Assembly (NCBI GenBank): GCA_019750335.1
Contig: JAIEOQ010000003.1
Coordinates: forward strand, 310,001 to 374,000
DNA: 64,000 nucleotides
DNA from: Candidatus Obscuribacterales bacterium
GTDB taxonomy: Bacteria; Cyanobacteriota; Vampirovibrionia; Obscuribacterales; Obscuribacteraceae
Reading direction: 5' to 3'
In this document: positions 1-64,000 of the stretch, piece by piece
Layout: each line of letters begins with the position of its first letter
Position numbering within the stretch: position 1 is the first letter of the stretch
Translations under genes and position numbers: made by a program
Notes under the pieces: generated by a model
Databases searched by the model: none
What the model was told of the DNA's origin: nothing
What the model saw: only the letters and a program-made list of their open reading frames with translations

Positions 1-884
1 ATCTCTTCGGCTCGGTGTTCAAAAGCAAGAGCCGACCATTTTACAAGAGCACGGCGTACGTCGCCGTCGGTGATGATGCCGCAAAGTGAGCCTGTCTCTT
101 CGACAACACAAGTGAAGCCTAAACGCTTTTGATCTATTTCAGCAACTACAACCGGATAAGGAGCGTTGCGTCTAACTGTCGGTATTTCAATGCCCGAGCG
201 CATGACGTCGGTGACAGTCACAAGCTGGCTGCCTAAGTTGCCGCCCGGATGAGAGCGGGCAAAGTCGTCAGCTTTGAAGCCTTTTCTAATCATCAGCACC
301 ACAGCCAGTGCATCGCCCATGGCTAATGCTGCTGTAGTAGATGAGGTTGGTGCCAAGTTTAACGGACAAGCTTCGCGTTCGACACGAACATCGATTACCG
401 TTTCGCTGTGTTTGGCTAAAGTAGAGGCTAGGTTGCCGGTTAAAGCAATAATCGGTAAGCCTAAACGTTTGATTGGATCAAGAACCAGTTTGATCTCTTG
501 AGTTTCACCGGAGCCGCTTAAAGCAATTACTACGTCCCTTGGATCCAACATGCCGAAATCGCCATGACGGAGCTCGGCCGGATGGACAAAAAATGCCGGA
601 CTGCCTGTAGAGGCAAGGGTTGCGGCGATTTTATTGCCGATATGACCGGACTTGCCCATGCCAGTAACGACGATTTTGCCCTGACAGTTAAGCAAAAGCT
701 CGATTGCTTTATCAAAAGAATCGCCTAAACGGTCAGCTAGGCTTAAAATGGATTCAGCTTCCATTTTGAGCACTTGTTGAGCTTGGCTGATATTGCCTGA
801 TAAAGCAGAGCCCGAGGTAGTAGCCTGAGGCGCAAAAGATAAGCTGGCGGCGGAATCGTTCATTTGGCTGACCAGAAATACCAT
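1..884 (-). CDS. kdsD: Arabinose-5-phosphate isomerase (KdsD/KpsF/GutQ family), C-terminus cut by window edge
   Basis: Converts ribulose-5-phosphate to arabinose-5-phosphate, the first step of Kdo synthesis for LPS. The ORF runs off the left edge, so the track does not list it; I translated the minus strand by hand. It shows a SIS domain (VVTGMGKSGHIGNKIAATLA, then ALSGSGETQEI) and the family's RSHPGGNLG stretch, followed by the first CBS repeat (TDVMRSG, IITDGDVRRAL). The end of the second CBS repeat lies outside the window. Two in-frame ATGs are possible, 884 (MVFLVSQMNDS) and 863 (MNDSAAS); neither has a strong SD. The gene is divergent from the kinase gene to its right. Its presence supports a Kdo-containing outer membrane. 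Confidence 0.9.
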   Translation of the reverse strand, partial: MVFLVSQMNDSAASLSFAPQATTSGSALSGNISQAQQVLKMEAESILSLADRLGDSFDKAIELLLNCQGKIVVTGMGKSGHIGNKIAATLASTGSPAFFVHPAELRHGDFGMLDPRDVVIALSGSGETQEIKLVLDPIKRLGLPIIALTGNLASTLAKHSETVIDVRVEREACPLNLAPTSSTTAALAMGDALAVVLMIRKGFKADDFARSHPGGNLGSQLVTVTDVMRSGIEIPTVRRNAPYPVVVAEIDQKRLGFTCVVEETGSLCGIITDGDVRRALVKWSALAFEHRAEE

Positions 885-1022
885 TTGGAAATAGGCTCTT
901 ATTTTACGTTAGTTGGGAGCTTAATACTTGAGAAGCCTTTATAAGTGTAGCCAAGATGATATTCGCTTAAGAGGCTTGGGAAAGGTAAATATATAGGCTG
1001 GTCGGCAATTTTTTGTAGGCAG

Positions 1023-3112
1023 ATGTTCACACCTGGGGACAAACTAGAATTCGGACATTATACGGTTCTGCGTGAGCTGGGCTCAGGCGGGATGGGTGTT
1101 GTTTATCATTGTCGCGACGAATTTTTGCAAAGAGAGATAGCAATTAAAATGCTTCTTCCTGAGCTGATGGAAGAGGATGACACTGTTGAAGTTTTTCATC
1201 GAGAAGCACGTTTGGCGGCTCAGCTTGAGCATCCGAATATTGTCACTGTGCACAATATTGGCACCGAGGCTTGCCAAGGAAAGATTCATCATTATATAGC
1301 GATGGAATTTTTGCCGGGGGCAGTTTGCGCCGCCAAATAGGCAAAACCAGCCAGACGCTTGATCAAGCGATTGAATGGATGAAACAGATGGCAACGGCGC
1401 TTAATTACGCACATAAGCGCGGAGTGCTGCACCAGGATATTAAACCGGACAACGTTTTTATTACTCAAGAAGGCAATTTGAAGATTGGCGACTTCGGTCT
1501 GGCTTTGATTGCCACCGGTATTGCTTATCAACGCACTTCGCAAGGCAAAGGCAGTCCGGCTTATATGTCGCCTGAGCTTTGTCGGGGCGACCCTTACGAT
1601 CATCGCTCGGATATTTATTCTTTGGGTGCGGTTTATTTTGAGCTGTTAACCGGCGAGCTGCCTTTTAAAGCTACAGGCATGATTGAGATGGCGCTCAAAC
1701 ATACGACTGCGCCTGTGCCTTCGGCGTTGCAGCTTAAGCCTGATTTGCCGCCGGTGCTCGATAAAATGCTTAAACAAATGATGGCTAAAGATCCGGCTGA
1801 AAGACCGGAGTCTTTAGCTGAACTTGTGCCGCAGCTAGAACAGCTTCTTTTGGAGATGAAGTTTCTCAAGCACGGCATGGTGTCACTTAAAGATTTGCAA
1901 GAACAAAAACGTTTGAAAGCTGATGGGCAAGAGGGAGCTTCGGCTCAAGCTCAAGCTCAGACAACAGCGCCGGCAGTGGTTGCAGACGAGGTAATAACAA
2001 TCGAGCTGCCGGTAAAAACCAAAGAGCTGAAAACGCCGGTTGCGCAAGAACAAATAACTTCGGTTAAGCCTGCACCAAGCGCTAACAATGGCGACCAAAA
2101 AAATGAAATTGACGAACAGAAGTTGAAAAAACTAGAGCTGGCCTGGACTTATCAGGTCGACGGACCGATCGGTTGGTCGGGAGCGCCTGTTTTAAATCGC
2201 AGCAAAAAAATGTTGTATTTGGCTTGCGGCGATCAAGCGATTTATGCACTAAATGTGGTGACAGGTAAATTAGTCTGGCGCTTTCAAGGCAACGCTCCTT
2301 TTGTAGCCGGACCTTTGTTTTCCGGCGACAATCTTTATTGTCCAGCATCAGACGGGCATTTGTATTGTTTGAGTGCGGAAGACGGCACACCAAAATGGCA
2401 GTTTGCCGGCAACGCACCCTATGTTGCTACACCGGCTATTTTAGGCAACAATCTTTTTGTTGCCGGTCTTGACGGCAATCTTTCTTGTTTGGCTGTGGCA
2501 AACGGCAATTGCGAATGGACTTATCGCTCAGGCGAAGGTGTGGTTTCAAGCCCGCAAATAGCCGAGAATACAATTTTTATTGCCGGCAAAGATAAAGGCT
2601 TGCATGCAGTCACCGCTGATCGCGGTTTTTTGAAATGGCGAGCCGAAGCAACAGCGCCGGCAATTTGTATGCCTTTGATCTCCACTGATATGGCTTATTT
2701 TGCCACCAACGACGGCACCGTACATGCAGTTGATATTACTGACGGACGCCCGATGTGGAACACTTCGATTAGCGGACCGGTGTCACCACGCGCTACCCTT
2801 GAGCTGAATTCGCTTATTTATTGCGGTAGTCTTGGCCAGCTTTATTCAATCGACAAATACAAAGGTAAGTTGAACTGGCAAAAGACTTTGGCCGGAGAAG
2901 CTTTAGGCGGCTTGGTTGCCGTTACCGGCTCGGCTTACGTAACAACTAAAAACGGTTATTTGCAGAGTTTCAACGCGCGTTCAGGCGAGCTTGTTTGGCA
3001 TATGTCCAGCGGACTTGAACTTGATGCACCGCCTTTAGTCACTTCTTCTTTGCTTGTTTTAGCTTCGCTTAGCGGCTCGGTTATGGCTTATTTGCCGCCG
3101 GCAAAAGCTTAG
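1023..3112 (+). CDS. Ser/Thr protein kinase with C-terminal PQQ-type beta-propeller, frame broken at a G run
   Basis: Eukaryote-like (Hanks-type) kinase. The first ORF (1023-1340) has the glycine loop GSGGMGVVY, the lysine motif REIAIKML and ends wrongly after MEFLPG. The second (coding part from about 1310 to 3112) continues with GGSLRRQ, catalytic loop HQDIKPDN (HQD instead of HRD), DFG, and SPAYMSPEL. One extra G in the run at 1316-1320 restores the exact family sequence MEFLPGGSLR, giving about 697 residues. After the kinase comes an Ala/Gln/Val linker, then about seven propeller blades with GKLVWRFQG-like and DGHLYCLSA-like strands, typical of PQQ repeats. No membrane helix is visible, so it is probably cytoplasmic. 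Whether the break is a sequencing error or a real mutation cannot be told here. Confidence 0.85.
1316..1320 (+). other. Probable -1 frameshift in a GGGGG run
   Basis: TTGCCGGGGGCAGTTTG should read CCG GGG GGC AGT TTG for the kinase frame to continue. The frame used upstream hits TAG 20 bases later. A missing base in a homopolymer is a classic assembly error, but a natural phase-variable or dead allele is also possible. Confidence 0.85.
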
Positions 3113-3996
3113 GCAAAAAGTTTATCGAGAAAAATTGCTACAAAAGCAATAATGCTCACTACGCCGTTTGTGGTGAAAAATGCTGCATTGATTTTAGACA
3201 GATCATCGGGTGTGACAAGCTTGTGCTCGTAAACAAGGGCGGCGCCAACTATAGTTGCTCCGCACCAGAAGAAAGAGCCCAAAGACAATACGCAGCCTAA
3301 AGTAACTAAAGAGGCTAAAGTAACTACGTGCAAAGCGCTTGAGAAAGCCAGCGCGCTTGGAATGCCGAAACGAGCCGGAATGCTGTGCAGCTTTTGCTGG
3401 CGATCAAAATCTCTGTCCTGCAAAGCGTAAATGATGTCGAAACCGGCAACCCAAGTACAAACCGAAAGAGCTAGAAGCCAGGGAGCAGGAGCGGAAAGTT
3501 CACCGCCGGCAGCTACCCAGCCGCCCAATGCTGCGCCACCAAGGGCAATACCAAGGGCGATATGACAAAGCCAGGTAAAACGTTTGGTGAAAGAATAAAA
3601 ACTAAGCCAGAATACGGCGATTGGTGAAAGCCATAAACAAAGCGGCGGCAGTTGAGTGGCGGCAAAAATCATGATTGCAAAAGCAAGCATAGTAAAAAAT
3701 GCTGCGTGGCTGGCTTTAATTTTGCCTGCCGGAATTGCTCTTGTTTGAGTGCGTGGGTTAATCGCGTCGATACGTGCGTCGATCAGCCGGTTAAGAGTCA
3801 TCGCTGCTGCTCGCGCACCGGCAAAAGCAAGAATAGTCCAGAAAAAGACTGCCGGCGTCGGTATGGTTTTGCTGGCAAGTACAAGCCCGGAAAGTGCGAA
3901 AGGTAGCGCAAACACAGTATGTTCGAGCTTAATCATTTCGGACCATTCGCCTATGGTGCTGAAGATATTTTTGTTTTCCGGGGCTGATTCAAGCAT
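3109..3996 (-). CDS. mqnP: UbiA-family prenyltransferase, probably MqnP (menaquinone via futalosine)
   Basis: Integral membrane enzyme that attaches a polyprenyl chain to an aromatic acid. Both Asp-rich motifs are seen: NRLIDARIDAINPRT and DIIYALQDRDFDRQ. About eight hydrophobic segments follow the opening IKLEHTVFALPFALSG. The combination of IKLEHTVFALPFA and LNRLIDARIDAINPRTQ is characteristic of the UbiA-like group assigned to the futalosine route, so I prefer MqnP over UbiA; this rests on recalled family signatures. The track ORF starts at 4083, but MLESAPEN at 3996 or MIKLEHT at 3936 fit the family better. Its stop overlaps the kinase stop by four bases (convergent). It would supply quinone to the succinate dehydrogenase at 60-63 kb. 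Confidence 0.8.
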   Translation of the reverse strand: MLESAPENKNIFSTIGEWSEMIKLEHTVFALPFALSGLVLASKTIPTPAVFFWTILAFAGARAAAMTLNRLIDARIDAINPRTQTRAIPAGKIKASHAAFFTMLAFAIMIFAATQLPPLCLWLSPIAVFWLSFYSFTKRFTWLCHIALGIALGGAALGGWVAAGGELSAPAPWLLALSVCTWVAGFDIIYALQDRDFDRQQKLHSIPARFGIPSALAFSSALHVVTLASLVTLGCVLSLGSFFWCGATIVGAALVYEHKLVTPDDLSKINAAFFTTNGVVSIIAFVAIFLDKLFA

Positions 3997-4180
3997 TCTT
4001 CTTGACAATCTGCTAGAGTTGTATTGATAGGTGTGGGCTGATTTTAGCGCCTGTAATACTTGCGCACCTTGTAGGCGCCTCATTTCAGGTCTGTTGACAG
4101 CTTAAAAATCATGTATTAGTACTTGAAAATTTAGGCTTCCACTGTCAAGATTAACCAAATCTTTCCTGTCTTACGGGTTG

Positions 4181-4786
4181 ATGCGAGTCCCAAGCGAGAG
4201 GCTGATGGCAAATATGACAGCTAACGAAGAGAAGTTCAATTTCGATACCCAGCGCTCAGCCGGGACTTCTGCAAAAACAATTGATTTGCAAGGGGTTGCC
4301 GCATTTGCCGGGTTAGTCGAACTTTTAGCGCAAGAGCTGGGCACGACTCCTGGACGAATTCAAGGTCAATTGCCTTCCGGACCGTCATCTTTTGAACAGT
4401 TAGTCGGCGAAATTCCAATTACAAGCCAAGGCTATCAACGTCATGTCACTCTTTTCACTACACCAGGACAGCCACTAATTATCCTAGTTACTGTCGGTTT
4501 CCGCGATCCGGCTGCCCCGGAAGTACCGGGACAACCGCAAAAAATGCTTGAAACACAGTTAGTTTTGCCAAGCCCGGTAGAAAAAATTCTGCCCCAGGGA
4601 CGCGCTTTGGCTCGCCATTTAGAAGAGTTGTTCAGCGTGCTTGATCGGATGGCGACATTAGGTATGTCCAGCCGCTTGTCGGCAATGTCTATCTCGGAAG
4701 CTGAGCTTGCTCGTTTTGAACATCAACAAGCAGACAACTTAGTGAACAAAGCTGCTTTCCCGCAACGCAGCGAAACTCTCAGATAG
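4181..4786 (+). CDS. Hypothetical protein, about 200 residues
   Basis: I do not recognise the family. The protein has no signal peptide or membrane helix. A helical, hydrophobic N-terminal part (LQGVAAFAGLVELLAQEL) is followed by a strand-rich middle (HVTLFTTPGQPLIILVTVGF) and a Pro-rich loop, then a helical C-terminus (RALARHLEELFSVLDRM). Starts are ambiguous: TTG 4178, ATG 4181, ATG 4205 and ATG 4214; an AGAGG at 4197-4201 lies 12 bases before 4214 and 3 before 4205. It is convergent with rodA, leaving only 5 bases between the stops. Codon choice resembles its neighbours. Confidence 0.65.
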   Translation: MRVPSERLMANMTANEEKFNFDTQRSAGTSAKTIDLQGVAAFAGLVELLAQELGTTPGRIQGQLPSGPSSFEQLVGEIPITSQGYQRHVTLFTTPGQPLIILVTVGFRDPAAPEVPGQPQKMLETQLVLPSPVEKILPQGRALARHLEELFSVLDRMATLGMSSRLSAMSISEAELARFEHQQADNLVNKAAFPQRSETLR

Positions 4787-4791
4787 TTCCA

Positions 4792-6084
4792 CTACCAGTT
4801 ATCTTCTTTCTTCCGTGCCGGGTTCATAGTGCTGATCGACATCAAAAGCCCGATCGCACTTAAGTCGATAATTAAAGCTGTGCCGCCGTAACTCAAGAAG
4901 GGCAGAGGCACACCGGCTACAGGCATGATTCCGATTGTCATGCCGATATTGAGAAATACGTGGAAGAGAAACATGCACATGATGCCGATGGCCATCAGGC
5001 TGCCTCGTGGCTGTTCGCGACTGCGATAAGCGATGATGATCGCTCGTGTGCAAATAAGCGCATAAGCAGCAATGATTGCTGCGGAAAGGCGGAAGCCGAG
5101 CTCTTCGCCGATTACAGCAAAAATAAAGTCGGTGTGCCGCTCCGGAATGAAAGCACCTTGGCTTTGATTGCCTTTACCTAGCCCGGCACCGTTGACTCCG
5201 CCTGAGCCTACGGCAATCAAGCTTTGCAAAATGTGATAGCCGGAACCACGGGGATCGGCATAAGGATTAACGAAGCTGGTTAAACGTTTTTGCTGGTATT
5301 CCTTAAGCACGCCCCAAAGATGAGGACGGGCGACGCCGGCGCCGAAGTTTAAAGCTAAAACTAAGAGCACCATGACAAAACGCATCCACAAAGACCAGCT
5401 TCTGGTGCGCCAGAATATGATTAAGCCGCTGCCCAAAAGAGCAAGAAAAATAAGCCAAAGATTGAAATCGAGAGCGTTGCAAATCAAGCTGAAAAGCGGG
5501 CTTGTCAGCACAATAATGTCAGTGATCCCGGCGCCGGCCCAGAAACACATGCCGAAATAAACAGCACCGAAAGTAAGCGAAGTGCCAAGGTCGGGTTGTT
5601 TAAATACAAGAATGGCCGGAATAAGAATAATGCCGATTGTATATAAACAATCCCAAAAACGCAGAATCGGCTTAAAAGCAAGCCACCAAGAGAGAGTAAA
5701 AATAACAACTAGCTTGGCTATTTCGGAAGGCTGGATTGTAATCGGACCGAGTGCCAGCCAGCGTTGAGCGCCTAAGGCTGAATGACCGGCGATCATAACG
5801 GCAATCAATAGAATGATATTGATTACGTTGAGAGCCGGTAATACAACTTTGCTTGTCCAAAAGATGTAAGGCACCCGCCAGAAAAAGAGCAAAGCAGCCG
5901 TGCCGGCAAACAAAAAATCTCTTTGTTTGGTGGCATAACCGCTGCCTTCATGAGCAAGAACGGTTAAGCCAACACCTAACAAAAAAAATGTAGCGGCTAA
6001 AAGCAGCCAGTCTACTCCGGCAATCAACCGGAAGATGTTGCGCATCATATTAGATGCAGCAAAATTGCGACTGTCACCGATCAA
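4792..6084 (-). CDS. rodA: Rod-shape determining glycosyltransferase RodA (SEDS family)
   Basis: SEDS peptidoglycan polymerase of the elongasome. About ten membrane helices are visible. Signatures include GAQRWLALGPITIQPSEIAKL, KQPDLGTSL, IPERHTDFIFAVIGEELGF and the C-terminal PLPFLSYGGTALI. Length (430 residues from TTG 6084, or 418 from ATG 6048) fits RodA better than longer FtsW proteins, and no divisome gene adjoins it. The TTG start has GGAAG five bases upstream; ATG 6048 has none. It lies just downstream of minE on the same strand with a short gap, so shape and division-site genes may be co-transcribed. Confidence 0.92.
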   Translation of the reverse strand: MIGDSRNFAASNMMRNIFRLIAGVDWLLLAATFFLLGVGLTVLAHEGSGYATKQRDFLFAGTAALLFFWRVPYIFWTSKVVLPALNVINIILLIAVMIAGHSALGAQRWLALGPITIQPSEIAKLVVIFTLSWWLAFKPILRFWDCLYTIGIILIPAILVFKQPDLGTSLTFGAVYFGMCFWAGAGITDIIVLTSPLFSLICNALDFNLWLIFLALLGSGLIIFWRTRSWSLWMRFVMVLLVLALNFGAGVARPHLWGVLKEYQQKRLTSFVNPYADPRGSGYHILQSLIAVGSGGVNGAGLGKGNQSQGAFIPERHTDFIFAVIGEELGFRLSAAIIAAYALICTRAIIIAYRSREQPRGSLMAIGIMCMFLFHVFLNIGMTIGIMPVAGVPLPFLSYGGTALIIDLSAIGLLMSISTMNPARKKEDNW

Positions 6085-6104
6085 TATTGCTTCCGAAAGT
6101 CAGA

Positions 6105-6362
6105 TTAAGACTTCGACCTCAAAAGTGGGAAGTTAGCGACCAAAGCCGCCCGACGTTCATATTGTTGCAGATCGAAACGTGTAGTGTCACGGTCAATCTC
6201 AAAATATCGGGAAACTACGGCGATAAGCTCCTCTTCCAAGCTTGCCAGACGATCCGGCGGTAGCTCCAGGCGATCGTGGATGAGCATCAAGCGCATGCGA
6301 TCTTTAGCCCGGGTGCGAACGTCATCACCTTTTGTTCGGAAAAACCAGTTAAGAACTTGCAC
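6105..6362 (-). CDS. minE: Cell division topological specificity factor MinE
   Basis: Stimulates MinD ATPase and drives Min oscillation so that MinC inhibition is lowest at mid-cell. At 85 residues it is of family length. The N-terminal amphipathic MinD-binding part (VLNWFFRTKGD) and the internal ARAKDRMRLMLIHDRLELPP-like stretch (here TRAKDRMRLMLIHDR) are plain. It begins with GTG; GGAGG lies eight bases upstream, which settles the start. Third gene of minC-minD-minE, 17 bases after minD. Confidence 0.95.
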   Translation of the reverse strand: MQVLNWFFRTKGDDVRTRAKDRMRLMLIHDRLELPPDRLASLEEELIAVVSRYFEIDRDTTRFDLQQYERRAALVANFPLLRSKS

Positions 6363-6379
6363 GGTATTATCCTCCGCGA

Positions 6380-7195
6380 TTAGACGCGCGCTGTTGGGTT
6401 GAAGAAGCTGACAACTTTGGAGAGCCAGGTGGCGTTCAACGAATCAAGATCGAGGAACGGGACTTCTTCACCTTTCAAGCGTTGGGCAATGTTGCGATAA
6501 GCCTGTCCGGCACGCACATTCTCCCCACCTGATAGCGGTTCACCTTTGTTTGTGGATACGATTACTTCGTCATCTTCCGGTACTACACCGAGAAGTTTGA
6601 CCGAAAGAATTTCGAGCACGTCCTGGACACTCATCATGTCGTTGCTCTTAACCATTTGCGGTCTGATCCGGTTGATGATCAAGCGATATTGCCCGATCTC
6701 TTCCTTGCGTGCTTCCAAGAGTCCGATTACGCGATCAGCGTCGCGCACGGCGGACATTTCCGGCGTACAGATTACGACTGCTTCGGAAGCGCCAGCGATG
6801 GCGTTTTGGAACCCGCTTTCAATTCCGGCAGGGCTGTCGATGAGCACATAATCGAACATAGTTTTCAGCTCATCGGAAAGCTTTTTCATTTGTTCAGCGT
6901 TAACTGCTGATTTGTCGCGTGTTTGCGCGGCAGGCAACAAACAGAGACTTGGTAGTCTTTTGTCTTTGACCAATGCTTGACGCAGCTTGCATTTCTCTTC
7001 GACAACGTCGACGAGGTTGTAAACGACGCGGTTTTCCAAACCCATGAGGATATCGAGATTACGCAATCCGATGTCCATGTCTACAAGCGCCACCGAAGCG
7101 CCGGTGCTCGCTAAAGCGACACCTATGTTGGCGGTTGCTGTCGTTTTACCGACGCCGCCTTTTCCGGATGTTACTACTATTACTCGACCACTCAT
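6380..7195 (-). CDS. minD: Septum site-determining ATPase MinD
   Basis: Membrane-associated P-loop ATPase that recruits MinC and is cycled by MinE. The deviant Walker A is GKGGVGKTTATANIG near residue 11, switch I/II motifs are DMDIGLRNLD and LIDSPAGIE, and the adenine-side motif is INRIRP. Length (271) is typical. The C-terminus ends in LSKVVSFFNPTARV, a short amphipathic membrane-targeting helix of MinD type. ATG 7195 is preceded by GGAG ten bases upstream. Confidence 0.97.
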   Translation of the reverse strand: MSGRVIVVTSGKGGVGKTTATANIGVALASTGASVALVDMDIGLRNLDILMGLENRVVYNLVDVVEEKCKLRQALVKDKRLPSLCLLPAAQTRDKSAVNAEQMKKLSDELKTMFDYVLIDSPAGIESGFQNAIAGASEAVVICTPEMSAVRDADRVIGLLEARKEEIGQYRLIINRIRPQMVKSNDMMSVQDVLEILSVKLLGVVPEDDEVIVSTNKGEPLSGGENVRAGQAYRNIAQRLKGEEVPFLDLDSLNATWLSKVVSFFNPTARV

Positions 7196-7251
7196 GTTGC
7201 TTGAACTCCTCTTTGGAGATTTGATTTGAAGGACAGAAGTTTTAGGCTGGG

Positions 7252-8193
7252 TTATTCAATAATTGTTGTTGAGATACGAATTTTGCCGTCAACGATGCGT
7301 GCTGTTTCCGGACCTGGTGAAACAGCAGTTGCTGTTTTCATCTTGTCCGGTGAGCGGGCGATGGCATGGGCGATACGCAATTGGATTGGTTCGAATTTCA
7401 AAGCTCTGATTTCAGCGCCGGTATTGCCACCGACACCGGCGTGAGCCATGCCGCGCAGCGCGCCCCAAATAGTGATGTCGCCTTCAGCCATAATTTCAGC
7501 ACCAGGATTGACGTCGCCGACAATCACTAAATGTCCTTTATGACTAATCGCTTGACCGGAACGCAAAGTTTGTCTCAAGAAAAGAACCGGTGAACGTTCT
7601 GGTTGTTTGGCCGGGGTTTTCGGCGTAGCTTTCGCTGGAGTTTTAGCTGGTGCTTTTGCCGGTTTGTTTTGTTCGCAAGTTTCTTCTTTATTTTCGGTTG
7701 TTGTCGCTGCTTCGCAGAGTTTTTCCACTAGTGCCGAAGGTGTTGCGCATTCGGCTTTAGACGACGCAGGCGGCGTTTCAACTTTCGGCTCCGGCATTGG
7801 CGGTACGGCTTCAGCTTTAGCTTTGGTTTCCAAATCAGTTTCAGCTGTTGCCTCGGGCTCGGCTTCAGCTTCAGGCTCAACTGGTGCAGCCGGTTGATCC
7901 TGAACGTTGCGGCTTGCTATTAAAGAAGCGCGAGTTTTATTATCCGCAGCAAATATTTGTTTTGGTTTGACACCGACTTCGGAAACGATAGCCATAATTT
8001 CGGCAACTTCTTCCGGTGTCAGAGCTAGCGGTCCAAGATTGAGATCGACTGTAAGACCGTCCCAGAATTGGCTTGAAACCTGGAGGGTAGAAGTCAGATA
8101 TTGCTTGGCTTCAGCAAGAGTATTGCAGCCGCTAATATCGATCAATACACCTTGTTCCGCTTGGCTGATAATTGCAATTTTAGTTGTAGTCAT
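7252..8193 (-). CDS. minC: Septum site-determining protein MinC with an unusually long charged/Pro-Ala linker
   Basis: FtsZ assembly inhibitor. The N-terminal domain (about residues 1-95) is followed by a linker of about 100 residues: first acidic Glu/Ala-rich (EPEAEAEPEATAE), then Lys/Ala/Pro-rich (KPAKAPAKTPAKATPKTPAK). The C-terminal beta-helix domain is typical (LRSGQAISHKGHLVIVGDVN, AEIMAEGDITIWGALRGMAH). The track start at 8265 is too early; ATG 8193 (MTTTKIAII) fits the family. It precedes minD by about 56 bases and the three form an operon. The long + strand ORF at 7607 is a shadow of the linker. Confidence 0.93.
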   Translation of the reverse strand: MTTTKIAIISQAEQGVLIDISGCNTLAEAKQYLTSTLQVSSQFWDGLTVDLNLGPLALTPEEVAEIMAIVSEVGVKPKQIFAADNKTRASLIASRNVQDQPAAPVEPEAEAEPEATAETDLETKAKAEAVPPMPEPKVETPPASSKAECATPSALVEKLCEAATTTENKEETCEQNKPAKAPAKTPAKATPKTPAKQPERSPVLFLRQTLRSGQAISHKGHLVIVGDVNPGAEIMAEGDITIWGALRGMAHAGVGGNTGAEIRALKFEPIQLRIAHAIARSPDKMKTATAVSPGPETARIVDGKIRISTTIIE

Positions 8194-8433
8194 AAGCCGA
8201 TTCGTATCCTGCTGCTTATCTAATAGATATAACCTTGGCGGTCCACAGTTGCGGCCGCAAGCCAAGTTTACTTACAAGAGTAAATCCTATGGTTTGCTAA
8301 AAGTAGTGTCAAGGCAGTCGTATTGCGTTTGTATATCGCTTCGATGTAGATTGCTTAGCTTATCTGATCATTTAACATTAGGCTTTTGATGCTGATGATC
8401 GGCTGGACTGCTGATCTGTATCTTCCGTATATG

Positions 8434-8946
8434 TTATGGGAAATAAAAGAGCAAGTTGCTCGCGTTTGCTATACCGTCATCGATCATCAAACAAAAGGGA
8501 TTGAAACGATCCGGATCGTAGACTAGAGCCAGCTTTCGCGGGCAGCCAAGAGACGAGGGCGGCAGCGGCAAAGGGGTGCTTTCAAGCAGGGCTTGCAAGC
8601 ATGATTGGTCGGCTTGGCTTATCTCTTGCTCTGCCTTTTCGCCAAAACGATTTTTAGGGTTGAACCAAAGAGATTCTTTAACTGAATGACGCAAACAGAT
8701 CTTATTTATATGTCCTTTGCTGTCGAGGTTGAAAGTAAGAACTGATTTGCCGTGATAGCGTAAAAATGTCGATGCTTGATTAGGATTGCCGGCTTTTTGT
8801 CGCCATTTACCAGCGACTATCTCTTCGCAGCGACGTAAATATTCGTCGTAGCCCGAGGTGGCATCGGCTTTGAAGTTTACCGAGAAAAAAAGAATTGCGG
8901 CACAAAGAAGTTTAAGTGCTGACTTTGTTGGAAGGTTGCCTGTCAT
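8434..8946 (-). CDS. Exported small protein, possibly TonB-C-like
   Basis: From ATG 8946 it has a signal peptide (KSALKLLCAAILFFSVNFKADA) and a mature part of about 145 residues. The segment TFLRYHGKSVLTFNLDSKGHINKICL resembles the strand pattern of a TonB C-terminal/energy-transducer fold (a Phe-x-Leu-Asp-x-x-Gly core), but the similarity is weak and I infer no function. Four cysteines occur in the mature part. The start overlaps the 3' end of meaB by 35 bases, suggesting coupling. Track start 8997 is less likely since it buries the signal peptide. Confidence 0.65.
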   Translation of the reverse strand: MTGNLPTKSALKLLCAAILFFSVNFKADATSGYDEYLRRCEEIVAGKWRQKAGNPNQASTFLRYHGKSVLTFNLDSKGHINKICLRHSVKESLWFNPKNRFGEKAEQEISQADQSCLQALLESTPLPLPPSSLGCPRKLALVYDPDRFNPFCLMIDDGIANASNLLFYFP

Positions 8947-9916
8947 TTGTTTGGAAAATATCTTCAATGACTTTGTTTGCGGCGCTGTGCGGATCAAGTT
9001 GGTGCTTGAGCATTTGCTCTAGTACTTTTTGCACTTGCGGTGAATGTTCAAGTGATTCTTTTAAGTTGTTTCTGGCCATTTCAGCAACCAGTTCGATAAG
9101 CTCAGCTTGTACTTTGCTTTTTCGTCGCGCTTGCAAAAGATCGCTCTCTTCCAGTTTCTCTTTATGCTTGCGTATGGATTGCCAGACTTCTTCTATGCCG
9201 TCGTTTGTTTCAGCGTTAGTGACATGTACCGGTGGCTTCCAGGGCGAGCCTGTATTGCTCAGCTCGAGGCTGGAGATTATTTCGGCGGCAGTTTTGTTTG
9301 CGCCGGGCAAATCCCCTTTATTGACGACAAAAACATCGCCTATTTCCATAATGCCCGACTTAATCGCCTGTACGTCGTCGCCGGAACCGGGCATCAATAC
9401 AAGTACTGTGGTGTCGGCTGTTTGAGCGATGGCCAGTTCGGATTGTCCGACACCGACTGTTTCAATGATCACTACGTCGTAGCCTGAAGCTTCAAGCATA
9501 CGTACTGCGTCGTAAGTAGCAAGCGCTGTACCGCCGGCATGACCGCGGTTAGCCATGGAGCGTATAAAAACATTCTTATCCATGGTGTGACCTTGCATGC
9601 GAATGCGGTCACCAAGGATGGCACCACCGGTAAAGGGGCTTGATGGGTCGATGGCCAGTACGCCTACTTTCAATCCTTGCGAACGTATTTCGGTGATCAA
9701 AGCATCAACAAGAGTTGATTTGCCGACACCAGGAGATCCGGTAATACCAATTAAATGCGCTCTGCCGGCATAAGGAAAAAGTTTTTGTACGAGCCAATTG
9801 GCATCGGGACCGCCGTCTTCGACGATACTGATTGCACGAGCCAGCGACCGGCGGTCGCCTTTAGGCAAATCTTCGGATATGCTTTCCAGAGTGAATTTCA
9901 CGGTCGCGTTTGTCAC
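8912..9916 (-). CDS. meaB: Methylmalonyl-CoA mutase-associated GTPase MeaB (ArgK)
   Basis: G3E-family GTPase that chaperones B12-dependent acyl-CoA mutases and gates cofactor loading. Walker A is GSPGVGKSTL, switch motifs are IIETVGVGQSE and LMPGSGDDVQAIKSG, and the guanine-specificity site is NKGD. The 334 residues match the family. GTG 9916 has GGAG eight bases upstream. No mutase gene lies in this window; a corrinoid adenosyltransferase at 47.8 kb is a likely partner in the same pathway. Confidence 0.93.
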   Translation of the reverse strand: MTNATVKFTLESISEDLPKGDRRSLARAISIVEDGGPDANWLVQKLFPYAGRAHLIGITGSPGVGKSTLVDALITEIRSQGLKVGVLAIDPSSPFTGGAILGDRIRMQGHTMDKNVFIRSMANRGHAGGTALATYDAVRMLEASGYDVVIIETVGVGQSELAIAQTADTTVLVLMPGSGDDVQAIKSGIMEIGDVFVVNKGDLPGANKTAAEIISSLELSNTGSPWKPPVHVTNAETNDGIEEVWQSIRKHKEKLEESDLLQARRKSKVQAELIELVAEMARNNLKESLEHSPQVQKVLEQMLKHQLDPHSAANKVIEDIFQTNDRQPSNKVST

Positions 9917-10007
9917 CGGTTTGGTCTCCGCATGATTTTAGCAAGCATACACCAGTAGGGAACAATTCCGGCCAGGGCAAAGTCTTGCCGTATATAAAGA
10001 GAATTTG

Positions 10008-10508
10008 ATGGATGTGCTTATGAATTCCAGAAAAAAAATGACCTTATTAGTTACCGCTCTGCTTATTTGTGCTCAACCGGCTTTAGCTCAACGTAATGAC
10101 ATCTCGATTAGCGATGGCATGGGCGAAGAGATTCAAATCAAGAATGGCTGGTTCGGCGGTAAATCAAAGAATATTCAAGATCGTTTTGGCAACAAATATC
10201 AAAGTAGCAAAGGTATTTTTGGCGGTTCGCAAAGCGAAGCTGCTGTCCTTGGCAATTCGATCAAGCGTAAAAAAGGTTGGTTCGGCGGATCAAGCGTTCA
10301 GGGCAGCACCATATTCGGTGACAAAGTGGAAAGCAAAAAAGGACTGTTCGGCGGGCGCAAAACTAAGGTTGATATCAGCGGCAGCGCGGCCGTAGTCAAA
10401 TCTTTATTTGCCTCGAGCAAGCCGAAGCCCTATATTCAGGACCCTTTGCCGATTCCTTCTCAATTTGATGCGCCGGTTGAGCGACAAACTTTAGAGCCTC
10501 TTGAATAA
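10008..10508 (+). CDS. Exported protein with four FGG repeats
   Basis: A signal peptide (MTLLVTALLICAQPALAQ) precedes a low-complexity mature protein. Four imperfect repeats of about 22 residues carry the core Lys-x-Gly-aromatic/aliphatic-Phe-Gly-Gly: IKNGWFGGKSK, SSKGIFGGSQS, KKGWFGGSSVQ and KKGLFGGRKTK. Each is followed by a strand with a Gly turn (DRFGNKYQ, AVLGNSIK, TIFGDKVE). The C-terminus is Pro-rich. ATG 10008 has AAAGAG upstream; ATG 10020 would give a shorter signal peptide. Function unknown; the repeats suggest a beta-solenoid or surface-binding protein. Confidence 0.75.
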   Translation: MDVLMNSRKKMTLLVTALLICAQPALAQRNDISISDGMGEEIQIKNGWFGGKSKNIQDRFGNKYQSSKGIFGGSQSEAAVLGNSIKRKKGWFGGSSVQGSTIFGDKVESKKGLFGGRKTKVDISGSAAVVKSLFASSKPKPYIQDPLPIPSQFDAPVERQTLEPLE

Positions 10509-10524
10509 GCCGACTGAGGCTAAT

Positions 10525-10980
10525 TTATTTGCCCTTGAGAATGTTTTTCCAGTCTTTGGGATTCTCTTTGCTGACCCGATTATTCGGAGAGCTGCTTCTT
10601 GACTCGTCACGAACGGCATTCTCGGCATCTGTAAGCATAATTGCCAGTAGATCGCGGTCGGCTTGGGAGTTCTTCAATTGGTGCTGGAGCTCGGCAATGT
10701 TGGTTTTCATCTCTTCGTTTTCTTGGATGCGGATATTCATCATGCCGCTCATCCGTGAAAGTTCTTGATGCAAATGTTTGTTTTCGCGTGTCTTATCAGC
10801 CAGAAGTTGGGACTGGTTGTCATGTTCGATCCGTAATTCTTCGACGTCGCGAATTTGACGTTCCAGATCTCTTATCTGAGCAGCCAAAGTCAGATTTTTC
10901 TCCTGAGCTTGCAGTAAAGAATCTTGCATCGCCAGAAGCTTTTCCATAAGCGAATTGATGTCCGGCTTATTTGTATCCAT
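10525..10980 (-). CDS. Coiled-coil protein, about 151 residues
   Basis: From ATG 10980 (MDTNKPDINSLMEKLL) nearly the whole protein is predicted heptad coiled coil (KNLTLAAQIRDLERQIRDVE, ENEEMKTNIAELQHQLKNSQ), ending in a short basic tail. No signal peptide or membrane helix is visible. The track start at 11076 adds a region without coiled-coil character. Unrecognised family; possibly a structural or scaffold protein. Convergent with the FGG-repeat gene, 16 bases apart. Confidence 0.75.
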   Translation of the reverse strand: MDTNKPDINSLMEKLLAMQDSLLQAQEKNLTLAAQIRDLERQIRDVEELRIEHDNQSQLLADKTRENKHLHQELSRMSGMMNIRIQENEEMKTNIAELQHQLKNSQADRDLLAIMLTDAENAVRDESRSSSPNNRVSKENPKDWKNILKGK

Positions 10981-11099
10981 TGCTAACCCAGGGTCTATCC
11001 CAACGCCGACGCCTAAAATTAATATTCCCCGGCGAGTTGTCCCTTTATCTCTCTCAAACAATAAAATTGCAGGCAAGAATTTCGGGCTAAACTGGTGCC

Positions 11100-12197
11100 A
11101 TGACTAATATTGTTGTTAAGGGCGGACTTTTAATTACCCCCAAAGAAGAACGAATGGCCGACGTCTGGACGCTCGGGCAGCGTATTGGCGGGCTAGGGGC
11201 TGCTTCAGGGCTAGATGACAAAGCGCTGGTTGTGGATGCCAGTGGTTGTTATGTGACGCCCGGACTTTTCGATTTGCAAGTGAATGGCGGTCCAGGCTGC
11301 AATTTTTGGGGCGAACTTAAAGCCGACCATGTGCATTTATTCAGTAGCCAGCTCTTAAAACACGGTGTTACTTCCATTTTGCCGACGATTATTACCGGCG
11401 CGATTGAGCGCACGGTTCAAAATCGTGATTTTCTCAAGTCCGAATTCGGCATTAGTCTTGCCGGACGCAAAAAGAACATTGTCCGCATGCCGGGAATTCA
11501 TTTGGAAGGACCTTGTTTATCGCCAGCCAAGCCTGGGGTCCACCCTGTGGAATATCTTCAACCGTTAACGGTTGAGCTTTTAAAACAGATTGTCGATTCT
11601 TCAATCAAGCTGATCACTTTAGCCCCGGAGCTGGATCCTAGCGGTGAGAGTCTGGCTTTTTTACAAAAAAACGCTGTCAACATCGCCCTTGGGCATTCAA
11701 ACGCTACCCTTGCTGAAGCTAGAAGCGCATTTGCCAAGGGTGTTTCGTTGATCACTCATATTTTTAACGCTTTACCAGGTATCCATCATCGTAATCCCGG
11801 GGCAGTTACAGCCGCGCTTTTGGACCAGGCAATTACTTGTTGCTTGATTTGCGACGGCTTGCATGTGGATCCGGCAGCTTGTGAGCTTGTGTTGCGAATG
11901 AAAGGCAGTAAAAACACTGTACTGGTAACTGATATCGCTCATATCGGCACCAGTGAGGGCGGCCTTGTCGGCTCTTCCATATTCTTAGATCAAGCTGTGC
12001 AAAATGTGGTCAGCTGGGGCATTAGCAACTTTCGTGAAGCGGTGCTGATGGCCAGCTACAATCCGGCCAAGCTGCTTGGTTTGGAAGCTGAGATCGGTTC
12101 TCTGCAACCAGGCGCTTATGCCGATCTAGTTTTATGGGATCGTCAAACTTTGGCGATTAAGAAAGTAATTTTCAACGGTCAAGTTGTCGAAGCTTAG
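11100..12197 (+). CDS. nagA: N-acetylglucosamine-6-phosphate deacetylase
   Basis: Hydrolyses GlcNAc-6-P to glucosamine-6-P and acetate in amino-sugar catabolism or wall recycling. Amidohydrolase landmarks are seen in order: PGLFDLQVNGGPGCNF, GIHLEGPCLSPAKPG (metal Glu), ALGHSNAT and THIFNALPGIHHRNPG (metal His), ICDGLHVDP, and VTDIAHIGT (catalytic Asp). The final NPAKLLGLEAEIGSLQPGAYADLVLWD is typical of the family. 365 residues, slightly short. It is convergent with the ROK kinase, overlapping by 4 bases. Confidence 0.94.
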   Translation: MTNIVVKGGLLITPKEERMADVWTLGQRIGGLGAASGLDDKALVVDASGCYVTPGLFDLQVNGGPGCNFWGELKADHVHLFSSQLLKHGVTSILPTIITGAIERTVQNRDFLKSEFGISLAGRKKNIVRMPGIHLEGPCLSPAKPGVHPVEYLQPLTVELLKQIVDSSIKLITLAPELDPSGESLAFLQKNAVNIALGHSNATLAEARSAFAKGVSLITHIFNALPGIHHRNPGAVTAALLDQAITCCLICDGLHVDPAACELVLRMKGSKNTVLVTDIAHIGTSEGGLVGSSIFLDQAVQNVVSWGISNFREAVLMASYNPAKLLGLEAEIGSLQPGAYADLVLWDRQTLAIKKVIFNGQVVEA

Positions 12198-13195
12198 CCG
12201 GCAACGCCCACCGATTTTACTTCTCGAGCTTCATCAAGCACTAACTGTCCGGCGCCAACCAAACCGGCATTCTCGCCTAAAATTGAAGGATGGATCTCCA
12301 GTCTTTCGGCGATACGCGGTAAAGTGCGATCGGCAAGCAGCTCTTTGAGCAAATTAAGATCGACAAACTTGCTCATACCGCCGGCCAGCACGAATGAATC
12401 AGGATCGAGTACATGACACAAAGAAGACATGCCGACAGCGACATGTTCGTGATACTGGAATATCGCTCGCTTTGCCAGGATATCGCCCTCAGCGGCGGCT
12501 TTGATAATTTCTTCAACGTTCAATTTGTCGCCCAGTCCGGCTAATCGTGTTTGTTCTTCGCTGACACCGACAAGTAAATTGCGGACCGTAGCAACTAAAC
12601 CGCGTCCGGAGCCGAAAGCTTCCCAACAGTCCCAGAGACCGCAGGTGCAATGGCGCTCGTTATTCATGGAAATACGTAAGTGACCGATTTCACCACCGGC
12701 AAAATGGGCGCCGCGATAAAGCTTGCCGTTGAGGATGACGCCGCCGCCAATACCTGTGCCTAGGGTAACCATCATCACACAAGTTTTATAGCCTAAACCG
12801 GCAGCATGTACTTCACCGTAGGCAGCAGCGTTGGCATCATTTTCGACATGAGTGCGCAAAGCGGTTTTATCTTGGATGATATGTTTGAGAGCGGTGCCTT
12901 CCCAGCCAGGCAGATTGCCTGTAGCACCAAGAATCTCCCCGGTTTCCGGGTTTACTATGCCGGCTGTGGCGATGCCGACACCGAATACGATTCGTTCTTG
13001 CTGCAGGCTGTTAATCAGGTCAAGCAGAGCTTTGATGATATTTTCCGGTCCTTTCGGAGTCGGAATACGTATTGGCTTTGAGACTAACTTAGAGTTGCTG
13101 ACAAGTCCGGCTAAAATTTTGGTTCCACCCAGGTCGATGCCTATGGCCGGAATCATGTGCTTATCCGTATTGTTAGATGCCACCAAGTTGTCCAT
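12194..13195 (-). CDS. ROK-family sugar kinase (glucokinase-like)
   Basis: Phosphorylates glucose or an amino sugar with ATP. The phosphate loop is IGIDLGGTKI, the catalytic region HVENDANAAAYGE, the glycine stretch MVTLGTGIGGGVI, and the ROK zinc site HCTCGLWDCWEAFGSG. The substrate cannot be read from the sequence; neighbouring nagA makes GlcNAc or ManNAc possible besides glucose. The start at ATG 13195 (MDNLVASNN) overlaps the end of the LptD-like gene by 23 bases; MIPAIGIDLGG at 13156 is an alternative. Track start 13249 is too early. Confidence 0.88.
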   Translation of the reverse strand: MDNLVASNNTDKHMIPAIGIDLGGTKILAGLVSNSKLVSKPIRIPTPKGPENIIKALLDLINSLQQERIVFGVGIATAGIVNPETGEILGATGNLPGWEGTALKHIIQDKTALRTHVENDANAAAYGEVHAAGLGYKTCVMMVTLGTGIGGGVILNGKLYRGAHFAGGEIGHLRISMNNERHCTCGLWDCWEAFGSGRGLVATVRNLLVGVSEEQTRLAGLGDKLNVEEIIKAAAEGDILAKRAIFQYHEHVAVGMSSLCHVLDPDSFVLAGGMSKFVDLNLLKELLADRTLPRIAERLEIHPSILGENAGLVGAGQLVLDEAREVKSVGVAG

Positions 13196-15290
13196 GATCG
13201 GGACTGCCTTTAAGTACGAGTTTGTCGAACGGTATTTTTGGTCCGACAATTACGTCGAAGCCGAAACGATTAATGCCACGAATGGTATCACGGCTAAGTA
13301 GTAGCTTGAAATCGTCAGGACCGATAGCGCAGGAGAAACTTTTTTGATAAAGCATTTTGAGGTCCATGTTGTAGGCTAAATTGGTCCCTACGGTAAGCCA
13401 TTTACAGAGCTTCACGTCGGCGCTCAAACTAGCTGATTTTGAACCTTGAATGAACTGGTCGAAGACAAAAGGTGATTGCCCGCGCACGGCACTCTTGGTA
13501 ACCATCCCTTGGACCCGGGCGCGATTAAGATTGACGTTCAAAATCGGACCAATCTGTCCCATCAAAAGCGAATCTCCGGTTGAATAAGCTTTGCCGGCAA
13601 CACCGCCGAACAGATTCATATTCACGCCATACTTACGATCGCCCAGGGCGAATAAAGGATGAGAGTTAGCAATCAACTGTTCTTGAATGCGGTAGCCGCT
13701 TGTAATATTGCCGTTAGTCATAGTGAAAAGCTGCTTATATTCCGGCGTCAAATTCAACAATGAAGGTTGATCCGACATCCAGCCGGCCGATGTGCGGAAG
13801 TTTATACCGGTAAGGTAAGGAATACCGCCGACATAACGGTTGTCAACTATTTCCATTATAGATCTAGCGCGGCGCGGTCCGAATAAGCCGTCAGGCAGAT
13901 ATTTGTTGATACCGCTCTGAAAGTTAGTGCTGTTGTTGATTTGATATTTAAGAGTAGCGACAAGCAAGTTGCTGTTCGAGCCGTAAGCAGCTTGAGCGGT
14001 CACCCGTGGTCCGATATAGCCGAGCTGAGCTGAGGCGCCTAAGCGTCCTTTGTCATTGCTGCCGTTTGTTTGATAACCGCCAAGTTGAACCATCGGCGAC
14101 CAATAAAAAACACCTTTACCCAGAGCGTAGCTGAATTTAGGACCGATGTTCATGCCGCCCATCTGCATATTGTTGGTGATGTTCGGTGTTATCGGGAAAA
14201 CAACGTTGCTCTCTTTGCCAACAGTAGCTTGGAATTTACCTAAGGGGATGCTGAAGCGTCCGGCTACGAGTCTGCCACCAAATATGGTGAAATTGCCCTG
14301 TTCTTTGTATTTTTCGTAGACCATTTTGCGAGCTTTGAAAACAAAGCTGGGGTTGACTGGTGCATAAGCATCGGGGTGGATGTTTTTATACATTGTGTCT
14401 TCGGAAGACTGCAATGTTCCGAAAAAAGGATTGCGGGCAATATGCACCGGATTAGCCATGGTCATGATCCCTTTTTTGAAGGACATGCCGGCTTTAGTTC
14501 CGGTGGCTGTGCGGGCAATAACTTGAGTGCCGTTAATTTCGGTGTCGGGTTTTGTGATTATGTATTCGTCAGATGTAACTTTAAATTTGAAAGAGCTGCC
14601 GGTGGAAATTTCACCCTGGCGAATAATTTTGACATTACCCCGGGCGTCCATGATTTGCGTATTTTGATCGTAGAGGATCATGTCGGCTTCCAGGCGTGCT
14701 TCCTGACCGCCGATTGTTGCTACGGCGTTGCCTGTGCCTAAAAATGTGTTTTTGTTTTGGTCATATTCAGTATCGTCAGCGACGATCTGTACCGTACCTT
14801 TAAGTAAGCTGTTGTCGTTTATCGACTCCAGGTTGGCCAGCTCCGGATCATCATTATCTGATTGGGTCGAATCAGTTGTCGGCAAACCGGGAGTTAATGG
14901 CAAAGCGCCGACAGCCGGCTCGGTTGGAGACTTAAAGAGTGTGCTTTCAGCTTCTTCTACCGGTTGTTCCGCAGCTGCTTGAGTTTGCGGTTTGGTTGCT
15001 TCAGCTTTTTTTGCTTTGTTTTTTTTGCGTTCAGCCGGCGGTGTTGCGGCTATTTGTGTTTTTTTCGGTGCCGCTGCCGGTTGTGCTGCTTTTCGGTTAA
15101 TGATTTGTGGCTGACTGTCATCTTGAACGTCAAGCATTGGTGTCAAAGGCAAAAGCAAAGTACCAGCCGGGCTTGTACTTTCAGCCATTGCAACAAGACC
15201 AAAAAGTTGCCAGGGTGAAGCGACCAAAGCTGCCGAAAGCCAAACTCTGATTGCTTTTGTCGCTAATGATTTTTTCGGATACGGAAGCAA
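13173..15290 (-). CDS. LptD/OstA-like outer-membrane protein
   Basis: Residues 1-37 form a signal peptide ending AMA. A Pro/Ala/Lys-rich stretch (about 55-110) follows. Residues about 160-270 look like an OstA/LptA beta-jellyroll (IVADDTEYDQNKNTFLGTGN, ARLEADMILYDQNTQIMDAR). The rest is strand-rich with alternating aromatic and polar residues, as in a beta-barrel. This layout matches the LptD homologues of Cyanobacteria and relatives (DUF3769-type), which move LPS to the outer leaflet. The TTG start at 15290 has AAAGG about eight bases upstream. Overlaps the downstream ROK kinase. The exact assignment as LptD is inference. Confidence 0.72.
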   Translation of the reverse strand: MLPYPKKSLATKAIRVWLSAALVASPWQLFGLVAMAESTSPAGTLLLPLTPMLDVQDDSQPQIINRKAAQPAAAPKKTQIAATPPAERKKNKAKKAEATKPQTQAAAEQPVEEAESTLFKSPTEPAVGALPLTPGLPTTDSTQSDNDDPELANLESINDNSLLKGTVQIVADDTEYDQNKNTFLGTGNAVATIGGQEARLEADMILYDQNTQIMDARGNVKIIRQGEISTGSSFKFKVTSDEYIITKPDTEINGTQVIARTATGTKAGMSFKKGIMTMANPVHIARNPFFGTLQSSEDTMYKNIHPDAYAPVNPSFVFKARKMVYEKYKEQGNFTIFGGRLVAGRFSIPLGKFQATVGKESNVVFPITPNITNNMQMGGMNIGPKFSYALGKGVFYWSPMVQLGGYQTNGSNDKGRLGASAQLGYIGPRVTAQAAYGSNSNLLVATLKYQINNSTNFQSGINKYLPDGLFGPRRARSIMEIVDNRYVGGIPYLTGINFRTSAGWMSDQPSLLNLTPEYKQLFTMTNGNITSGYRIQEQLIANSHPLFALGDRKYGVNMNLFGGVAGKAYSTGDSLLMGQIGPILNVNLNRARVQGMVTKSAVRGQSPFVFDQFIQGSKSASLSADVKLCKWLTVGTNLAYNMDLKMLYQKSFSCAIGPDDFKLLLSRDTIRGINRFGFDVIVGPKIPFDKLVLKGSPDHGQLGGI

Positions 15291-15534
15291 ATCTGGAACC
15301 TTTAATAGGTATTGCCTAAAAATTGGAGCGCCATGACTTCAACTTGATAATGGTACAGCCAGAACCTCCTTAAAACCTGAAAAAGTGTCTAAATAAGCCT
15401 GCTCGTAACTACTTATATCTTGGGAATTTTATATGATTAAAAGTGGATCATCTGGGAGAACGTGTAGCCATCTTCCTTCTCTGTTATGCTGATGATTGTT
15501 CTTTGCTGAATGTTCCTCAAAGAAAAAAAATCTC

Positions 15535-16743
15535 ATGCGGTTAGGCGTTTTTCAAAGTCCGACTAAAGTGCTCTTTGGTGAGGGCACCATATCCGGTATT
15601 GGTGACGAAATCAGTCAATTCGGCGCCAGTAAACCGCTTTTAGTGACGGATAAAGTTCTGCTGGAAAAGGGTGTTCTCGAGCCGGTCCTACGCTCTCTTG
15701 ACGAGTCCGGTTTTGGCAAATTACCGATATTTTCCGATGTACCCCCTGATTCCGACGTTGAATGTGTCAGGCAGGCAGCCGCTTTTGCCAGACAAGCCAA
15801 GGCTGATCTGGTAATTGCTTGCGGTGGCGGCTCGGTGATTGATACGGCTAAAGTGCTCAATATCGGTTTGTCCCTTCCCGGCGACTTGCTTGAATACGAA
15901 GGAATAAACAGTTTTTCTCAAGCTTTAAAACCGTTAATTGCAGTGCCGACTACTGCCGGCACCGGTTCCGAAATGTCAGCGGTAGCCATGATTATGGACA
16001 AAGCAAACGGCAAAAAATTGATTTTCGGCAGCCGTTATCTTTATGCGGATCTAGCCATACTCGATCCCAATTTGCTTTGTTCTTTGCCGCCGCGCTTGAC
16101 CGCCGGCACCGGTATGGATGCGCTGACGCACTGTCTTGAAGCTTATGTCTCGCTCGGTGCTAACGTCATTGCTGACGCTCTCTGTCTTGATGCCATGGCT
16201 TTAATTTTCCAAAATCTCAAGCTTGCCACTACCAATGGTGACGATCCGGAAGCGCGGGCGAATACGCTTTTAGCAAGCGCGATGGCTGGGATGGCTTTTA
16301 CCAATACCGGCGTCGGCATCGTTCATGCTCTTGCGCATACGATCGGTGGCGCGTTCGGCACTCATCACGGCTTGACAAATGCGGTCTTTCTTCCTTATGG
16401 GATGAACTTCAATATGCCTTCGTCATATGAAAGATATGCTCGTTGTTGGCGACATTTGTGCAGCCTGGATCCTGGTGCCAGTGGCGCGAAATATGGTATT
16501 TCTGCTAAATTGGTCATGGAAGCCGACTTTGAGAAAGATGCCCGGTCCCTGGTAAAAGCGGTAAGCGATCTTGCCGATTCATGCTCCATACCGAAGCGTT
16601 TGCGAGATTTAGGTGTTCCTGAACTTGCTGACGATAAAATTCTTGAGTTGGCAGCTGTCGCCGGTACCGATCCGGCTATTATGTTCAATCCCCAGGAAGC
16701 TTCAATTGAAGACCTGTCCAATTTGATAAGGGAGGCTTATTAA
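15535..16743 (+). CDS. Iron-containing alcohol dehydrogenase
   Basis: Group III NAD(P)-dependent, metal-dependent dehydrogenase. The nucleotide site is ACGGGSVIDTAKVLN, followed by PTTAGTGSEMS, and the metal ligands sit in GMDALTHCLEAYVS, HALAHTIGGAFGTHHG and GLTNAVFLPYGM. 402 residues from ATG 15535 (MRLGVFQSPTKVLFGEG), the natural start of the family; the track start at 15496 adds 13 residues. No clear SD, only an A-rich leader. Its stop overlaps the next start (TAATG), so the SCP2 gene is translationally coupled. Substrate not readable. Confidence 0.9.
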   Translation: MRLGVFQSPTKVLFGEGTISGIGDEISQFGASKPLLVTDKVLLEKGVLEPVLRSLDESGFGKLPIFSDVPPDSDVECVRQAAAFARQAKADLVIACGGGSVIDTAKVLNIGLSLPGDLLEYEGINSFSQALKPLIAVPTTAGTGSEMSAVAMIMDKANGKKLIFGSRYLYADLAILDPNLLCSLPPRLTAGTGMDALTHCLEAYVSLGANVIADALCLDAMALIFQNLKLATTNGDDPEARANTLLASAMAGMAFTNTGVGIVHALAHTIGGAFGTHHGLTNAVFLPYGMNFNMPSSYERYARCWRHLCSLDPGASGAKYGISAKLVMEADFEKDARSLVKAVSDLADSCSIPKRLRDLGVPELADDKILELAAVAGTDPAIMFNPQEASIEDLSNLIREAY

Positions 16744-17156
16744 TGCCTGTTTTTTCATCCACCGAAGAGCTCCAGGAAGTGATGTTCACTCTTTGGAACG
16801 AAATGAAAGGCAATCCCGAAATAGCAGAGAAGCTTATCTCTTCTCGTTTGATCGTTCAGTTTCAATATAAAGATCCGCACGGACTGTTAACTGTTGATTG
16901 TCTTGACGGTAAAGAGATGAAAATTATTGTCGGCAAAACCGAATTGAAACCGGTCATTGAAATGTCCATGAAAGCAGACGTTGCTCATGAATTCTGGCTA
17001 GGTAAAGTCAATGTACCGATGGCTTTGATGATGGGAAAAATCGTCTCCAAAGGACCGACACCGAAAGCTTTAGCTTTATTGCCGGTAATTAAGCCGGCTT
17101 ATTCCATATATCCGAAAGTTTGGGAACTAAAAGGTAAGAACCAGAGAGTCGGTTGA
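16743..17156 (+). CDS. SCP2-like sterol/lipid carrier domain protein
   Basis: Single-domain protein of 137 residues. The strand and helix pattern LIVQFQYKDPHGLLTVDCLDG, KPVIEMSMKADVAHEFWLGKVN and MALMMGKIVSKGPTPKALALLPVIKP is that of the SCP2 sterol-transfer domain, which binds hydrophobic or acyl ligands. Sits between an iron dehydrogenase and a PfkB kinase with overlaps on both sides (TAATG and TTGA), so the three are very likely one operon. It may present a lipid-like aldehyde or alcohol to the dehydrogenase; that is inference. Confidence 0.85.
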   Translation: MPVFSSTEELQEVMFTLWNEMKGNPEIAEKLISSRLIVQFQYKDPHGLLTVDCLDGKEMKIIVGKTELKPVIEMSMKADVAHEFWLGKVNVPMALMMGKIVSKGPTPKALALLPVIKPAYSIYPKVWELKGKNQRVG

Positions 17157-18148
17157 AGGTCTTAGCAATTGGCGAGTTAACGGTTGATTGGCTTTCTCTG
17201 ACCTCAGGCGAAAGCATGCTGACAGCTTGCAATTTTTATCGTTATCCGGGCGGTAACGCGGCAAACGTCGGTATAGTCGCTTCGCGCCTTGGTTTGAACG
17301 TGGAGATTTTAGCTAAAATCGGTGATGACTTGCATGGGCAGTATCTGCTTGCCGCTCTGGCTGAAAACAAGCTTGATTTAAGTCAGGTGATTGTTGACAG
17401 CACTTACGGGACGGCGCAGTGTTACATGACTAGAAATGCTGACGGTAGTCCGGTTTATGCCAACTGGCCGCGTCCTCATGCTGCGCAGATGCTTGAAATA
17501 AATGATATTGATCCGGGTCGCCTTGCGGCTTGCGACTTGATGCATTGTACCGGGATCTCTCTTGTTGCTGATCCCAGACGCAAAGCTGTTCTTGAAACGG
17601 CAAAAAGAGCAAAAGAGCAGGGCGTGATTATTGCTTTTGATGCTTGCTTTCCTACAGGTCAGGGCAAAGATGGCGAACAGGCGGCGCGTTCTTTAATGAA
17701 TTTAGCCGACATCATTAAAGTGAATCTTTCCGAGCTTTCATTTTGGTCCGGCGGTTCAATTAATGAGAATCCGGCAAAAATGGCGCAGAAACTTCTGCAA
17801 GATATAAAGCCGGCAGCTTTAGTTGTCACTTTAGGGAAAGATGGCGCGCAAATCTATCTTAAGGAAGGTATGGTTCAAGCTAAAGCCTATCCGGTTGATT
17901 GTATTTGTGATGTCGGTGCCGGTGATGCTTTTATGGCTGGTCTTTATTACGGTTTGAACAAAATTTTGCCAGATAAAACAAAGCGCGATGCGCTTTATGC
18001 TTTGCCGCAAGAACAATGGCAGGAGATTTTGAAGCCAGCTTGCTTAGCCGGTGCGCTAGCTACCCGAGAAATAGGTGCTACCGAAAAGTTTCCGCTATTG
18101 CCCGAGTTTGAAAGAGCGCTTGAAAGCCGAGCGGCACTTGTTGATTGA
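17153..18148 (+). CDS. PfkB-family carbohydrate kinase
   Basis: Ribokinase-like sugar or nucleoside kinase. The N-terminal PfkB signature is YPGGNAANVGIVASRLG; the C-terminal one is CDVGAGDAFMAGLYYG with the catalytic Asp and the anion-hole GAGD. KVNLSELSFWSG and VVTLGKDGAQIYL are also typical. 331 residues. Start is TTG 17153, overlapping the SCP2 stop by four bases (TTGA). Last gene of the dehydrogenase-SCP2-kinase operon. Substrate cannot be predicted from sequence alone. Confidence 0.9.
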   Translation: MKVLAIGELTVDWLSLTSGESMLTACNFYRYPGGNAANVGIVASRLGLNVEILAKIGDDLHGQYLLAALAENKLDLSQVIVDSTYGTAQCYMTRNADGSPVYANWPRPHAAQMLEINDIDPGRLAACDLMHCTGISLVADPRRKAVLETAKRAKEQGVIIAFDACFPTGQGKDGEQAARSLMNLADIIKVNLSELSFWSGGSINENPAKMAQKLLQDIKPAALVVTLGKDGAQIYLKEGMVQAKAYPVDCICDVGAGDAFMAGLYYGLNKILPDKTKRDALYALPQEQWQEILKPACLAGALATREIGATEKFPLLPEFERALESRAALVD

Positions 18149-18226
18149 TTTGTGCGATCTTCAGATTTCATTTTGCTTCTTTTAAGATAACTGTTAGACT
18201 CCATCTTGGCTTGTTGGAGTTGCGTT

Positions 18227-18361
18227 GTGGTTCAGTTGGAAAACATTCGCAATCTAATTGAAGGTGCTTGCGATCTTGCCGTGATCGGTTTGATCATTTT
18301 AGCCCTTGGCGCCATCCTCATTTTTTTCAAAGTTTTTCGTTCGGATTTCAGCGAAGACTAG
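18227..18361 (+). CDS. 44-residue single-pass membrane peptide (not in the ORF track)
   Basis: GTG 18227 is preceded by GGAG with a seven-base spacer, an almost ideal ribosome site. The product is short: a polar N-terminus (VVQLENIRNLIEGACD), one hydrophobic helix (LAVIGLIILALGAILIFFKV) and a charged tail (FRSDFSED). Lies 78 bases after the PfkB gene on the same strand. Small hydrophobic proteins of this kind are often missed by gene callers. Function unknown. Main doubt: no conservation evidence is available here. Confidence 0.6.
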   Translation: MVQLENIRNLIEGACDLAVIGLIILALGAILIFFKVFRSDFSED

Positions 18362-18619
18362 TAAACAAAAGCTTTTAGCGTAGCCAAGATCCGCTCCTAC
18401 TGTAGGACTTGGTATATATGCATTTGGCTATTCCAAAAAACCTTTTATATTAGTTTCACTGCGCAAGCGTAATTATGGGTCTTTAGGCCCTTCAAAAAGT
18501 AAGAGCTAGCGTGTAGATTGTAGGACAAATGGAATTTGTTCGACGGAACGACAGGTCTGGCGGACTTTCATTTATTTGTCTCTTTACAGTCCCACTTCTA
18601 TATATTTGTAAGGTCATAC

Positions 18620-18826
18620 ATGCCAAAGAAAGTACTTGTGGCTCTTCCGCCTGGTTTGCTCGAACAGATTGATTTTGTAGCCCAGGTTGAGCATAGAACA
18701 CGGTCTGATTTAATACGTGAAGCTATGCGTCGTTATATTGAGAATTTCAAGCGTACTCAGGCACCGCGTATGACTGTTAGCCAAGTGGGCAACCAAAAGA
18801 TGGCTTTGCTAACCGACGGCGAATAA
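18620..18826 (+). CDS. Ribbon-helix-helix (CopG/NikR-like) regulator
   Basis: 68-residue DNA-binding protein. The strand KKVLVALPPGLLEQIDFVAQ, the helix RTRSDLIREAMRRYIENF and the turn are characteristic of the RHH fold, in which dimers insert a beta-ribbon into the major groove. ATG 18620 has AAGG six bases upstream; track start 18536 is too early. The C-terminal tail (APRMTVSQVGNQKMALLTDGE) is unlike an antitoxin that would overlap a toxin gene, and no toxin follows, so I call it a regulator rather than a toxin-antitoxin component. Confidence 0.82.
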   Translation: MPKKVLVALPPGLLEQIDFVAQVEHRTRSDLIREAMRRYIENFKRTQAPRMTVSQVGNQKMALLTDGE

Positions 18827-18956
18827 CTTCCTTTGGCAAGGTTTCTCGATGGGAACGCTCCCACTGGGAACATTGACTTAGCCCCAGCCAAGCAGTAGCA
18901 TTTTCATGGCAAATAGTAATTTGTCCTGAAAAACCGGTCTGCGGGTAATTAGCTTT

Positions 18957-19271
18957 ATGCAATGGCAGAATATACTGCTTACAGAATTCATAGCCATTGG
19001 GGCTGTGATTTTTGGCCTTGGCTTTGTAAAGCTTCCCCGTTTCTTGATGCGGCGCCAGCTACGCCGAGGTTTTCCTTGGGGTTACTATAAAGACATGGTA
19101 CCGAAGTCGGATCCAGGCTTTTATTCGGAAGATAATGAGAACTTTCTCCACGACGTTGGTACTGAATTTGCCGGTATGGAAGGCTTTGGCGACTTCGGTG
19201 AATTCTCTGGCTTCGGTGAAATGGGTGAATTCGGCGCTAACTTCAATGGCAGCGGCGGCGGAGCTGAATAA
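18957..19271 (+). CDS. Small membrane protein with Gly/Phe/Glu-rich tail
   Basis: 104 residues. One N-terminal membrane helix (FIAIGAVIFGLGFVKLP), a basic stretch (RFLMRRQLRRG) that would stay in the cytoplasm, and a low-complexity acidic tail made of Gly-Phe/Glu steps (GFGDFGEFSGFGEMGEFG). Family not recognised. It lies 12 bases before the CPBP protease gene on the same strand and may be co-transcribed. The tail could be a flexible binding or condensing region, but that is speculation. Confidence 0.7.
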   Translation: MQWQNILLTEFIAIGAVIFGLGFVKLPRFLMRRQLRRGFPWGYYKDMVPKSDPGFYSEDNENFLHDVGTEFAGMEGFGDFGEFSGFGEMGEFGANFNGSGGGAE

Positions 19272-19283
19272 GCTCGATAGGCT

Positions 19284-20798
19284 TTGTCTGTGCTGAAGCA
19301 CAAAAAATTATGGCGAGACATAGCGCTCTTTGTTGCAACTGCAGTAATAGTTGCCTATATTTTGCCGAGCTTAAAAGCTAATTCAAAACAGAACAAGCTA
19401 AAAGGAGCTGTTTCTGCTGAGCGAGCTGAGATTCCTTTGCGGGTGATGAGCACGATTAATATCGGTGTATCGCGTCTGTACAGCAATTTTGGCGGCTCTC
19501 TTGATGATGTTTCGGGTAAGCATAAAACTGCCGTTGAGGTAAGCCGGAACAGTAATCCTGATACTCAATACAAAACAGCAAGTAAATCCTTGGAAGCGGC
19601 GATTAAAGCTGACCCGCAAGCATTTAAGCTAAGAGCTAAGGAAGTAATTTTGTTAGGTACCTGGGGGCGTGCTGCTGACCGCAAGCGTATTGCCGAACTT
19701 TGTGCTGAAATAGAAACAAACAATGAACCAGAGCGCAAGGCGCTGGCGCGTTGTTTGCGTGATTTGTATTTGAACAAACAAGTAAGCAAAGAAGCTTATC
19801 CGGCTTATGCCAAGCTAATTGACAGTGAGATTGGACCAGGCTGGTTTAGAGATAACGCTAAGCCGCTGTTGTATAAAACCGCACATGAGATGAAGCTGTA
19901 TCGAGCTCTTGATCATGAACTTGAAGAAAAATATTGGCGTACTTTTCAAATTGCCCTTGGCTCTATGGCGCTCAGTCTTGTTTCGGCTTTTGTCGGACTG
20001 ATCGTAATCATTATTCAGCTCGGTTCTTTGTCACGCCGTCCAAAGCCCGAAATCAAGCCGCCTTCTTGGCTGAAAGATGTGGAGCTAGGTACTGTTTATC
20101 AGGTTTTTCTGCTTTGGTTCTTAACCCAGATGGCATATGTCGGTCTCTTGAAACTATTGCCTGCCGGTGTTTTGAATTTATCGGGCGAACCGGTAAAAGT
20201 AGCAATTTTTACTTTGGTCACATATGTAATCAATATGGGACCGGCTTTGTTTTATATCTATCTTTTTGTGATTAAGCCGAAAAAGCTCAAGATGGCCGAT
20301 GCTTTAGGCTTGCGTTTAGCGCCTACTTCAGGCGGCGTTATGCGCCAGATTGGCGCTGGTTTTTTAGCTTGGTGCGCAATGCTGCCTTTAGTTATGCTCA
20401 GCGCTGTTATCGCTTCCTATTATTTAGGTTCCCAAGGCTCGGATAATGCCATTGTTGCTGAGATTATTAGTGCGGCAAATTCGTCGGATACACAAGCTAA
20501 GTTATTACTCTATTTAACTTTGGCTGTATTGGCTCCTTTTTGCGAAGAGCTGATTTTTAGAGGCTTTCTTTATGCTTCTTGCCGGCAAAAATTAGGCGTA
20601 TTTTTTGCCATGTTATTAAGCGCCCTTGTTTTTGCCGGCATCCATTTCGACAAAGGTGGCTTGCTTATGCTCTTTGCCATCGGCTTTGTTCTTGCTTTTT
20701 GTTATGAACGTTGCCGCAGTCTTGTTCCTTGTATGGTTGCTCACGGGCTTTGGAACGGGGGCAGTTTCACTATGGCACTTTTACTTTTCAGCAATTAA
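19284..20798 (+). CDS. CPBP-family intramembrane metalloprotease
   Basis: Long N-terminal half (about residues 1-210) with an opening membrane helix and a helical soluble part, then seven or more membrane segments containing the CPBP (Abi) motifs: EELIFRGFLY (Glu-Glu plus Arg), FAGIHFDKGG (His), and ACRQKLG/VAHGLWNGG (second His). These are glutamic-type intramembrane peptidases related to Rce1. 504 residues, with the catalytic domain at the C-terminus. The start is TTG 19284 (GTG 19290 possible). Cleavage target unknown. Confidence 0.85.
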   Translation: MSVLKHKKLWRDIALFVATAVIVAYILPSLKANSKQNKLKGAVSAERAEIPLRVMSTINIGVSRLYSNFGGSLDDVSGKHKTAVEVSRNSNPDTQYKTASKSLEAAIKADPQAFKLRAKEVILLGTWGRAADRKRIAELCAEIETNNEPERKALARCLRDLYLNKQVSKEAYPAYAKLIDSEIGPGWFRDNAKPLLYKTAHEMKLYRALDHELEEKYWRTFQIALGSMALSLVSAFVGLIVIIIQLGSLSRRPKPEIKPPSWLKDVELGTVYQVFLLWFLTQMAYVGLLKLLPAGVLNLSGEPVKVAIFTLVTYVINMGPALFYIYLFVIKPKKLKMADALGLRLAPTSGGVMRQIGAGFLAWCAMLPLVMLSAVIASYYLGSQGSDNAIVAEIISAANSSDTQAKLLLYLTLAVLAPFCEELIFRGFLYASCRQKLGVFFAMLLSALVFAGIHFDKGGLLMLFAIGFVLAFCYERCRSLVPCMVAHGLWNGGSFTMALLLFSN

Positions 20799-20874
20799 AG
20801 CTTTACCAAAGGACGCAAAAGGTTTCTCTGCTTGCCAACTCGGGAAAATAACTATTGTTAGCCCGAGGCTGCAA

Positions 20875-21420
20875 ATGGCTATTCTCGAAGAGACTGCAAA
20901 GCTGAAATTAAGCTCTATGCCTTATCAAGCAAGAGCCGGGCTTTATCCGATGCTGATTGCCCTTTGCATTTGTCTTGCTTTTTCCGGTCTTTGGTTTGTC
21001 GTTGCTGTTTCGTTAATCGCTTCTGGTGTTGTCGAGCATGTAATCTGGGGCGTTTTAATCATTCTTTGCACCCTGGCTTATTGCGTTTATATAGCTATAG
21101 TTGCTTACAAGCTCTTTGTAGACAGCAAGCGACAATTTGAGCTTGAATTGAACCAAAGCGAAATAGTGCTTACGGTCATTGATACGTTCCATGGTTCAAA
21201 ATCAACACAGATGGTCAATTTGAAGGATATTTCTTACGCTGAATATTATCCTTTTCCCGATTCCTCCTGCTTATATATTTATGCACCATATACAGTGATG
21301 GAGATACCGCTTTGGCCTTTCGGTGTTCACGGTGCTGATGTCGCTGATTACATTTCCGGACGCGGCGTTTCTGTGATGAATGTTCTTCTCGACGATAAGC
21401 TGCCCAATCCGTTAAGATAA
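20875..21420 (+). CDS. Membrane protein with C-terminal soluble domain, unrecognised
   Basis: The track ORF opens at 20626 inside the CPBP gene. ATG 20875 (MAILEETAKL) has GAGG six bases upstream and lies 76 bases after the CPBP stop, so I prefer it; ATG 20704 would add an N-terminal hydrophobic stretch read out of frame with the protease. The 181-residue product has two membrane helices (PMLIALCICLAFSGLWFVV; ILCTLAYCVYIAIVAY) and a strand-rich C-terminal part (FELELNQSEIVLTVIDTFHG) that recalls bacterial PH-like domains. Function unknown. Confidence 0.6.
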   Translation: MAILEETAKLKLSSMPYQARAGLYPMLIALCICLAFSGLWFVVAVSLIASGVVEHVIWGVLIILCTLAYCVYIAIVAYKLFVDSKRQFELELNQSEIVLTVIDTFHGSKSTQMVNLKDISYAEYYPFPDSSCLYIYAPYTVMEIPLWPFGVHGADVADYISGRGVSVMNVLLDDKLPNPLR

Positions 21421-21445
21421 GTATGATTGTCGTGACGGATTTATT

Positions 21446-22264
21446 TTGCCTACTTATACAGTTAAAGCGATAAATGTCGGCAGCTTCGATTTAGGCGAAG
21501 CAGACAAAGTTTTGAGCATATTTAGTGCTGAAAAAGGTCTCTTAAAAGCAGTCGCTAAATCAGTAAAAAAACCGGGCACTAAAATGGCCGGACGTGCTGA
21601 CATACTTTCGGTTAATGAGCTGCTTCTGGCTTCCGGACGTACTTTTGAGATTATAAGTCAAGCTCAGACTTTGGAAACTTTTCCTGGTTTGCGCGCTGAT
21701 TTTACACGCCTCAGCTACGGATTGCACTATGCCGAGCTGACTCAAATCTTAGCCACAGGCTTGGAAGAGGAGAGTAATGCCTATTTCAGCTTTTTAGTTG
21801 ACAGTTTGCGTTTGCAGGCGACGGCTGCATCTTGTCCGCTTTGGCTTTGTCTTGAATTTGAAATGGGGCTTCTGCAATATCTCGGTTATACGCCGGAGCT
21901 TACTTGCTGCATAGTTTGTCGTACCGTTCTTACTGACTATAATTTGTCCCGTTTCAATGTGGATCTGGGTGGCGTCATTTGTAGTGCTTGTTTTGGTCAG
22001 GGGCGTAAGCGCGGTGTGCGTGAACAGGACGATGATGCCGATGCTCTGGCTCGCGGCATTCATATCAGTCCTCTTGTATGGAAAAATCTGGTTTTAGCTT
22101 CCATGCGCAAAGGGGACAGTCAAAATGAATCGCCGGCTCCTCATATAACAGCATCGCGTGTGGCTGCTAAACGTTTGATGCACAACTATTTGGAACATCG
22201 GTGCGGGCGACGCCTGAAATCTCTGGATGTGCTTGCGCAAATAAGCCAAGTAAGCCCTGCTTGA
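21446..22264 (+). CDS. recO: DNA repair protein RecO
   Basis: RecFOR pathway mediator that loads RecA on SSB-coated gaps. The N-terminal OB fold (TYTVKAINVGSFDLGEADKV, FSAEKGLLKAVAKSVKKPG) and the helical middle (LRADFTRLSYGLHYAELTQIL) are typical, and there is a four-cysteine zinc site (CCIVCRTVL and ICSACFGQG). 272 residues. The start is TTG 21446. It opens a run with glyA and the WecA-like gene on the same strand. Confidence 0.92.
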   Translation: MPTYTVKAINVGSFDLGEADKVLSIFSAEKGLLKAVAKSVKKPGTKMAGRADILSVNELLLASGRTFEIISQAQTLETFPGLRADFTRLSYGLHYAELTQILATGLEEESNAYFSFLVDSLRLQATAASCPLWLCLEFEMGLLQYLGYTPELTCCIVCRTVLTDYNLSRFNVDLGGVICSACFGQGRKRGVREQDDDADALARGIHISPLVWKNLVLASMRKGDSQNESPAPHITASRVAAKRLMHNYLEHRCGRRLKSLDVLAQISQVSPA

Positions 22265-22374
22265 AAACGTGATGAGGTTTACTTAAAGAAGCCTTTGCTC
22301 GGACAAATTCAGTGGAAAGCGCCGGGCGATGCAGTTAAAATGACACTTAGTTCCTAATCTTCGGAGATAGTTTT

Positions 22375-23631
22375 GTGCCAGGGTTAAAAGAGAACGATCC
22401 ACAAATTTATGCTGCGATCCAGGATGAGTTGGCAAGACAGCAAAACGGTTTGGAGCTGATCGCTAGCGAAAATTTCGTTAGTGAAGCTGTTTTGGAAGCG
22501 CAAGGTTCTGTCCTGACCAATAAATATGCCGAAGGTTTACCGGGTAAACGTTATTATGGCGGTTGTGAATATGTGGATGTCGTCGAACGTCTGGCCATCG
22601 AACGTTTGAAAAAACTTTTTAACGCGCCTCATGCTAATGTGCAACCGCATAGCGGTGCCCAAGCCAATGCTGCGGTGCTTTTTGCCATGCTGCAGCCAGG
22701 CGACACAATTTTAGGCATGGCACTTGATCAAGGCGGACACCTCACTCACGGGTCGCCTGTCAGCATGTCGGGCAAATGGTTTAAAGCAGTCTCTTATGGC
22801 GTCAATCCGGAAACCGGACGGATTGATTTTGAAATGGTGGCAAAAGTAGCTGCCGAACATAAACCGAAATTGATTATTTGCGGTGCCAGCAATTATCCAC
22901 GCTTGATTGATTTTGCTAAATTCAGAGAAGTAGCTGATAGCGTCGGTGCTTATTTGATGGCTGATATAGCTCACATAGCCGGATTGGTCGTAGCCGGAGT
23001 GCATCCTAATCCTTTTCCACACGCACATTTTGTGACCACCACTACTCATAAAACTTTGCGCGGTCCACGCGGTGGCGTAGTCATGTGTCAGGAAGAGTTT
23101 GCCGCAGCCATCGACAAAGCTGTTTTTCCTGGTTTGCAAGGCGGTCCGCTCATGCATGTAATCGCCGCTAAAGCAGTGGCTTTTAATGAGGCTTTACAGC
23201 CTGAATTCAGCGAATATCAAAAACGCATTGTCGCTAATGCCAAAGAGCTTGCCGCAAGTTTAATCGCTGAAGGTTTAGCCATAGTTTCCGGTGGCACTGA
23301 CAATCATTTGATGACTGTTGATTTGCGTTCGATCAATATGACCGGTAAAAAAGCTTGCGAGCTTTTAGAGACAGTGAATATCACCACTAACAAAAATACA
23401 ATCCCAAATGATCCGCAAAAACCGCATATTGCAAGTGGTATACGTATCGGCACACCGGCTGTCACAACCAGGGGGTTGGGTCCGGCGGAGATGAAAATGC
23501 TTGGGCAAGCAATCGCCCTAAAACTGAAAAATCCGGAAGATTTGCAAATTCACGAGCAAGTTCTTTCGATCGTGAAAAAACTTTGTAGCAGTTATCCCTT
23601 GTATAAAGAAAGATTGGTGTCGGCAAAGTGA
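22375..23631 (+). CDS. glyA: Serine hydroxymethyltransferase
   Basis: PLP enzyme interconverting serine and glycine with tetrahydrofolate, the main source of one-carbon units. Signatures are [50 protein letters not shown] and the PLP-lysine segment [15 protein letters not shown]. 418 residues, of family length. The GTG start at 22375 has GGAG eight bases upstream. Its stop overlaps the next gene by four bases (GTGA). Confidence 0.97.
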
Positions 23632-24899
23632 CCGAGCAAATTCGGAGCAATCGACCGAAAGTATCAACCATGGCAATTCGGCTTTGCCAGCTTCTGCTCT
23701 TGGTTGCCGGATTGGTATATGCCTATACATTTTCACATGGACATCTTGATCAAACGCAGATTCCTGGTTTTATCGTAGCTTTAGCGGTCAGCTGGTGGCT
23801 AACTCCGGAGATCCGTTCGCGTGCTATGCGTTTAGGTCTGGTTGATAAGCCCGGTGAAGATAGACGGATACATAAAGTAGCTGTGCCGCGTTTGGGCGGC
23901 GTCGCTATTTATATAAGCATGATGGTAGCCATTGTTTTAATGATGGCAGTTTGCGGAAGATTCCCCCGTCAGGGCGGTTTGCTTGGTATTGCTGCCGGTG
24001 GCACCTTGATTTTTATTATGGGTTTGCTTGACGATCTTGAATCAATTCCAGCTCGGGTCAAACTTGGTGTTCAAGTTCTAGCTGCTTGCACCGCTTATTC
24101 CCTTGGAGTGCGGATTAACTCACTGATACCATTGCCGCTTTTTATCGATTGGGGCTTCATTCATATTCAAGGCGGAATTGATCTTGGGGCTCTGGCTTTC
24201 CCGATTACAGTGCTTTGGCTGGTCGGCATTTCTAATGCTGTAAATCTCATTGACGGTATGGACGGATTAGCCGCGGGAGTTTCTTTGATTTCAGCGATTA
24301 CTATCTGGTCAATCGCTATGGCTCTTGATTTGCATCAACCTTATGCTGCTTGGATTGCTGCTGTGCTTGCCGGCGCTTTGCTTGGTTTTTTACGCTGGAA
24401 TTTCAATCCGGCGCGAATCTTTCTTGGTGACTCTGGAGCTTATTTAACCGGTTTTACTTTAGGCGCGGTAGCGATCACCGGTGTGATGAAAACAGCGACA
24501 GTGGTCACTGTGCTTTTGCCGATGCTCATTCTTTTCTTCCCGCTTTTAGATACTTCTTGGGCTATCGTCAGAAGATTGGCTCGGGGTAAATCAATCTTTG
24601 ATCCTGATGCCGAGCATATTCATCATCGTCTTTTGCGCACCGGTCTTTCGCAAAAAAAAGTTGCTTATTTGATTTATGCTTTTTCCGGTTTATTAGGACT
24701 TGCTGCCAGCTGGTTTGTCGGGCAGCAAGTTTATTATCTGTGTGTTTGTGCTGGCGTTTTAACTATGGCTCTGTTTTTTGCCGAAGTGCTGAACCGCCAC
24801 CGTAAAAAACAACCACGGGGCGAAGCCCAGGCTATGCCTGCTCCGGATGAACCGGAAGAGCCTGCCTGGTCGGCACCGCCGGCTGAAAAACAAGATTAA
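23628..24899 (+). CDS. Undecaprenyl-phosphate sugar-1-phosphate transferase (WecA/TagO family)
   Basis: Polytopic enzyme that starts assembly of a surface polysaccharide by joining a sugar-1-phosphate, usually GlcNAc, to undecaprenyl phosphate. Seen motifs: [20 protein letters not shown] (first Asp pair), [30 protein letters not shown] and [14 protein letters not shown]. About ten membrane helices; the C-terminal tail is Pro/Glu-rich. GTG 23628 overlaps the glyA stop. MraY is less likely because of the HIHHRL motif and the N-terminal form. Confidence 0.9.
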
Positions 24900-24916
24900 A
24901 GACGATTATTCGTCTT
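24899..24916. terminator. Small hairpin between convergent stops
   Basis: AAGACGA-TTAT-TCGTCTT is a perfect 7-bp stem covering the stop of the WecA-like gene and the last codons of the convergent coiled-coil gene. No long U tract follows on either side, so its role as a terminator is uncertain. Confidence 0.35.
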
Positions 24917-25178
24917 GCTGCTTTTCTTTGCGTTTGCGGAAATTTTCTTCCATCTTCAGCATATTTAAGCGATATTGTTCTTCTTCGCTTAAACGTTGCT
25001 GCTTTTTCTCTTCTTGAATCTTCTTAACACGTTCGCCGTAAAAATGACGTTCTTCCTCTTCTTTGCGACGTTTGCGCTCAAGTTCATCCATCTGAGCTCG
25101 TTCGGCTCGCTCAGCCTCGCGTTGCTGTTTTTCGCGCTCCTCACGACGTTTTTTGACTTTATCCAGCCATTTGCTCAT
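24906..25178 (-). CDS. Highly charged coiled-coil protein, 90 residues
   Basis: From ATG 25178 (MSKWLDKVKKRREEREK) the product is almost wholly a Glu/Arg/Lys/Gln helix (ERAQMDELERKRRKEEEERH, KKQQRLSEEEQYRLNMLKME). No membrane helix or signal peptide. Family not recognised. Its start codon directly abuts a perfect 19-bp inverted repeat whose inner arm contains the only plausible SD (CGGAG, 11 bases from the ATG), so translation could be held off by the stem. Convergent with the WecA-like gene. Confidence 0.65.
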   Translation of the reverse strand: MSKWLDKVKKRREEREKQQREAERAERAQMDELERKRRKEEEERHFYGERVKKIQEEKKQQRLSEEEQYRLNMLKMEENFRKRKEKQQDE

Positions 25179-25179
25179 G

Positions 25180-25260
25180 AAAAGGTTTGCTCCGGGTAAC
25201 GTGCATCTGAGAACAGAAGTAACCCTAATGTTCCCAGGGCGTACCCGGAGCAAACCTTTT
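25180..25260. repeat. Perfect 19-bp inverted repeat forming a long hairpin
   Basis: Arms AAAAGGTTTGCTCCGGGTA (25180-25198) and TACCCGGAGCAAACCTTTT (25242-25260) are exact reverse complements with a 43-base loop. On the minus strand it lies between the malic enzyme stop (25280) and the ATG of the charged coiled-coil gene (25178). It may be a terminator for the malic enzyme mRNA, a translational switch for the downstream gene, or a small mobile repeat. I did not notice a second copy in the window. Confidence 0.85.
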
Positions 25261-25279
25261 TAGTCAGTTTTATCGGTCT

Positions 25280-26764
25280 TTAGGCGTCGTCGCTTGTATG
25301 CGGTTCGCGGCGCGCGACACCGGTTTTAATTGCGGCTTTGACTACGGCGGCAGCAACCGATTCGGCAACTTTAGGATTAAAGACACCGGGGATGATGTAG
25401 TCTTCGCACAATTCTTTCGGTTGGATTACCGAGGCGATAGCTTCGGCGGCAGCCAGCTTCATCTCTTCATTGATGTCTGTGGCTTGGCAATCTAAGGCAC
25501 CGCGGAAGATACCGGGGAAGCAAAGAACGTTGTTGATTTGGTTAGGATAATCGGAACGACCGGTTGCCATAATCCGCACGTATGGTGCGGCTTCTTCCGG
25601 CATTACTTCCGGTGTCGGATTAGCCATGGCAAACACAATCGGATCGCGATTCATTTTTGCCAAATCTTTTGCTTCAACAGTGCCCGGACCGGAAAGTCCC
25701 ATGAAAAGATCCGCGCCTTCAAGAGCTTCTTTCAAGCTGCCTTTGAAAGCTGACGGGTTTGTATTTTCAGCAAACCATTCTTTCATGAAGTTCATATGGT
25801 CGGTGCGTCCGCGATAGATGGCGCCCTGACGATCAAAACCGATGATATTTTTAGCGCCGGCGTTCATCAGAATTTTGGAACAGGCAACTCCAGCTGCACC
25901 GACACCTGTGACAACAATCTTCAGCTCCGAAATGTCTTTTTTGACAATCTTCAAAGCGTTGATTAGAGCGGCCAATACAACTACGGCTGTACCGTGCTGA
26001 TCGTCATGAAATACGGGAATATCTAGTTCTTGCTTCAGTCTGGTTTCAATTTCGAAGCAGCGTGGGGCTGAAATATCTTCCAAGTTAATGCCGCCGAAAA
26101 CCGGAGCTATATACTTGACTGCTTTGATAATCTCTTCGGTATCTTTTGTATTCAAAGCAATAGGGAAAGCATCGACTTTACCGAACTCTTTAAAGAGCAT
26201 CGCTTTGCCTTCCATAACCGGCAAGGATGCTTCCGGTCCGATATCGCCTAAACCGAGCACTGCGGTACCGTCGGTAACTACAGCTACGGTGTTGCGTTTG
26301 ATCGTCAATTTGTAAGCATTTTCCGGCTCATTATGAATGGCCATACAAACTCGAGCGACACCCGGTGTGTAAGCCATTGATAAATCGTCCCGAGTTGCCA
26401 AAGGCACTTTGTTGGTGACGCGAATCTTGCCGCCCAAATGCATCAAGAAAGTTCTGTCCGAAACATGGACCACTTGAATGTTTTCCATAGTTTTCAGCTC
26501 TTTGACTACATTGTCGCCGTGCTCTTCATTGCGCACGTTGACGGTCAAATCACGAATAATATGATTGTCTTCGAAACCAGCAATATCGATGGCACCGATG
26601 TCGCCGCCGACCTCACCGATCTTGGAGGTGACTGCTCCAAGCATGCCCGGCAAATTGCGTATTTTCAGTCTTAAAGTCAAGCTATAACTAGCGCTTGGTT
26701 TCACGAGTGTATTATCCGTGGCTGGGGCAGTGGTTTCACTTGATTTGGTCTTAGTTGTGGGCAT
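25280..26764 (-). CDS. NAD(P)-dependent malic enzyme with N-terminal ACT domain
   Basis: Decarboxylates malate to pyruvate and CO2. Residues about 25-105 form an ACT regulatory domain (LTLRLKIRNLPGMLGAVTSKIGEVGGD, IIRDLTVNVRNEEHGDNVV). The enzyme domain shows SMAYTPGVARVCMAI, AVVTDGTAVLGLGDIGPEA, FGGINLEDISAPRCFEIE, FHDDQHGTAVVVLAAL and the Rossmann motif GVGAAGVACSKIL. 494 residues. The ACT fusion implies allosteric control by a small ligand. Divergent from the superoxide dismutase gene. Confidence 0.95.
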   Translation of the reverse strand: MPTTKTKSSETTAPATDNTLVKPSASYSLTLRLKIRNLPGMLGAVTSKIGEVGGDIGAIDIAGFEDNHIIRDLTVNVRNEEHGDNVVKELKTMENIQVVHVSDRTFLMHLGGKIRVTNKVPLATRDDLSMAYTPGVARVCMAIHNEPENAYKLTIKRNTVAVVTDGTAVLGLGDIGPEASLPVMEGKAMLFKEFGKVDAFPIALNTKDTEEIIKAVKYIAPVFGGINLEDISAPRCFEIETRLKQELDIPVFHDDQHGTAVVVLAALINALKIVKKDISELKIVVTGVGAAGVACSKILMNAGAKNIIGFDRQGAIYRGRTDHMNFMKEWFAENTNPSAFKGSLKEALEGADLFMGLSGPGTVEAKDLAKMNRDPIVFAMANPTPEVMPEEAAPYVRIMATGRSDYPNQINNVLCFPGIFRGALDCQATDINEEMKLAAAEAIASVIQPKELCEDYIIPGVFNPKVAESVAAAVVKAAIKTGVARREPHTSDDA

Positions 26765-27016
26765 GATTATTACACCTATATGACATCGATGATGCTTAGG
26801 AATCTACCGATCAACGGCATTCAAGGATAAAAAGGATAGCTCGCCTTGGCTCTGTAAGTATGCAAAATTCGGCAAATCTGCTCCTTAATTCTTTTGAGGT
26901 AATCTAAGTTATGAGGTATTGTGGTTGCCTGTCATCCAAATATGGCATCGTGTTCTGAATTTGACAGTGATCTCAAGGGAACGTTGGCATCCTAAATTAT
27001 TGAATAGGAGTGATTA

Positions 27017-27811
27017 ATGACAACCAACAAAGAAGAAATTGTCGGCAACTATGAAATTGTTGAAGGCAAAGTAAAAACCAGACGAGAAGTCTTGATGATG
27101 GGAGCACTGGCTGCCGGGGGCATTATGTCCGTTGCTGGCGCTCAAGCTGATGTAGTTAAACAAGTAATTACAACGCCCGGTGAAATCAAAGAAAAAGATT
27201 TCTCCTCTTTGCTGACAAAAAAAATGGAAGGTTTATCCACCAACCAAATTGAGCAGCATTTGAAACTTTATAAAGGTTATGTCGCTAAAACAAAAGAGAT
27301 AGACACCATGTTGCAAGCCTCGGATCTGCTTACGCAACCGCCGGCTGCCAACGCTACTTACGCGCCTTTGCGTGAGCTTTTAGTTGAACAAAGTTTCGCT
27401 CTAAACGGTGTTGTTTATCATGAACTTTATTTCGGCAATTTAGGCGGTTCGGGCGGCGAACCAACCGGTGATTTGAAATCGGCAATAGAAGCCAAATATG
27501 GCAGCATCGCTAAATTCATGGACTATTTGAAAGCTGCCGGCAAATCGATGCGCGGTTGGGTGATTATCGGCTGGAACAGTCGCGACGGTATGATTCATAC
27601 TTACGGTCTCGACATGCATAACATGTGGTCGCCGGCTAATGTGGTACCGATTATGGTGCTTGATGTTTACGAACATGCTTACATGATCGATTACGGTATC
27701 AATCGTGCGGCTTATCTTGATTCTTTCTTGAAGAATCTCGATTGGAATGTTTGTGCTAAGCGTTTTGCCGCTGTCACCAAACATCCGAGCGGTTGGGATT
27801 CGACCTCGTAA
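27017..27811 (+). CDS. Fe/Mn-type superoxide dismutase with twin-arginine signal
   Basis: The N-terminus carries TRREVLMMGALAAGGIMSVAGAQA, a Tat-like leader, so the enzyme is probably exported folded with its metal. Four ligands are conserved in order: His in NQIEQHLKLY, His in GVVYHELYF, and Asp and His in LDVYEHAYMIDYG. The second-sphere Gln common in Fe forms (N-A-A-Q) is replaced by Gly, and a His occurs near DMHNMW where Mn forms have Gln, so metal use is open. SD AGGAG lies six bases before ATG 27017. A TTGACA at 26961 has no matching -10 box. Confidence 0.9.
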   Translation: MTTNKEEIVGNYEIVEGKVKTRREVLMMGALAAGGIMSVAGAQADVVKQVITTPGEIKEKDFSSLLTKKMEGLSTNQIEQHLKLYKGYVAKTKEIDTMLQASDLLTQPPAANATYAPLRELLVEQSFALNGVVYHELYFGNLGGSGGEPTGDLKSAIEAKYGSIAKFMDYLKAAGKSMRGWVIIGWNSRDGMIHTYGLDMHNMWSPANVVPIMVLDVYEHAYMIDYGINRAAYLDSFLKNLDWNVCAKRFAAVTKHPSGWDSTS

Positions 27812-29029
27812 TTATTCGAGGCTTTCAATTAGCTCAAGCGCTAAGCTATTCCAGCTTATGAACTGCGGTGCCCAGAGAGGTTTACCTGTCTCGGCATCGT
27901 AGTTTTCGTATAAGGTGTTTTTTTGCGCAAGTGATCGGCAAAGAGTATCGACTACACGCTTAGCAATTAAATCGGCTTCTTTGTTGAAGTCATATTGGCG
28001 CAAGCTGCGACAAACAAGAGCGTTAGGCAGTACCCAAAGGGGTCCTTGCCAGTTAGAGACAATCGCTCGTCCGTAAAGCCCTCTTACCGATTGATTTTGC
28101 AGCGGTTCGGAGGCTGCCATAGAAACAATTCCGCAAGGACGTAAAAAATGTTCTTCAGCCAAAATATTTTTACGGATGATCTCGTCTGCTCTTTCGGCTT
28201 TAATTGCGGCAAAAAGCAAAGGCGCAAAACCTGTCCAGGAGCGAATTTCAACTTGACGGCCACTTTCGGGATCAAGATTGCAATATAATCCGAGCTTGGG
28301 ATTCCACAAATTAGCTTCAATTGATTCAAGCAGTTCGGTTTGGAGAACGGCATATTCATGTTTTAATTTTTCGTGTCCGGCGATGCCGGCCAGCTGGCTC
28401 ATGGCACCGAATTCGGCATATAAATAAGCGTTTAAATCGCAAGCTAACAAACGTCCGTCCGGAAAATCAGTATGTTTGCTATTCTCGTCTTTAGCTGCTT
28501 CCACAGGAGCGATTAAAGCCAGGTTGTCGTCGACGCCGCTTTCAAGCACATTGCGCCAGTGATAAAGCTTATGCGCTCCTTGTCGATGCTTGCGAAAATA
28601 TTCTAAATAATTATGCAATTGCATGACGACTTTAGCTTCAAGCTTAGCTTCCGGTGCGCTACGCAATACAGTCTGCGCTAAAAAGGGTTTGCATAAATCG
28701 CCTTGGTCCCAGGCTGTTTGCGGTGAGACAGTCCGCGGAATATAGCCGTTTTCTTCTTGTAAGCCGAGAAAATTTTTGGCTACGTTCAAACCGAGTTCTT
28801 TTTTGCCGAAATAATGACTGACTTGGCTGAAAAAACAAGCATCCCAATCGTACATCTGCAAATAATGACCGGTTAGGGATCTTTCTGGCACTTTAGCTGA
28901 ATCGTCAAACCCAGGATTTATGCCGTAAGTTGGTGTGACATATTCATGTTTTAAAAGACCGGCAGGAGGATGAATACAGAGCTTTCCTTTTTCAAGCAGG
29001 AACTTTTTTAGATTAAGTGAATTGTTCAT
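27812..29029 (-). CDS. MGH1-like glycoside hydrolase (GH63/trehalase-like fold)
   Basis: An (alpha/alpha)6-barrel hydrolase. Seen: YDWDACFFSQVSHYFG, the acidic motif RNVLESGVDDNLALIAP, WTGFAPLLFA, NWQGPLWVLPNALV and the C-terminal NYDAETGKPLWAPQFISWNS, together typical of mannosylglycerate hydrolase/glucosidase-type GH63 proteins. No signal peptide, so a cytoplasmic role in compatible-solute or oligosaccharide breakdown is likely. Its stop directly follows the SOD stop (convergent). Substrate not determinable. Confidence 0.82.
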   Translation of the reverse strand: MNNSLNLKKFLLEKGKLCIHPPAGLLKHEYVTPTYGINPGFDDSAKVPERSLTGHYLQMYDWDACFFSQVSHYFGKKELGLNVAKNFLGLQEENGYIPRTVSPQTAWDQGDLCKPFLAQTVLRSAPEAKLEAKVVMQLHNYLEYFRKHRQGAHKLYHWRNVLESGVDDNLALIAPVEAAKDENSKHTDFPDGRLLACDLNAYLYAEFGAMSQLAGIAGHEKLKHEYAVLQTELLESIEANLWNPKLGLYCNLDPESGRQVEIRSWTGFAPLLFAAIKAERADEIIRKNILAEEHFLRPCGIVSMAASEPLQNQSVRGLYGRAIVSNWQGPLWVLPNALVCRSLRQYDFNKEADLIAKRVVDTLCRSLAQKNTLYENYDAETGKPLWAPQFISWNSLALELIESLE

Positions 29030-29099
29030 TTGTATCTGCTTTCAATGATTTTGGAACCAGTTGGTTTACCTGGCGTCGACATGGGCGGAGGTAACTCAG

Positions 29100-29927
29100 A
29101 TGCCGAATATAAAAAACAAGTTTCCATTTATAGCTTTATTTTGTTTGATATTTAATGCCGAAATTGGAATAGCTTACGGACAAGAATCAAATAATAGCCC
29201 AGATAAAGCTGTTACGGTAACTGTACAAAGCGGTGATAGCACTCGTAAAAAAGAGCTAGATAAACGCACTGCTGATGCTGTTAGCACTATTCCTGGCGTT
29301 AAGGTTAAAGCCGCTGATCTGGCTACTCCGGAATTGCCGCCGATTAAAGGATTTCATCCGATTAAAAGAGCTTTGCGCCCAGTTGAAAATTTAGCTGTGC
29401 TCAGTACTCGTTTGCAGCAACAAATAGTGCGGATGGAAGGCCCGATTGCGTCCTTGCAGCCTTCAATGATCAATTTGCACAATAAGATGACAGTAGTCAA
29501 CAGTCGCTTAAAGTCTATGCAAGGCAATATAGTTCAAGCGCAAAATCAAGTGTCCGGAGCCCGTCAGGAAGTGACAGGCGTGAGAGAGGACATTCAAGGT
29601 GTACGTACGGATATTTTGGCTATTCGTCGTGAGCTTGAAGCTTTGCGCTCGCCGATTCAAGAGCTGAAAAAGCCGCTCGGTAACGTAGCTGGGCCACTTG
29701 TTGGTGTGCAAAAACGTCTGGAAGAAGTACAAGCTTTAATTGGCGCTGTTTTGCTTTTCATTATGTTATCGACAGTAATGATTGCAATCGGTACACCAAT
29801 TGCGGCCCTGCTTGTTTATAAAAACAGGCGGAAATTCTTTCCAGATCTCAAAGATAGCGAGTTAGATCTTGGAACTAAAAGGACGGAAGACCGTCAGTTT
29901 GCCAAGCAACTCCCCCACCATTATTAA
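29100..29927 (+). CDS. Membrane-anchored periplasmic coiled-coil protein
   Basis: ATG 29100 has GGAGGT seven bases upstream. Signal peptide (FPFIALFCLIFNAEIGIAYG), a Pro-containing linker, a long coiled coil (about residues 105-215) with repeats such as SGARQEVTGVREDIQGVRTD, one membrane helix (AVLLFIMLSTVMIAIGTPIAALLVY) and a charged cytoplasmic tail. The topology resembles sensor or tether proteins, but no known domain is seen. Track start 29061 would precede the RBS. Confidence 0.75.
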   Translation: MPNIKNKFPFIALFCLIFNAEIGIAYGQESNNSPDKAVTVTVQSGDSTRKKELDKRTADAVSTIPGVKVKAADLATPELPPIKGFHPIKRALRPVENLAVLSTRLQQQIVRMEGPIASLQPSMINLHNKMTVVNSRLKSMQGNIVQAQNQVSGARQEVTGVREDIQGVRTDILAIRRELEALRSPIQELKKPLGNVAGPLVGVQKRLEEVQALIGAVLLFIMLSTVMIAIGTPIAALLVYKNRRKFFPDLKDSELDLGTKRTEDRQFAKQLPHHY

Positions 29928-29948
29928 AGCTGCTTAGGGGAGCGGACC

Positions 29949-29986
29949 AAGCAAGTGAATCATCTTATTTTGATGTTCACTTGCTT
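29949..29986. terminator. Terminator-like hairpin between convergent genes
   Basis: AAGCAAGTGAA and TTCACTTGCTT form a perfect 11-bp stem, extended by CATC/GATG past a bulged T, with a seven-base loop TTATTTT. It follows the coiled-coil gene by 21 bases and its right arm overlaps the last codons of the glycosylase gene. A moderately U-rich tail follows on the + strand, so it may serve both directions. Confidence 0.65.
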
Positions 29987-30621
29987 GTCTTTGTGATTTT
30001 GTTCGGTGTATCAAGTATGCGCCATAAATACCAGGCAGCAACGCTGCGATAGGGGCGCCAGCATTCACCGGCTTGGAGCAATTCTTTTGGTTTAGGCAAT
30101 TCGTTTAAACCGTAAGCTTTAGCGAAACCTTTGCGTACACCGTAGTCGTTTGTCGGCAACACGTCAGGGCGCCCTAAACGAAAGATCAGCAACATTTGTA
30201 CTGTCCATTCACCGATGCCGCGAACGCTGCTTAATAAACGGATTATTTCTTCATCGGATAAATGGGAAAGTTCGGCAATCTCCGGGATTTCGCCGGCTAA
30301 AGTTTTTGCCGCTAGATCTTTGATTGCAGCAACTTTGGCATAGGATAATCCGGCGCTACGCAGTTCGTCGTCGCTTGCTTTAAGCAATCTTTGCGGAGTC
30401 GGGAATTTACCTTTGCCAAAAGCAGTTTTTACTCGTCCTAAAATAGTGGCGGCGGCTTTGCCTGTAAGCTGCTGGTAAACGATTGATTCAAGCAAAGTCT
30501 CAAAACAGTTTTGCATCTCTTCAACAGCAAGTTTATAAGGACCGACTTGCTCGATTACTTTGGCTAGCAAGGGATCTTGCTTTTGCAGATGAACTAAGGC
30601 TGATTTATGTTTTGTCGCCAT
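29977..30621 (-). CDS. DNA-3-methyladenine glycosylase II (AlkA-like, HhH-GPD)
   Basis: Removes alkylated purines in base-excision repair. Seen: FETLLESIVYQQLTGKAAATI, the helix-hairpin-helix LSSVRGIGEWTVQMLLIF with the catalytic Asp in LPTNDYGVRKGF, and the C-terminal WRPYRSVAAWYLWR. No iron-sulfur cluster motif, so it is not an EndoIII/MutY type. ATG 30621 is chosen over TTG 30645. Lacks the N-terminal AlkA domain, as do Mag1-like enzymes. Confidence 0.92.
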   Translation of the reverse strand: MATKHKSALVHLQKQDPLLAKVIEQVGPYKLAVEEMQNCFETLLESIVYQQLTGKAAATILGRVKTAFGKGKFPTPQRLLKASDDELRSAGLSYAKVAAIKDLAAKTLAGEIPEIAELSHLSDEEIIRLLSSVRGIGEWTVQMLLIFRLGRPDVLPTNDYGVRKGFAKAYGLNELPKPKELLQAGECWRPYRSVAAWYLWRILDTPNKITKTSK

Positions 30622-30678
30622 GATCTTGAAAACTTGAGAGTACAATAGGTCAGTCAGTCAAATTTAACAGGTTTTTCT

Positions 30679-31440
30679 GTGCGCTTGCTAAGCCAGATTA
30701 TTCTTCTTTTGTTTTTTTGCGCTTCGGCTTCAGCGGAGCCTTTTATTTTGCAAGGAAAGGTCGAGCATTCGTCAAAAGTTAATCCGTTGGCCGAAGGTTT
30801 GCGAGCCGGTGATCAATTTCAAGAATCCAAGCTTAAAGAACCACGTTATGCCAGCAGCTGGTTCATGATTCCAGCTTGGTTTGCCGGACAGTTTCAAGTT
30901 GACCAAAATGTAATTACTAAAATTGAAGATTGCCGCAGCGGAAAGATACAACGACCAAATCAACCGGTTACAAGTTACGGGCAAGAGCTGCACGGTTTTC
31001 AAAAAGATGCGCAAAATCAAATTTGGCATTTTTATGTTGAATCAGGTACAAGCAAAAGTGAGCAACTGCGCCAGATTACTTATAACAATATCGATTGGTA
31101 TGGTCCGATACGTATTGATAAAAAACGTGTGATTATGCGGATTATGGCTACATCCCTTTTAGTGGATCGAACTAGCGGAGTGATTGTTGATTCGTTCAGA
31201 AGAGAAGACATCAAAACTTACGAACCTTATGAACCAGGCAAGATCAAAGTTACTTACACCTCCAAAAGTTTTGATTCTTTTGGTCGTCCGCGCGATCTAC
31301 AAGAAGGGATTGCGATTCATAAACAAATAGCCCCGTTTCAAGAAATCGGACTGCTTGATAACGTAGACTATCGCATTTTGTTTCGTGATTATTTATTGAG
31401 CAATAACCGCAAGGAGCTGGTTCCTCAAGCTCTCAGGTAA
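30679..31440 (+). CDS. Exported hypothetical protein
   Basis: GTG 30679 begins a signal peptide (LLSQIILLLFFCASASA). The mature part of about 235 residues is strand-rich with many aromatic and charged residues (FMIPAWFAGQFQVDQ, YNNIDWYGPIRIDKKRV, KVTYTSKSFDSFGRPRDLQE). I do not recognise a family. Divergent from the glycosylase gene and followed by a Nudix gene 50 bases on. Probably periplasmic or lipidated outside my sight; no lipobox Cys is seen. Confidence 0.72.
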   Translation: MRLLSQIILLLFFCASASAEPFILQGKVEHSSKVNPLAEGLRAGDQFQESKLKEPRYASSWFMIPAWFAGQFQVDQNVITKIEDCRSGKIQRPNQPVTSYGQELHGFQKDAQNQIWHFYVESGTSKSEQLRQITYNNIDWYGPIRIDKKRVIMRIMATSLLVDRTSGVIVDSFRREDIKTYEPYEPGKIKVTYTSKSFDSFGRPRDLQEGIAIHKQIAPFQEIGLLDNVDYRILFRDYLLSNNRKELVPQALR

Positions 31441-31490
31441 TAATTTCAGCTTCGTGTATACTTGGAATCCGCATCTGGATCCGTAAGCAC

Positions 31491-32081
31491 ATGTCTCTAC
31501 GTCTTAAATGGGAAACCATCTCCAGCGAGCTGGTTGCTGACTGCAAAGTCTTTTCAGTCAACCGCAATCTCTCTTTTGTGCCTGGTGACGACGGGAATTT
31601 AGGTACCCATGATTTTTATGTAGTTCATCCTCATCACTGGGTGAATGTCATTGCTATTACTGCCGATCACGAAGTTATTTTGGTCCGCCAGTTTCGTCAT
31701 GGTATTGCCGGTTTGACTCTGGAAATTCCTGGCGGCATGGTTGATCCCGAAGATCCTAGCCCCCTTGAGGCTGCTTCACGTGAACTTTTGGAAGAGACTG
31801 GCTATGCGGCTTCCGAGCTGATTCATATCGGGCGCAATCATCCAAATCCGGCAATGCAAAGCAATCATTGCGATACATTTTTAGCTTTGAATGTGCAAAA
31901 GATTCAAAATCCTTCTTTTGATACTACCGAATATATTGAACTGACTTTAGTACCTTTGTCTCAAATAAGCAGTTTGATCTTAAGCGGCAAAATTACTCAT
32001 GCTTTGGTTATTGCTGCTTTTCATTATTTGCAGCTGTATGAGAGCGTTAAGTCAGCGCTTATTTCTCAACCTGGAAAGTAA
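31491..32081 (+). CDS. Nudix hydrolase, ADP-ribose pyrophosphatase-like
   Basis: Cleaves ADP-ribose or a similar nucleoside diphosphate derivative. The Nudix box reads GGMVDPEDPSPLEAASRELLEETGY, with the catalytic REL-EE intact but a one- or two-residue insertion before it. VILVRQFRHGIAGLTLEIPGG upstream and TEYIELTLVPLSQI downstream fit the ADPRase subgroup. 196 residues. Its 3' end overlaps the convergent DUF4384 gene by 23 bases. Confidence 0.88.
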   Translation: MSLRLKWETISSELVADCKVFSVNRNLSFVPGDDGNLGTHDFYVVHPHHWVNVIAITADHEVILVRQFRHGIAGLTLEIPGGMVDPEDPSPLEAASRELLEETGYAASELIHIGRNHPNPAMQSNHCDTFLALNVQKIQNPSFDTTEYIELTLVPLSQISSLILSGKITHALVIAAFHYLQLYESVKSALISQPGK

Positions 32082-32907
32082 GCTCTACTTTGTTGGCTGA
32101 AGGCGCAATGTTAGTCATAGCAGATGTAGATTGATAATTCTTTTTCGGTACAACTTTTACTTCGCGTGAAAAGAACGATTTAGCGTTATTCACAAGCTCG
32201 CGATATTTTTCCGGTGTCATTTCGGCAGCGCGAAAAGGAGTGCCGGGTACTTGGCTTAAAGCTACTTCCAGCGGCGCTTCTGTGCCTTGGGGATAGGCAT
32301 AAACAAAAATCTTTTCTTTGCCGCCTTTACCTGAAATTTGATAATCAAAAGGACTTTCATTGCCGCCGATATGAACGTTCTCGCCAGCTTTTAGAAAACC
32401 GGATTGTTGATAGTCGTTAGGAAAAATCTGGATCAAAGTGCCTGTGGAATCATAATTAAATACAACGATATTACAATCAGTGTTTGCCGATACATTGATC
32501 GTCATTTTTTCGCCAACTTTATAAACTGGCATTCCACCTTTGCGATCAAGTGTGGCAATTACTGCCGGCATTCCATGAGCGGTAACCACGCTGTGGGATG
32601 CTGGAATAACTGGAGGCGGAACCGGAGAATGTTGTGTTGGTGCGCTTGCCGGTTGTGCTTTGGTCAATATAACCTTGCTTTTGTTTTTAGCAACTTTAAG
32701 CTGTATTTTGGCTTTTGGCGGTACTTTAATTGCTGCGGCTTGAATGCCTGGCACTGCCTGAGGCGGAATTATATTAGTGAAAGAAGCACCCCGTTCTTGA
32801 CCGCCTATTTTATTCGCTTCGGTTTCATTGGCCATGCTCTCCGGGCTTAATAGAGCCAAAAAACAGGCTGCGGCGCCGCAAGTAACATAAAAGCTAAAAC
32901 CGTTCAT
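32059..32907 (-). CDS. Exported DUF4384-domain protein
   Basis: Signal peptide (VTCGAAACFLALLSPESMA), then a Lys/Pro/Ala-rich linker (about 55-115), then a DUF4384 domain (PVYKVGEKMTINVSANTDCN, VVFNYDSTGTLIQIFPNDYQQS, FLKAGENVHIGG). The domain is a beta-sandwich often attached to kinases and caspase-like proteases; its ligand is unknown. The next gene upstream carries the same domain, so the two are probably paralogous modules of one pathway, spaced 51 bases apart. Confidence 0.85.
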   Translation of the reverse strand: MNGFSFYVTCGAAACFLALLSPESMANETEANKIGGQERGASFTNIIPPQAVPGIQAAAIKVPPKAKIQLKVAKNKSKVILTKAQPASAPTQHSPVPPPVIPASHSVVTAHGMPAVIATLDRKGGMPVYKVGEKMTINVSANTDCNIVVFNYDSTGTLIQIFPNDYQQSGFLKAGENVHIGGNESPFDYQISGKGGKEKIFVYAYPQGTEAPLEVALSQVPGTPFRAAEMTPEKYRELVNNAKSFFSREVKVVPKKNYQSTSAMTNIAPSANKVELTFQVEK

Positions 32908-32958
32908 ATTAAAATCCTCAGTTTTGATTGCTATTGGTCTACGGGCTGCTAAAAAAAA

Positions 32959-34221
32959 TTAGGTGGAGCTGCGCGGTGAATCGAAAATGGCATGTAGAAT
33001 CGTCCCTTTCGCTTGCTCCTCAATAGTCTCCAGACGTTTGAGAAAAGTTTTGCCTTTAATCAATAAAGGTTTTCCTTCGCGATCGCCGGCCGGCCAATCT
33101 TCATTTGTCAGCATTGTGTCAGCAATCTCTTTGCCTTGAGCTGAGTTACCGTCAATAGCGATTAAATGCCATTGATCCGGGCTTGGGTTAGCTGTTAATT
33201 TGCTGCGTCCAAAATAGTTGATTGTTCTTGATTCGCCGCCTTTTAAGAAAGGCGAAATGCCGAATTGGGGGTAAAGCACAGCAATATTGTCTTGACGGTC
33301 GATTTGCAGAAGAAAAACATAAGTATTTGAGCCTGGAATCAAATTTACTTCAATATCTTCATTGAGCTTATAACCGTGGATTGGTCGATTTAAGCCAAGA
33401 TGTACCGGCATAATTTTAGGTTGGTCGAAAGACCATTTTTTCAGTAAATCTTGCCCGGCAATTTGATACAGAGCAAAAAGAGTCAATAAAAAACTTAAAA
33501 CAAAAACCAGACCAACTTTTGCTAGCAAATTGCTGTTTAGGGCTGCTTTTTGGGTCTCAGCAATACCGAACTCGCGTAAAGCATCTACCCAGAGAGCCAA
33601 ACGAATTGAGGTCGTCGGCAAATTTAAGCCGGGCAAAGTGGCCGTATCACCGCAATGGATAGCAACAATCGCTCTACCGTCCGTGATAGGCGCACCGGAA
33701 TCCCCAGGCGATAAGGGCAAGTCGTGTAATAAATGAAAGTTGTCATGCTTTCTTAAAAGTCCAAGAAATTTGCCGTTTTGAATGAGAGGCTGAATGGCAG
33801 CGCTTAGTTGTCCTAAATGAGCCGGATAACGCATAGTCCAGAGATCTATGCCGCTTTTCAATGCACTTTCATATGAAAAAGGCAGTGGTTGAGCTGAGTT
33901 CTCAGGAGCTTTTAATTCAGCTTCTAATAAAGCTAAATCGAATTTGACCAACTGGTCCGGTTGACGAACAAAAGCCGGATGCAAACGGATTGTTTTGACC
34001 GGATAAAGATTGCCCGATGCTGGAAATTTGAGAAAAAGTGCCTGGGGCTTTGCCGTTTCGACCACATGACCGCAAGTAATCAAACGTCCGGGAGCGGCCA
34101 GCCAGGCTTGGCCCAGTGTCGTTTCTTTATCGCCCTCTTTGCTTATGACGTTGGCAAGAGAGTGATTAAACCTTGCCGGCTGGTCGATTAGGCGTTCATG
34201 AGTTGGCACAAGAGACCTCAT
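32959..34221 (-). CDS. Trypsin-like serine protease with membrane helix and DUF4384-like C-terminus
   Basis: The catalytic triad is visible: His in RLITCGHVVE, Asp in KFDLALLEAE, Ser in SPGDSGAPI. The protease part (about residues 20-215) has no signal peptide and precedes a single helix (LLAKVGLVFVLSFLLTLFALY), after which a DUF4384-like domain follows (YKLNEDIEVNLIPGSNTYVFLLQ, IAVLYPQFGISPFLKGGES). By the positive-inside rule and the absence of a leader, the protease would face the cytoplasm and the DUF4384-like domain the periplasm. ATG 34221 or 34236. Confidence 0.82.
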   Translation of the reverse strand: MRSLVPTHERLIDQPARFNHSLANVISKEGDKETTLGQAWLAAPGRLITCGHVVETAKPQALFLKFPASGNLYPVKTIRLHPAFVRQPDQLVKFDLALLEAELKAPENSAQPLPFSYESALKSGIDLWTMRYPAHLGQLSAAIQPLIQNGKFLGLLRKHDNFHLLHDLPLSPGDSGAPITDGRAIVAIHCGDTATLPGLNLPTTSIRLALWVDALREFGIAETQKAALNSNLLAKVGLVFVLSFLLTLFALYQIAGQDLLKKWSFDQPKIMPVHLGLNRPIHGYKLNEDIEVNLIPGSNTYVFLLQIDRQDNIAVLYPQFGISPFLKGGESRTINYFGRSKLTANPSPDQWHLIAIDGNSAQGKEIADTMLTNEDWPAGDREGKPLLIKGKTFLKRLETIEEQAKGTILHAIFDSPRSST

Positions 34222-34315
34222 TGCATCGGCAAACAACTATTTTCGCACAGGCCGGTTTGATGCTGTAATATTTTCTCTGGATCCTTTAAGCCGGTGCTTG
34301 TTTCAAGAGAGAGCG

Positions 34316-35755
34316 ATGCTTTCAAGTTCAACCGAACTGCGCCAAATTTTTGATTTTGCTCCGGAATGGGAGCAACTGTTAAAAAATTGGGATGGCAAAG
34401 AAAGTACGGCTGCTTGGGACTTTTTGGCTAAAGTCGGCGCTAAAGCAATCTATATGAAAGCTTTGAGTTTAGACAAACAACAAAGCGCTTTTGTACGGCT
34501 GTTGCGGGATCAATATTATTTACCGATGTTCGGCAAAATGCTTTCGGCAAATCAAAATTTGCGTCGTTTTCTCGGACAAAGATATGTAGCTTATGACGAA
34601 CAAAAAAAACATAGTCTCTCTATGTCTGTTGAGTTGGCGGCAAAGCTTGAAGGCGTGCTTTTAAAACAGCTAAGCAACAAAGACGAAAATGGCTTTAAAG
34701 TGCTTTTAGCGCCTTATATTCAGCGTAGCGTACATAACGCTGTGATCGATTACATTCGTTTAGAAACAACCTGGGAACGCTCGACTTTGCAGGATGTTTA
34801 TCTTGATCCCGAGCAAGACGATCCACGTACTAACATAGCTGACGATCAAGCTTATACTCCAGAAACTTTAGTTGCCAGCGCCGAGCAAGTGACTCAGCTC
34901 AATCAATTGCGCCAAGAACTGACAGCTATGTTGAAAGAGCCTAATCTGGCTCAAGAGCCGCTTATTGTGCTTGACTGTATGTTCGGTTTAGGTTTAACGC
35001 CAAGCTCGGTTGTCGGACAAGAGATGACTATGCGTGAGTGTTGCGAGGCTTTAGGTATTGAAGCTGAAACTATGCAACGACGCATCGCTCGCTGCCAGGT
35101 TCTTTTGGATAAGGGCCTGGATATGGTGCGTCAACGTGTTTATAAAAAACTGCCTGGTGTAGCCGAGTGTTGGCGCAAAGGTTTAAATATCAATACAGCA
35201 TCTCGTCGAGAACTTGGCCAATTGCTTGGTTTCACCGAAGGTGAAGTCGAGCGTTTGGTGAAAGGACGCCAATTCAATACAGCTCAAGAGCTGGTTGATA
35301 AAGGTGTGATTAAAGAACCGCGCTTATCTGAAGTGACAGATAGAGGGGCAGTAGCTGTTTTTGTACCGGTTGAGCTAAATTCAGCTTGCGCCAGAGATCT
35401 TGTCGACATACTTGGTTTGTCTAAAGATTTAGCGCAAAAAATTGTTGCGGAAAGACCATTTCTTAGTTTGGCTGATTTAAGCGCAAAAGGCTTGATTGAG
35501 GGCAAAGAGCTAGACAAACTTACTGAGCGTGGCGCTGCACTTAAAATAAGTAATGCGCAAAACAAACGTTTTGATTTGAATAAAGCAACTCTTGAGGAGA
35601 TTCAAGCTTGCGGGCTCGATCAAACAAATGCGACATTTCTTGTTAAGTTCAGGCCTTTTGTCACTTGGTCCGAGCTTGAAGAACTGCTTGGCCCCGAATG
35701 TACCTTTTGGAATGTTTTACGCCAGAAATTTTTTCTCGGTATCGGCTCCTCCTAA
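34316..35755 (+). CDS. Sigma-like protein fused to three helix-hairpin-helix repeats
   Basis: Residues about 130-275 look like divergent sigma-70 regions: YIQRSVHNAVIDYIRLETTW resembles region 2, and MTMRECCEALGIEAETMQRRIARCQ a region-4 helix-turn-helix. Residues about 290-455 hold three ComEA-type DNA-binding repeats: LNINTASRRELGQLLGF, VELNSACARDLVDILGL, FDLNKATLEEIQACGL. The fusion is not one I recognise. ATG 34316 follows an AGAGAG stretch; track start 34298 is TTG. Could be a nucleoid-associated or transcription protein. The sigma assignment is by eye and moderate. Confidence 0.6.
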   Translation: MLSSSTELRQIFDFAPEWEQLLKNWDGKESTAAWDFLAKVGAKAIYMKALSLDKQQSAFVRLLRDQYYLPMFGKMLSANQNLRRFLGQRYVAYDEQKKHSLSMSVELAAKLEGVLLKQLSNKDENGFKVLLAPYIQRSVHNAVIDYIRLETTWERSTLQDVYLDPEQDDPRTNIADDQAYTPETLVASAEQVTQLNQLRQELTAMLKEPNLAQEPLIVLDCMFGLGLTPSSVVGQEMTMRECCEALGIEAETMQRRIARCQVLLDKGLDMVRQRVYKKLPGVAECWRKGLNINTASRRELGQLLGFTEGEVERLVKGRQFNTAQELVDKGVIKEPRLSEVTDRGAVAVFVPVELNSACARDLVDILGLSKDLAQKIVAERPFLSLADLSAKGLIEGKELDKLTERGAALKISNAQNKRFDLNKATLEEIQACGLDQTNATFLVKFRPFVTWSELEELLGPECTFWNVLRQKFFLGIGSS

Positions 35756-35808
35756 TTTTTTCCCTATCCCTGTTGCTCATTTATGGAAATTGCTTTCGAG
35801 AAAAAAAT

Positions 35809-37020
35809 ATGAACTCTGTTGAAATTACCCCCCAAATGGTTAAGCTGGCCCAAGAACGGTGCCGCTTATCTGGCAGCGATTTGCGTCAAGAGTTAGCTCG
35901 TCAAGTTGTACAAACTGCTGTGCTTAATCTAGATCCGGAAAATGATCTACTGATTGACGAACAAAATGCTTTTAGTAATGACGATCTGCTGGTCGCTGCT
36001 TTTAACGTAAATGACTTGCTGATAAACGACTTGCGTTTTGACATACGTTTTAAAGGCGAAGACGATCGTTGTGCTTTTCCGCGCCATTTATTATTTGGAC
36101 AATATTTAGCTTGCGGCACTTTAGTTGTTCGTTTTAACGGTGATGCCACAGCTGATGTAATTGCTTATCTGCCTTTCAAAGATTGGCAGTTGCAAGATAA
36201 GCATGAGACAAACGAAGAGCGTTTATTATTGCGTCCACGCACGGATAGTCTGGATTTAGACCAAACAATCAAAGCTGCTCTTGCTGATTATAAGCCTGTT
36301 GCTTATCCGGTTTTACCGGTTGTCGGCGCCAAAGAAATAACTGATTTTATTGCTGCTCCGGCTGATTTATCTCTTGCCGATAAACGCACTCTTGTGGAAG
36401 CTGTGCTTACACATCCTCAGTCTTGGCCTTTGCTTAAAGATATTCTTGCTACTTATTCCAAAGCTGCTTTTAAGAAAACTCTTGTTCATGCGGCCAAATG
36501 GAACCAAACTTTGGAAAAACTGGTGCAACTTGTCGAGCCTAAATTTGCCAATCTTTCTAAAGATGATATTCGCAATATTATTGCCGGCACCGGTGAAGTC
36601 TTGGGCAGCCAAGCTCAATCACCTAAGTTTCGTCAGGAATTTTTGCGTCGTTTGACCGAAGTGCAATTAGCAAAAAAACTTAAAGGTGAACAGCTTGTCA
36701 ATGCGACCAAAGCAGCTGAGCAGATAATTGCCGGCAGTTCAGCAAGCGTTACTTTGCAATCTACGGTTAAAAGCAAAACTGTTTTTGATATCGCTATGCT
36801 GGTTAAAAAACAAAGACAAAAATTCCAGCATTTTGTTAGCGCCAGCGCCGAAGAGCTCTCTGCTGCTTTCAGCAAGGCTGCTTTGCAACCGGTTTATGCC
36901 ACCCATAGTCAAGAGAGTAATGAGGGGCTAGAGGCTATTAATGAAGCTCTTGTTTTAATCGACGCTTGCGAAATTGCAACTGAGATAAAAGAGCTTGAGG
37001 CTGATCTTGCACAGCTTTGA
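35809..37020 (+). CDS. Hypothetical protein, 403 residues, possibly DUF1822-like
   Basis: The true start is probably ATG 35809 (MNSVEITPQMVKLAQ), as the track start at 35698 lies inside the sigma-like gene. The N-terminal half has strands such as NDLLINDLRFDIRFKGEDDR and FGQYLACGTLVVRFNGDATA; the C-terminal half is helical. No signal or membrane helix. A faint resemblance to cyanobacterial DUF1822 proteins is possible but I would not rely on it. It follows the sigma-like gene by 53 bases and may be its partner. Confidence 0.65.
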   Translation: MNSVEITPQMVKLAQERCRLSGSDLRQELARQVVQTAVLNLDPENDLLIDEQNAFSNDDLLVAAFNVNDLLINDLRFDIRFKGEDDRCAFPRHLLFGQYLACGTLVVRFNGDATADVIAYLPFKDWQLQDKHETNEERLLLRPRTDSLDLDQTIKAALADYKPVAYPVLPVVGAKEITDFIAAPADLSLADKRTLVEAVLTHPQSWPLLKDILATYSKAAFKKTLVHAAKWNQTLEKLVQLVEPKFANLSKDDIRNIIAGTGEVLGSQAQSPKFRQEFLRRLTEVQLAKKLKGEQLVNATKAAEQIIAGSSASVTLQSTVKSKTVFDIAMLVKKQRQKFQHFVSASAEELSAAFSKAALQPVYATHSQESNEGLEAINEALVLIDACEIATEIKELEADLAQL

Positions 37021-37065
37021 GCAACATCAAGTAAACTCTAAGCAGTCGGTAATTGGAAAGCTCAA

Positions 37066-37671
37066 TTGGATTGTCCAGCTTGCGGTCAAAAAAATGATCA
37101 AGGAATGCAGTTCTGCATTTTTTGCGGTCAAGCTTTATCCGCAGAGGCTGCGCCAGCAGCTAGCGGTTTTTGCTGTCAATCATGCGGTAAAAGCGATCCA
37201 CTAAACGGAAAATATTGTGTTTTTTGTGGCGGGAATATGGCAAACTCGGCTAAACCTGCTGTTGCCATATCTCAATCCTTGCCGGCAGCTAAAGTGACTT
37301 CAAGCGGAAAAGACTTTCTCTTTCTGGCACTGGCACTTATTCTAGGAGCTGGTGCTGCCTTTTTATTATTTCAAACTGCTCTTGTTTCACATTTACAAAA
37401 GAGCTTTGTTCAGCCTTTATGGACTAAAGACGGACTTGTGCTTTATGCTTCCGCGCCGGAAGCGAATCTGTTTATCAAAAGCTTGGATCAAAAAACTTTT
37501 CTCTGCGGCAAAACTGGCAAAGATGGCGCAATCGCGATTAATAATCTCGCGCCTGGCAGTTATAACTTGCAGCTTTCCGGCAAGAATCATCAATATTTGA
37601 GCGAAGATTTTACTGTCGGGCTTGGACAGCCGACAATTCTCGGTTATCCCCAGAGGCTTGAGCTTGAATGA
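37066..37671 (+). CDS. Double zinc-ribbon membrane protein with PEGA-like domain
   Basis: TTG start with GGAAAG about five bases upstream. Two zinc ribbons open the protein (CPACGQKN, FCIFCGQAL; CQSCGKSD, YCVFCGGNM), then a Ser/Lys linker, one membrane helix (FLFLALALILGAGAAFLLF) and a C-terminal beta domain of about 75 residues (LVLYASAPEANLFIKSLDQK, IAINNLAPGSYNLQLSGKNH) like PEGA or carboxypeptidase-regulatory domains. Overlaps the downstream kinase gene by four bases (ATGA), so the two are coupled and may act together. Confidence 0.8.
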   Translation: MDCPACGQKNDQGMQFCIFCGQALSAEAAPAASGFCCQSCGKSDPLNGKYCVFCGGNMANSAKPAVAISQSLPAAKVTSSGKDFLFLALALILGAGAAFLLFQTALVSHLQKSFVQPLWTKDGLVLYASAPEANLFIKSLDQKTFLCGKTGKDGAIAINNLAPGSYNLQLSGKNHQYLSEDFTVGLGQPTILGYPQRLELE

Positions 37672-38750
37672 CAGTGGATAAGCTTTTATCTTGTCCTTTA
37701 TGTGGTCTGAATTATCCGGCAAGCGCAAAGTTTTGCGGACAAGATGGCACTTTGTTGTTACCGGCTGTTGGGCTTGAAAATACTAAATCCTGCCCGAAAT
37801 GCAAAAAAGACTATCCTGATTATGTAAAACATTGTCCAGTGGATGGTATTGCACTTGATGCGCCACAAGTTGAATATGTTTCTTTTGAGACTGAAATAAT
37901 CGGCAAAACTGTAGCCGGTAAATACAAAATTGAAAGTCTGCTTGGCGAAGGTGGCATGGCTCAAGTATTTAAAGCCAGACATTTAGGGCTTGATCGTCCG
38001 GTTGTAATCAAGCTTATGCATCGCAATCTTCCTTCCCAAGAAACAGCTTTGAAAAGGTTTGAGCAAGAATGCAAAGTGACGGCAAAAATCGATCATCCAA
38101 ATGTGGTTTCGGTTTTTGATGTCGGTACTTTTGAAGCTAAGCGTCCATATTTGGTAATGGAATTTATTCAAGGTGAATCTTTACGTGACCTAATGGAACG
38201 TGAAAGGTCGCCAGAGATGCAGAATGTTCTTCGGACCATGAGTCAGATTTGTGCCGGACTGCAAGCTGCCCATGCCGAAGGCATAATTCATCGAGATCTC
38301 AAGCCTGAAAATATTATGCTCCGCCAAGATCAGGACAGACCTGATTGGGTGAAGATTGTCGATTTCGGTATTGCTCACTTAAAACAAGGCGGACAACGTC
38401 TGACTAAAACCGGCATCGCCATTGGCACAGTCGACTATATGTCGCCGGAGTATCTTGGCGATAAACCAATAGATCATCGCTCGGACATTTATGCTTTAGG
38501 TGTAATCTTTTTTGAGTTAATTGCCGGGCGCTGTCCTTTTGCTGCTGAAACAAGCGAAGCGATAATGGCTAAGCACTTATTCAGTGAAGCACCGCCGCTT
38601 TCTATGTATCGCCCGGATTTAAAAACCGGATCTATTTTTGACTTAATCGCCAAACGTGCCTTAGAAAAAGTGCCGGAAAAACGTTATCAATCTATTGAAG
38701 CAATGCAACGTGATATCAATGAAGCATTTAAAGAGTGTGATCGCCGCTGA
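37668..38750 (+). CDS. Ser/Thr protein kinase with N-terminal zinc ribbons
   Basis: Residues 1-60 hold two CxxC pairs (CPLCGLNYP, CPKCKKDYPDY), like the ribbon in the preceding gene. The Hanks kinase domain follows: GEGGMAQVFKA, VVIKLMH, HRDLKPENIML, KIVDFGIAHL, GTVDYMSPEYL, HRSDIYALGVIFFEL. All catalytic residues are intact. No membrane helix or extracellular domain; the ribbon partner may anchor it by zinc or protein contact. 360 residues. Its last codons overlap the glycosyltransferase gene. Confidence 0.93.
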   Translation: MTVDKLLSCPLCGLNYPASAKFCGQDGTLLLPAVGLENTKSCPKCKKDYPDYVKHCPVDGIALDAPQVEYVSFETEIIGKTVAGKYKIESLLGEGGMAQVFKARHLGLDRPVVIKLMHRNLPSQETALKRFEQECKVTAKIDHPNVVSVFDVGTFEAKRPYLVMEFIQGESLRDLMERERSPEMQNVLRTMSQICAGLQAAHAEGIIHRDLKPENIMLRQDQDRPDWVKIVDFGIAHLKQGGQRLTKTGIAIGTVDYMSPEYLGDKPIDHRSDIYALGVIFFELIAGRCPFAAETSEAIMAKHLFSEAPPLSMYRPDLKTGSIFDLIAKRALEKVPEKRYQSIEAMQRDINEAFKECDRR

Positions 38751-41064
38751 GCGCAAAGCCGTTTATTATGCCGGAGCATGCTTTGCTCTGGCTTTTCTCT
38801 GTTTTTTGCCGTCTTTAAAATGTTTTTTCTTTGCCGATGATTTTCTTTGTTTGGAATATTTAGGCAAAATTTTTAATGGTCAGCCGCAGCTTTTTTTACT
38901 GCGTTTGTTCTCGCCCTGGCAAGATCATAACGTACAGCTTTTATACAGACCGCTAGGTGACGTCAGTCTGGCTTTGGATTATTTGTTTTGGCGCGACAAT
39001 GCTTTCGGTTATCACTTAACCAATGTTTTATTGCATGCCGCAACAAGCGTTTTAGTCTTTTTTCTTTGCCGCAAACTTTTCAAAGACTTGGCAGACAAAA
39101 ACTTACCGTCTTTTTTAGCGGCTGCTTTATTTGCTGCTTATCCGCTGCACATTGAGAATGTGGTTTGGATAGTCGGACGTTTGGATATTTTATGCACTTT
39201 CTTTTTGTTAGCTTCTTTTCTTGCTTTTATTTGCTTTCTTGAATCAAGCAAAACGATCTATTTATTCTCTGGTTTGTTGGGCTTTTGGTTGGCACTTTTA
39301 AGCAAAGAGATGGCTCTAATCCTGCCTTTTCTTCTTGTTGCTTATTTGCTGCTTATAGCCGGCAAATTTCAACTTAAGCCGCTCCTGCCTTTTATGGCAG
39401 TTGCGCTTATCTATATGTTTTTGCGTTGGAGTGTTCTTGGTACATTACTTGGTGGCTATACAGGCATTTTAGGTGAATTGTACAAAGAGACTTTCTTAGG
39501 ACGTTTTTTGGAATTTAAGAAGTACTTTGCCTTGTTCTATCCGATCAATCGTCAGATTATTCCTGCTGAAGGGTTAGGCGATCAGTTATTGCACGCTTTA
39601 TATATTCTTTGCGGTCTTTTTCTTTTAGCTAGATCAGTCATTAATCCATGGTCGACTTTTACAAGCAAACGTTTGTTGTTTGCTCTTGTCTGGATTTTTT
39701 GTACGATGCTGCCGGCGTTGCAAGTGCTTGATTTAACCGGTAATTTGAGCAGCGCTCGTATTTTTTATCTGGCAAGTATCGGTATGTCCATGTTAATCGT
39801 CTCTGCTCTTTATCCATTTGCTTCAACTAAGTTCTTTATGAGAACTACGGCTTGCACTTTGCTGTCCTGCTTGATCCTGCTTTTTTCTTTGGTCACTCTT
39901 CGTTGCCAGGAGCCGTGGTTGCATGTTTCGACCATGATCAAAAATTTGCAAAGCACTCTAATTGAGCAGGTACAAAAGTTGCCTGCCGATAAAAAACTTT
40001 TGCTTTTAAATTTAGCGACTACTTATAAAGGCGTGCATATTTTTTATGAATTTGCTGAGCTGAAAACACTGATATCTCAGCCTTTCTTTGCTGAAAATTA
40101 TGGCAACAAATTGGCTACGGTTTCTTGGTTCTCTACTGATAACAGCTTGAATTTGACTGCTTTTGAAAATGAGCATTACAACCATGAAATAAGACGTATA
40201 CATTGGATTGAAAAGCCTGAATTGCAAAAGATTTCTACACTTCAATCAAAGAGTGAAGTTGCTGCAATGCCTAAATGCTCCTGGAAAAAAATTGCTTCCA
40301 AAAACAACAACCATGATTATCTTGTTTCTCTCAAGCGTCAGATAGAGCCAAGCTCAATTGCTTTTGTTGAAATTGAGCTTGCTTCAAGCAGCAAAGATTT
40401 TGCTCAATTGCCTCAAGATCTTGTTTTTGAATATGGCGATGCAAAAGGTAACTGGAAAACTATCGAAAGACGGATTCAAAAAGAGTATCAAGATAAGCGC
40501 AAAGTCTATGTTTTGCCCTTGAGCGAACATTTAGACTGGAACTTAAGCGGCAAATGCCGCCCTTTTGTTTTGCGTCTTGCCGAAGACGAGCATAAGCCCT
40601 TTGAACTCGTATCGGTAAAGCTTTACGGGCACGATTGCTATCCTAAGTTAACTGCTGCAGCGACAACAATTGATGTTGGCGATGACGGAATCTGTCGGCT
40701 TAGAAACAATGTATCCGGTGATTTGTTTTATGACGCTCGGCGAGTACCCGGAGCCGCCAACGTTATTTTGGAAATTTCCAAACCACGTTATCTGTTTGGC
40801 TTTTTCAGTAATTCTGCGCGCAACACACAAGATGTTCGCTATGCCGGAAGCCGCTTTTTGCTCTCCGGTAATCATGGACGTTTTGCTTTTAGCAGAGCGC
40901 TCTTTCCGCAATCGGCTCGTTATCAGATACATGTATGTGCTGCTGACAGCAAAGGTCAATCTTTAGGACGATTCTCCGACCCGCTGACTTTTGAAATAGT
41001 CAGCGCTCAAGGTGTTTGGATCGGCGGCTGGCTTAACCGCTTATTTATGTCGCCTAAAAACTGA
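38719..41064 (+). CDS. GT-C glycosyltransferase, TMTC-like, with large C-terminal domain
   Basis: Polytopic N-terminal half (about 12 helices) with the GT-C acidic motif FADDFLCLEYLG and YPLHIENVVWIVGRLDILCT, a hallmark of TMTC/DUF1736-type O-mannosyltransferases using polyprenyl-phosphate sugars. About residues 430-770 are a soluble, strand-rich domain (IAFVEIELASSSKDFAQLPQ, NVILEISKPRYLFGFFSN) likely in the periplasm. Overlaps the kinase 3' end by 32 bases; GTG 38734 is an alternative start. Target unknown. Confidence 0.8.
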   Translation: MKHLKSVIAAERKAVYYAGACFALAFLCFLPSLKCFFFADDFLCLEYLGKIFNGQPQLFLLRLFSPWQDHNVQLLYRPLGDVSLALDYLFWRDNAFGYHLTNVLLHAATSVLVFFLCRKLFKDLADKNLPSFLAAALFAAYPLHIENVVWIVGRLDILCTFFLLASFLAFICFLESSKTIYLFSGLLGFWLALLSKEMALILPFLLVAYLLLIAGKFQLKPLLPFMAVALIYMFLRWSVLGTLLGGYTGILGELYKETFLGRFLEFKKYFALFYPINRQIIPAEGLGDQLLHALYILCGLFLLARSVINPWSTFTSKRLLFALVWIFCTMLPALQVLDLTGNLSSARIFYLASIGMSMLIVSALYPFASTKFFMRTTACTLLSCLILLFSLVTLRCQEPWLHVSTMIKNLQSTLIEQVQKLPADKKLLLLNLATTYKGVHIFYEFAELKTLISQPFFAENYGNKLATVSWFSTDNSLNLTAFENEHYNHEIRRIHWIEKPELQKISTLQSKSEVAAMPKCSWKKIASKNNNHDYLVSLKRQIEPSSIAFVEIELASSSKDFAQLPQDLVFEYGDAKGNWKTIERRIQKEYQDKRKVYVLPLSEHLDWNLSGKCRPFVLRLAEDEHKPFELVSVKLYGHDCYPKLTAAATTIDVGDDGICRLRNNVSGDLFYDARRVPGAANVILEISKPRYLFGFFSNSARNTQDVRYAGSRFLLSGNHGRFAFSRALFPQSARYQIHVCAADSKGQSLGRFSDPLTFEIVSAQGVWIGGWLNRLFMSPKN

Positions 41065-41068
41065 CAGC

Positions 41069-42796
41069 TTATCGTGAAGGAGCCTTTACTGCTTCATTGC
41101 CTGAAGACGGTAGCTGCATATTAACCTTTCCGGTTACCGCAGCTTCTTTTGTCGTTGTCGCTGTTGCTGCCGCCGGTGCTTTTGCCGCTGCTGGAGGAGG
41201 AGAAGGAGGTGTTGGTGCTGGCGGAGCCGGAGGTGTTGGTGGTGGCGGAGCCGGAGGTGCTGGCGGAGCCGGAGGTGTTGGTGGTGTGCTGGAATTTTGA
41301 ATTCTTGTATTTAGAGCATCGATCTGCCCAGGGTCAATGACATTGGCTTCCATGCTGGCTAATATGGCAAGAACAGCGCTGCCTTTAGTTAGTTGGCCGG
41401 TTAGTAGACTCTGTGACCAATATAGAATCTCGGATGGTGAAGGACTTCTACCGGCGAGATTCTGATATACCGAAGCAACAAAGTTGGCAGTACTACTACT
41501 TGTCTCGTTGGGCGCTAGAGAATCAACGAGAGATTTCACTGCGGCGTTTGTGTTGTATATATTACTGAGACTAGCTGCATTAGTAGCAAGACCAGTTTGA
41601 TCAGCAGCAGCTAGTGCTGCTGTCATATTGGCTAAAGCTGTCGCATCCGGTGCCGTACCGTAGATGCCGTAGTAGAGCTGAGAAAGAACCGGTTGATAGG
41701 GCACCTGTGCCGGTGTTAATGGTGGTGTCATTGGAGCCGGGGCAGGCGGCGGTGGTGGAGTTGGCGCTGTAGGAGGAGCAGGTGGCGGCGGCGGTGCCGG
41801 AGGAGGAGATGGCGGCGCTGGAGGTGGAGGAGGAGGCGGCGGCGGTGTCGCGCTTCTCTCCAATTCGCTACCGGAGCTGGATTCAGATGATCCAGGTGTG
41901 TAGCCCCAAGTACCGTTCACTTGGTTAAGTACGGCAGCCATTTTTGATACGTCAGCGAGGATACGCTTATCCTTGCTGTCCGAATCATTTTGACTGAGAT
42001 CGCCAAGCAAATCGCTGTTTTTCAGCGCGCTTTCTACTGAAATTTGGCTGATAGCCATATTTTTGCCTTCAATAAGTTCCGGCTGACGACGGGTCAGACC
42101 GTCGCTGGGAGCAAGTTCTGATTGAGTTAAAGGATGGTCGGCGACAACAAACTCATAACCTGGTTTTAAGGAAACGGTTGTCGGTGGTTCTCCCGGCAAA
42201 GAAATCAAACATGTTTGCCCGAGACCATCTAGATTTGTTACTCGTAAAACACCATCTTTATAAGTAATCAGAACATCTGAATTGGAGCAGACAGCAACCT
42301 GACCAAGAGGAGTATCAATCAAGCCTGTTTCTGAAGGTTTTTTGACACTGACAAGCAAAGTACCGCTTGTTAGTTTTGCGGCATAAGGCGATGTTTTTTC
42401 ATAAGTTGTATTGTCGCCTTCTTTGATTACCAGGAAGTCAGTCGATCCCTTTAGATCTTCTGATTTCGGAAAACCGTTTGAAGGTATAGTAACCAGTCCC
42501 TGTGATGGGCTTGGACCAGGGGTGTTTACCATATGAAGCGGATCGGTAGTTTGGGTTACGTCCGTCGGTACGACAATCGGCGGACTGAAAGGTCCCGAGG
42601 GCGGTGGCGGCGGTGGAATAAAAGGAGGCGGCGGCGGTGGTGTGTACACCGGTGGAGGCGGTGGTGGAACAATTATGTACTGCCCGTTTGCCGTAAGCTG
42701 CGGGTAAAGCAAGCCCACACCAATCAGTGAGAGCGCGCACATACTCATCAGTATGCCTGTATATGTTTTACCGTCTGCCGAATGTCCTGGTTGCAT
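41069..42796 (-). CDS. FecR/DUF4214 protein with polyproline linkers
   Basis: One hydrophobic segment near the N-terminus (SMCALSLIGVGLLYP) may be a signal anchor. Three Pro-rich runs (about 40-75, 325-365, 510-550) separate a FecR-like beta domain (about 120-230, TLLVSVKKPSETGLIDTPLG, EFVVADHPL) from a DUF4214-like domain (about 375-475, FVASVYQNLAGRSPSPSEIL). FecR domains often carry regulators of sigma factors; DUF4214 occurs in surface proteins. The Gly-rich + strand ORFs at 41097 and 41149 are shadows. Divergent from the CHAT gene. Confidence 0.82.
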   Translation of the reverse strand: MQPGHSADGKTYTGILMSMCALSLIGVGLLYPQLTANGQYIIVPPPPPPVYTPPPPPPFIPPPPPPSGPFSPPIVVPTDVTQTTDPLHMVNTPGPSPSQGLVTIPSNGFPKSEDLKGSTDFLVIKEGDNTTYEKTSPYAAKLTSGTLLVSVKKPSETGLIDTPLGQVAVCSNSDVLITYKDGVLRVTNLDGLGQTCLISLPGEPPTTVSLKPGYEFVVADHPLTQSELAPSDGLTRRQPELIEGKNMAISQISVESALKNSDLLGDLSQNDSDSKDKRILADVSKMAAVLNQVNGTWGYTPGSSESSSGSELERSATPPPPPPPPPAPPSPPPAPPPPPAPPTAPTPPPPPAPAPMTPPLTPAQVPYQPVLSQLYYGIYGTAPDATALANMTAALAAADQTGLATNAASLSNIYNTNAAVKSLVDSLAPNETSSSTANFVASVYQNLAGRSPSPSEILYWSQSLLTGQLTKGSAVLAILASMEANVIDPGQIDALNTRIQNSSTPPTPPAPPAPPAPPPPTPPAPPAPTPPSPPPAAAKAPAAATATTTKEAAVTGKVNMQLPSSGNEAVKAPSR

Positions 42797-42831
42797 TTAG
42801 ATTCCGCCCATGCCTGAGAACAAAATATCCA

Positions 42832-42957
42832 CTCATATGGTAAGCCTTTTAGGAGGATTTTGATGTCTTTTTGAGTCATATTGAAGGACATTTTCATAAA
42901 GTCCAGCATTTGCTTGTTGACAAATTATTTGCCCGCTAAATTGTCCTACCATATGAG
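42832..42957. promoter_or_regulatory. 11-bp inverted pair between the FecR and CHAT genes
   Basis: CTCATATGGTA (42832-42842) and its exact reverse complement TACCATATGAG (42947-42957) lie 36-46 bases before the FecR gene start and 18-28 bases before the CHAT gene start. The near-symmetric placing in a 178-base divergent region suggests paired operators, but no protein binding is known. A TTGACA at 42917 has no good -10 partner. Confidence 0.5.
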
Positions 42958-42974
42958 CGTTTCCATTATTTTGA

Positions 42975-45900
42975 GTGCTTATCTTGAAAAGTTCTTTTCT
43001 GCTTGCCGGCTTATTAACTCTCTCCTTGCAACTGCTTGCTTTTGCTCAATTAGAGAATCTGCGCCCGCCGTTTTCCACCAATGCTGAAATTCGCAGACAA
43101 GAGGAAGAGCTTGAACGTAAGCTGAAAAAGTCCACACCAGTCGAGCAGTCTGATGCTTTATACGAAACAGGCAAAGCGGCTTTTGAAGGCAAAGAATATG
43201 ACCGTGCTCTTTACTACATGAAAGAGTCTCTTGCTCTGGATGCCAAACTTAAACGTCCGGAATATGAAGTGAAAACTCGTGTTGCCATGGCGATTATTTA
43301 TGCTCTTAAGCAAGACAACAAAGCTGCCCTCGATCAATATAAAGAAGCCTTGAACACGGCTGAAGCAAACAAACTCGATGATTTCGTTCAGATAATCACT
43401 GACAGTTTAGGCACACTGGCTTTACGCCTTTCTTTGTTAGATGAAGCCGAGTCCTATTACAAAAAAGCTTATGCACTGGGAGTTTTACATAAAAACAAAG
43501 ATACACAAATAAACTCGCTTATCAATCAAGCCACTGTAATGCGTAAACGCAAAAAAATTGCTGAAGCAAAAGAGCTCCTCGGACAAGCTGTAGTTATAGC
43601 CGGTAAAGGAAAAAATAGTGAGAATGCCGGTGCCGTTCTTTTAAATCTGGCTCGTGTTCAACATGATCTCGGTGAGTTTTCCGAATGCGAGGATACTTAT
43701 ACAAAAGCAGTTGCGGCCTTAAAAGCGGAAGGCAATCATGAGCAGGCAGCGTCTGCCAGCTGGGGATTGGCTGAAACTTTATATGACAGGCATAGGCTCT
43801 CTCAAGCTAAAGCTGCTTTTTTGCAAGCAAAAGCGCTTTTAGATGTTAATGCACCGCTTGGGTTGTTTGGACCGATTCTGCTTGGCTTAGGCGCTATTGA
43901 AGCTGATCTCGGTAATTTCGATTCGGCAGTTGAGTATCATAAACAAGCACTTGTTCTTGCGGTTGCTGCAAAAAACAAGATTGCTGAAATGCAATGTATT
44001 TTGCAATTGGGTTCCGATTATCTTTTAAGAGGCAATCCGGAAACCGGTCTGGAACAGCTGCTTTCCGGCGAAAGCTTACTTGAGCAAAAACCGGCTAATG
44101 CGGCAAGTCGCGCTACTTTGTTCATGGCGATTGGACGTTGCTATAAAGTACTCGGACAGTTTGAGCAAGCGCAAAAGTACTATGATTCGGCTTTGAAGCT
44201 TTTTCAGGACGCAGGGGATCAAGTCGGTCAGGCTCTGGCTTTGAATAGTATGGCTGTGCTCAGTCTTGATAATCAAAACCAAGCTTTGTTTGAACGTTAT
44301 TACAAACAAGCAAAAGAGATTTATGCCTCTCTTAATAACAAGCGCGATCTGGCTATTCTCGATTATAACTATGCCCAGTTTCTGCTCACACAAAAACGTT
44401 TTAAGGAGGCAATTGAGCTCTATAACCAAGCGCTTGGACGCTTGAAAGAGACCGAGGATGTTTATTTGCAAAGCATGGTTTTGTCCGGTCTTGGGCTGGC
44501 GGAGCTTTTAAGCGAGAATACGCAAGCTGCCATTGCTGCTTACACTCAGTCTTTGAAAATTGCCGAACAATCAGGTTCGATTGAAGCGCAATGGGATGCC
44601 AATTTAGGCTTGGGTAAATGTTATAAAAAGCAAGGACAGAACGATCCGGCTCTTTTGCATTTGAAAAAAGCTGTAGATCTGGTTGAAGCTGAACGAGCGC
44701 AACTGACTCGTGATTCTTTTAAGACCTACAACTTGGATTTACGCAACGATTGTTTCTCCGAGCTTATTGATTTGTATGCCAAACTAAATCGTCCTTATGA
44801 AGCGCTTGAAATAGCGGAAAAAGGACGAGCGCGCGCTTTTCTTGATATGCTCGCCAGCCGCAAATCAGGTGGTCAGATAATCGAGACTTTTCAGCCTGTT
44901 TCTAACAACTCTTCGAATATCACTAAATCAACTCCGGTAGAAAGCGGAACACGTGCCGTCGGCGTGATCCGCAAAAACGGTCAGATCAATGTGGCAACGT
45001 CCATTAGCCCGGTAAACGTTAATGCGCCTGATATTGAAGAGATCAAAAATCTGGTTCGCAAAAGCAACTCTTATGTAGTTGAGTATTATTTGCTGCCGGA
45101 TAAAGTGATGGTTTGGCTTATTGATCCTCAAGCCAATATTCGTCTGTTGCCACCGATTATGCTGAGCAAACAGCAAGTCGGTGAAAAAGTCACTCTTGCT
45201 TATGAGGCTGTGATTCATGCTTATAAACAAGGTGAAAATCTAGGGGCTGTAAATCAAAGACGTTACGAACATCTACAAGAGCTTTATCGCTTGTTCATTC
45301 AGCCTTGTGCCGAATATTTGCCTAAAGATACAAAATCCGTTGTTACGATTGTGCCTCACGGACCGATGTTCTTGATTCCTTTTGCTGCTCTGGTCGATGC
45401 CGACGGCAGTTTTTTGGTGGAAAAACATACATTGTCTTATATACCGGCTATCGGTGTGTTTCGGACAACACAAAAATTAGCTGATTCGGCTTCAAGTACA
45501 AAAAAATCTCTGCTTGCTTTCGGCAATCCGATTACAAAAGCAATTTCGTTTTTGGGCGCCTTACCTTATGCTGAAAAAGAAGTGAAAGAGATAGCCCAAA
45601 TATTTGGTCCGCAAAACTCGCTTGTAAAAATCGGTCAGGAAGCCGATAAAAAAACATTTTGCGATCTCTCTTCTCAATATAGCGATATTCATTTAGCTAC
45701 TCATGGCTTAATCGACGAAGAGAATCCGATGCAATCGTCTTTAGTTTTGGCCCCTACGGCTTATGACGACGGACTGTTGAGCGTAAAAGACATACTTTCA
45801 CTAAAAGAGTTGAAGGCACGATTAGTTGCCTTGTCCGCTTGCCAGACCGGGCGCGGCAAAATAACCGGTGACGGGGTTGTCGGTCTTTCGCGGGCTTTTA

Positions 45901-46142
45901 TTATCGCCGGTGCGCCGTCGGTTTTAGTCAGCCAATGGAATGTGGATGATATCGTCACTGAGTATCAAATGAAGCACTTCTATAAGACTTATCTTTCAGG
46001 CAGCAGTAAATGTCATTCTTTGCGCGAAGCGCAACTGGCGACAATTCAATTTTTGGAAGGTGGCGGCACACGCAAAACCGGCGGTGCAAGAGCAAACCCG
46101 AAATATTGGGGCGCTTTCCAGCTTATTGGTGAAGCTCAATAA
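42975..46142 (+). CDS. TPR-CHAT protease-like protein
   Basis: Caspase-like CHAT domain preceded by about a dozen tetratricopeptide repeats. Signal peptide (FLLAGLLTLSLQLLAFA). TPR arrays span about residues 55-580 (YDRALYYMKESLALDAKLK, AIAAYTQSLKIAEQSGSIEA). The CHAT domain occupies about residues 680-1055. Its catalytic dyad is His910 in HLATHGLIDEENP and Cys956 in LSACQTGRGK, both intact. GTG 42975 or TTG 42984 begins the leader. Secreted CHAT proteins of this form are frequent in Cyanobacteria; the substrate is unknown. Divergent from the FecR gene. Confidence 0.9.
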   Translation: MLILKSSFLLAGLLTLSLQLLAFAQLENLRPPFSTNAEIRRQEEELERKLKKSTPVEQSDALYETGKAAFEGKEYDRALYYMKESLALDAKLKRPEYEVKTRVAMAIIYALKQDNKAALDQYKEALNTAEANKLDDFVQIITDSLGTLALRLSLLDEAESYYKKAYALGVLHKNKDTQINSLINQATVMRKRKKIAEAKELLGQAVVIAGKGKNSENAGAVLLNLARVQHDLGEFSECEDTYTKAVAALKAEGNHEQAASASWGLAETLYDRHRLSQAKAAFLQAKALLDVNAPLGLFGPILLGLGAIEADLGNFDSAVEYHKQALVLAVAAKNKIAEMQCILQLGSDYLLRGNPETGLEQLLSGESLLEQKPANAASRATLFMAIGRCYKVLGQFEQAQKYYDSALKLFQDAGDQVGQALALNSMAVLSLDNQNQALFERYYKQAKEIYASLNNKRDLAILDYNYAQFLLTQKRFKEAIELYNQALGRLKETEDVYLQSMVLSGLGLAELLSENTQAAIAAYTQSLKIAEQSGSIEAQWDANLGLGKCYKKQGQNDPALLHLKKAVDLVEAERAQLTRDSFKTYNLDLRNDCFSELIDLYAKLNRPYEALEIAEKGRARAFLDMLASRKSGGQIIETFQPVSNNSSNITKSTPVESGTRAVGVIRKNGQINVATSISPVNVNAPDIEEIKNLVRKSNSYVVEYYLLPDKVMVWLIDPQANIRLLPPIMLSKQQVGEKVTLAYEAVIHAYKQGENLGAVNQRRYEHLQELYRLFIQPCAEYLPKDTKSVVTIVPHGPMFLIPFAALVDADGSFLVEKHTLSYIPAIGVFRTTQKLADSASSTKKSLLAFGNPITKAISFLGALPYAEKEVKEIAQIFGPQNSLVKIGQEADKKTFCDLSSQYSDIHLATHGLIDEENPMQSSLVLAPTAYDDGLLSVKDILSLKELKARLVALSACQTGRGKITGDGVVGLSRAFIIAGAPSVLVSQWNVDDIVTEYQMKHFYKTYLSGSSKCHSLREAQLATIQFLEGGGTRKTGGARANPKYWGAFQLIGEAQ

Positions 46143-46144
46143 GT

Positions 46145-47281
46145 TTAAGCGCGTCTGTTGAGCTTCAAGGGGAAGATCGGCGGCTTGGCGAACTCCAGTC
46201 TCAGCCCGCCGAAAACACGGACGTTGACGCCGGCAAAGCCGGTTGCTTGGTTGGCGCCGATATTGAAAATCGGCTCTGTCCGGAAGAATGCCACCATCGG
46301 CAGTACCGGGTGGATTTTGCGGGCGGCTTCCAGAGTTACAACAAAAACCTGGTTGTTCGGTCCGAAGCGCAAAGTGCGGTTGCCGAAGTTAGTGATGAAA
46401 GTGTTGTCGGCAAGAAAAGTCCATTTAGGCGTGCGCTTAACGGCGCCGAATGAATAAAATTGATCGCCTTCTTGAAACTTGCCAAGCACGTTGCGGAATC
46501 TGATCTGTCCTAAAACCCCGCCATATATCGCCGTGTTTCTACCCACCCGACGTACAACTTGAATGGAGGGCAGCAAGTCATTTAAAGCTTGCGAGCGACT
46601 CAGCAGTAGCTCCCTGGCAAAGAAGCTTGCCGTAACCGTGGTTTTCGGTCCGACATAAAGGTCGCGGTCTATACGAAAACCGATTGAATGAATATTGCGG
46701 CTTAAAAAATGCGAATTGCGCGTATATTGGTCGCGTAAGAAGAAATAGTTAGACGAGACTCTTGTTCTTGGATTGAGAGCATAGCCGACAGTGATATTCG
46801 GCAGTACTCTGTAAATCATATCGGCGCGGTTGCGCGTCAGCGTTTGCAGAACGTTTGTTTCTATGCGCAGGCTATTTTCGCAAGTTCCAGTCACAAAAAG
46901 CTTACTTGGCAGTTTGTAAAAAATGCCGGTTTTGAAGCCCTCTATACGGCTAATGGCAGTTGTTCTTTCCGGTAGTCGTACCGGCGCTAAATCAACTGTC
47001 GACCCGCTTGAATTTAAGGCGGCCGCTTGGGCGATAAATTTGGATTCTTGGTCCGGCTCGTTATCGTCAGCTGTTTCTTGTGAACTAGCCGAATCAATAC
47101 TTGTGCGCAGCGGACTTACGGCATCAATGCTTGTATTGCTTGCCGATATATTTATCGGACTAAGTTCCGGTCCGGCAAGAGCATTATTTGAAGCTCCGGC
47201 TGCATAAAGCAAAGATATTGCCAGGGCAACTTGCGCCGGTTTAGCGGCAAAATAGTTTGCAAATATGCTGGAGGGATTCAA
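46145..47281 (-). CDS. Putative outer-membrane beta-barrel protein
   Basis: TTG start. Signal peptide (VALAISLLYAAGASNNALA), a Ser/Thr-rich variable region, and from about residue 115 many alternating strands (RTRVSSNYFFLRDQYTRNSH, TTVTASFFARELLLSRSQAL, NTAIYGGVLGQIRFR) with aromatic girdle residues, ending in Phe-rich strands. This fits an outer-membrane barrel of about 12-14 strands. No specific family recognised. Convergent with and nearly touching the CHAT gene. Confidence 0.7.
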   Translation of the reverse strand: MNPSSIFANYFAAKPAQVALAISLLYAAGASNNALAGPELSPINISASNTSIDAVSPLRTSIDSASSQETADDNEPDQESKFIAQAAALNSSGSTVDLAPVRLPERTTAISRIEGFKTGIFYKLPSKLFVTGTCENSLRIETNVLQTLTRNRADMIYRVLPNITVGYALNPRTRVSSNYFFLRDQYTRNSHFLSRNIHSIGFRIDRDLYVGPKTTVTASFFARELLLSRSQALNDLLPSIQVVRRVGRNTAIYGGVLGQIRFRNVLGKFQEGDQFYSFGAVKRTPKWTFLADNTFITNFGNRTLRFGPNNQVFVVTLEAARKIHPVLPMVAFFRTEPIFNIGANQATGFAGVNVRVFGGLRLEFAKPPIFPLKLNRRA

Positions 47282-47406
47282 TGGTAATCACTGCAATAAA
47301 ACTGATCTTGAAAATTATAACTTGGGGTGTCAACTATTGATCTCATCTTGGCAATGCGCAAGATGATAATATGGCAATGTGCTTGCCACCACAACTGGTG
47401 ATAGAT

Positions 47407-47787
47407 ATGTCCGAAAAAGTTTCACACAGAGACCCGGCGATTCGTATCGTACTTTTGCCCCGGGACACCAACGCCAACGGGACTATATTCGGCGGGATTA
47501 TTCTTAGCCATATCGACTTAGCCGGTGCTGTGGAAGTACGCAAACACACAAATCAAAGAATAGTCACGGTTGCCATGAAGGAAGTGATCTTCAAAGAACC
47601 GGTTTTTGTCGGTGAAGTGGTGAGCTTTTATACCGAGACGATTCGTACCGGCAGAACTTCAGTTACAGTTAAAGTTGATGTTGAAGCTGACCGTAATGGG
47701 CATCCAGTCAAAGTTACAGAGGCTGAACTTACTTTTGTAGCTGTAGATGAGCAGGGCAAGCCTACAGAAGTTAAACGTATAAATTAA
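47407..47787 (+). CDS. Acyl-CoA thioesterase (YciA-like hotdog fold)
   Basis: Hydrolyses acyl-CoA esters. The diagnostic stretch LPRDTNANGTIFGGIILSHID, followed by LAGAVEVRKH, matches YciA-type thioesterases, with the catalytic Asp in HIDLAGA. A second half of typical length ends in EVKRIN. ATG 47407 (MSEKVSHRD) preferred; ATG 47371 is an alternative. 126 residues from 47407. Confidence 0.9.
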   Translation: MSEKVSHRDPAIRIVLLPRDTNANGTIFGGIILSHIDLAGAVEVRKHTNQRIVTVAMKEVIFKEPVFVGEVVSFYTETIRTGRTSVTVKVDVEADRNGHPVKVTEAELTFVAVDEQGKPTEVKRIN

Positions 47788-47828
47788 ACAAAGCGATATC
47801 ATATTGACCGTAGTGAAAAGGTCTTGTC

Positions 47829-48413
47829 ATGACATCTTCTTTCGCCACCTCTGAAAAAGAACGCATTCGTCTTTATTTAGGTACCGGTTGCGGTAAAACA
47901 ACTGCTACTTTTGGTTTGGCTATAAGAGCGCTTTCCAAAGGGATGAATGTCACAATTGTCTTTTTCGACAAGCTTGAAGCTAACACAAGTGAAGGCGTGG
48001 CGCTTTCAGTTTTAGCTCAGTCCAAGCAAGAAGGTTTCGGCAAGCTTGAAGTGCACTACACCGGCGTAAATAGACTTGGTGCCGGTCCCGGTGGGAGCTT
48101 TCGCTTTTACAGTTCACCGAACGGGATTTTGCCTGAGGATAAAGAACAAGCGTTGCTTGGTTTGTCTTATATACAAAAAGCCTTTGACCGACACGATCAG
48201 GTAGTCATTGCTGATGAAATGCTTGATGTGGCTCGTGTTGGTCTTGTCGGGTGGGATGAAGTCAAAGAGCTATTGAAACATCGAATCGATCCGACGCTAC
48301 TTGTGCTCACAGGACGCAAAGCACCGGACTGGCTAATGGAAGAAGCAACAACCATTAGCAGCACGATTCAACTTAAGCATCACGGACGTGCACTTGAAGG
48401 AATTGATTGTTAG
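47829..48413 (+). CDS. cobO: Corrinoid (cob(I)alamin) adenosyltransferase, CobA/BtuR type
   Basis: Transfers adenosyl from ATP to cob(I)alamin. The P-loop is YLGTGCGKTTATFGLA and the Walker B-like region is VVIADEMLDVARVGLV; LVLTGRKAPDWLMEEA is also typical. It ends in GIDC where the family usually ends in Gly-Ile-Glu-aromatic. Supplies adenosylcobalamin; MeaB at 9 kb implies a mutase that uses it. 42 bases after the thioesterase gene on the same strand. Confidence 0.88.
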   Translation: MTSSFATSEKERIRLYLGTGCGKTTATFGLAIRALSKGMNVTIVFFDKLEANTSEGVALSVLAQSKQEGFGKLEVHYTGVNRLGAGPGGSFRFYSSPNGILPEDKEQALLGLSYIQKAFDRHDQVVIADEMLDVARVGLVGWDEVKELLKHRIDPTLLVLTGRKAPDWLMEEATTISSTIQLKHHGRALEGIDC

Positions 48414-48416
48414 GCA

Positions 48417-48437
48417 AGCTAAGGCTTCTTAGTTTTT
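48417..48437. terminator. Terminator-like hairpin after the adenosyltransferase gene
   Basis: AGCTAAG-GCTT-CTTAGTT gives a five- to seven-bp stem (one G-U pair) followed by Ts on the + strand. It overlaps the stop codon of the convergent ctpA gene. Weak stem. Confidence 0.4.
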
Positions 48438-49805
48438 AGCAGCAGCAGCTTGGCTGCTAGCCATAGTTGGCGTGCTTGTTGAACCCATTAGCTTGTTCAA
48501 AATCTCTTGAGCACGTACCAGCTGCAAATCTTTGCCGTCTTTAGGCGAGCGTTTGAAGTTGGTCATACTGGGATCGATCCACCAAGGTCCTTTGCCGGCC
48601 TTGAAATCGTCATCGGAGATTTTTACTTCGGTGTCCGGAATGATGCCGGTTTTGTTGATATCGGTGTCGTTAGGTGTTAGATAACGAGCGATAGTGACAT
48701 TGATACCGGTACCGTTGCCTAAGTTGTTAATTGCTTGGACAAGACCTTTACCGAATGAAGTTTGACCAACAAGCTTAGCTCGTCCGTTATCACGCAAAGC
48801 GCCGCTTAAGATCTCGCTGGCGCTGGCGCTGTGTTTATTGATCAAAACAACCGTAGGCAGATCGGTTTTGAAAGAGGAACGAGAAGCGATTTGCGAGGTT
48901 TTATAGCCGTCTGAATCAATGGTGCTGACAATCACACCTTTGTCCAAGAACATGTTGGCTATATCGACAGCGTTAGCCAAAAGTCCGCCTGGATTATTGC
49001 GCAGATCAAGAATCAAGCCTTTGCAATGTCCGATTTTTTTCAAGGAAGCTTTCATCTCTTCATTGGCTTTTTGTGAAATGAAACTATCTAAGCGAATATA
49101 ACCGATGCTGTTCGGAAGCTCTTCACAGCTGGCAACTGCTTTAATTGGAATCTCAGCTCTGGTTAAAGAGACTGTTTCTTTTTTCAAGTTGCGCAAGAAA
49201 GTAATAGCAACGCTTGTGTCTTTCGGTCCACGAATCTGTTTTACAACTTGATCCAGAGATTGACCTTTAACCGGTTTGCGATCTACTTCGATGATTTCGT
49301 CGCCGGAATGAATTCCGGCTTTGAATGCCGGTGTATCTTGGATTGGTGCAATTACAACTACACGTTGTTCTTTGTTCATACCAAGCTGCATGCCGACACC
49401 GAAAAGATGCGCTTGGATTTGCGATTTCTCTTCGCCGAATGCATCTTCGTTTAAGAAACGAGTATATGGATCGCCTAAGCTGGCGAGCATTGTTTCAATA
49501 GCTTTATGTGAATCTTCTTGGGTTTTTAGCTTGCCGTCGTAATGATGCTCCCAACGTCCCCAGCTTTGATTATTGTATTTCTGGTCGTAATAGCTTTCTT
49601 TGATAATGCCCCAAGCTTTGTGATAGAGGTCGTTAGGGTCGGTTTTTACGGCAGCGTGGATGCCTTGGGCAAACACTGGACCGATAGGCGCCATCTCTTT
49701 AAAATCCGGGTTTTTGCCCTGCCAATTAAGATAAGCAAGACCGGAAGCACAGGCCACTAAGATGCCAATTCTCAGAATGCGCTTCTTATTATTCATCGAC
49801 GCCAT
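48429..49805 (-). CDS. ctpA: C-terminal processing peptidase (S41, CtpA-like)
   Basis: Periplasmic serine protease with a PDZ domain (GDEIIEVDRKPVKGQSLDQV). The N-terminal hydrophobic segment (ILVACASGLAYLNW) is a signal anchor. The S41 core shows GLILDLRNNPGGLLANAVD, the catalytic Ser in NKHSASASEILSGAL and the Lys in GQTSFGKGLVQ. The inserted YITRYLTPND-like stretch (here ARYLTPNDTDINKTGI) is typical of CtpA. 458 residues. Confidence 0.94.
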   Translation of the reverse strand: MASMNNKKRILRIGILVACASGLAYLNWQGKNPDFKEMAPIGPVFAQGIHAAVKTDPNDLYHKAWGIIKESYYDQKYNNQSWGRWEHHYDGKLKTQEDSHKAIETMLASLGDPYTRFLNEDAFGEEKSQIQAHLFGVGMQLGMNKEQRVVVIAPIQDTPAFKAGIHSGDEIIEVDRKPVKGQSLDQVVKQIRGPKDTSVAITFLRNLKKETVSLTRAEIPIKAVASCEELPNSIGYIRLDSFISQKANEEMKASLKKIGHCKGLILDLRNNPGGLLANAVDIANMFLDKGVIVSTIDSDGYKTSQIASRSSFKTDLPTVVLINKHSASASEILSGALRDNGRAKLVGQTSFGKGLVQAINNLGNGTGINVTIARYLTPNDTDINKTGIIPDTEVKISDDDFKAGKGPWWIDPSMTNFKRSPKDGKDLQLVRAQEILNKLMGSTSTPTMASSQAAAAKN

Positions 49806-50032
49806 TTTCCTCTAAAAACACAGATAGTCAGTTTGACTGCCAAAGCTTTCAAAATGTTTGAGAGCTTCAAGATAATTAATTCTACCGCTGATTATGGAAA
49901 GTAGTGGAGAGAAGAACCAAGAATATTTCGCGATAGTCACAGCTTAATTTTATTGGGTTTTCAATACTACTTTCTCTAACTTACCATGGCAATGTTCGCA
50001 AACCCAATGAAATTCCAAATTTTTGCAGATAA

Positions 50033-51103
50033 ATGACGATTACTGAATTGAGCCGAGAAAAAACAGACGCTAAAGACTGCGATACTAAGGCATTGTCCCA
50101 AGTCAGTCTTTCCAGCCAAGCAATTGGCAAAGCCTCCGAAATCCGCCAAAAAATGTCTAAGTCGACTAAAGTCAAGCTGAAAATATTAGCCAGTCTTTTG
50201 ATGTTCGGCAGTTTATTTGTTTTTGGCAAAGTTGATCTGAATAAAGCCTGGGAAACGGCTCTAAACAGCAATCCGACTATTTTGGCTTTGACTTGCGCTT
50301 TGCTTCTTTTCTCTTTTGTGCCGATGGCACGACGTTGGCAACTGCTGTCAAGAGCGATGGGTTTCAATAAATCATTGCTTGAGTTGCTCAAACTTTATTA
50401 TGTCGGTGTCTTTTTCAATCTTTTTCTGCCCTCCACAGTCGGGGGCGATTTTAGCCGCTGCTATTATCTTTCCAAGGGGACCGGTAAGTATAAAGAGAGC
50501 TTCTATTCGGTTTTAGCTGACCGAGCAAGCGGCATTGCCGTGCTTTTTTTGACAGCCACTCTTGGTGTTCTTTTAAGTCCTAGCGCTTCTAGTTTGCCTT
50601 GGCAGCTTAAATGGCCAATTTTTGCCGGTACATTCGGTACTTTTGTCGTTTTGCCTTTCATGCCCTGGCTTAGCAAAAAGCTTTTAGGTGAGAACAATTG
50701 GGTTGCCAAGCAATTTAATCAATCCGAAGCCAAAATCTTTTGGCAGAATCGCAAGCTGATCCCGCAATCGTTGCTCTGGTCTGTAATTTCACAAATAATG
50801 ATTGTTGTTTGTCATATTGGCGTCGGCTTAGCTTTAGGTCTTACCTCGGTCCCGCTCTGGTATTACTTTGTTTTTTATCCGGCTGTCGCCGTTCTCGGTT
50901 TTGTGACCCCTAGTTTTAATGGCATCGGTATTCGTGAATGGGCTTACACTTACTTCTTGATGATGGTCGGTGTGGATAAAGCTCATGCTCTTACTTATGC
51001 TTTGATGTGGTTGGCTTTAACCACGGTGACAAGCTTAGCCGGAGGCTTGGTTTATGCTGCCTCTCATATGACTCCGCCGCCTGAAGAGTTAGAAAGCGAA
51101 TAA
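50033..51103 (+). CDS. Lysylphosphatidylglycerol synthase TM-region family protein (UPF0104, flippase-like)
   Basis: Eight or so membrane helices with the family signature LKLYYVGVFFNLFLPSTVGGDFSRCYYL, then FYSVLADRASGIAVLFL and PSFNGIGIREWAYTYFLM. Related to the membrane half of MprF and AglD; lacks a soluble aminoacyl-transfer domain, so a lipid flippase or glycan transfer role is likely. A polar N-terminal extension of about 40 residues precedes the first helix. Stop is 7 bases before the next gene. Confidence 0.85.
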   Translation: MTITELSREKTDAKDCDTKALSQVSLSSQAIGKASEIRQKMSKSTKVKLKILASLLMFGSLFVFGKVDLNKAWETALNSNPTILALTCALLLFSFVPMARRWQLLSRAMGFNKSLLELLKLYYVGVFFNLFLPSTVGGDFSRCYYLSKGTGKYKESFYSVLADRASGIAVLFLTATLGVLLSPSASSLPWQLKWPIFAGTFGTFVVLPFMPWLSKKLLGENNWVAKQFNQSEAKIFWQNRKLIPQSLLWSVISQIMIVVCHIGVGLALGLTSVPLWYYFVFYPAVAVLGFVTPSFNGIGIREWAYTYFLMMVGVDKAHALTYALMWLALTTVTSLAGGLVYAASHMTPPPEELESE

Positions 51104-51110
51104 TTGCCCG

Positions 51111-52553
51111 ATGAGTATCTTTTCTCAAGCCAGCCATCCGCTCTTTCAGCCGGCGGTGAAAGCTGTTTTGCAAATCGCCCGGGAAGAGAATTTCAAGCTT
51201 TATCTCGTTGGCGGATATTTACGCGATCAGCTTTTAGCTCGTAAAAAAAAATCGTCTCAGCCTCTCGATTTTGATTTTACGGTTCTTGGTGGGACGGCTA
51301 TTGAGCTTGGGCAAAAAATTGCCGATAAGCTTGGCGGGCATTTTGTTTTGCTTGATTCGGAAAGCGATACTGCTCGAGTGGTTTTGCAATCAGGAGACTA
51401 TATTGATTTAGCCGCTTGCCAGGGTGGCAGTCTGGAAATAGACCTGCAAAGGCGTGATTTCACCGCCAACAGCTTGGCTTGGGACCCGGAAGAACCGGAA
51501 TCTTTGATTGATTTGCATAACTGTCAAAAAGACATTGCTGAAAGAAGGCTGCGCCTGATTTCAGAAGGCGCCCTTCTGGACGATCCTTTGCGTTTGTTGC
51601 GCGGTTTTCGGCTGGCGGCCACTCTCGATTTTGAGCTGGAGCCAGAGAGTTTAGCCTTAATCGCCAAGCATGCTTATCACTTAACTGAAGCAGCACCGGA
51701 GCGGATTAGTTATGAGTTTTTGTCGATGCTGGAGGCCGCTTCCGGCGCTCAGCATTTAGTACAAATGGGTAAAATCGGGCTTCTGGAAGAAATATTTCCC
51801 GAGCTGACAGCAACGCGCCAAGTAACAAACAACGCTTATCATCATTTAGGTTTGTTCGATCATTCCCTGGAAGTTGCTCTTCAATCTGAAAGAAGCATCG
51901 CTGATTTGCCTCTATGGGCTAAAGCAAGCTTAGAAAAACCGCTTTCAGCAGGTGTAAGCCGCGGGGCCGCATGTAAATTGGCAGCGCTTTTGCACGATAT
52001 CGGTAAGCCGGAAACCTGGGCAATCACCCCTGAAGGAAAACATACATTTATAGGCCACGATAAGCTTGGTGCTGAGATGAGCTTACCGATTGCCAAGCGT
52101 TTGCGTTGGTCCAAAGCACTTTCTCAATTCGTTGAAAAGCTTATTCGTTGGCATTTGCGACCGGGACATCTTTTTCATCAAGGTCCGCCGACGCAAAAAG
52201 CTATCTATCGCTTTTATCGTCAGATTGCCGCTGACACGCCTGAACTTGTGCTTTTAGCCTTGGCTGACTTTCGTTCAACTTGCGGACCTGGTCTTCAAGA
52301 AGGAAGGCAGGATGCGGAGCAAAAATTGTTCGAACTTTTGGAGAATTACAGCGTCTATATTGAAAGTCAGCAAAAAATTCCCCGTTTGCTTGATGGTAGT
52401 GATTTGATGAAACTTCTTGGAATCGCGCCCGGACCGCTTGTTGGTGAAATTTTGGAAGAACTGGTAGAAGCCCAGAGTTTGAATGAAGTGCAAGATCGCA
52501 AACAGGCAGCGGATTTTGTGCGTAAGCGCTATTACGAGAAAACAACAAAATAA
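51111..52553 (+). CDS. cca: CCA tRNA nucleotidyltransferase / poly(A) polymerase family with HD domain
   Basis: Class II nucleotidyltransferase adding CCA to tRNA. Seen: YLVGGYLRDQLL, the metal pair in PLDFDFTVLGG, RRDFTANSLAWDPEEPESLI, DDPLRLLRGFRLAATLDF, then an HD phosphohydrolase site LLHDIGKPETWA. 480 residues. Poly(A) polymerase cannot be excluded from sequence alone, but only one such gene is visible. Tightly follows the flippase-like gene. Confidence 0.9.
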   Translation: MSIFSQASHPLFQPAVKAVLQIAREENFKLYLVGGYLRDQLLARKKKSSQPLDFDFTVLGGTAIELGQKIADKLGGHFVLLDSESDTARVVLQSGDYIDLAACQGGSLEIDLQRRDFTANSLAWDPEEPESLIDLHNCQKDIAERRLRLISEGALLDDPLRLLRGFRLAATLDFELEPESLALIAKHAYHLTEAAPERISYEFLSMLEAASGAQHLVQMGKIGLLEEIFPELTATRQVTNNAYHHLGLFDHSLEVALQSERSIADLPLWAKASLEKPLSAGVSRGAACKLAALLHDIGKPETWAITPEGKHTFIGHDKLGAEMSLPIAKRLRWSKALSQFVEKLIRWHLRPGHLFHQGPPTQKAIYRFYRQIAADTPELVLLALADFRSTCGPGLQEGRQDAEQKLFELLENYSVYIESQQKIPRLLDGSDLMKLLGIAPGPLVGEILEELVEAQSLNEVQDRKQAADFVRKRYYEKTTK

Positions 52554-52650
52554 AAAAACTCGCTTGACAATGAGCCGGCGTGTGATTGAAGGATTTTCGG
52601 GGAATAAAACAATCACGAGAACGTTTAATCATGCTTTGAGGATGGGTTTC

Positions 52651-52911
52651 ATGAATAGCACAAAGACAGATAAGCTGCGCAATTACACGATCATTGCCCG
52701 GCTGGATGATGCCATTCCCTTGCACACCGAGGAGTGGGTCGCTGTCGAGCAAATGCTCAACCAGATAAGCGAATTCGTGCCTCTTTCTTTGCTGAACAAC
52801 TTAACTGAAGCAGTGATCAATTACGCCGACGATCAAGCGCGGCGCGGTTATCTTCTTGGTCAAGAAGATTTGGTTGCTGAAATGAAAAACAAAGCTGTCA
52901 AAATTGCTTGA
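52651..52911 (+). CDS. Small hypothetical protein, 86 residues
   Basis: The track start at 52483 lies in cca. ATG 52651 (MNSTKTDKLRN) has GAGG nine bases upstream; ATG 52570 or 52642 are less well served. Helical, acidic (WVAVEQMLNQISEFVPLSLLNNLTEAV, DLVAEMKNKAVKIA). No known family. Lies between cca and the convergent M23 gene. Confidence 0.6.
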   Translation: MNSTKTDKLRNYTIIARLDDAIPLHTEEWVAVEQMLNQISEFVPLSLLNNLTEAVINYADDQARRGYLLGQEDLVAEMKNKAVKIA

Positions 52912-52914
52912 GCT

Positions 52915-54117
52915 CTAACGCACGAAGTTAAGCGGGTTGTTTGGTTTTCCGTTTACGCGCACTTCAAAATGTAAGTGCGGACCGGTTGAAAAGCCGGTGG
53001 AACCTTCATAGCCGACAATATCGCCCTTCTTGATATTTTGACCAACTGAAGCGTTGACTTTGCTCAAGTGAGCGTAAAGCGTGGCTAAGTTATTACCGTG
53101 GCTGACAATCACTACTTTACCGTAGCCGCCGTACCATCCCGAATAAAGCACATTGCCGCTGTCGGCAGCTTTAATTGGTGAATGATTGGCTCCGGCTAAA
53201 TCGACACCGGTATGGAATTTACGAATACCGAAAATCGGATGGCGACGCCAGCCGAATGGTGAGGTAATCGAAGCATGCAAAGGCATGCTCATTGTGCCGC
53301 TGCCGTGAGTGACAACTCGATCTAATGTTTTGTTGTTGGCTTTGACCATGAGAATGATCTGTTGCTCTAACTGTGTCGACTCACGAGCTAGTTGATGTTC
53401 AGCTGCTTCATAAAAAGCTCTTTGGGTGCGCAATTTTTCAGCGACTTGTTGTTGTTCTGATTTTTCTTTATTGAGCAAAAGTGCTCTTTTAGCAAACTCA
53501 ACTACAAGATCGCCAAGCTTTGTTTTTTGATTGCCGAGCTTGTCCTTTTGGCTGGCAAGCGCTCTTTCTCTTGCTCTTAATTCAGCTATGAGCTGACGAT
53601 CCATCTCGGCGATTCGTTCTTGGAAATAAAGCATATCCATGAATTGCTGCAAAGAGCTGACTTGGAACAAGCTTTCCAATAGACCGAGACGTTGTCCTTC
53701 ATACATTTCACGCAAACGCTGAGCGGCTGTGACTGTTAGATTCTGTTCTTGATTGGTTGTTTGAACAAGATTCGTTTGGCACTGCTCAAGATGTTTTTCT
53801 GTTTTTTTCAGCTGATGCTTGTTTTGATTTAGTACTTTATTTGCGTCGTTAAGCTTTGATTTGATTTTATTGAGGGCGGCAAAAGCTAGCTGCTCTTTTT
53901 TGCGAGCTTGCTGTACACGTTCATGTAGCTCTTTGCGATGATTTTCGACTTCTTTCAAACGTTTTTGCGGATCGGCGGCTTGATGTTTAGTACTGTCGCT
54001 ACCACTGTGTTTGTTCTGGTTAGCAAAAACAGGCGAAGACAAGCTAACCGCTGCCAAGGCGCTTAAGGCAATGGCTTTTTTACTTATTTCGTTCAACCAT
54101 AGAATTGGCTTATTCAT
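52915..54117 (-). CDS. M23-family peptidase with N-terminal coiled coil (EnvC-like)
   Basis: Cell-wall endopeptidase. Signal peptide (AIALSALAAVSLSSPVFA), a long coiled coil (about residues 45-260) and the LytM domain: FHTGVDLAGANHSPIKAADSG (first metal His and Asp), GKVVIVSHGNNLATLYAHLSK, and GPHLHFEVRVNG (HxH). Both metal motifs are present, so it may be active rather than a degenerate amidase activator. The coiled coil resembles EnvC of the divisome. Confidence 0.93.
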   Translation of the reverse strand: MNKPILWLNEISKKAIALSALAAVSLSSPVFANQNKHSGSDSTKHQAADPQKRLKEVENHRKELHERVQQARKKEQLAFAALNKIKSKLNDANKVLNQNKHQLKKTEKHLEQCQTNLVQTTNQEQNLTVTAAQRLREMYEGQRLGLLESLFQVSSLQQFMDMLYFQERIAEMDRQLIAELRARERALASQKDKLGNQKTKLGDLVVEFAKRALLLNKEKSEQQQVAEKLRTQRAFYEAAEHQLARESTQLEQQIILMVKANNKTLDRVVTHGSGTMSMPLHASITSPFGWRRHPIFGIRKFHTGVDLAGANHSPIKAADSGNVLYSGWYGGYGKVVIVSHGNNLATLYAHLSKVNASVGQNIKKGDIVGYEGSTGFSTGPHLHFEVRVNGKPNNPLNFVR

Positions 54118-54367
54118 AATGCCGATGCCAGTTTAACATTCGTCCTGCCAAGCACTCAGTCAAATTATCCCTTGCTCTAAAGTGCATCAATCGAAAAAGA
54201 GTCTAATCAAGCTCTGAAAATATGCTTCTTTGGCTCAGGATAAGTCATACTTTATAAGTTGTCATGCTTGATAAAATTTGTAGTAAGCCAAACTTGTCAA
54301 TATTGCCGCGTTTAACGCTTTCTAAACTCTGGTTCATGTTAACTTCAAAAAATAGGATTGCCTCGTC

Positions 54368-55813
54368 ATGTTGAGAGAAATATCGAAATATCCGCTCAAA
54401 ATTCAAGGACAAAACTCCACGGATCTAAATGAAGTCCGCAGTCCTTATGATGGAGAAGTGATTGCCGCAGTTGCTCAAGCAGATGAGAAAGCAATCAAAG
54501 CAGCCATTACTCAAGCTGATGATACTTTTCGCAAAGTAATGAGCAAAATGCCGGCTCACAAGCGGGCTGATATTTTGTCTAAAGCAGCAAAATTGATCGA
54601 GCAAAAACAGGAAGAGTTTGCTCGAATCATCGCTCTTGAAGGCGGCAAACCGATTAAAGATGCGCGTATTGAAGTTTCGCGAGCCGTTTCCACTTTTACA
54701 ATTGCCGCTGAAGAGACTTTACGTCTTGATGGCGAACAGATAGCCATGGATCGCCAGCCGGGCAATGAAGGACGAATCGGCTTGATTGTTCGTCAACCGA
54801 TTGGTGTGATCGGTGCAATCACTCCTTTTAATTTCCCGCTTAATTTGGTTGCGCACAAGTTAGCCCCGGCAATTGCTTCCGGTTGTACAGTCGTGCTAAA
54901 GCCGGCAAGCCAAACACCGGTTTCAAGCTTAATGCTGGCCGAAGTGCTGGCCGAGGCCGGATTGCCTGAAGGCGCTTTAGTTCTAACCCCTTGCCGTGGT
55001 AGCAAAGCAATTGCTTTAGTTAGCGATCCGCGCATTGCTATGCTTACTTTTACCGGCTCACAAGACGTCGGCTGGAGATTACGCCATCAAATTGCTCCAG
55101 GCACGCGAATCATTCTTGAGCTTGGCGGTAACGCCGGACTGGTCGTTCATGGCGATGCCGATCTTGAAGCGGCCAGTCGAGCTGCTTGTCGCGGCGGTTA
55201 TGTTAATGCCGGCCAAACTTGCATTTCAGTACAACGTGTTTATGTTCAAGACAAGGTTTACGATCAATTTGTCGATAAATTTGTCGGCTTAGTGAAAAAC
55301 TTGAAATTAGGCAATCCAATTGAAGAAACAACTGATATCGGACCGATGATCGATAGCGGTTCAGTTGATAAAACACTTGAGTGGATTGAAGGTGCAGTTA
55401 AATCCGGGGCTAAACTTTTAGCCGGTGGCAAAAAACAGGCTAATAATCTGCTTGAACCGACTGTACTTACTGAAACCAAAGCTGACCTGCCGGTTGTTTG
55501 TCAGGAAGTTTTTGGACCGGTAGTGGCAATCATGAAATACAAAGATATGGATGAAGCGATTGCTTTGATGAATGATTCACGCTACGGCTTGCAAGCCGGT
55601 GTGTTTACACAAAACCTTGAATTGGCTTTTAAAGCAGCACGTCAAATTGATGCCGGCGGTGTCATGGTAAACGATGCTCCGACTTTCCGCGCTGATCATA
55701 TGCCTTATGGCGGACGCAAAGAATCCGGTGTCGGACTGGAAGGCGTTAAATATGCTATCGCTGAAATGACACAGCCAAAATTCATCTGTCTCAATTTACC
55801 GCCTTTAACTTAA
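54368..55813 (+). CDS. Aldehyde dehydrogenase superfamily protein
   Basis: NAD(P)-dependent oxidation of an aldehyde. Motifs: GAITPFNFPLNLVAHKLAPA (catalytic Asn), ILELGGNAGLVVHGDADLE (general-base Glu), NAGQTCISVQRVYV (catalytic Cys) and CQEVFGPVVAIMKY. Closest in feel to lactaldehyde or GapN-like subgroups, but the substrate is open. Overlaps nanE by TAATG at 55811-55815, so the two are translated together. Confidence 0.92.
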   Translation: MLREISKYPLKIQGQNSTDLNEVRSPYDGEVIAAVAQADEKAIKAAITQADDTFRKVMSKMPAHKRADILSKAAKLIEQKQEEFARIIALEGGKPIKDARIEVSRAVSTFTIAAEETLRLDGEQIAMDRQPGNEGRIGLIVRQPIGVIGAITPFNFPLNLVAHKLAPAIASGCTVVLKPASQTPVSSLMLAEVLAEAGLPEGALVLTPCRGSKAIALVSDPRIAMLTFTGSQDVGWRLRHQIAPGTRIILELGGNAGLVVHGDADLEAASRAACRGGYVNAGQTCISVQRVYVQDKVYDQFVDKFVGLVKNLKLGNPIEETTDIGPMIDSGSVDKTLEWIEGAVKSGAKLLAGGKKQANNLLEPTVLTETKADLPVVCQEVFGPVVAIMKYKDMDEAIALMNDSRYGLQAGVFTQNLELAFKAARQIDAGGVMVNDAPTFRADHMPYGGRKESGVGLEGVKYAIAEMTQPKFICLNLPPLT

Positions 55814-56532
55814 TGAGCATCCTGGAAAAACTCAAAGGCGGCTTGATTGTCTCCTGCCAAGCAAGCGAAGGCGAACCGCTCGATCGTCCGGAGCATCTTT
55901 GGGCTTTGTCTCACTCGGCTTTAAATGGTGGTGCCTGCGCTCTTCGTCTTGAAGGAGCAAAAAATATCGCGTACATGCGCGATCAAACGACAGTGCCGAT
56001 TATTGGTTTAAGTAAAAGTACGGTCATTCAAGAAAAGGATCGTTTGAGCAGTGTTTATATCACTGCTACTTATGCCGAAGCCGAGGAGATTGCTCGTTCC
56101 GGTGCCGATATTATCGCTCTTGATGCGACTGCGCGTCCGCGACTTGACGGTTCAACTCTTGCCGAGTTAATTGAAGCTATACATAATAAGTTAGACAAGC
56201 TGGTTTGGGCTGATGTTTCCACCTATGAAGAAGGGCTGGCGGCCTCGGAGTTAGGAGCTGATGTCATTTCGACGACTTTGTACGGTTATACTCAAGAGAC
56301 AAAAATGCCCGCTGAAAGCGGTCCGGATTTTGAGCTTTTAGCTAAGCTCTGTCGTAATTTGTCTAAACCAGTAGTGCTGGAAGGACGAGTCTGGTGGCCT
56401 GCCGATATTAGCCGCGCTTACGAATTGGGCGCTTTCAGCTGTGTGGTTGGCTCAGCGATTACTCGCCCGCAGCTGATTACAAAACGCTTCGTCAAAGCAA
56501 TTCCGACAGCGCATAAGATGCCGGAAAGCTAG
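55813..56532 (+). CDS. nanE: N-acetylmannosamine-6-phosphate 2-epimerase
   Basis: TIM-barrel epimerase producing GlcNAc-6-P, the substrate of NagA at 11 kb. Seen: KGGLIVSCQASEGEPLDRPE, VPIIGLSKS, GADIIALDATARPR, LVWADVSTYEEGLAASELGA, ISTTLYGYT and the C-terminal VVGSAITRPQLITKRF. 239 residues, family length. No sialate lyase or ManNAc kinase is nearby except the ROK kinase at 12.2 kb. Confidence 0.92.
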   Translation: MSILEKLKGGLIVSCQASEGEPLDRPEHLWALSHSALNGGACALRLEGAKNIAYMRDQTTVPIIGLSKSTVIQEKDRLSSVYITATYAEAEEIARSGADIIALDATARPRLDGSTLAELIEAIHNKLDKLVWADVSTYEEGLAASELGADVISTTLYGYTQETKMPAESGPDFELLAKLCRNLSKPVVLEGRVWWPADISRAYELGAFSCVVGSAITRPQLITKRFVKAIPTAHKMPES

Positions 56533-56533
56533 C

Positions 56534-58255
56534 ATGTCGCAATATTCTATTTGGCTCTGGATTCTTGTTACAACCTGCATACTTGGCTTAATTGCCAGGA
56601 TACGTATTGATTGGCGTTGGACCTGGGGGTTCAGCGTACAACAGATATTAATCGCCTGTTTGGCCGTAATCGGTTTGACTGTCGGTCCGCAATCAACTTG
56701 GGCTTTCATTAGCTGGACGCTTTTTCTTGTTTTTTATATGGGCAGGCTGATTCTTTCCGGTTCAATCGCTTACGATTTAAGCCTTTTGCGTGCTCAACAA
56801 GCTTTGAAAAAAGCATCTTTCCTGAAAATTGTGCTTTGGGGACCACCCGGTGAGTTTTGGCACGATCTAGCTTTGCTTGAAAATGATTATTTGCGCGGAG
56901 ATCAAGTTGCCGCTCAAAAACGTAGTGAAAAATGGCGTTCTTTCTGGTCGGTGCCTAAAGTACAAGAGCTTTTAACTACTTACAATCTTTTAGGAAAATC
57001 ATTGATCCGAGACTGGCAAGGTGTGGTCAATGATTTTGCTGCCTCACGTTTGCAATACGATAAAACAGCGGCACGTAGCGGCGCTTCTTATCCGGTGGCA
57101 GCAGCTTTAGCTGCCAGCCGTGCTTATGCTGAGCTTGGACAGTTTGATAAATGTATTGAAATTCTAGAAGCTTGCGATTTACCTGCTGCCAATTATTCAC
57201 GTTTGTCTTTGGATTCAATCTTTCTTTCTTTTTTCGCTCTATTCGGCTCAACGGCCATAGTTGAGCGTATTCTCAAAGATATGTCCAAGCTCAAAGGCGG
57301 TCTGCCAGATTTTGCTCGTACTTTTTGGCAAGCTCACGCTGAATCAACCGCTGGAAATTTTTTGGCGGCCCACAGTCTATATAATCGAGCTTTAAGCGAA
57401 GTCCCGGCTGTAGATAAAGCTTGGTTTGAACGAATAAGCTATCAGCTGAAGTTGACTGAAGAAAAACTTTCAACAACCAACCAAGATTGTTTAAGCCGAA
57501 GCGACGATAATCAAGCAGGCGAGAATGCCGGCACCTTACTCCCGGAGCGAAAAGCAGCTTCAGCGCGAGCCGAAGCGATTATGCGTCGTTGCTTGATGAT
57601 CTCCGACATCATCTATGGTGGCAGACAAAGAAAAGGTGTAAAAATCGTTGCTTTACTGCTTGCCCTGGTATTTTTCATTACAGCCGGTGCTCACAGTTTC
57701 AAGCTGCCTTTTTGGCAAAATTTATATGCTTATTCTTTTGCTTACGGCGCTCTTGCTGCCGGCTTTGTTTTGCAAGGAGAGTGGTGGCGTTTACTTACAT
57801 ATCAGTTTTTGCACGCCAATGTTTCTCATCTGTTCATGAATCTTTTCGGGCTTATTTGGCTGGGGAAATTCGTTGAAAATATTTTTGGCACAAAAAGATT
57901 TTTGGTTATTTATTTTGGCTCGGGCTTTTTAAGCGGATTAGCGCAAATGCTTATTTCACCGGAGCAGATTGCTGTTGGCGCCTCCGGTGCCGTTATGGGT
58001 ATTTTTGGTGCATCGGCTGCTGCGACTGTGCGTCTGAAAGATGTTTTGCCGCCGCGAATCCGAAAGGCAGAACTTAATTGGATGTTCTGGCTGGCCCTCA
58101 TGCAAGTTACTTTCGACCAAGTAATCAATTTTGTTTCAGCTAAGATGGGCGGGCATGGCGATGCGGTGCGCATTGCTTCCTTTGCTCATATCGGCGGAAT
58201 GATCAGCGGTTTTATTCTTGGCTTCATGTTACCTCTAAAAAAGTTTGAGGAATAA
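56534..58255 (+). CDS. Rhomboid intramembrane protease with helical-repeat N-terminal half
   Basis: The C-terminal rhomboid domain (about residues 360-570) has HANVSHLFMNLFGLIWLG, the catalytic Ser in AVGASGAVMGIFGASAAA and His in SFAHIGGMISGFILGFM. The N-terminal half begins with three membrane helices and then TPR-like helical hairpins (AAALAASRAYAELGQFDKCI, FLAAHSLYNRALSEVPAVDK). Similar fusions exist in cyanobacteria-like genomes. Begins one base after the nanE stop. Confidence 0.88.
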   Translation: MSQYSIWLWILVTTCILGLIARIRIDWRWTWGFSVQQILIACLAVIGLTVGPQSTWAFISWTLFLVFYMGRLILSGSIAYDLSLLRAQQALKKASFLKIVLWGPPGEFWHDLALLENDYLRGDQVAAQKRSEKWRSFWSVPKVQELLTTYNLLGKSLIRDWQGVVNDFAASRLQYDKTAARSGASYPVAAALAASRAYAELGQFDKCIEILEACDLPAANYSRLSLDSIFLSFFALFGSTAIVERILKDMSKLKGGLPDFARTFWQAHAESTAGNFLAAHSLYNRALSEVPAVDKAWFERISYQLKLTEEKLSTTNQDCLSRSDDNQAGENAGTLLPERKAASARAEAIMRRCLMISDIIYGGRQRKGVKIVALLLALVFFITAGAHSFKLPFWQNLYAYSFAYGALAAGFVLQGEWWRLLTYQFLHANVSHLFMNLFGLIWLGKFVENIFGTKRFLVIYFGSGFLSGLAQMLISPEQIAVGASGAVMGIFGASAAATVRLKDVLPPRIRKAELNWMFWLALMQVTFDQVINFVSAKMGGHGDAVRIASFAHIGGMISGFILGFMLPLKKFEE

Positions 58256-58302
58256 GACAAAAATCGCTAAAGTAGATATGTTGGCTTAGGAGCGTTGATT
58301 TT

Positions 58303-58881
58303 ATGCATGATTGTCCAGCTTGTCGGGTGCCTTTACATGGCTATGAAGAAGTCTGTCCGTCTTGTGGCACACGCCAGATTGTAAAAAAACGTTCTTCCGC
58401 TTTTGGCTCTTTTAAGCCGGAGCAGCCAGGCATTAACTGGGTGCCTTTCATCCTGACTTTTGTTGTTGTCGGTGCAGCTTTACTATTTGCTTTTTTTAGT
58501 TCGCCTTTAGGTAAAGTCCTGACTCAAGGTCCGCCGGCCGAAGATCCGATGGCAAAGCTGACATATATTGATGCGCGCAACATAATTGAGTCTGAAATAA
58601 CTAAAGGGCTTGAAGGTGTTGGTGCCACAGGTAAATTTACTTGGGCTGATTTGACCAGTAATGCACCTTTGGATAAGGGCACGGATCAGAATATGCAATT
58701 GACTGTTGATACTTCTTTGCCCAGTACCGAAGTAAGAAAAAGTATTATCGATCCGATTAAAGACTATATGGAAAAAGCCAAAATTATGAGCCTGGTGATG
58801 AATGACGCTAAGTCACACGCGACCTGGACTTATAATGTCGCTCCGGCAGCCGCTCCGCCCAGCGATGAAGCTGCTGAATAA
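58303..58881 (+). CDS. Zinc-ribbon single-pass membrane protein
   Basis: ATG 58303 has AGGAG ten bases upstream. N-terminal ribbon (CPACRVPLHGYEEVCPSCG), membrane helix (WVPFILTFVVVGAALLFAFFS) and a soluble C-terminal part of about 110 residues, mixed strand and helix (DARNIIESEITKGLEGVGAT, NMQLTVDTSLPSTEVRKSII). Function unknown. Similar in plan to the ribbon protein at 37 kb but without its PEGA-like domain. Confidence 0.75.
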   Translation: MHDCPACRVPLHGYEEVCPSCGTRQIVKKRSSAFGSFKPEQPGINWVPFILTFVVVGAALLFAFFSSPLGKVLTQGPPAEDPMAKLTYIDARNIIESEITKGLEGVGATGKFTWADLTSNAPLDKGTDQNMQLTVDTSLPSTEVRKSIIDPIKDYMEKAKIMSLVMNDAKSHATWTYNVAPAAAPPSDEAAE

Positions 58882-58970
58882 GTCAAAACCTGCTTTGGCT
58901 CTGCTTTTTAGCTCGCCTGTTCGTTTATGAGAAAATTTAAATTAGGTAGCGGAAAATACTAATAGCTGCC

Positions 58971-58998
58971 TTGACCCTTTCTTACAACCAGGTATTCT
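58971..58998 (+). promoter_or_regulatory. Candidate sigma-70 promoter
   Basis: TTGACC and TATTCT separated by 16 bases, about 75 bases before the gene at 59072. Matches are partial (5/6 and 4/6), so chance cannot be excluded. Confidence 0.3.
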
Positions 58999-59071
58999 TG
59001 ACATGTGGTCAGCGTCGTTAGACCGTGATCCGTTTTTGGCTATCCTTGTCGATTGCAATGGAGAAATATAG

Positions 59072-59476
59072 ATGCACAGAGCTTTCTCAGAGAGTATGCG
59101 TAAACAAAGTGCTTTTCGTTCCATGGCTGATCATGACCGTGCTTCAAAAACTAGATTGACGGTAAATATGCATGGGGATGTGTATAAGAAGAACGAGTTT
59201 GGTCAAGTAATTACTTTCAGATACGCTCACAGTGGCGTGATCTTCTCTTTTAGTTATGATGCCGAAGGTCATGTAAGCGATATCGATAGCTCAAGCGGTT
59301 GGGTTTGGAAAAAAATTCGCAGCGGCGATTTTGAAGGTTGGCAAATACGCAACTGTTTTGATCGCTGGTATGTCAAGAGTACCGACTGTTGCGATATTTT
59401 TGTCGGCGATTCCGGTGTAAACGCCGTTGGCAACAACGTCGCAATGATGATGCTTCCGGAAAAACATACAAGTTAG
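59072..59476 (+). CDS. Hypothetical protein, 134 residues, YD-repeat-like
   Basis: ATG 59072 has GGAG eight bases upstream. A central segment (GQVITFRYAHSGVIFSFSYDAEGHVSDIDSSS) resembles single YD/RHS-type beta-hairpin repeats. The rest is aromatic-rich (GWVWKKIRSGDFEGWQIRNC, FDRWYVKSTDCCDIFV). No signal or membrane helix. Convergent with the VOC gene. Confidence 0.62.
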   Translation: MHRAFSESMRKQSAFRSMADHDRASKTRLTVNMHGDVYKKNEFGQVITFRYAHSGVIFSFSYDAEGHVSDIDSSSGWVWKKIRSGDFEGWQIRNCFDRWYVKSTDCCDIFVGDSGVNAVGNNVAMMMLPEKHTS

Positions 59477-59489
59477 TTTAGAGTGCCTA

Positions 59490-59927
59490 TTATTTAGCGA
59501 CCATACTGAAGATTGAAAGTCGGTTGCCATCAAGATCGGTGAAATCAGCTGATAATCCGACTTGATCTCCTTCTTCGCAAACTTGTCTCGGTTCGCTATC
59601 AAATTTGATGCCGGCGTCTTTCAGGGTGGCGTATGCTTCTTTGATATTGTCGACATTGAACACCATATATGGCGAATTCTCTGCAGCTTTGCTCATCGTC
59701 GATGCGCAAGTTGTTGTTGTTGTTGTCGCCTCACTGTTTGCGCATTCGCTTATTTGATGTAGAGCTAAAGTTGTATCGCCGGTTTTCAACTCAGCCCAAC
59801 CGGGATGATTTACTTTGATCTCCAGTCCTAATTTGTCGCGATAAAATTCAGCGGCTTTGTTTGTGTCGCCTACATACAAAATGATGTAAGACAGTGCGGA
59901 AACTTTTATTCCCGTGCTTGCTGGCAT
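59490..59927 (-). CDS. VOC-family (glyoxalase/bleomycin-resistance-like) protein
   Basis: The beta-alpha-beta pattern ALSYIILYVGDTNKAAEFYRDKLGLEIKV, TTLALHQISE, YMVFNVDNIKEAYATLKDAGI and DFTDLDGNRLSIF is typical of the vicinal-oxygen-chelate fold. GGAG lies seven bases before ATG 59927. A Ser/Thr stretch (SEATTTTTTCASTM) interrupts the second half-domain. Substrate unknown. Confidence 0.85.
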   Translation of the reverse strand: MPASTGIKVSALSYIILYVGDTNKAAEFYRDKLGLEIKVNHPGWAELKTGDTTLALHQISECANSEATTTTTTCASTMSKAAENSPYMVFNVDNIKEAYATLKDAGIKFDSEPRQVCEEGDQVGLSADFTDLDGNRLSIFSMVAK

Positions 59928-59978
59928 CTTTTCTCTCCTGGCTTTGGACCGATTTAGCGGCTGCGCTTATGTTTCAGC

Positions 59979-60713
59979 TTAGTTTTTGCTGAATATAGTT
60001 TTGAAGAACTTAGCGATTGGATCGTAATAATCATCAACGATGCGTTCTTTCAGCGGAATAATCGCGTTGTCGGTAATGTGGATATCTTCCGGACAAACTT
60101 CGCTACAACATTTAGTGATATTGCAGAAGCCGACGCCGCCTTCGTCATGAAGGAATTTCATGCGATCGCCTTGGTCTAAGGGGTGCATCTCCAAGCTGGC
60201 AACACGAACCATGAAACGCGGACCGATGAAAGCATCTTTGCGATCGTGGTCGCGCAGCACGTGACACACGTCTTGGCAAAGGAAGCATTCAATACATTTG
60301 CGGAACTCTTGAACACGTTCCACATCTTCCTGATACATCACCCATTTGGCATCTTCTTTCGGAGTGAAAGGTTTAATGCGCTTGTTCTGTTCGTAGTTCC
60401 AGGATACGTCTGTCACTAAATCGCGCATCAAAGGGAATGTACGCAAAGGCTCAACAAAGATAATTTCACCTTCGGCAAAAGATTCCATTCTGCTTTTGCA
60501 CATAAGTGAAGGGCGTCCGTTGACTTCGGCGCTGCAAGAGCCGCATTTAGCTGCTTTGCAGTTCCAGCGTACGGCTAGATCAGGATCGATTTCGCGTTGT
60601 ATGTAATGAATGGCGTCCAGTACAACCATGCCGTCTTCGACAGGAACGGTGTACTCTTTAAAGTCACCACCTGTGGCATCACCACGAAATACTCTCATTT
60701 GTGCATTACGCAT
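59979..60713 (-). CDS. sdhB: Succinate dehydrogenase iron-sulfur subunit
   Basis: Carries [2Fe-2S] (RWNCKAAKCGSCSAEVNGRP, CKSR), [4Fe-4S] and [3Fe-4S] sites (CIECFLCQDVCHVL; CNITKCCSEVCPEDI). 244 residues. The start overlaps the sdhA stop by eight bases. Transfers electrons from the flavin subunit to the membrane subunit and quinone. Either direction (fumarate reductase) cannot be excluded from sequence. Confidence 0.95.
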   Translation of the reverse strand: MRNAQMRVFRGDATGGDFKEYTVPVEDGMVVLDAIHYIQREIDPDLAVRWNCKAAKCGSCSAEVNGRPSLMCKSRMESFAEGEIIFVEPLRTFPLMRDLVTDVSWNYEQNKRIKPFTPKEDAKWVMYQEDVERVQEFRKCIECFLCQDVCHVLRDHDRKDAFIGPRFMVRVASLEMHPLDQGDRMKFLHDEGGVGFCNITKCCSEVCPEDIHITDNAIIPLKERIVDDYYDPIAKFFKTIFSKN

Positions 60714-62532
60714 GGGCTGTCTCCTTTTTCTTCAAGAGATCTTTAAGTTCAGCAGGCATTTCCGAAAGTGGAGTTTTTACTAGTTTCATCTGTCCGCCGC
60801 CGGCATGTGAAACTGCGGTATTCTCGTGACCGAGGTTATCGTCTGTTTCAGGGAAATCCAAACGGCTGTGTGCGCCACGGCTTTCTTTACGCGATTGAGC
60901 GCTGCGGCCAATCGCTTCAACTGCAATGAGCATGTTGGAGAGATCACGGCAGAGGTGCCAGCCTGGATTGTAATTCTTGCCGCCGGAGCAACCGACTTGC
61001 TTAATCTCTTCTTTGAGTTTTTCCAGATCGGCTAAGCCTTTTTGCATATCGGCTTCTTCGCGGAAGATGCCAAAACTGCTACCGGCAATTTCATGCATTT
61101 TTAATTGCAGTTTGTAGGGGTTCGGTCCGCTGGCCCGTTTGAACGGAGCTTCAAGTTCATCGATAGCTGCTTTCACTTCAGCATCGGATATCTTCGGCAA
61201 ACCGCTTTGACGTGCGGCATAATCGGCGGCGCCGCGTCCGGCTCGACGTCCGAATACAATCAAATCCGAAAGCGAATTTCCGCCTAAACGGTTGGCACCG
61301 TGCATGCCTCCACTACATTCGCCGGCAGCAAAAAGACCGGGGACTTTTGATTCAGCCGTGTCAGCGTCAACTTTAATGCCGCCCATAATGTAGTGCATTG
61401 TCGGTCCGACTTCCATCGGCCCTTTAGTGATATCGACATCGGCCAGATCTTTGAACTGGTGATACATGCTTGGTAGTTTTTTGCGTACACGATCTGCCGG
61501 TTGATAGCTGATATCTAAGAAAACGCCACCGTGAGGCGAGCCGCGACCGGCTTTTACTTCGGTATAAATTGCCCGGGCAACATTGTCTCTGGTCGACAAT
61601 TCAGGCGGGCGGCGATAATCGGTGCGCAGTTTGCCTGCTAAAGTGTCTTCAAGCCAGCGCTCAGCTTCGGTTTCGTCGGCAGCATAATCGGCTTTAGTCG
61701 CTTCAGGCAAATATTTGAACATGAAGCGTTCGCCGTCCGAATTACGCAATTTGCCGCCTTCGCCGCGAACAGCTTCGGTAACAAGAATGCCGCGTACGCC
61801 TGGCGGCCAGACCATACCGGTTGGATGGAATTGAACAAATTCCATGTCGATTAAGTCAGCGCCGGCTTCATAAGCTAGGGCGTGTCCATCGGCTGTATAT
61901 TCCCAAGAGTTGGAAGTCACTGAGAAAGCTCGTCCGACTCCGCCGGTGGCCAAAATAATCGCTTTAGCTTTGAATAGAATATAGCGACCGTCTTCGCGAA
62001 AGTAGCCGAAAGCTCCGGCAATCTTATCGCCGTCTTTAAGCAAACGGCTAATAGTACATTCCATATAAACATCGATGCCCGAATGGACGCCTTTGTCTTG
62101 CAAGGTGCGGATCAACTCCAAACCTGTACGGTCGCCGACGTGGCAGAGCCGTTTGTAAGTGTGTCCGCCGAAAGCTCTTTGCAAAATTTTGCCGTCGTGG
62201 GTGCGGTCGAAAACTGCGCCCCAGCGCTCGAGTTCGTTTACGCATTCCGGCGCTTCTTGGGCATGAAGTTGAGCCATGCGCCAGTTATTTAGATATTTGC
62301 CGCCGATCATTGTGTCACGGAAGTGGGTTTGCCAACCGTCACGAGCGTCGACTGTAGCCATGGCAGCGGCAATTCCGCCTTCTGCCATAACGGTATGTGC
62401 TTTGCCGAGCAAAGATTTGCAGACTAATCCAACTTTTAGTCCTTGAGCGGAAGCTTCAATGGCTGCTCGTAGTCCGGCGCCGCCGGCTCCGATTACAAGC
62501 ACATCGTGTTCTCTGATTTCGTAGTTTGACAT
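60706..62532 (-). CDS. sdhA: Succinate dehydrogenase flavoprotein subunit
   Basis: FAD-binding start (DVLVIGAGGAGLRAAIEASAQG), the FAD-linking His region (KSLLGKAHTVMAEGGIAAAM), the substrate-site Arg/His stretch (DLIDMEFVQFHPTGM), MHYIMGGIKVDADT and the final acceptor motif (GGMHGANRLGGNSLSDLIVFG). 608 residues. Upstream of sdhB and downstream of the membrane subunit. Confidence 0.97.
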   Translation of the reverse strand: MSNYEIREHDVLVIGAGGAGLRAAIEASAQGLKVGLVCKSLLGKAHTVMAEGGIAAAMATVDARDGWQTHFRDTMIGGKYLNNWRMAQLHAQEAPECVNELERWGAVFDRTHDGKILQRAFGGHTYKRLCHVGDRTGLELIRTLQDKGVHSGIDVYMECTISRLLKDGDKIAGAFGYFREDGRYILFKAKAIILATGGVGRAFSVTSNSWEYTADGHALAYEAGADLIDMEFVQFHPTGMVWPPGVRGILVTEAVRGEGGKLRNSDGERFMFKYLPEATKADYAADETEAERWLEDTLAGKLRTDYRRPPELSTRDNVARAIYTEVKAGRGSPHGGVFLDISYQPADRVRKKLPSMYHQFKDLADVDITKGPMEVGPTMHYIMGGIKVDADTAESKVPGLFAAGECSGGMHGANRLGGNSLSDLIVFGRRAGRGAADYAARQSGLPKISDAEVKAAIDELEAPFKRASGPNPYKLQLKMHEIAGSSFGIFREEADMQKGLADLEKLKEEIKQVGCSGGKNYNPGWHLCRDLSNMLIAVEAIGRSAQSRKESRGAHSRLDFPETDDNLGHENTAVSHAGGGQMKLVKTPLSEMPAELKDLLKKKETAHA

Positions 62533-62544
62533 TATCGATAAGCC

Positions 62545-63330
62545 TTATTTTGCAAGAGAGAAGAATACATAGTCCGGAATTACGTTTGAAGCAACGCAGC
62601 GGACATAGAAATCGGTAAAGCCTACGGAGAAAAGGCTAAGCCAAGCCCATAGTTGGTGATTCTCGTTGAGCTTAGTCACCTTCTCCCAGAAAGTCATTGC
62701 TGTTTTGCTGCCTTCGGTGCAGGAGAAGCAATCCAAGCCGCCGCCGACTAAATGTCTGAAAGCGTGACAGCCGAATGTATAGCCTGAAAGAAAAATGACA
62801 TTAGCAAAGAAAATCAAACTGCCGACTGAAAATTGCAGATGGCTGAAATCGAAGAAGTGACCGGCGGTGAAAAGAGTTTGTAGTGCATCCCACCAGAGAA
62901 TGGCCAAAACGATTGTTGCCAGATAAAACATGTAGCGATGAATGTTTTGAATGATAAAAGGAAATTTGCTTTCACCGCAATATTTGTAACCGCCGATACC
63001 GGTAACGCCGCAAGCTGGCGGAGTAAGAAAGAAAGACCGATAATAAGCTTTGCGATAGTAATAACATGTAGCGCGGAATCCGGCTGGAATCCAAAGAATG
63101 AGAATAGCCGGAGAGTAGTGCCACCAGTCGAATTCAAGCTTTGGTGAGTAAAAAGGAGAAAGCAAGTTGCTTACTTCGAAATACTGATTCTCAAAAGCAC
63201 GAACAGTAGCGTAGATAATGAAAAGAGTGAACCCAAGCGCAATTGACGCTGGTCCAAGCCACCAATTATCTTCTCTTCTGGTGCTGAGAAACTGTTTGTT
63301 AGGAATGTCCGCTGGTTTTGTACTAGTCAT
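62545..63330 (-). CDS. Succinate dehydrogenase membrane (cytochrome b-like) subunit
   Basis: About five membrane helices with several histidines that may bind heme (DWWHYSPAILILWIPAGF, IIQNIHRYMFYLA, GCHAFRHLVGG). The stretch RATCYYYRKAYYRSFFLTPPA is characteristic of membrane anchors of the mycobacterial Sdh1 type, which differ from SdhC/SdhD of E. coli. ATG 63330 (MTSTKPADIPN) is preferred over track start 63414. First gene of the operon, gap of 12 bases to sdhA. Confidence 0.85.
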   Translation of the reverse strand: MTSTKPADIPNKQFLSTRREDNWWLGPASIALGFTLFIIYATVRAFENQYFEVSNLLSPFYSPKLEFDWWHYSPAILILWIPAGFRATCYYYRKAYYRSFFLTPPACGVTGIGGYKYCGESKFPFIIQNIHRYMFYLATIVLAILWWDALQTLFTAGHFFDFSHLQFSVGSLIFFANVIFLSGYTFGCHAFRHLVGGGLDCFSCTEGSKTAMTFWEKVTKLNENHQLWAWLSLFSVGFTDFYVRCVASNVIPDYVFFSLAK

Positions 63331-63565
63331 ATTTTGAGACCCATTTAATTCTTCGGCTATATTTTGAACGCGACAGAATATGTCAAGACGATAGCGTTCG
63401 TCAGCTTTTCGCATCCTTAATTATAGCGAGTTCGAGACCTGAAAACGGCTATTTCTGCTTGGTTTATAGACTGTTCATCAAGAGTTGTCGGGAGACGAAC
63501 CAGGCGAGCGCTGGCAAACAGTGGCGGCATTGCTAGTCGTTAGTGCTGTTGGTCGCACTTTAGCA

Positions 63566-63632
63566 AAGTGTTGCTCGCCAGGCGGTGTTGGTGTTGCTCG
63601 CCAAGCGGTGTTGCTGGTGTTCGCTAGGCGGT
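63566..63632. repeat. Short imperfect direct repeats
   Basis: Three tandem copies of about 22-27 bases sharing GTGTTGCTCGCCAGGCGGTG, GTGTTGCTCGCCAAGCGGTG and GTGTTCGCTAGGCGGTTTCG. Lies between the Sdh genes and the TMEM14 gene and overlaps the last bases of the latter. Meaning unknown; may be replication slippage. Confidence 0.6.
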
Positions 63633-63950
63633 TTCGTTTATTGAACCGAGAGCCAAAATAATTTCTTCAACTATAGATAAAGCTAGAAGCATGCCTGAAG
63701 GCATAAATTTTTTGGTTTTAAATAAACGTATGCCGAAAACTACGATCAATAACCCGGTTACTACCATTCCGCACAAAAAACCGCTTTCCGGATTTCTTCG
63801 ACTAATCGAATGGCAAGTAATCAACAGTGCACCACTTATCAACCCTGAAAGTAAGGACGCTTTGCTCTTTGCTTTCAAAAAGCCAAAAACGCCTCCTAGC
63901 AAAACTAAGATGCCAAAAACCAAAAGTGAAATAGTGGCTGCCTGATCCAT
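63624..63950 (-). CDS. TMEM14-family small membrane protein
   Basis: Four helices in 108 residues. The signatures GGVFGFLKAKSKASLLSGLISGALL and FKTKKFMPSGMLLALSIVEEI match the TMEM14/FAX1 group, whose plant members move fatty acids across plastid envelopes and which is common in Cyanobacteria. AAGG lies seven bases before ATG 63950. Separate from the sdh genes, upstream of them on the same strand by about 290 bases. Confidence 0.85.
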   Translation of the reverse strand: MDQAATISLLVFGILVLLGGVFGFLKAKSKASLLSGLISGALLITCHSISRRNPESGFLCGMVVTGLLIVVFGIRLFKTKKFMPSGMLLALSIVEEIILALGSINETA

Positions 63951-64000
63951 ATCTAAACCTTATAAAGTGCCTAGTCAGTCTAGCAGGGTCAGACAAAATA

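Follow-up and report, generated by a model that had tools for sequence, protein, structure and literature searches.

A co-inherited σ-like, DUF1822-like and trypsin-like gene set in Obscuribacterales, tentatively read as an envelope-coupled σ switch

In a family of Obscuribacterales, three genes encoding a σ-like protein (SIG), its proposed partner with a DUF1822-like domain (PART) and a trypsin-like protease (TRYP) are co-inherited and co-lost, and genes for a DUF4384 protein (D4384), a zinc-ribbon protein (ZPEGA) and a kinase (KIN) are their looser partners. They lie in a window of 64,000 nucleotides (the whole stretch of DNA analysed) from an Obscuribacterales-type genome, a non-photosynthetic member of the Cyanobacteriota. 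Within a tentative reading as an envelope-coupled switch, the core set is best explained as an Obscuribacterales-specific variant of the σ/DUF1822 regulatory pair found across Cyanobacteriota. The order D4384 and TRYP (leftwards), then SIG, PART, ZPEGA and KIN (rightwards) recurs across genera beyond chance, whereas the synteny of the outer genes of the surrounding 15-kb stretch is not above background. All ten open reading frames claimed by a first-pass annotation are present where it placed them; of the single 15-kb module that it proposed, a conserved set of σ-type and membrane protease genes, not a chance cluster, stands, while the whole stretch as one unit is rejected by the co-occurrence and synteny controls.

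Co-occurrence was scored in 50 genomes of the window's family and adjacency over 19-20 testable loci, with housekeeping neighbours and nearby upstream genes as the background for linkage. SIG and PART, both single-copy, are present in an identical set of 40 of the 50 genomes and adjoin each other at 20/20 loci. TRYP occurs in the same 40 genomes plus one that is 64% complete, nine of the 50 being without SIG, PART and TRYP, and it is adjacent to SIG at 19/20 loci. Its co-occurrence with SIG reaches p=4e-9, and KIN presence also correlates with SIG (p=8e-7), values which overstate independence because the losses are few (about three lineages among good genomes). Adjacency is looser for ZPEGA (16/20), D4384 (15/20, present in 32/50 genomes) and KIN (15/19), and falls to only 1/19 and 2/19 for the nearby upstream genes used as control.

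The domain content of the leftward pair and of the looser partners is largely clear. D4384 (32059..32907, minus strand), which follows TRYP in the same direction, encodes an apparently exported protein with an N-terminal hydrophobic stretch and a DUF4384 domain (PF14326, 72.2 bits against a cut-off of 27). TRYP (32959..34236, minus strand) is likely a membrane protease: it combines a trypsin-like domain (Trypsin_2, PF13365, 43.4 bits against 27.6), whose triad H57/D100/S180 is at least 95% conserved, with one transmembrane (TM) helix (about 233-257), found in every orthologue, and a C-terminal DUF4384-like domain. Although this last domain scores only 15.2 bits with PF14326, below the Pfam cut-off, its profile comparison with DUF4384 by hhalign is convincing (E 1.4e-10; reversed control 0.11), so that both of the DUF4384-type proteins announced earlier, one of them a membrane trypsin-like protease, are borne out. 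ZPEGA (37066..37671, plus strand) comprises two zinc ribbons, a TM helix and a β-type (CarboxypepD_reg/PEGA-like) domain; its earlier description as zinc-ribbon/PEGA-like holds for the ribbons (DZR, 16/16) and weakly for PEGA (3/16, with CarboxypepD_reg in 10/16). KIN (37668..38750, plus strand) carries a zinc ribbon and a PknB-type Ser/Thr kinase domain with HRD and DFG motifs, the kinase call being confirmed at 178.8 bits with PF00069.

SIG (34316..35755, plus strand) appears from its sequence to be a σ region 2/4-like core followed by three C-terminal helix-hairpin-helix (HhH) units, with the core assignment remaining sub-threshold. The frame opens at 34298, and ATG 34316 is the most likely start. 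The core matches TIGR02937 at E 1.5e-6 and 28 bits against a cut-off of 42.9, in 13/22 orthologues, with model positions 49-158 collinear with SIG, and AYxQRSVHNAVxDYIR and HTH-like segments are conserved in the alignment. The Pfam models Sigma70_r2/r4 gave no match in SIG, its profile compared with cyanobacterial or f5-family (Gastranaerophilales-type) σ profiles was not significant (E 0.016-0.13), and among 194 genomes of the phylum it returned, outside the family, only HhH-level matches. The tail, on the other hand, is matched by HHH_3 in 22/22 orthologues and most resembles ComEA, T2SS-K and PsbU; the earlier label of a σ-like HhH fusion is therefore secure for the tail and sub-cut-off for the core. 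All three units lack the second glycine of the hairpin, which suggests that they bind protein rather than DNA. The AlphaFold model of SIG (pLDDT 80) gave a ComEA match; Foldseek found nothing significant for SIG or PART among solved structures, with σ chains only at E 0.5-4, and a sequence-profile search of solved structures returned HhH proteins only for SIG and nothing convincing for PART. A scan of 84,980 species yielded 37 SIG loci, nearly all labelled as Obscuribacterales, Melainabacteria or cyanobacterial MAGs; some of the few remaining ones are probably mislabelled bins.

About 40 bp upstream of SIG lies a conserved extended -10-like site, TGCTGTAATATTT (34261..34273, plus strand). Six genomes, that of the window and those of five relatives, have the form TGSTKTAATATTT 5' of SIG, and only four further copies occur elsewhere in them, a number equal to the reversed control. 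The site is almost confined to the promoter of SIG and looks like an ordinary extended -10 element; since it fits such an element, autoregulation through it is unsupported and no regulon is inferred.

The identity of PART (35809..37020, plus strand), an N-terminal α/β domain joined to a helical C-terminal domain, was resolved by profile comparison, direct Pfam assignment having given no usable match. Orthologue alignment makes ATG 35809 the most likely start, correcting 35698, and the AlphaFold model reaches pLDDT 85. No match to PF08852 (DUF1822) above cut-off is found in the window genome or in 23 PART orthologues, yet hhalign aligns PART with DUF1822 over 205 columns at E 1.7e-4 and a score of 41, against at most 19.7 for 40 column shuffles and 17.8 for the reversed control. 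The f5 proteins, which come from gut-type relatives, form a bridge, being reached from PART at E 6.5e-7 (and by the PART HMM at E down to 3e-10) and themselves reaching DUF1822 at E 4e-11. On these profile comparisons, the N-terminal domain of PART is a remote homologue of DUF1822; this key link was absent from the first-pass annotation. DUF1822 was found in 39 sampled genomes outside the window's class, in several copies in many of them, and the literature found assigns no function to the family. A σ gene directly adjoins it in 28/32 sampled genes from photosynthetic cyanobacteria, where the DUF1822 gene follows the σ gene, and in 7/7 f5 genes.

Compared with these relatives, the locus shows both a common plan and clear departures from it. 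The cyanobacterial pairs likewise set a σ-type gene (ECF) beside a DUF1822-domain gene, often with CHAT-CHASE2, TPR-CHAT or trypsin proteins next in the sampled cases; in the present locus, the core of SIG has diverged and is followed by an HhH tail, the Pfam DUF1822 model fails to detect PART, a trypsin-TM-DUF4384 fusion is the protease in tight linkage, and the set occurs in single copy throughout the family. The gathering of DUF4384, FecR, CHAT and σ-type genes that the first-pass annotation ascribed to Cyanobacteria is thus retained for σ-DUF1822 pairs with CHAT or trypsin neighbours, whereas neither DUF4384 nor FecR was seen near the sampled pairs. In the f5 operon (DUF1822-TM protein, ECF σ and zinc-ribbon-AAA-TPR protein), a DUF1822-like gene again adjoins the σ gene and a zinc-ribbon protein comes next. 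However, its DUF1822 domain is fused to a TM helix (one in each protein checked) and a TonB_C-like end (in one scanned member), its σ is a plain ECF of 190 aa, the gene order is reversed and trypsin-DUF4384 is absent. RseA-SigmaE and FecR-FecI are the classical membrane anti-σ/ECF pairs. They would share with the present set an envelope-linked σ control, possibly exerted by proteolysis, but PART, a soluble protein, is not matched by any RseA or FecR model, and the protease is a trypsin-like fusion rather than DegS/RseP. In cyanobacterial orthocaspases, a peptidase domain and DUF4384 occur in one protein (PMC7475262); in TRYP, by contrast, the peptidase is trypsin-like and a TM helix stands between it and DUF4384.

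The functional core would pair D4384-TRYP with SIG-PART, often with ZPEGA-KIN, as an envelope-coupled σ switch, a reading that is favoured tentatively and held a little short of probable. Since D4384 is apparently exported, the matching DUF4384 end of TRYP would lie outside the cell, with the protease domain inside. The DUF4384 domains would read an envelope cue, upon which TRYP would act on PART (or on SIG), freeing or activating SIG and so redirecting RNA polymerase. PART may bind SIG as an anti-σ factor or adaptor, as suggested by the gut-type relatives, in which a membrane-tethered DUF1822 domain lies beside an ECF σ gene; contact among the core proteins is putative, and we infer the anti-σ role from adjacency and the tethered f5 form only. 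KIN and ZPEGA may contribute a phosphorylation input, and CHAT and the barrel would serve as a separate envelope unit.

That the entire stretch works as a single module sensing the envelope or glycans is very improbable and already largely refuted, even though its genes lie all together in the window and in several genera. The TPR-CHAT gene (42975..46142, plus strand; PF12770 confirmed at 225 bits; conserved Cys956) encodes a secreted protein and, with the barrel gene (46145..47281, minus strand), forms a separate pair (co-occurrence p=7e-12) that is retained where SIG is lost. The presence of either is statistically unrelated to that of SIG (p=0.14 for CHAT, 0.26 for the barrel), so that the scattering which had been named earlier as the mark of a chance cluster does hold for these two. 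At E<=1e-60, CHAT is found in 35/50 genomes, including the SIG-less G010, G024, G033 and G259, and in G008 kinase, CHAT and barrel share contig C1 with SIG on C13. CHAT is linked to SIG at 10/19 loci, which equals the background of housekeeping neighbours (10-11/19), and adjacency is 4/19 for the TMTC/PMT-like gene (38695..41064, plus strand) and 8/19 for the FecR-like/DUF4214 gene (41069..42796, minus strand), both variable neighbours outside the core. Several labels in this part also weaken: the multi-TM TMTC-like glycosyltransferase has PMT_2, below cut-off, as its sole Pfam match; the proline-rich, secreted FecR/DUF4214 protein keeps DUF4214 (PF13946, 32.1 bits), with weak FecR matches (PF04773) in 3/11 family members, best E 0.011, and none in the window copy; the predicted outer-membrane barrel, without a Pfam match, is unconfirmed; and glycan sensing is unsupported.

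Three further readings concern the core itself. From multicellular cyanobacteria, Kaur et al. 2021 (PMC8195603) described peptidase-centred conflict systems whose EACC2-caspase genes have ECF σ and DUF1822 genes as companions. Together with the CHAT-CHASE2, TPR-CHAT or trypsin genes that cyanobacterial pairs often precede, this would allow the set to be a diverged counter-invader system with σ/DUF1822 as its transcriptional arm and the protease as its trigger. This is unlikely: a slowly evolving set that keeps one copy and the same position throughout the family does not resemble a defence locus, PADLOC matches are generic only (kinase, TPR, weak RT-protease), and no variable effector domain was seen at the locus. 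In the EACC2-caspase/CHAT systems, moreover, a CHAT/caspase protein with EACC2 and a variable (e.g., CHASE2) region adjoins σ-DUF1822; beside SIG-PART, the adjacent protease is trypsin-DUF4384, and CHAT is the secreted TPR-CHAT form, unlinked to SIG by co-occurrence. SIG could instead be an ex-σ nucleoid- or protein-binding protein forming a structural or DNA-processing complex with PART, as its sub-threshold σ score, its ComEA-like tail and the glycine loss would permit; this is improbable, given the strong conservation of region-2.3/2.4-like and region-4-like motifs and the clear σ genes adjoining homologous partners in other groups. Slightly more doubtful still is a housekeeping role for SIG-PART with TRYP-D4384 as a mere divergent neighbour serving unrelated envelope quality control. 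The divergence of the two pairs from one short intergenic region in the window, the hundreds of bases or extra ORF between TRYP and SIG in several genera, and the siting of the TRYP-D4384 pair away from SIG in G019 all speak for it, but TRYP is nearly perfectly co-lost with SIG while CHAT and barrel stay.

The DUF1822 domain is thereby traced beside σ genes in photosynthetic cyanobacteria and two non-photosynthetic families, once in a membrane-anchored form, and the specific proposal is that DUF1822 proteins bind and control the neighbouring σ factor. A broader claim, that they are an unrecognised family of σ partners (anti-σ factors or adaptors) ancestral to Cyanobacteriota and that Obscuribacterales run the pair through a membrane trypsin-DUF4384 protease, so that trypsin-like cleavage would be a novel means of controlling a σ factor by regulated proteolysis, is conceivable though rather unlikely. 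The present locus offers a simple single-copy version of what is, in cyanobacteria, a multicopy system tied to caspase-like peptidases.

Ten open reading frames fill 32059-47281 of the window, in a genome of 4.2 Mb, and gene order in relatives separates a core around the sigma-like gene SIG (34316-35755, plus strand) from outer genes whose linkage does not rise above background. Relatives spanning many genera supplied 23 SIG loci, and retention of the window's genes was scored only where the contig was long enough. By this neighbourhood scoring, the partner gene PART (35809-37020, plus) was kept near SIG in 20/20 loci and the trypsin-domain gene TRYP (32959-34236, minus) in 19/20, followed by ZPEGA (37066-37671, plus; 16/20), the DUF4384 gene D4384 (32059-32907, minus; 15/20) and the kinase gene KIN (37668-38750, plus; 15/19). 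CHAT (42975-46142, plus), encoding a secreted TPR-CHAT protein, and the barrel gene (46145-47281, minus) each reached 10/19, the level of housekeeping-type genes at similar distance (11/19, 11/19 and 10/19 for those at 47371, 47829 and 48429); the FecR-like gene (41069-42796, minus) reached 8/19, the TMTC-like gene (38695-41064, plus) 4/19, and immediately upstream of D4384 retention drops to 6/19, 2/19 and 1/19. Domain checks bore out the labels DUF4384, trypsin, kinase, DUF4214 (FecR-like protein), TPR and CHAT, whereas FecR, PEGA, TMTC and barrel remain weak or unconfirmed.

SIG and PART occur in the identical 40 of the family's 50 genomes, and TRYP in those 40 plus a 64%-complete one (G254); all three are missing from nine genomes, including G005, G010 and G024 (96-98% completeness), and D4384 is never found without TRYP. 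When only strong matches judged orthologous are counted, those in G003, G030 and G254 being set aside as paralogues, KIN is missing from 10/10 SIG-less genomes (p=8e-7), and CHAT co-occurrence gives p=7e-12 with barrel versus p=0.14 with SIG, all p-values being descriptive because the genomes are related. CHAT and barrel are retained in SIG-less G010, G024, G033 and G259, and in G008 they share contig C1 with the kinase gene, SIG-PART-TRYP-D4384 lying on C13. The first-pass annotation had read the 15 kb as a single module sensing the envelope or glycans and acting via proteolysis and phosphorylation; this does not hold for the whole stretch, given the background linkage of CHAT and barrel, the low TMTC-like and FecR-like counts and a CHAT presence independent of SIG. 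The core is co-retained rather than scattered as a chance cluster would be, but CHAT and barrel do scatter from SIG; the observation is partly confirmed and its first interpretation partly supported.

CHAT and barrel form a conserved pair of their own (42975-47281), both present in 34/50 family genomes independently of SIG, and barrel has several paralogous matches within the window genome (6 matching stretches). In G023 (L062:6539-19053), five tandem TMTC-like multi-TM copies adjoin kinase and FecR-like genes, a local expansion. The window's FecR-like gene, on the minus strand, carries a proline-rich/DUF4214 extension; its relatives are ~300-350 aa and mostly on the plus strand, with a divergent pair in G013 and G021, differences that could reflect loss of one copy from the window. 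Large family genomes contain a great many kinase candidates (as many as 320 at first look), and several kinase genes form a cluster on the upstream side of the SIG locus (G001, L052).

PART has no Pfam family match, and no solved relative of its predicted fold (pLDDT 85) was found. Profile comparison nevertheless aligns it collinearly with DUF1822 (PF08852) over 205 columns (E 1.7e-4; score 41, where 40 column shuffles never exceeded 19.7 and the reversed profile scored 17.8). DUF1822 searches also match proteins of roughly 900-1300 aa in f5, a second family of the class whose small genomes suggest gut Gastranaerophilales, and the PART profile matches the same region of them (E down to 3e-10); hhalign returns E 6.5e-7 for PART against f5 and E 4e-11 for f5 against DUF1822. 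Through this chain PART is, by sequence, a remote relative of DUF1822 outside its Pfam-defined membership.

In photosynthetic cyanobacteria, a recognised sigma gene lies directly upstream, on the same strand, of 28/32 DUF1822 genes examined, often with CHAT-CHASE2, TPR-CHAT or trypsin proteins downstream of the pair. In f5, the DUF1822 gene precedes a 187-196-aa sigma gene in 7/7 scored loci (L140, L142-L146, L148), with Sigma70_r4 above cut-off in the single member scanned; a zinc-ribbon-AAA-TPR gene follows in those checked. In the f5 DUF1822 protein a long acidic linker is accompanied by a single TM helix, and the C-terminus of one scanned member weakly matches TonB_C. Going by RseA/FecR-type pairs, a membrane anti-sigma would be laid out in just this way, with the anchored DUF1822 domain encoded next to its sigma gene, and the operon of DUF1822-TM, ECF-type sigma and zinc-ribbon-AAA-TPR genes looks like such an arrangement. 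The literature searched neither describes this operon nor assigns DUF1822 a function; ECF sigma and DUF1822 genes adjoin EACC2-caspase genes, DUF1822 being termed a TPR protein there (Kaur et al. 2021, PMC8195603). The locus is of a known kind, sigma/DUF1822 pairs, and the variant itself is new.

SIG relatives are essentially confined to Obscuribacterales/Melainabacteria-type MAGs, including Candidatus Obscuribacter phosphatis, which assigns the window's organism to that group. TIGR02937 matches 13/22 orthologues (best E 1.5e-6, under the curated cut-off) and HHH_3 all 22; the model (pLDDT 80, pTM 0.36) has a ComEA-like tail (probability 0.98), and structure comparison listed several sigma chains, none significantly. 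A putative sigma function is likely. The second hairpin glycine is substituted in 3/3 HhH units, which makes it doubtful that the tail binds DNA; in the related T2SS-K and PsbU an HhH-type fold serves protein contacts. In the window genome (34261-34273) and five relatives, the pattern TGSTKTAATATTT precedes the SIG start adopted for each genome by 36-70 bp. These sites served to define the pattern and so contain it by construction; the sole result is its rarity elsewhere (10 copies across the six genomes, 6 at SIG promoters and four at other places, the latter number equal to the reversed control count). It fits an extended -10 promoter, with TGn and TTTAAT/TGTAAT.

Residues of the TRYP trypsin triad show at least 95% conservation. 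In all orthologues a single TM helix separates the protease from a C-terminal DUF4384-like domain, which scores under the Pfam cut-off yet is clearly recovered when profiles are compared (E 1.4e-10; 0.11 for the reversed control). Most D4384 orthologues carry a hydrophobic stretch at the N-terminus, and the protein is probably exported; if so, the DUF4384 end of TRYP would lie outside and its protease inside. The analysis establishes the gene set and its homologies; in the model proposed for them, DUF4384 domains would sense the state of the envelope, TRYP would be activated after an envelope signal, PART would be cut or displaced, and SIG, thereby freed, would act on transcription, with KIN and ZPEGA as possible modulators.
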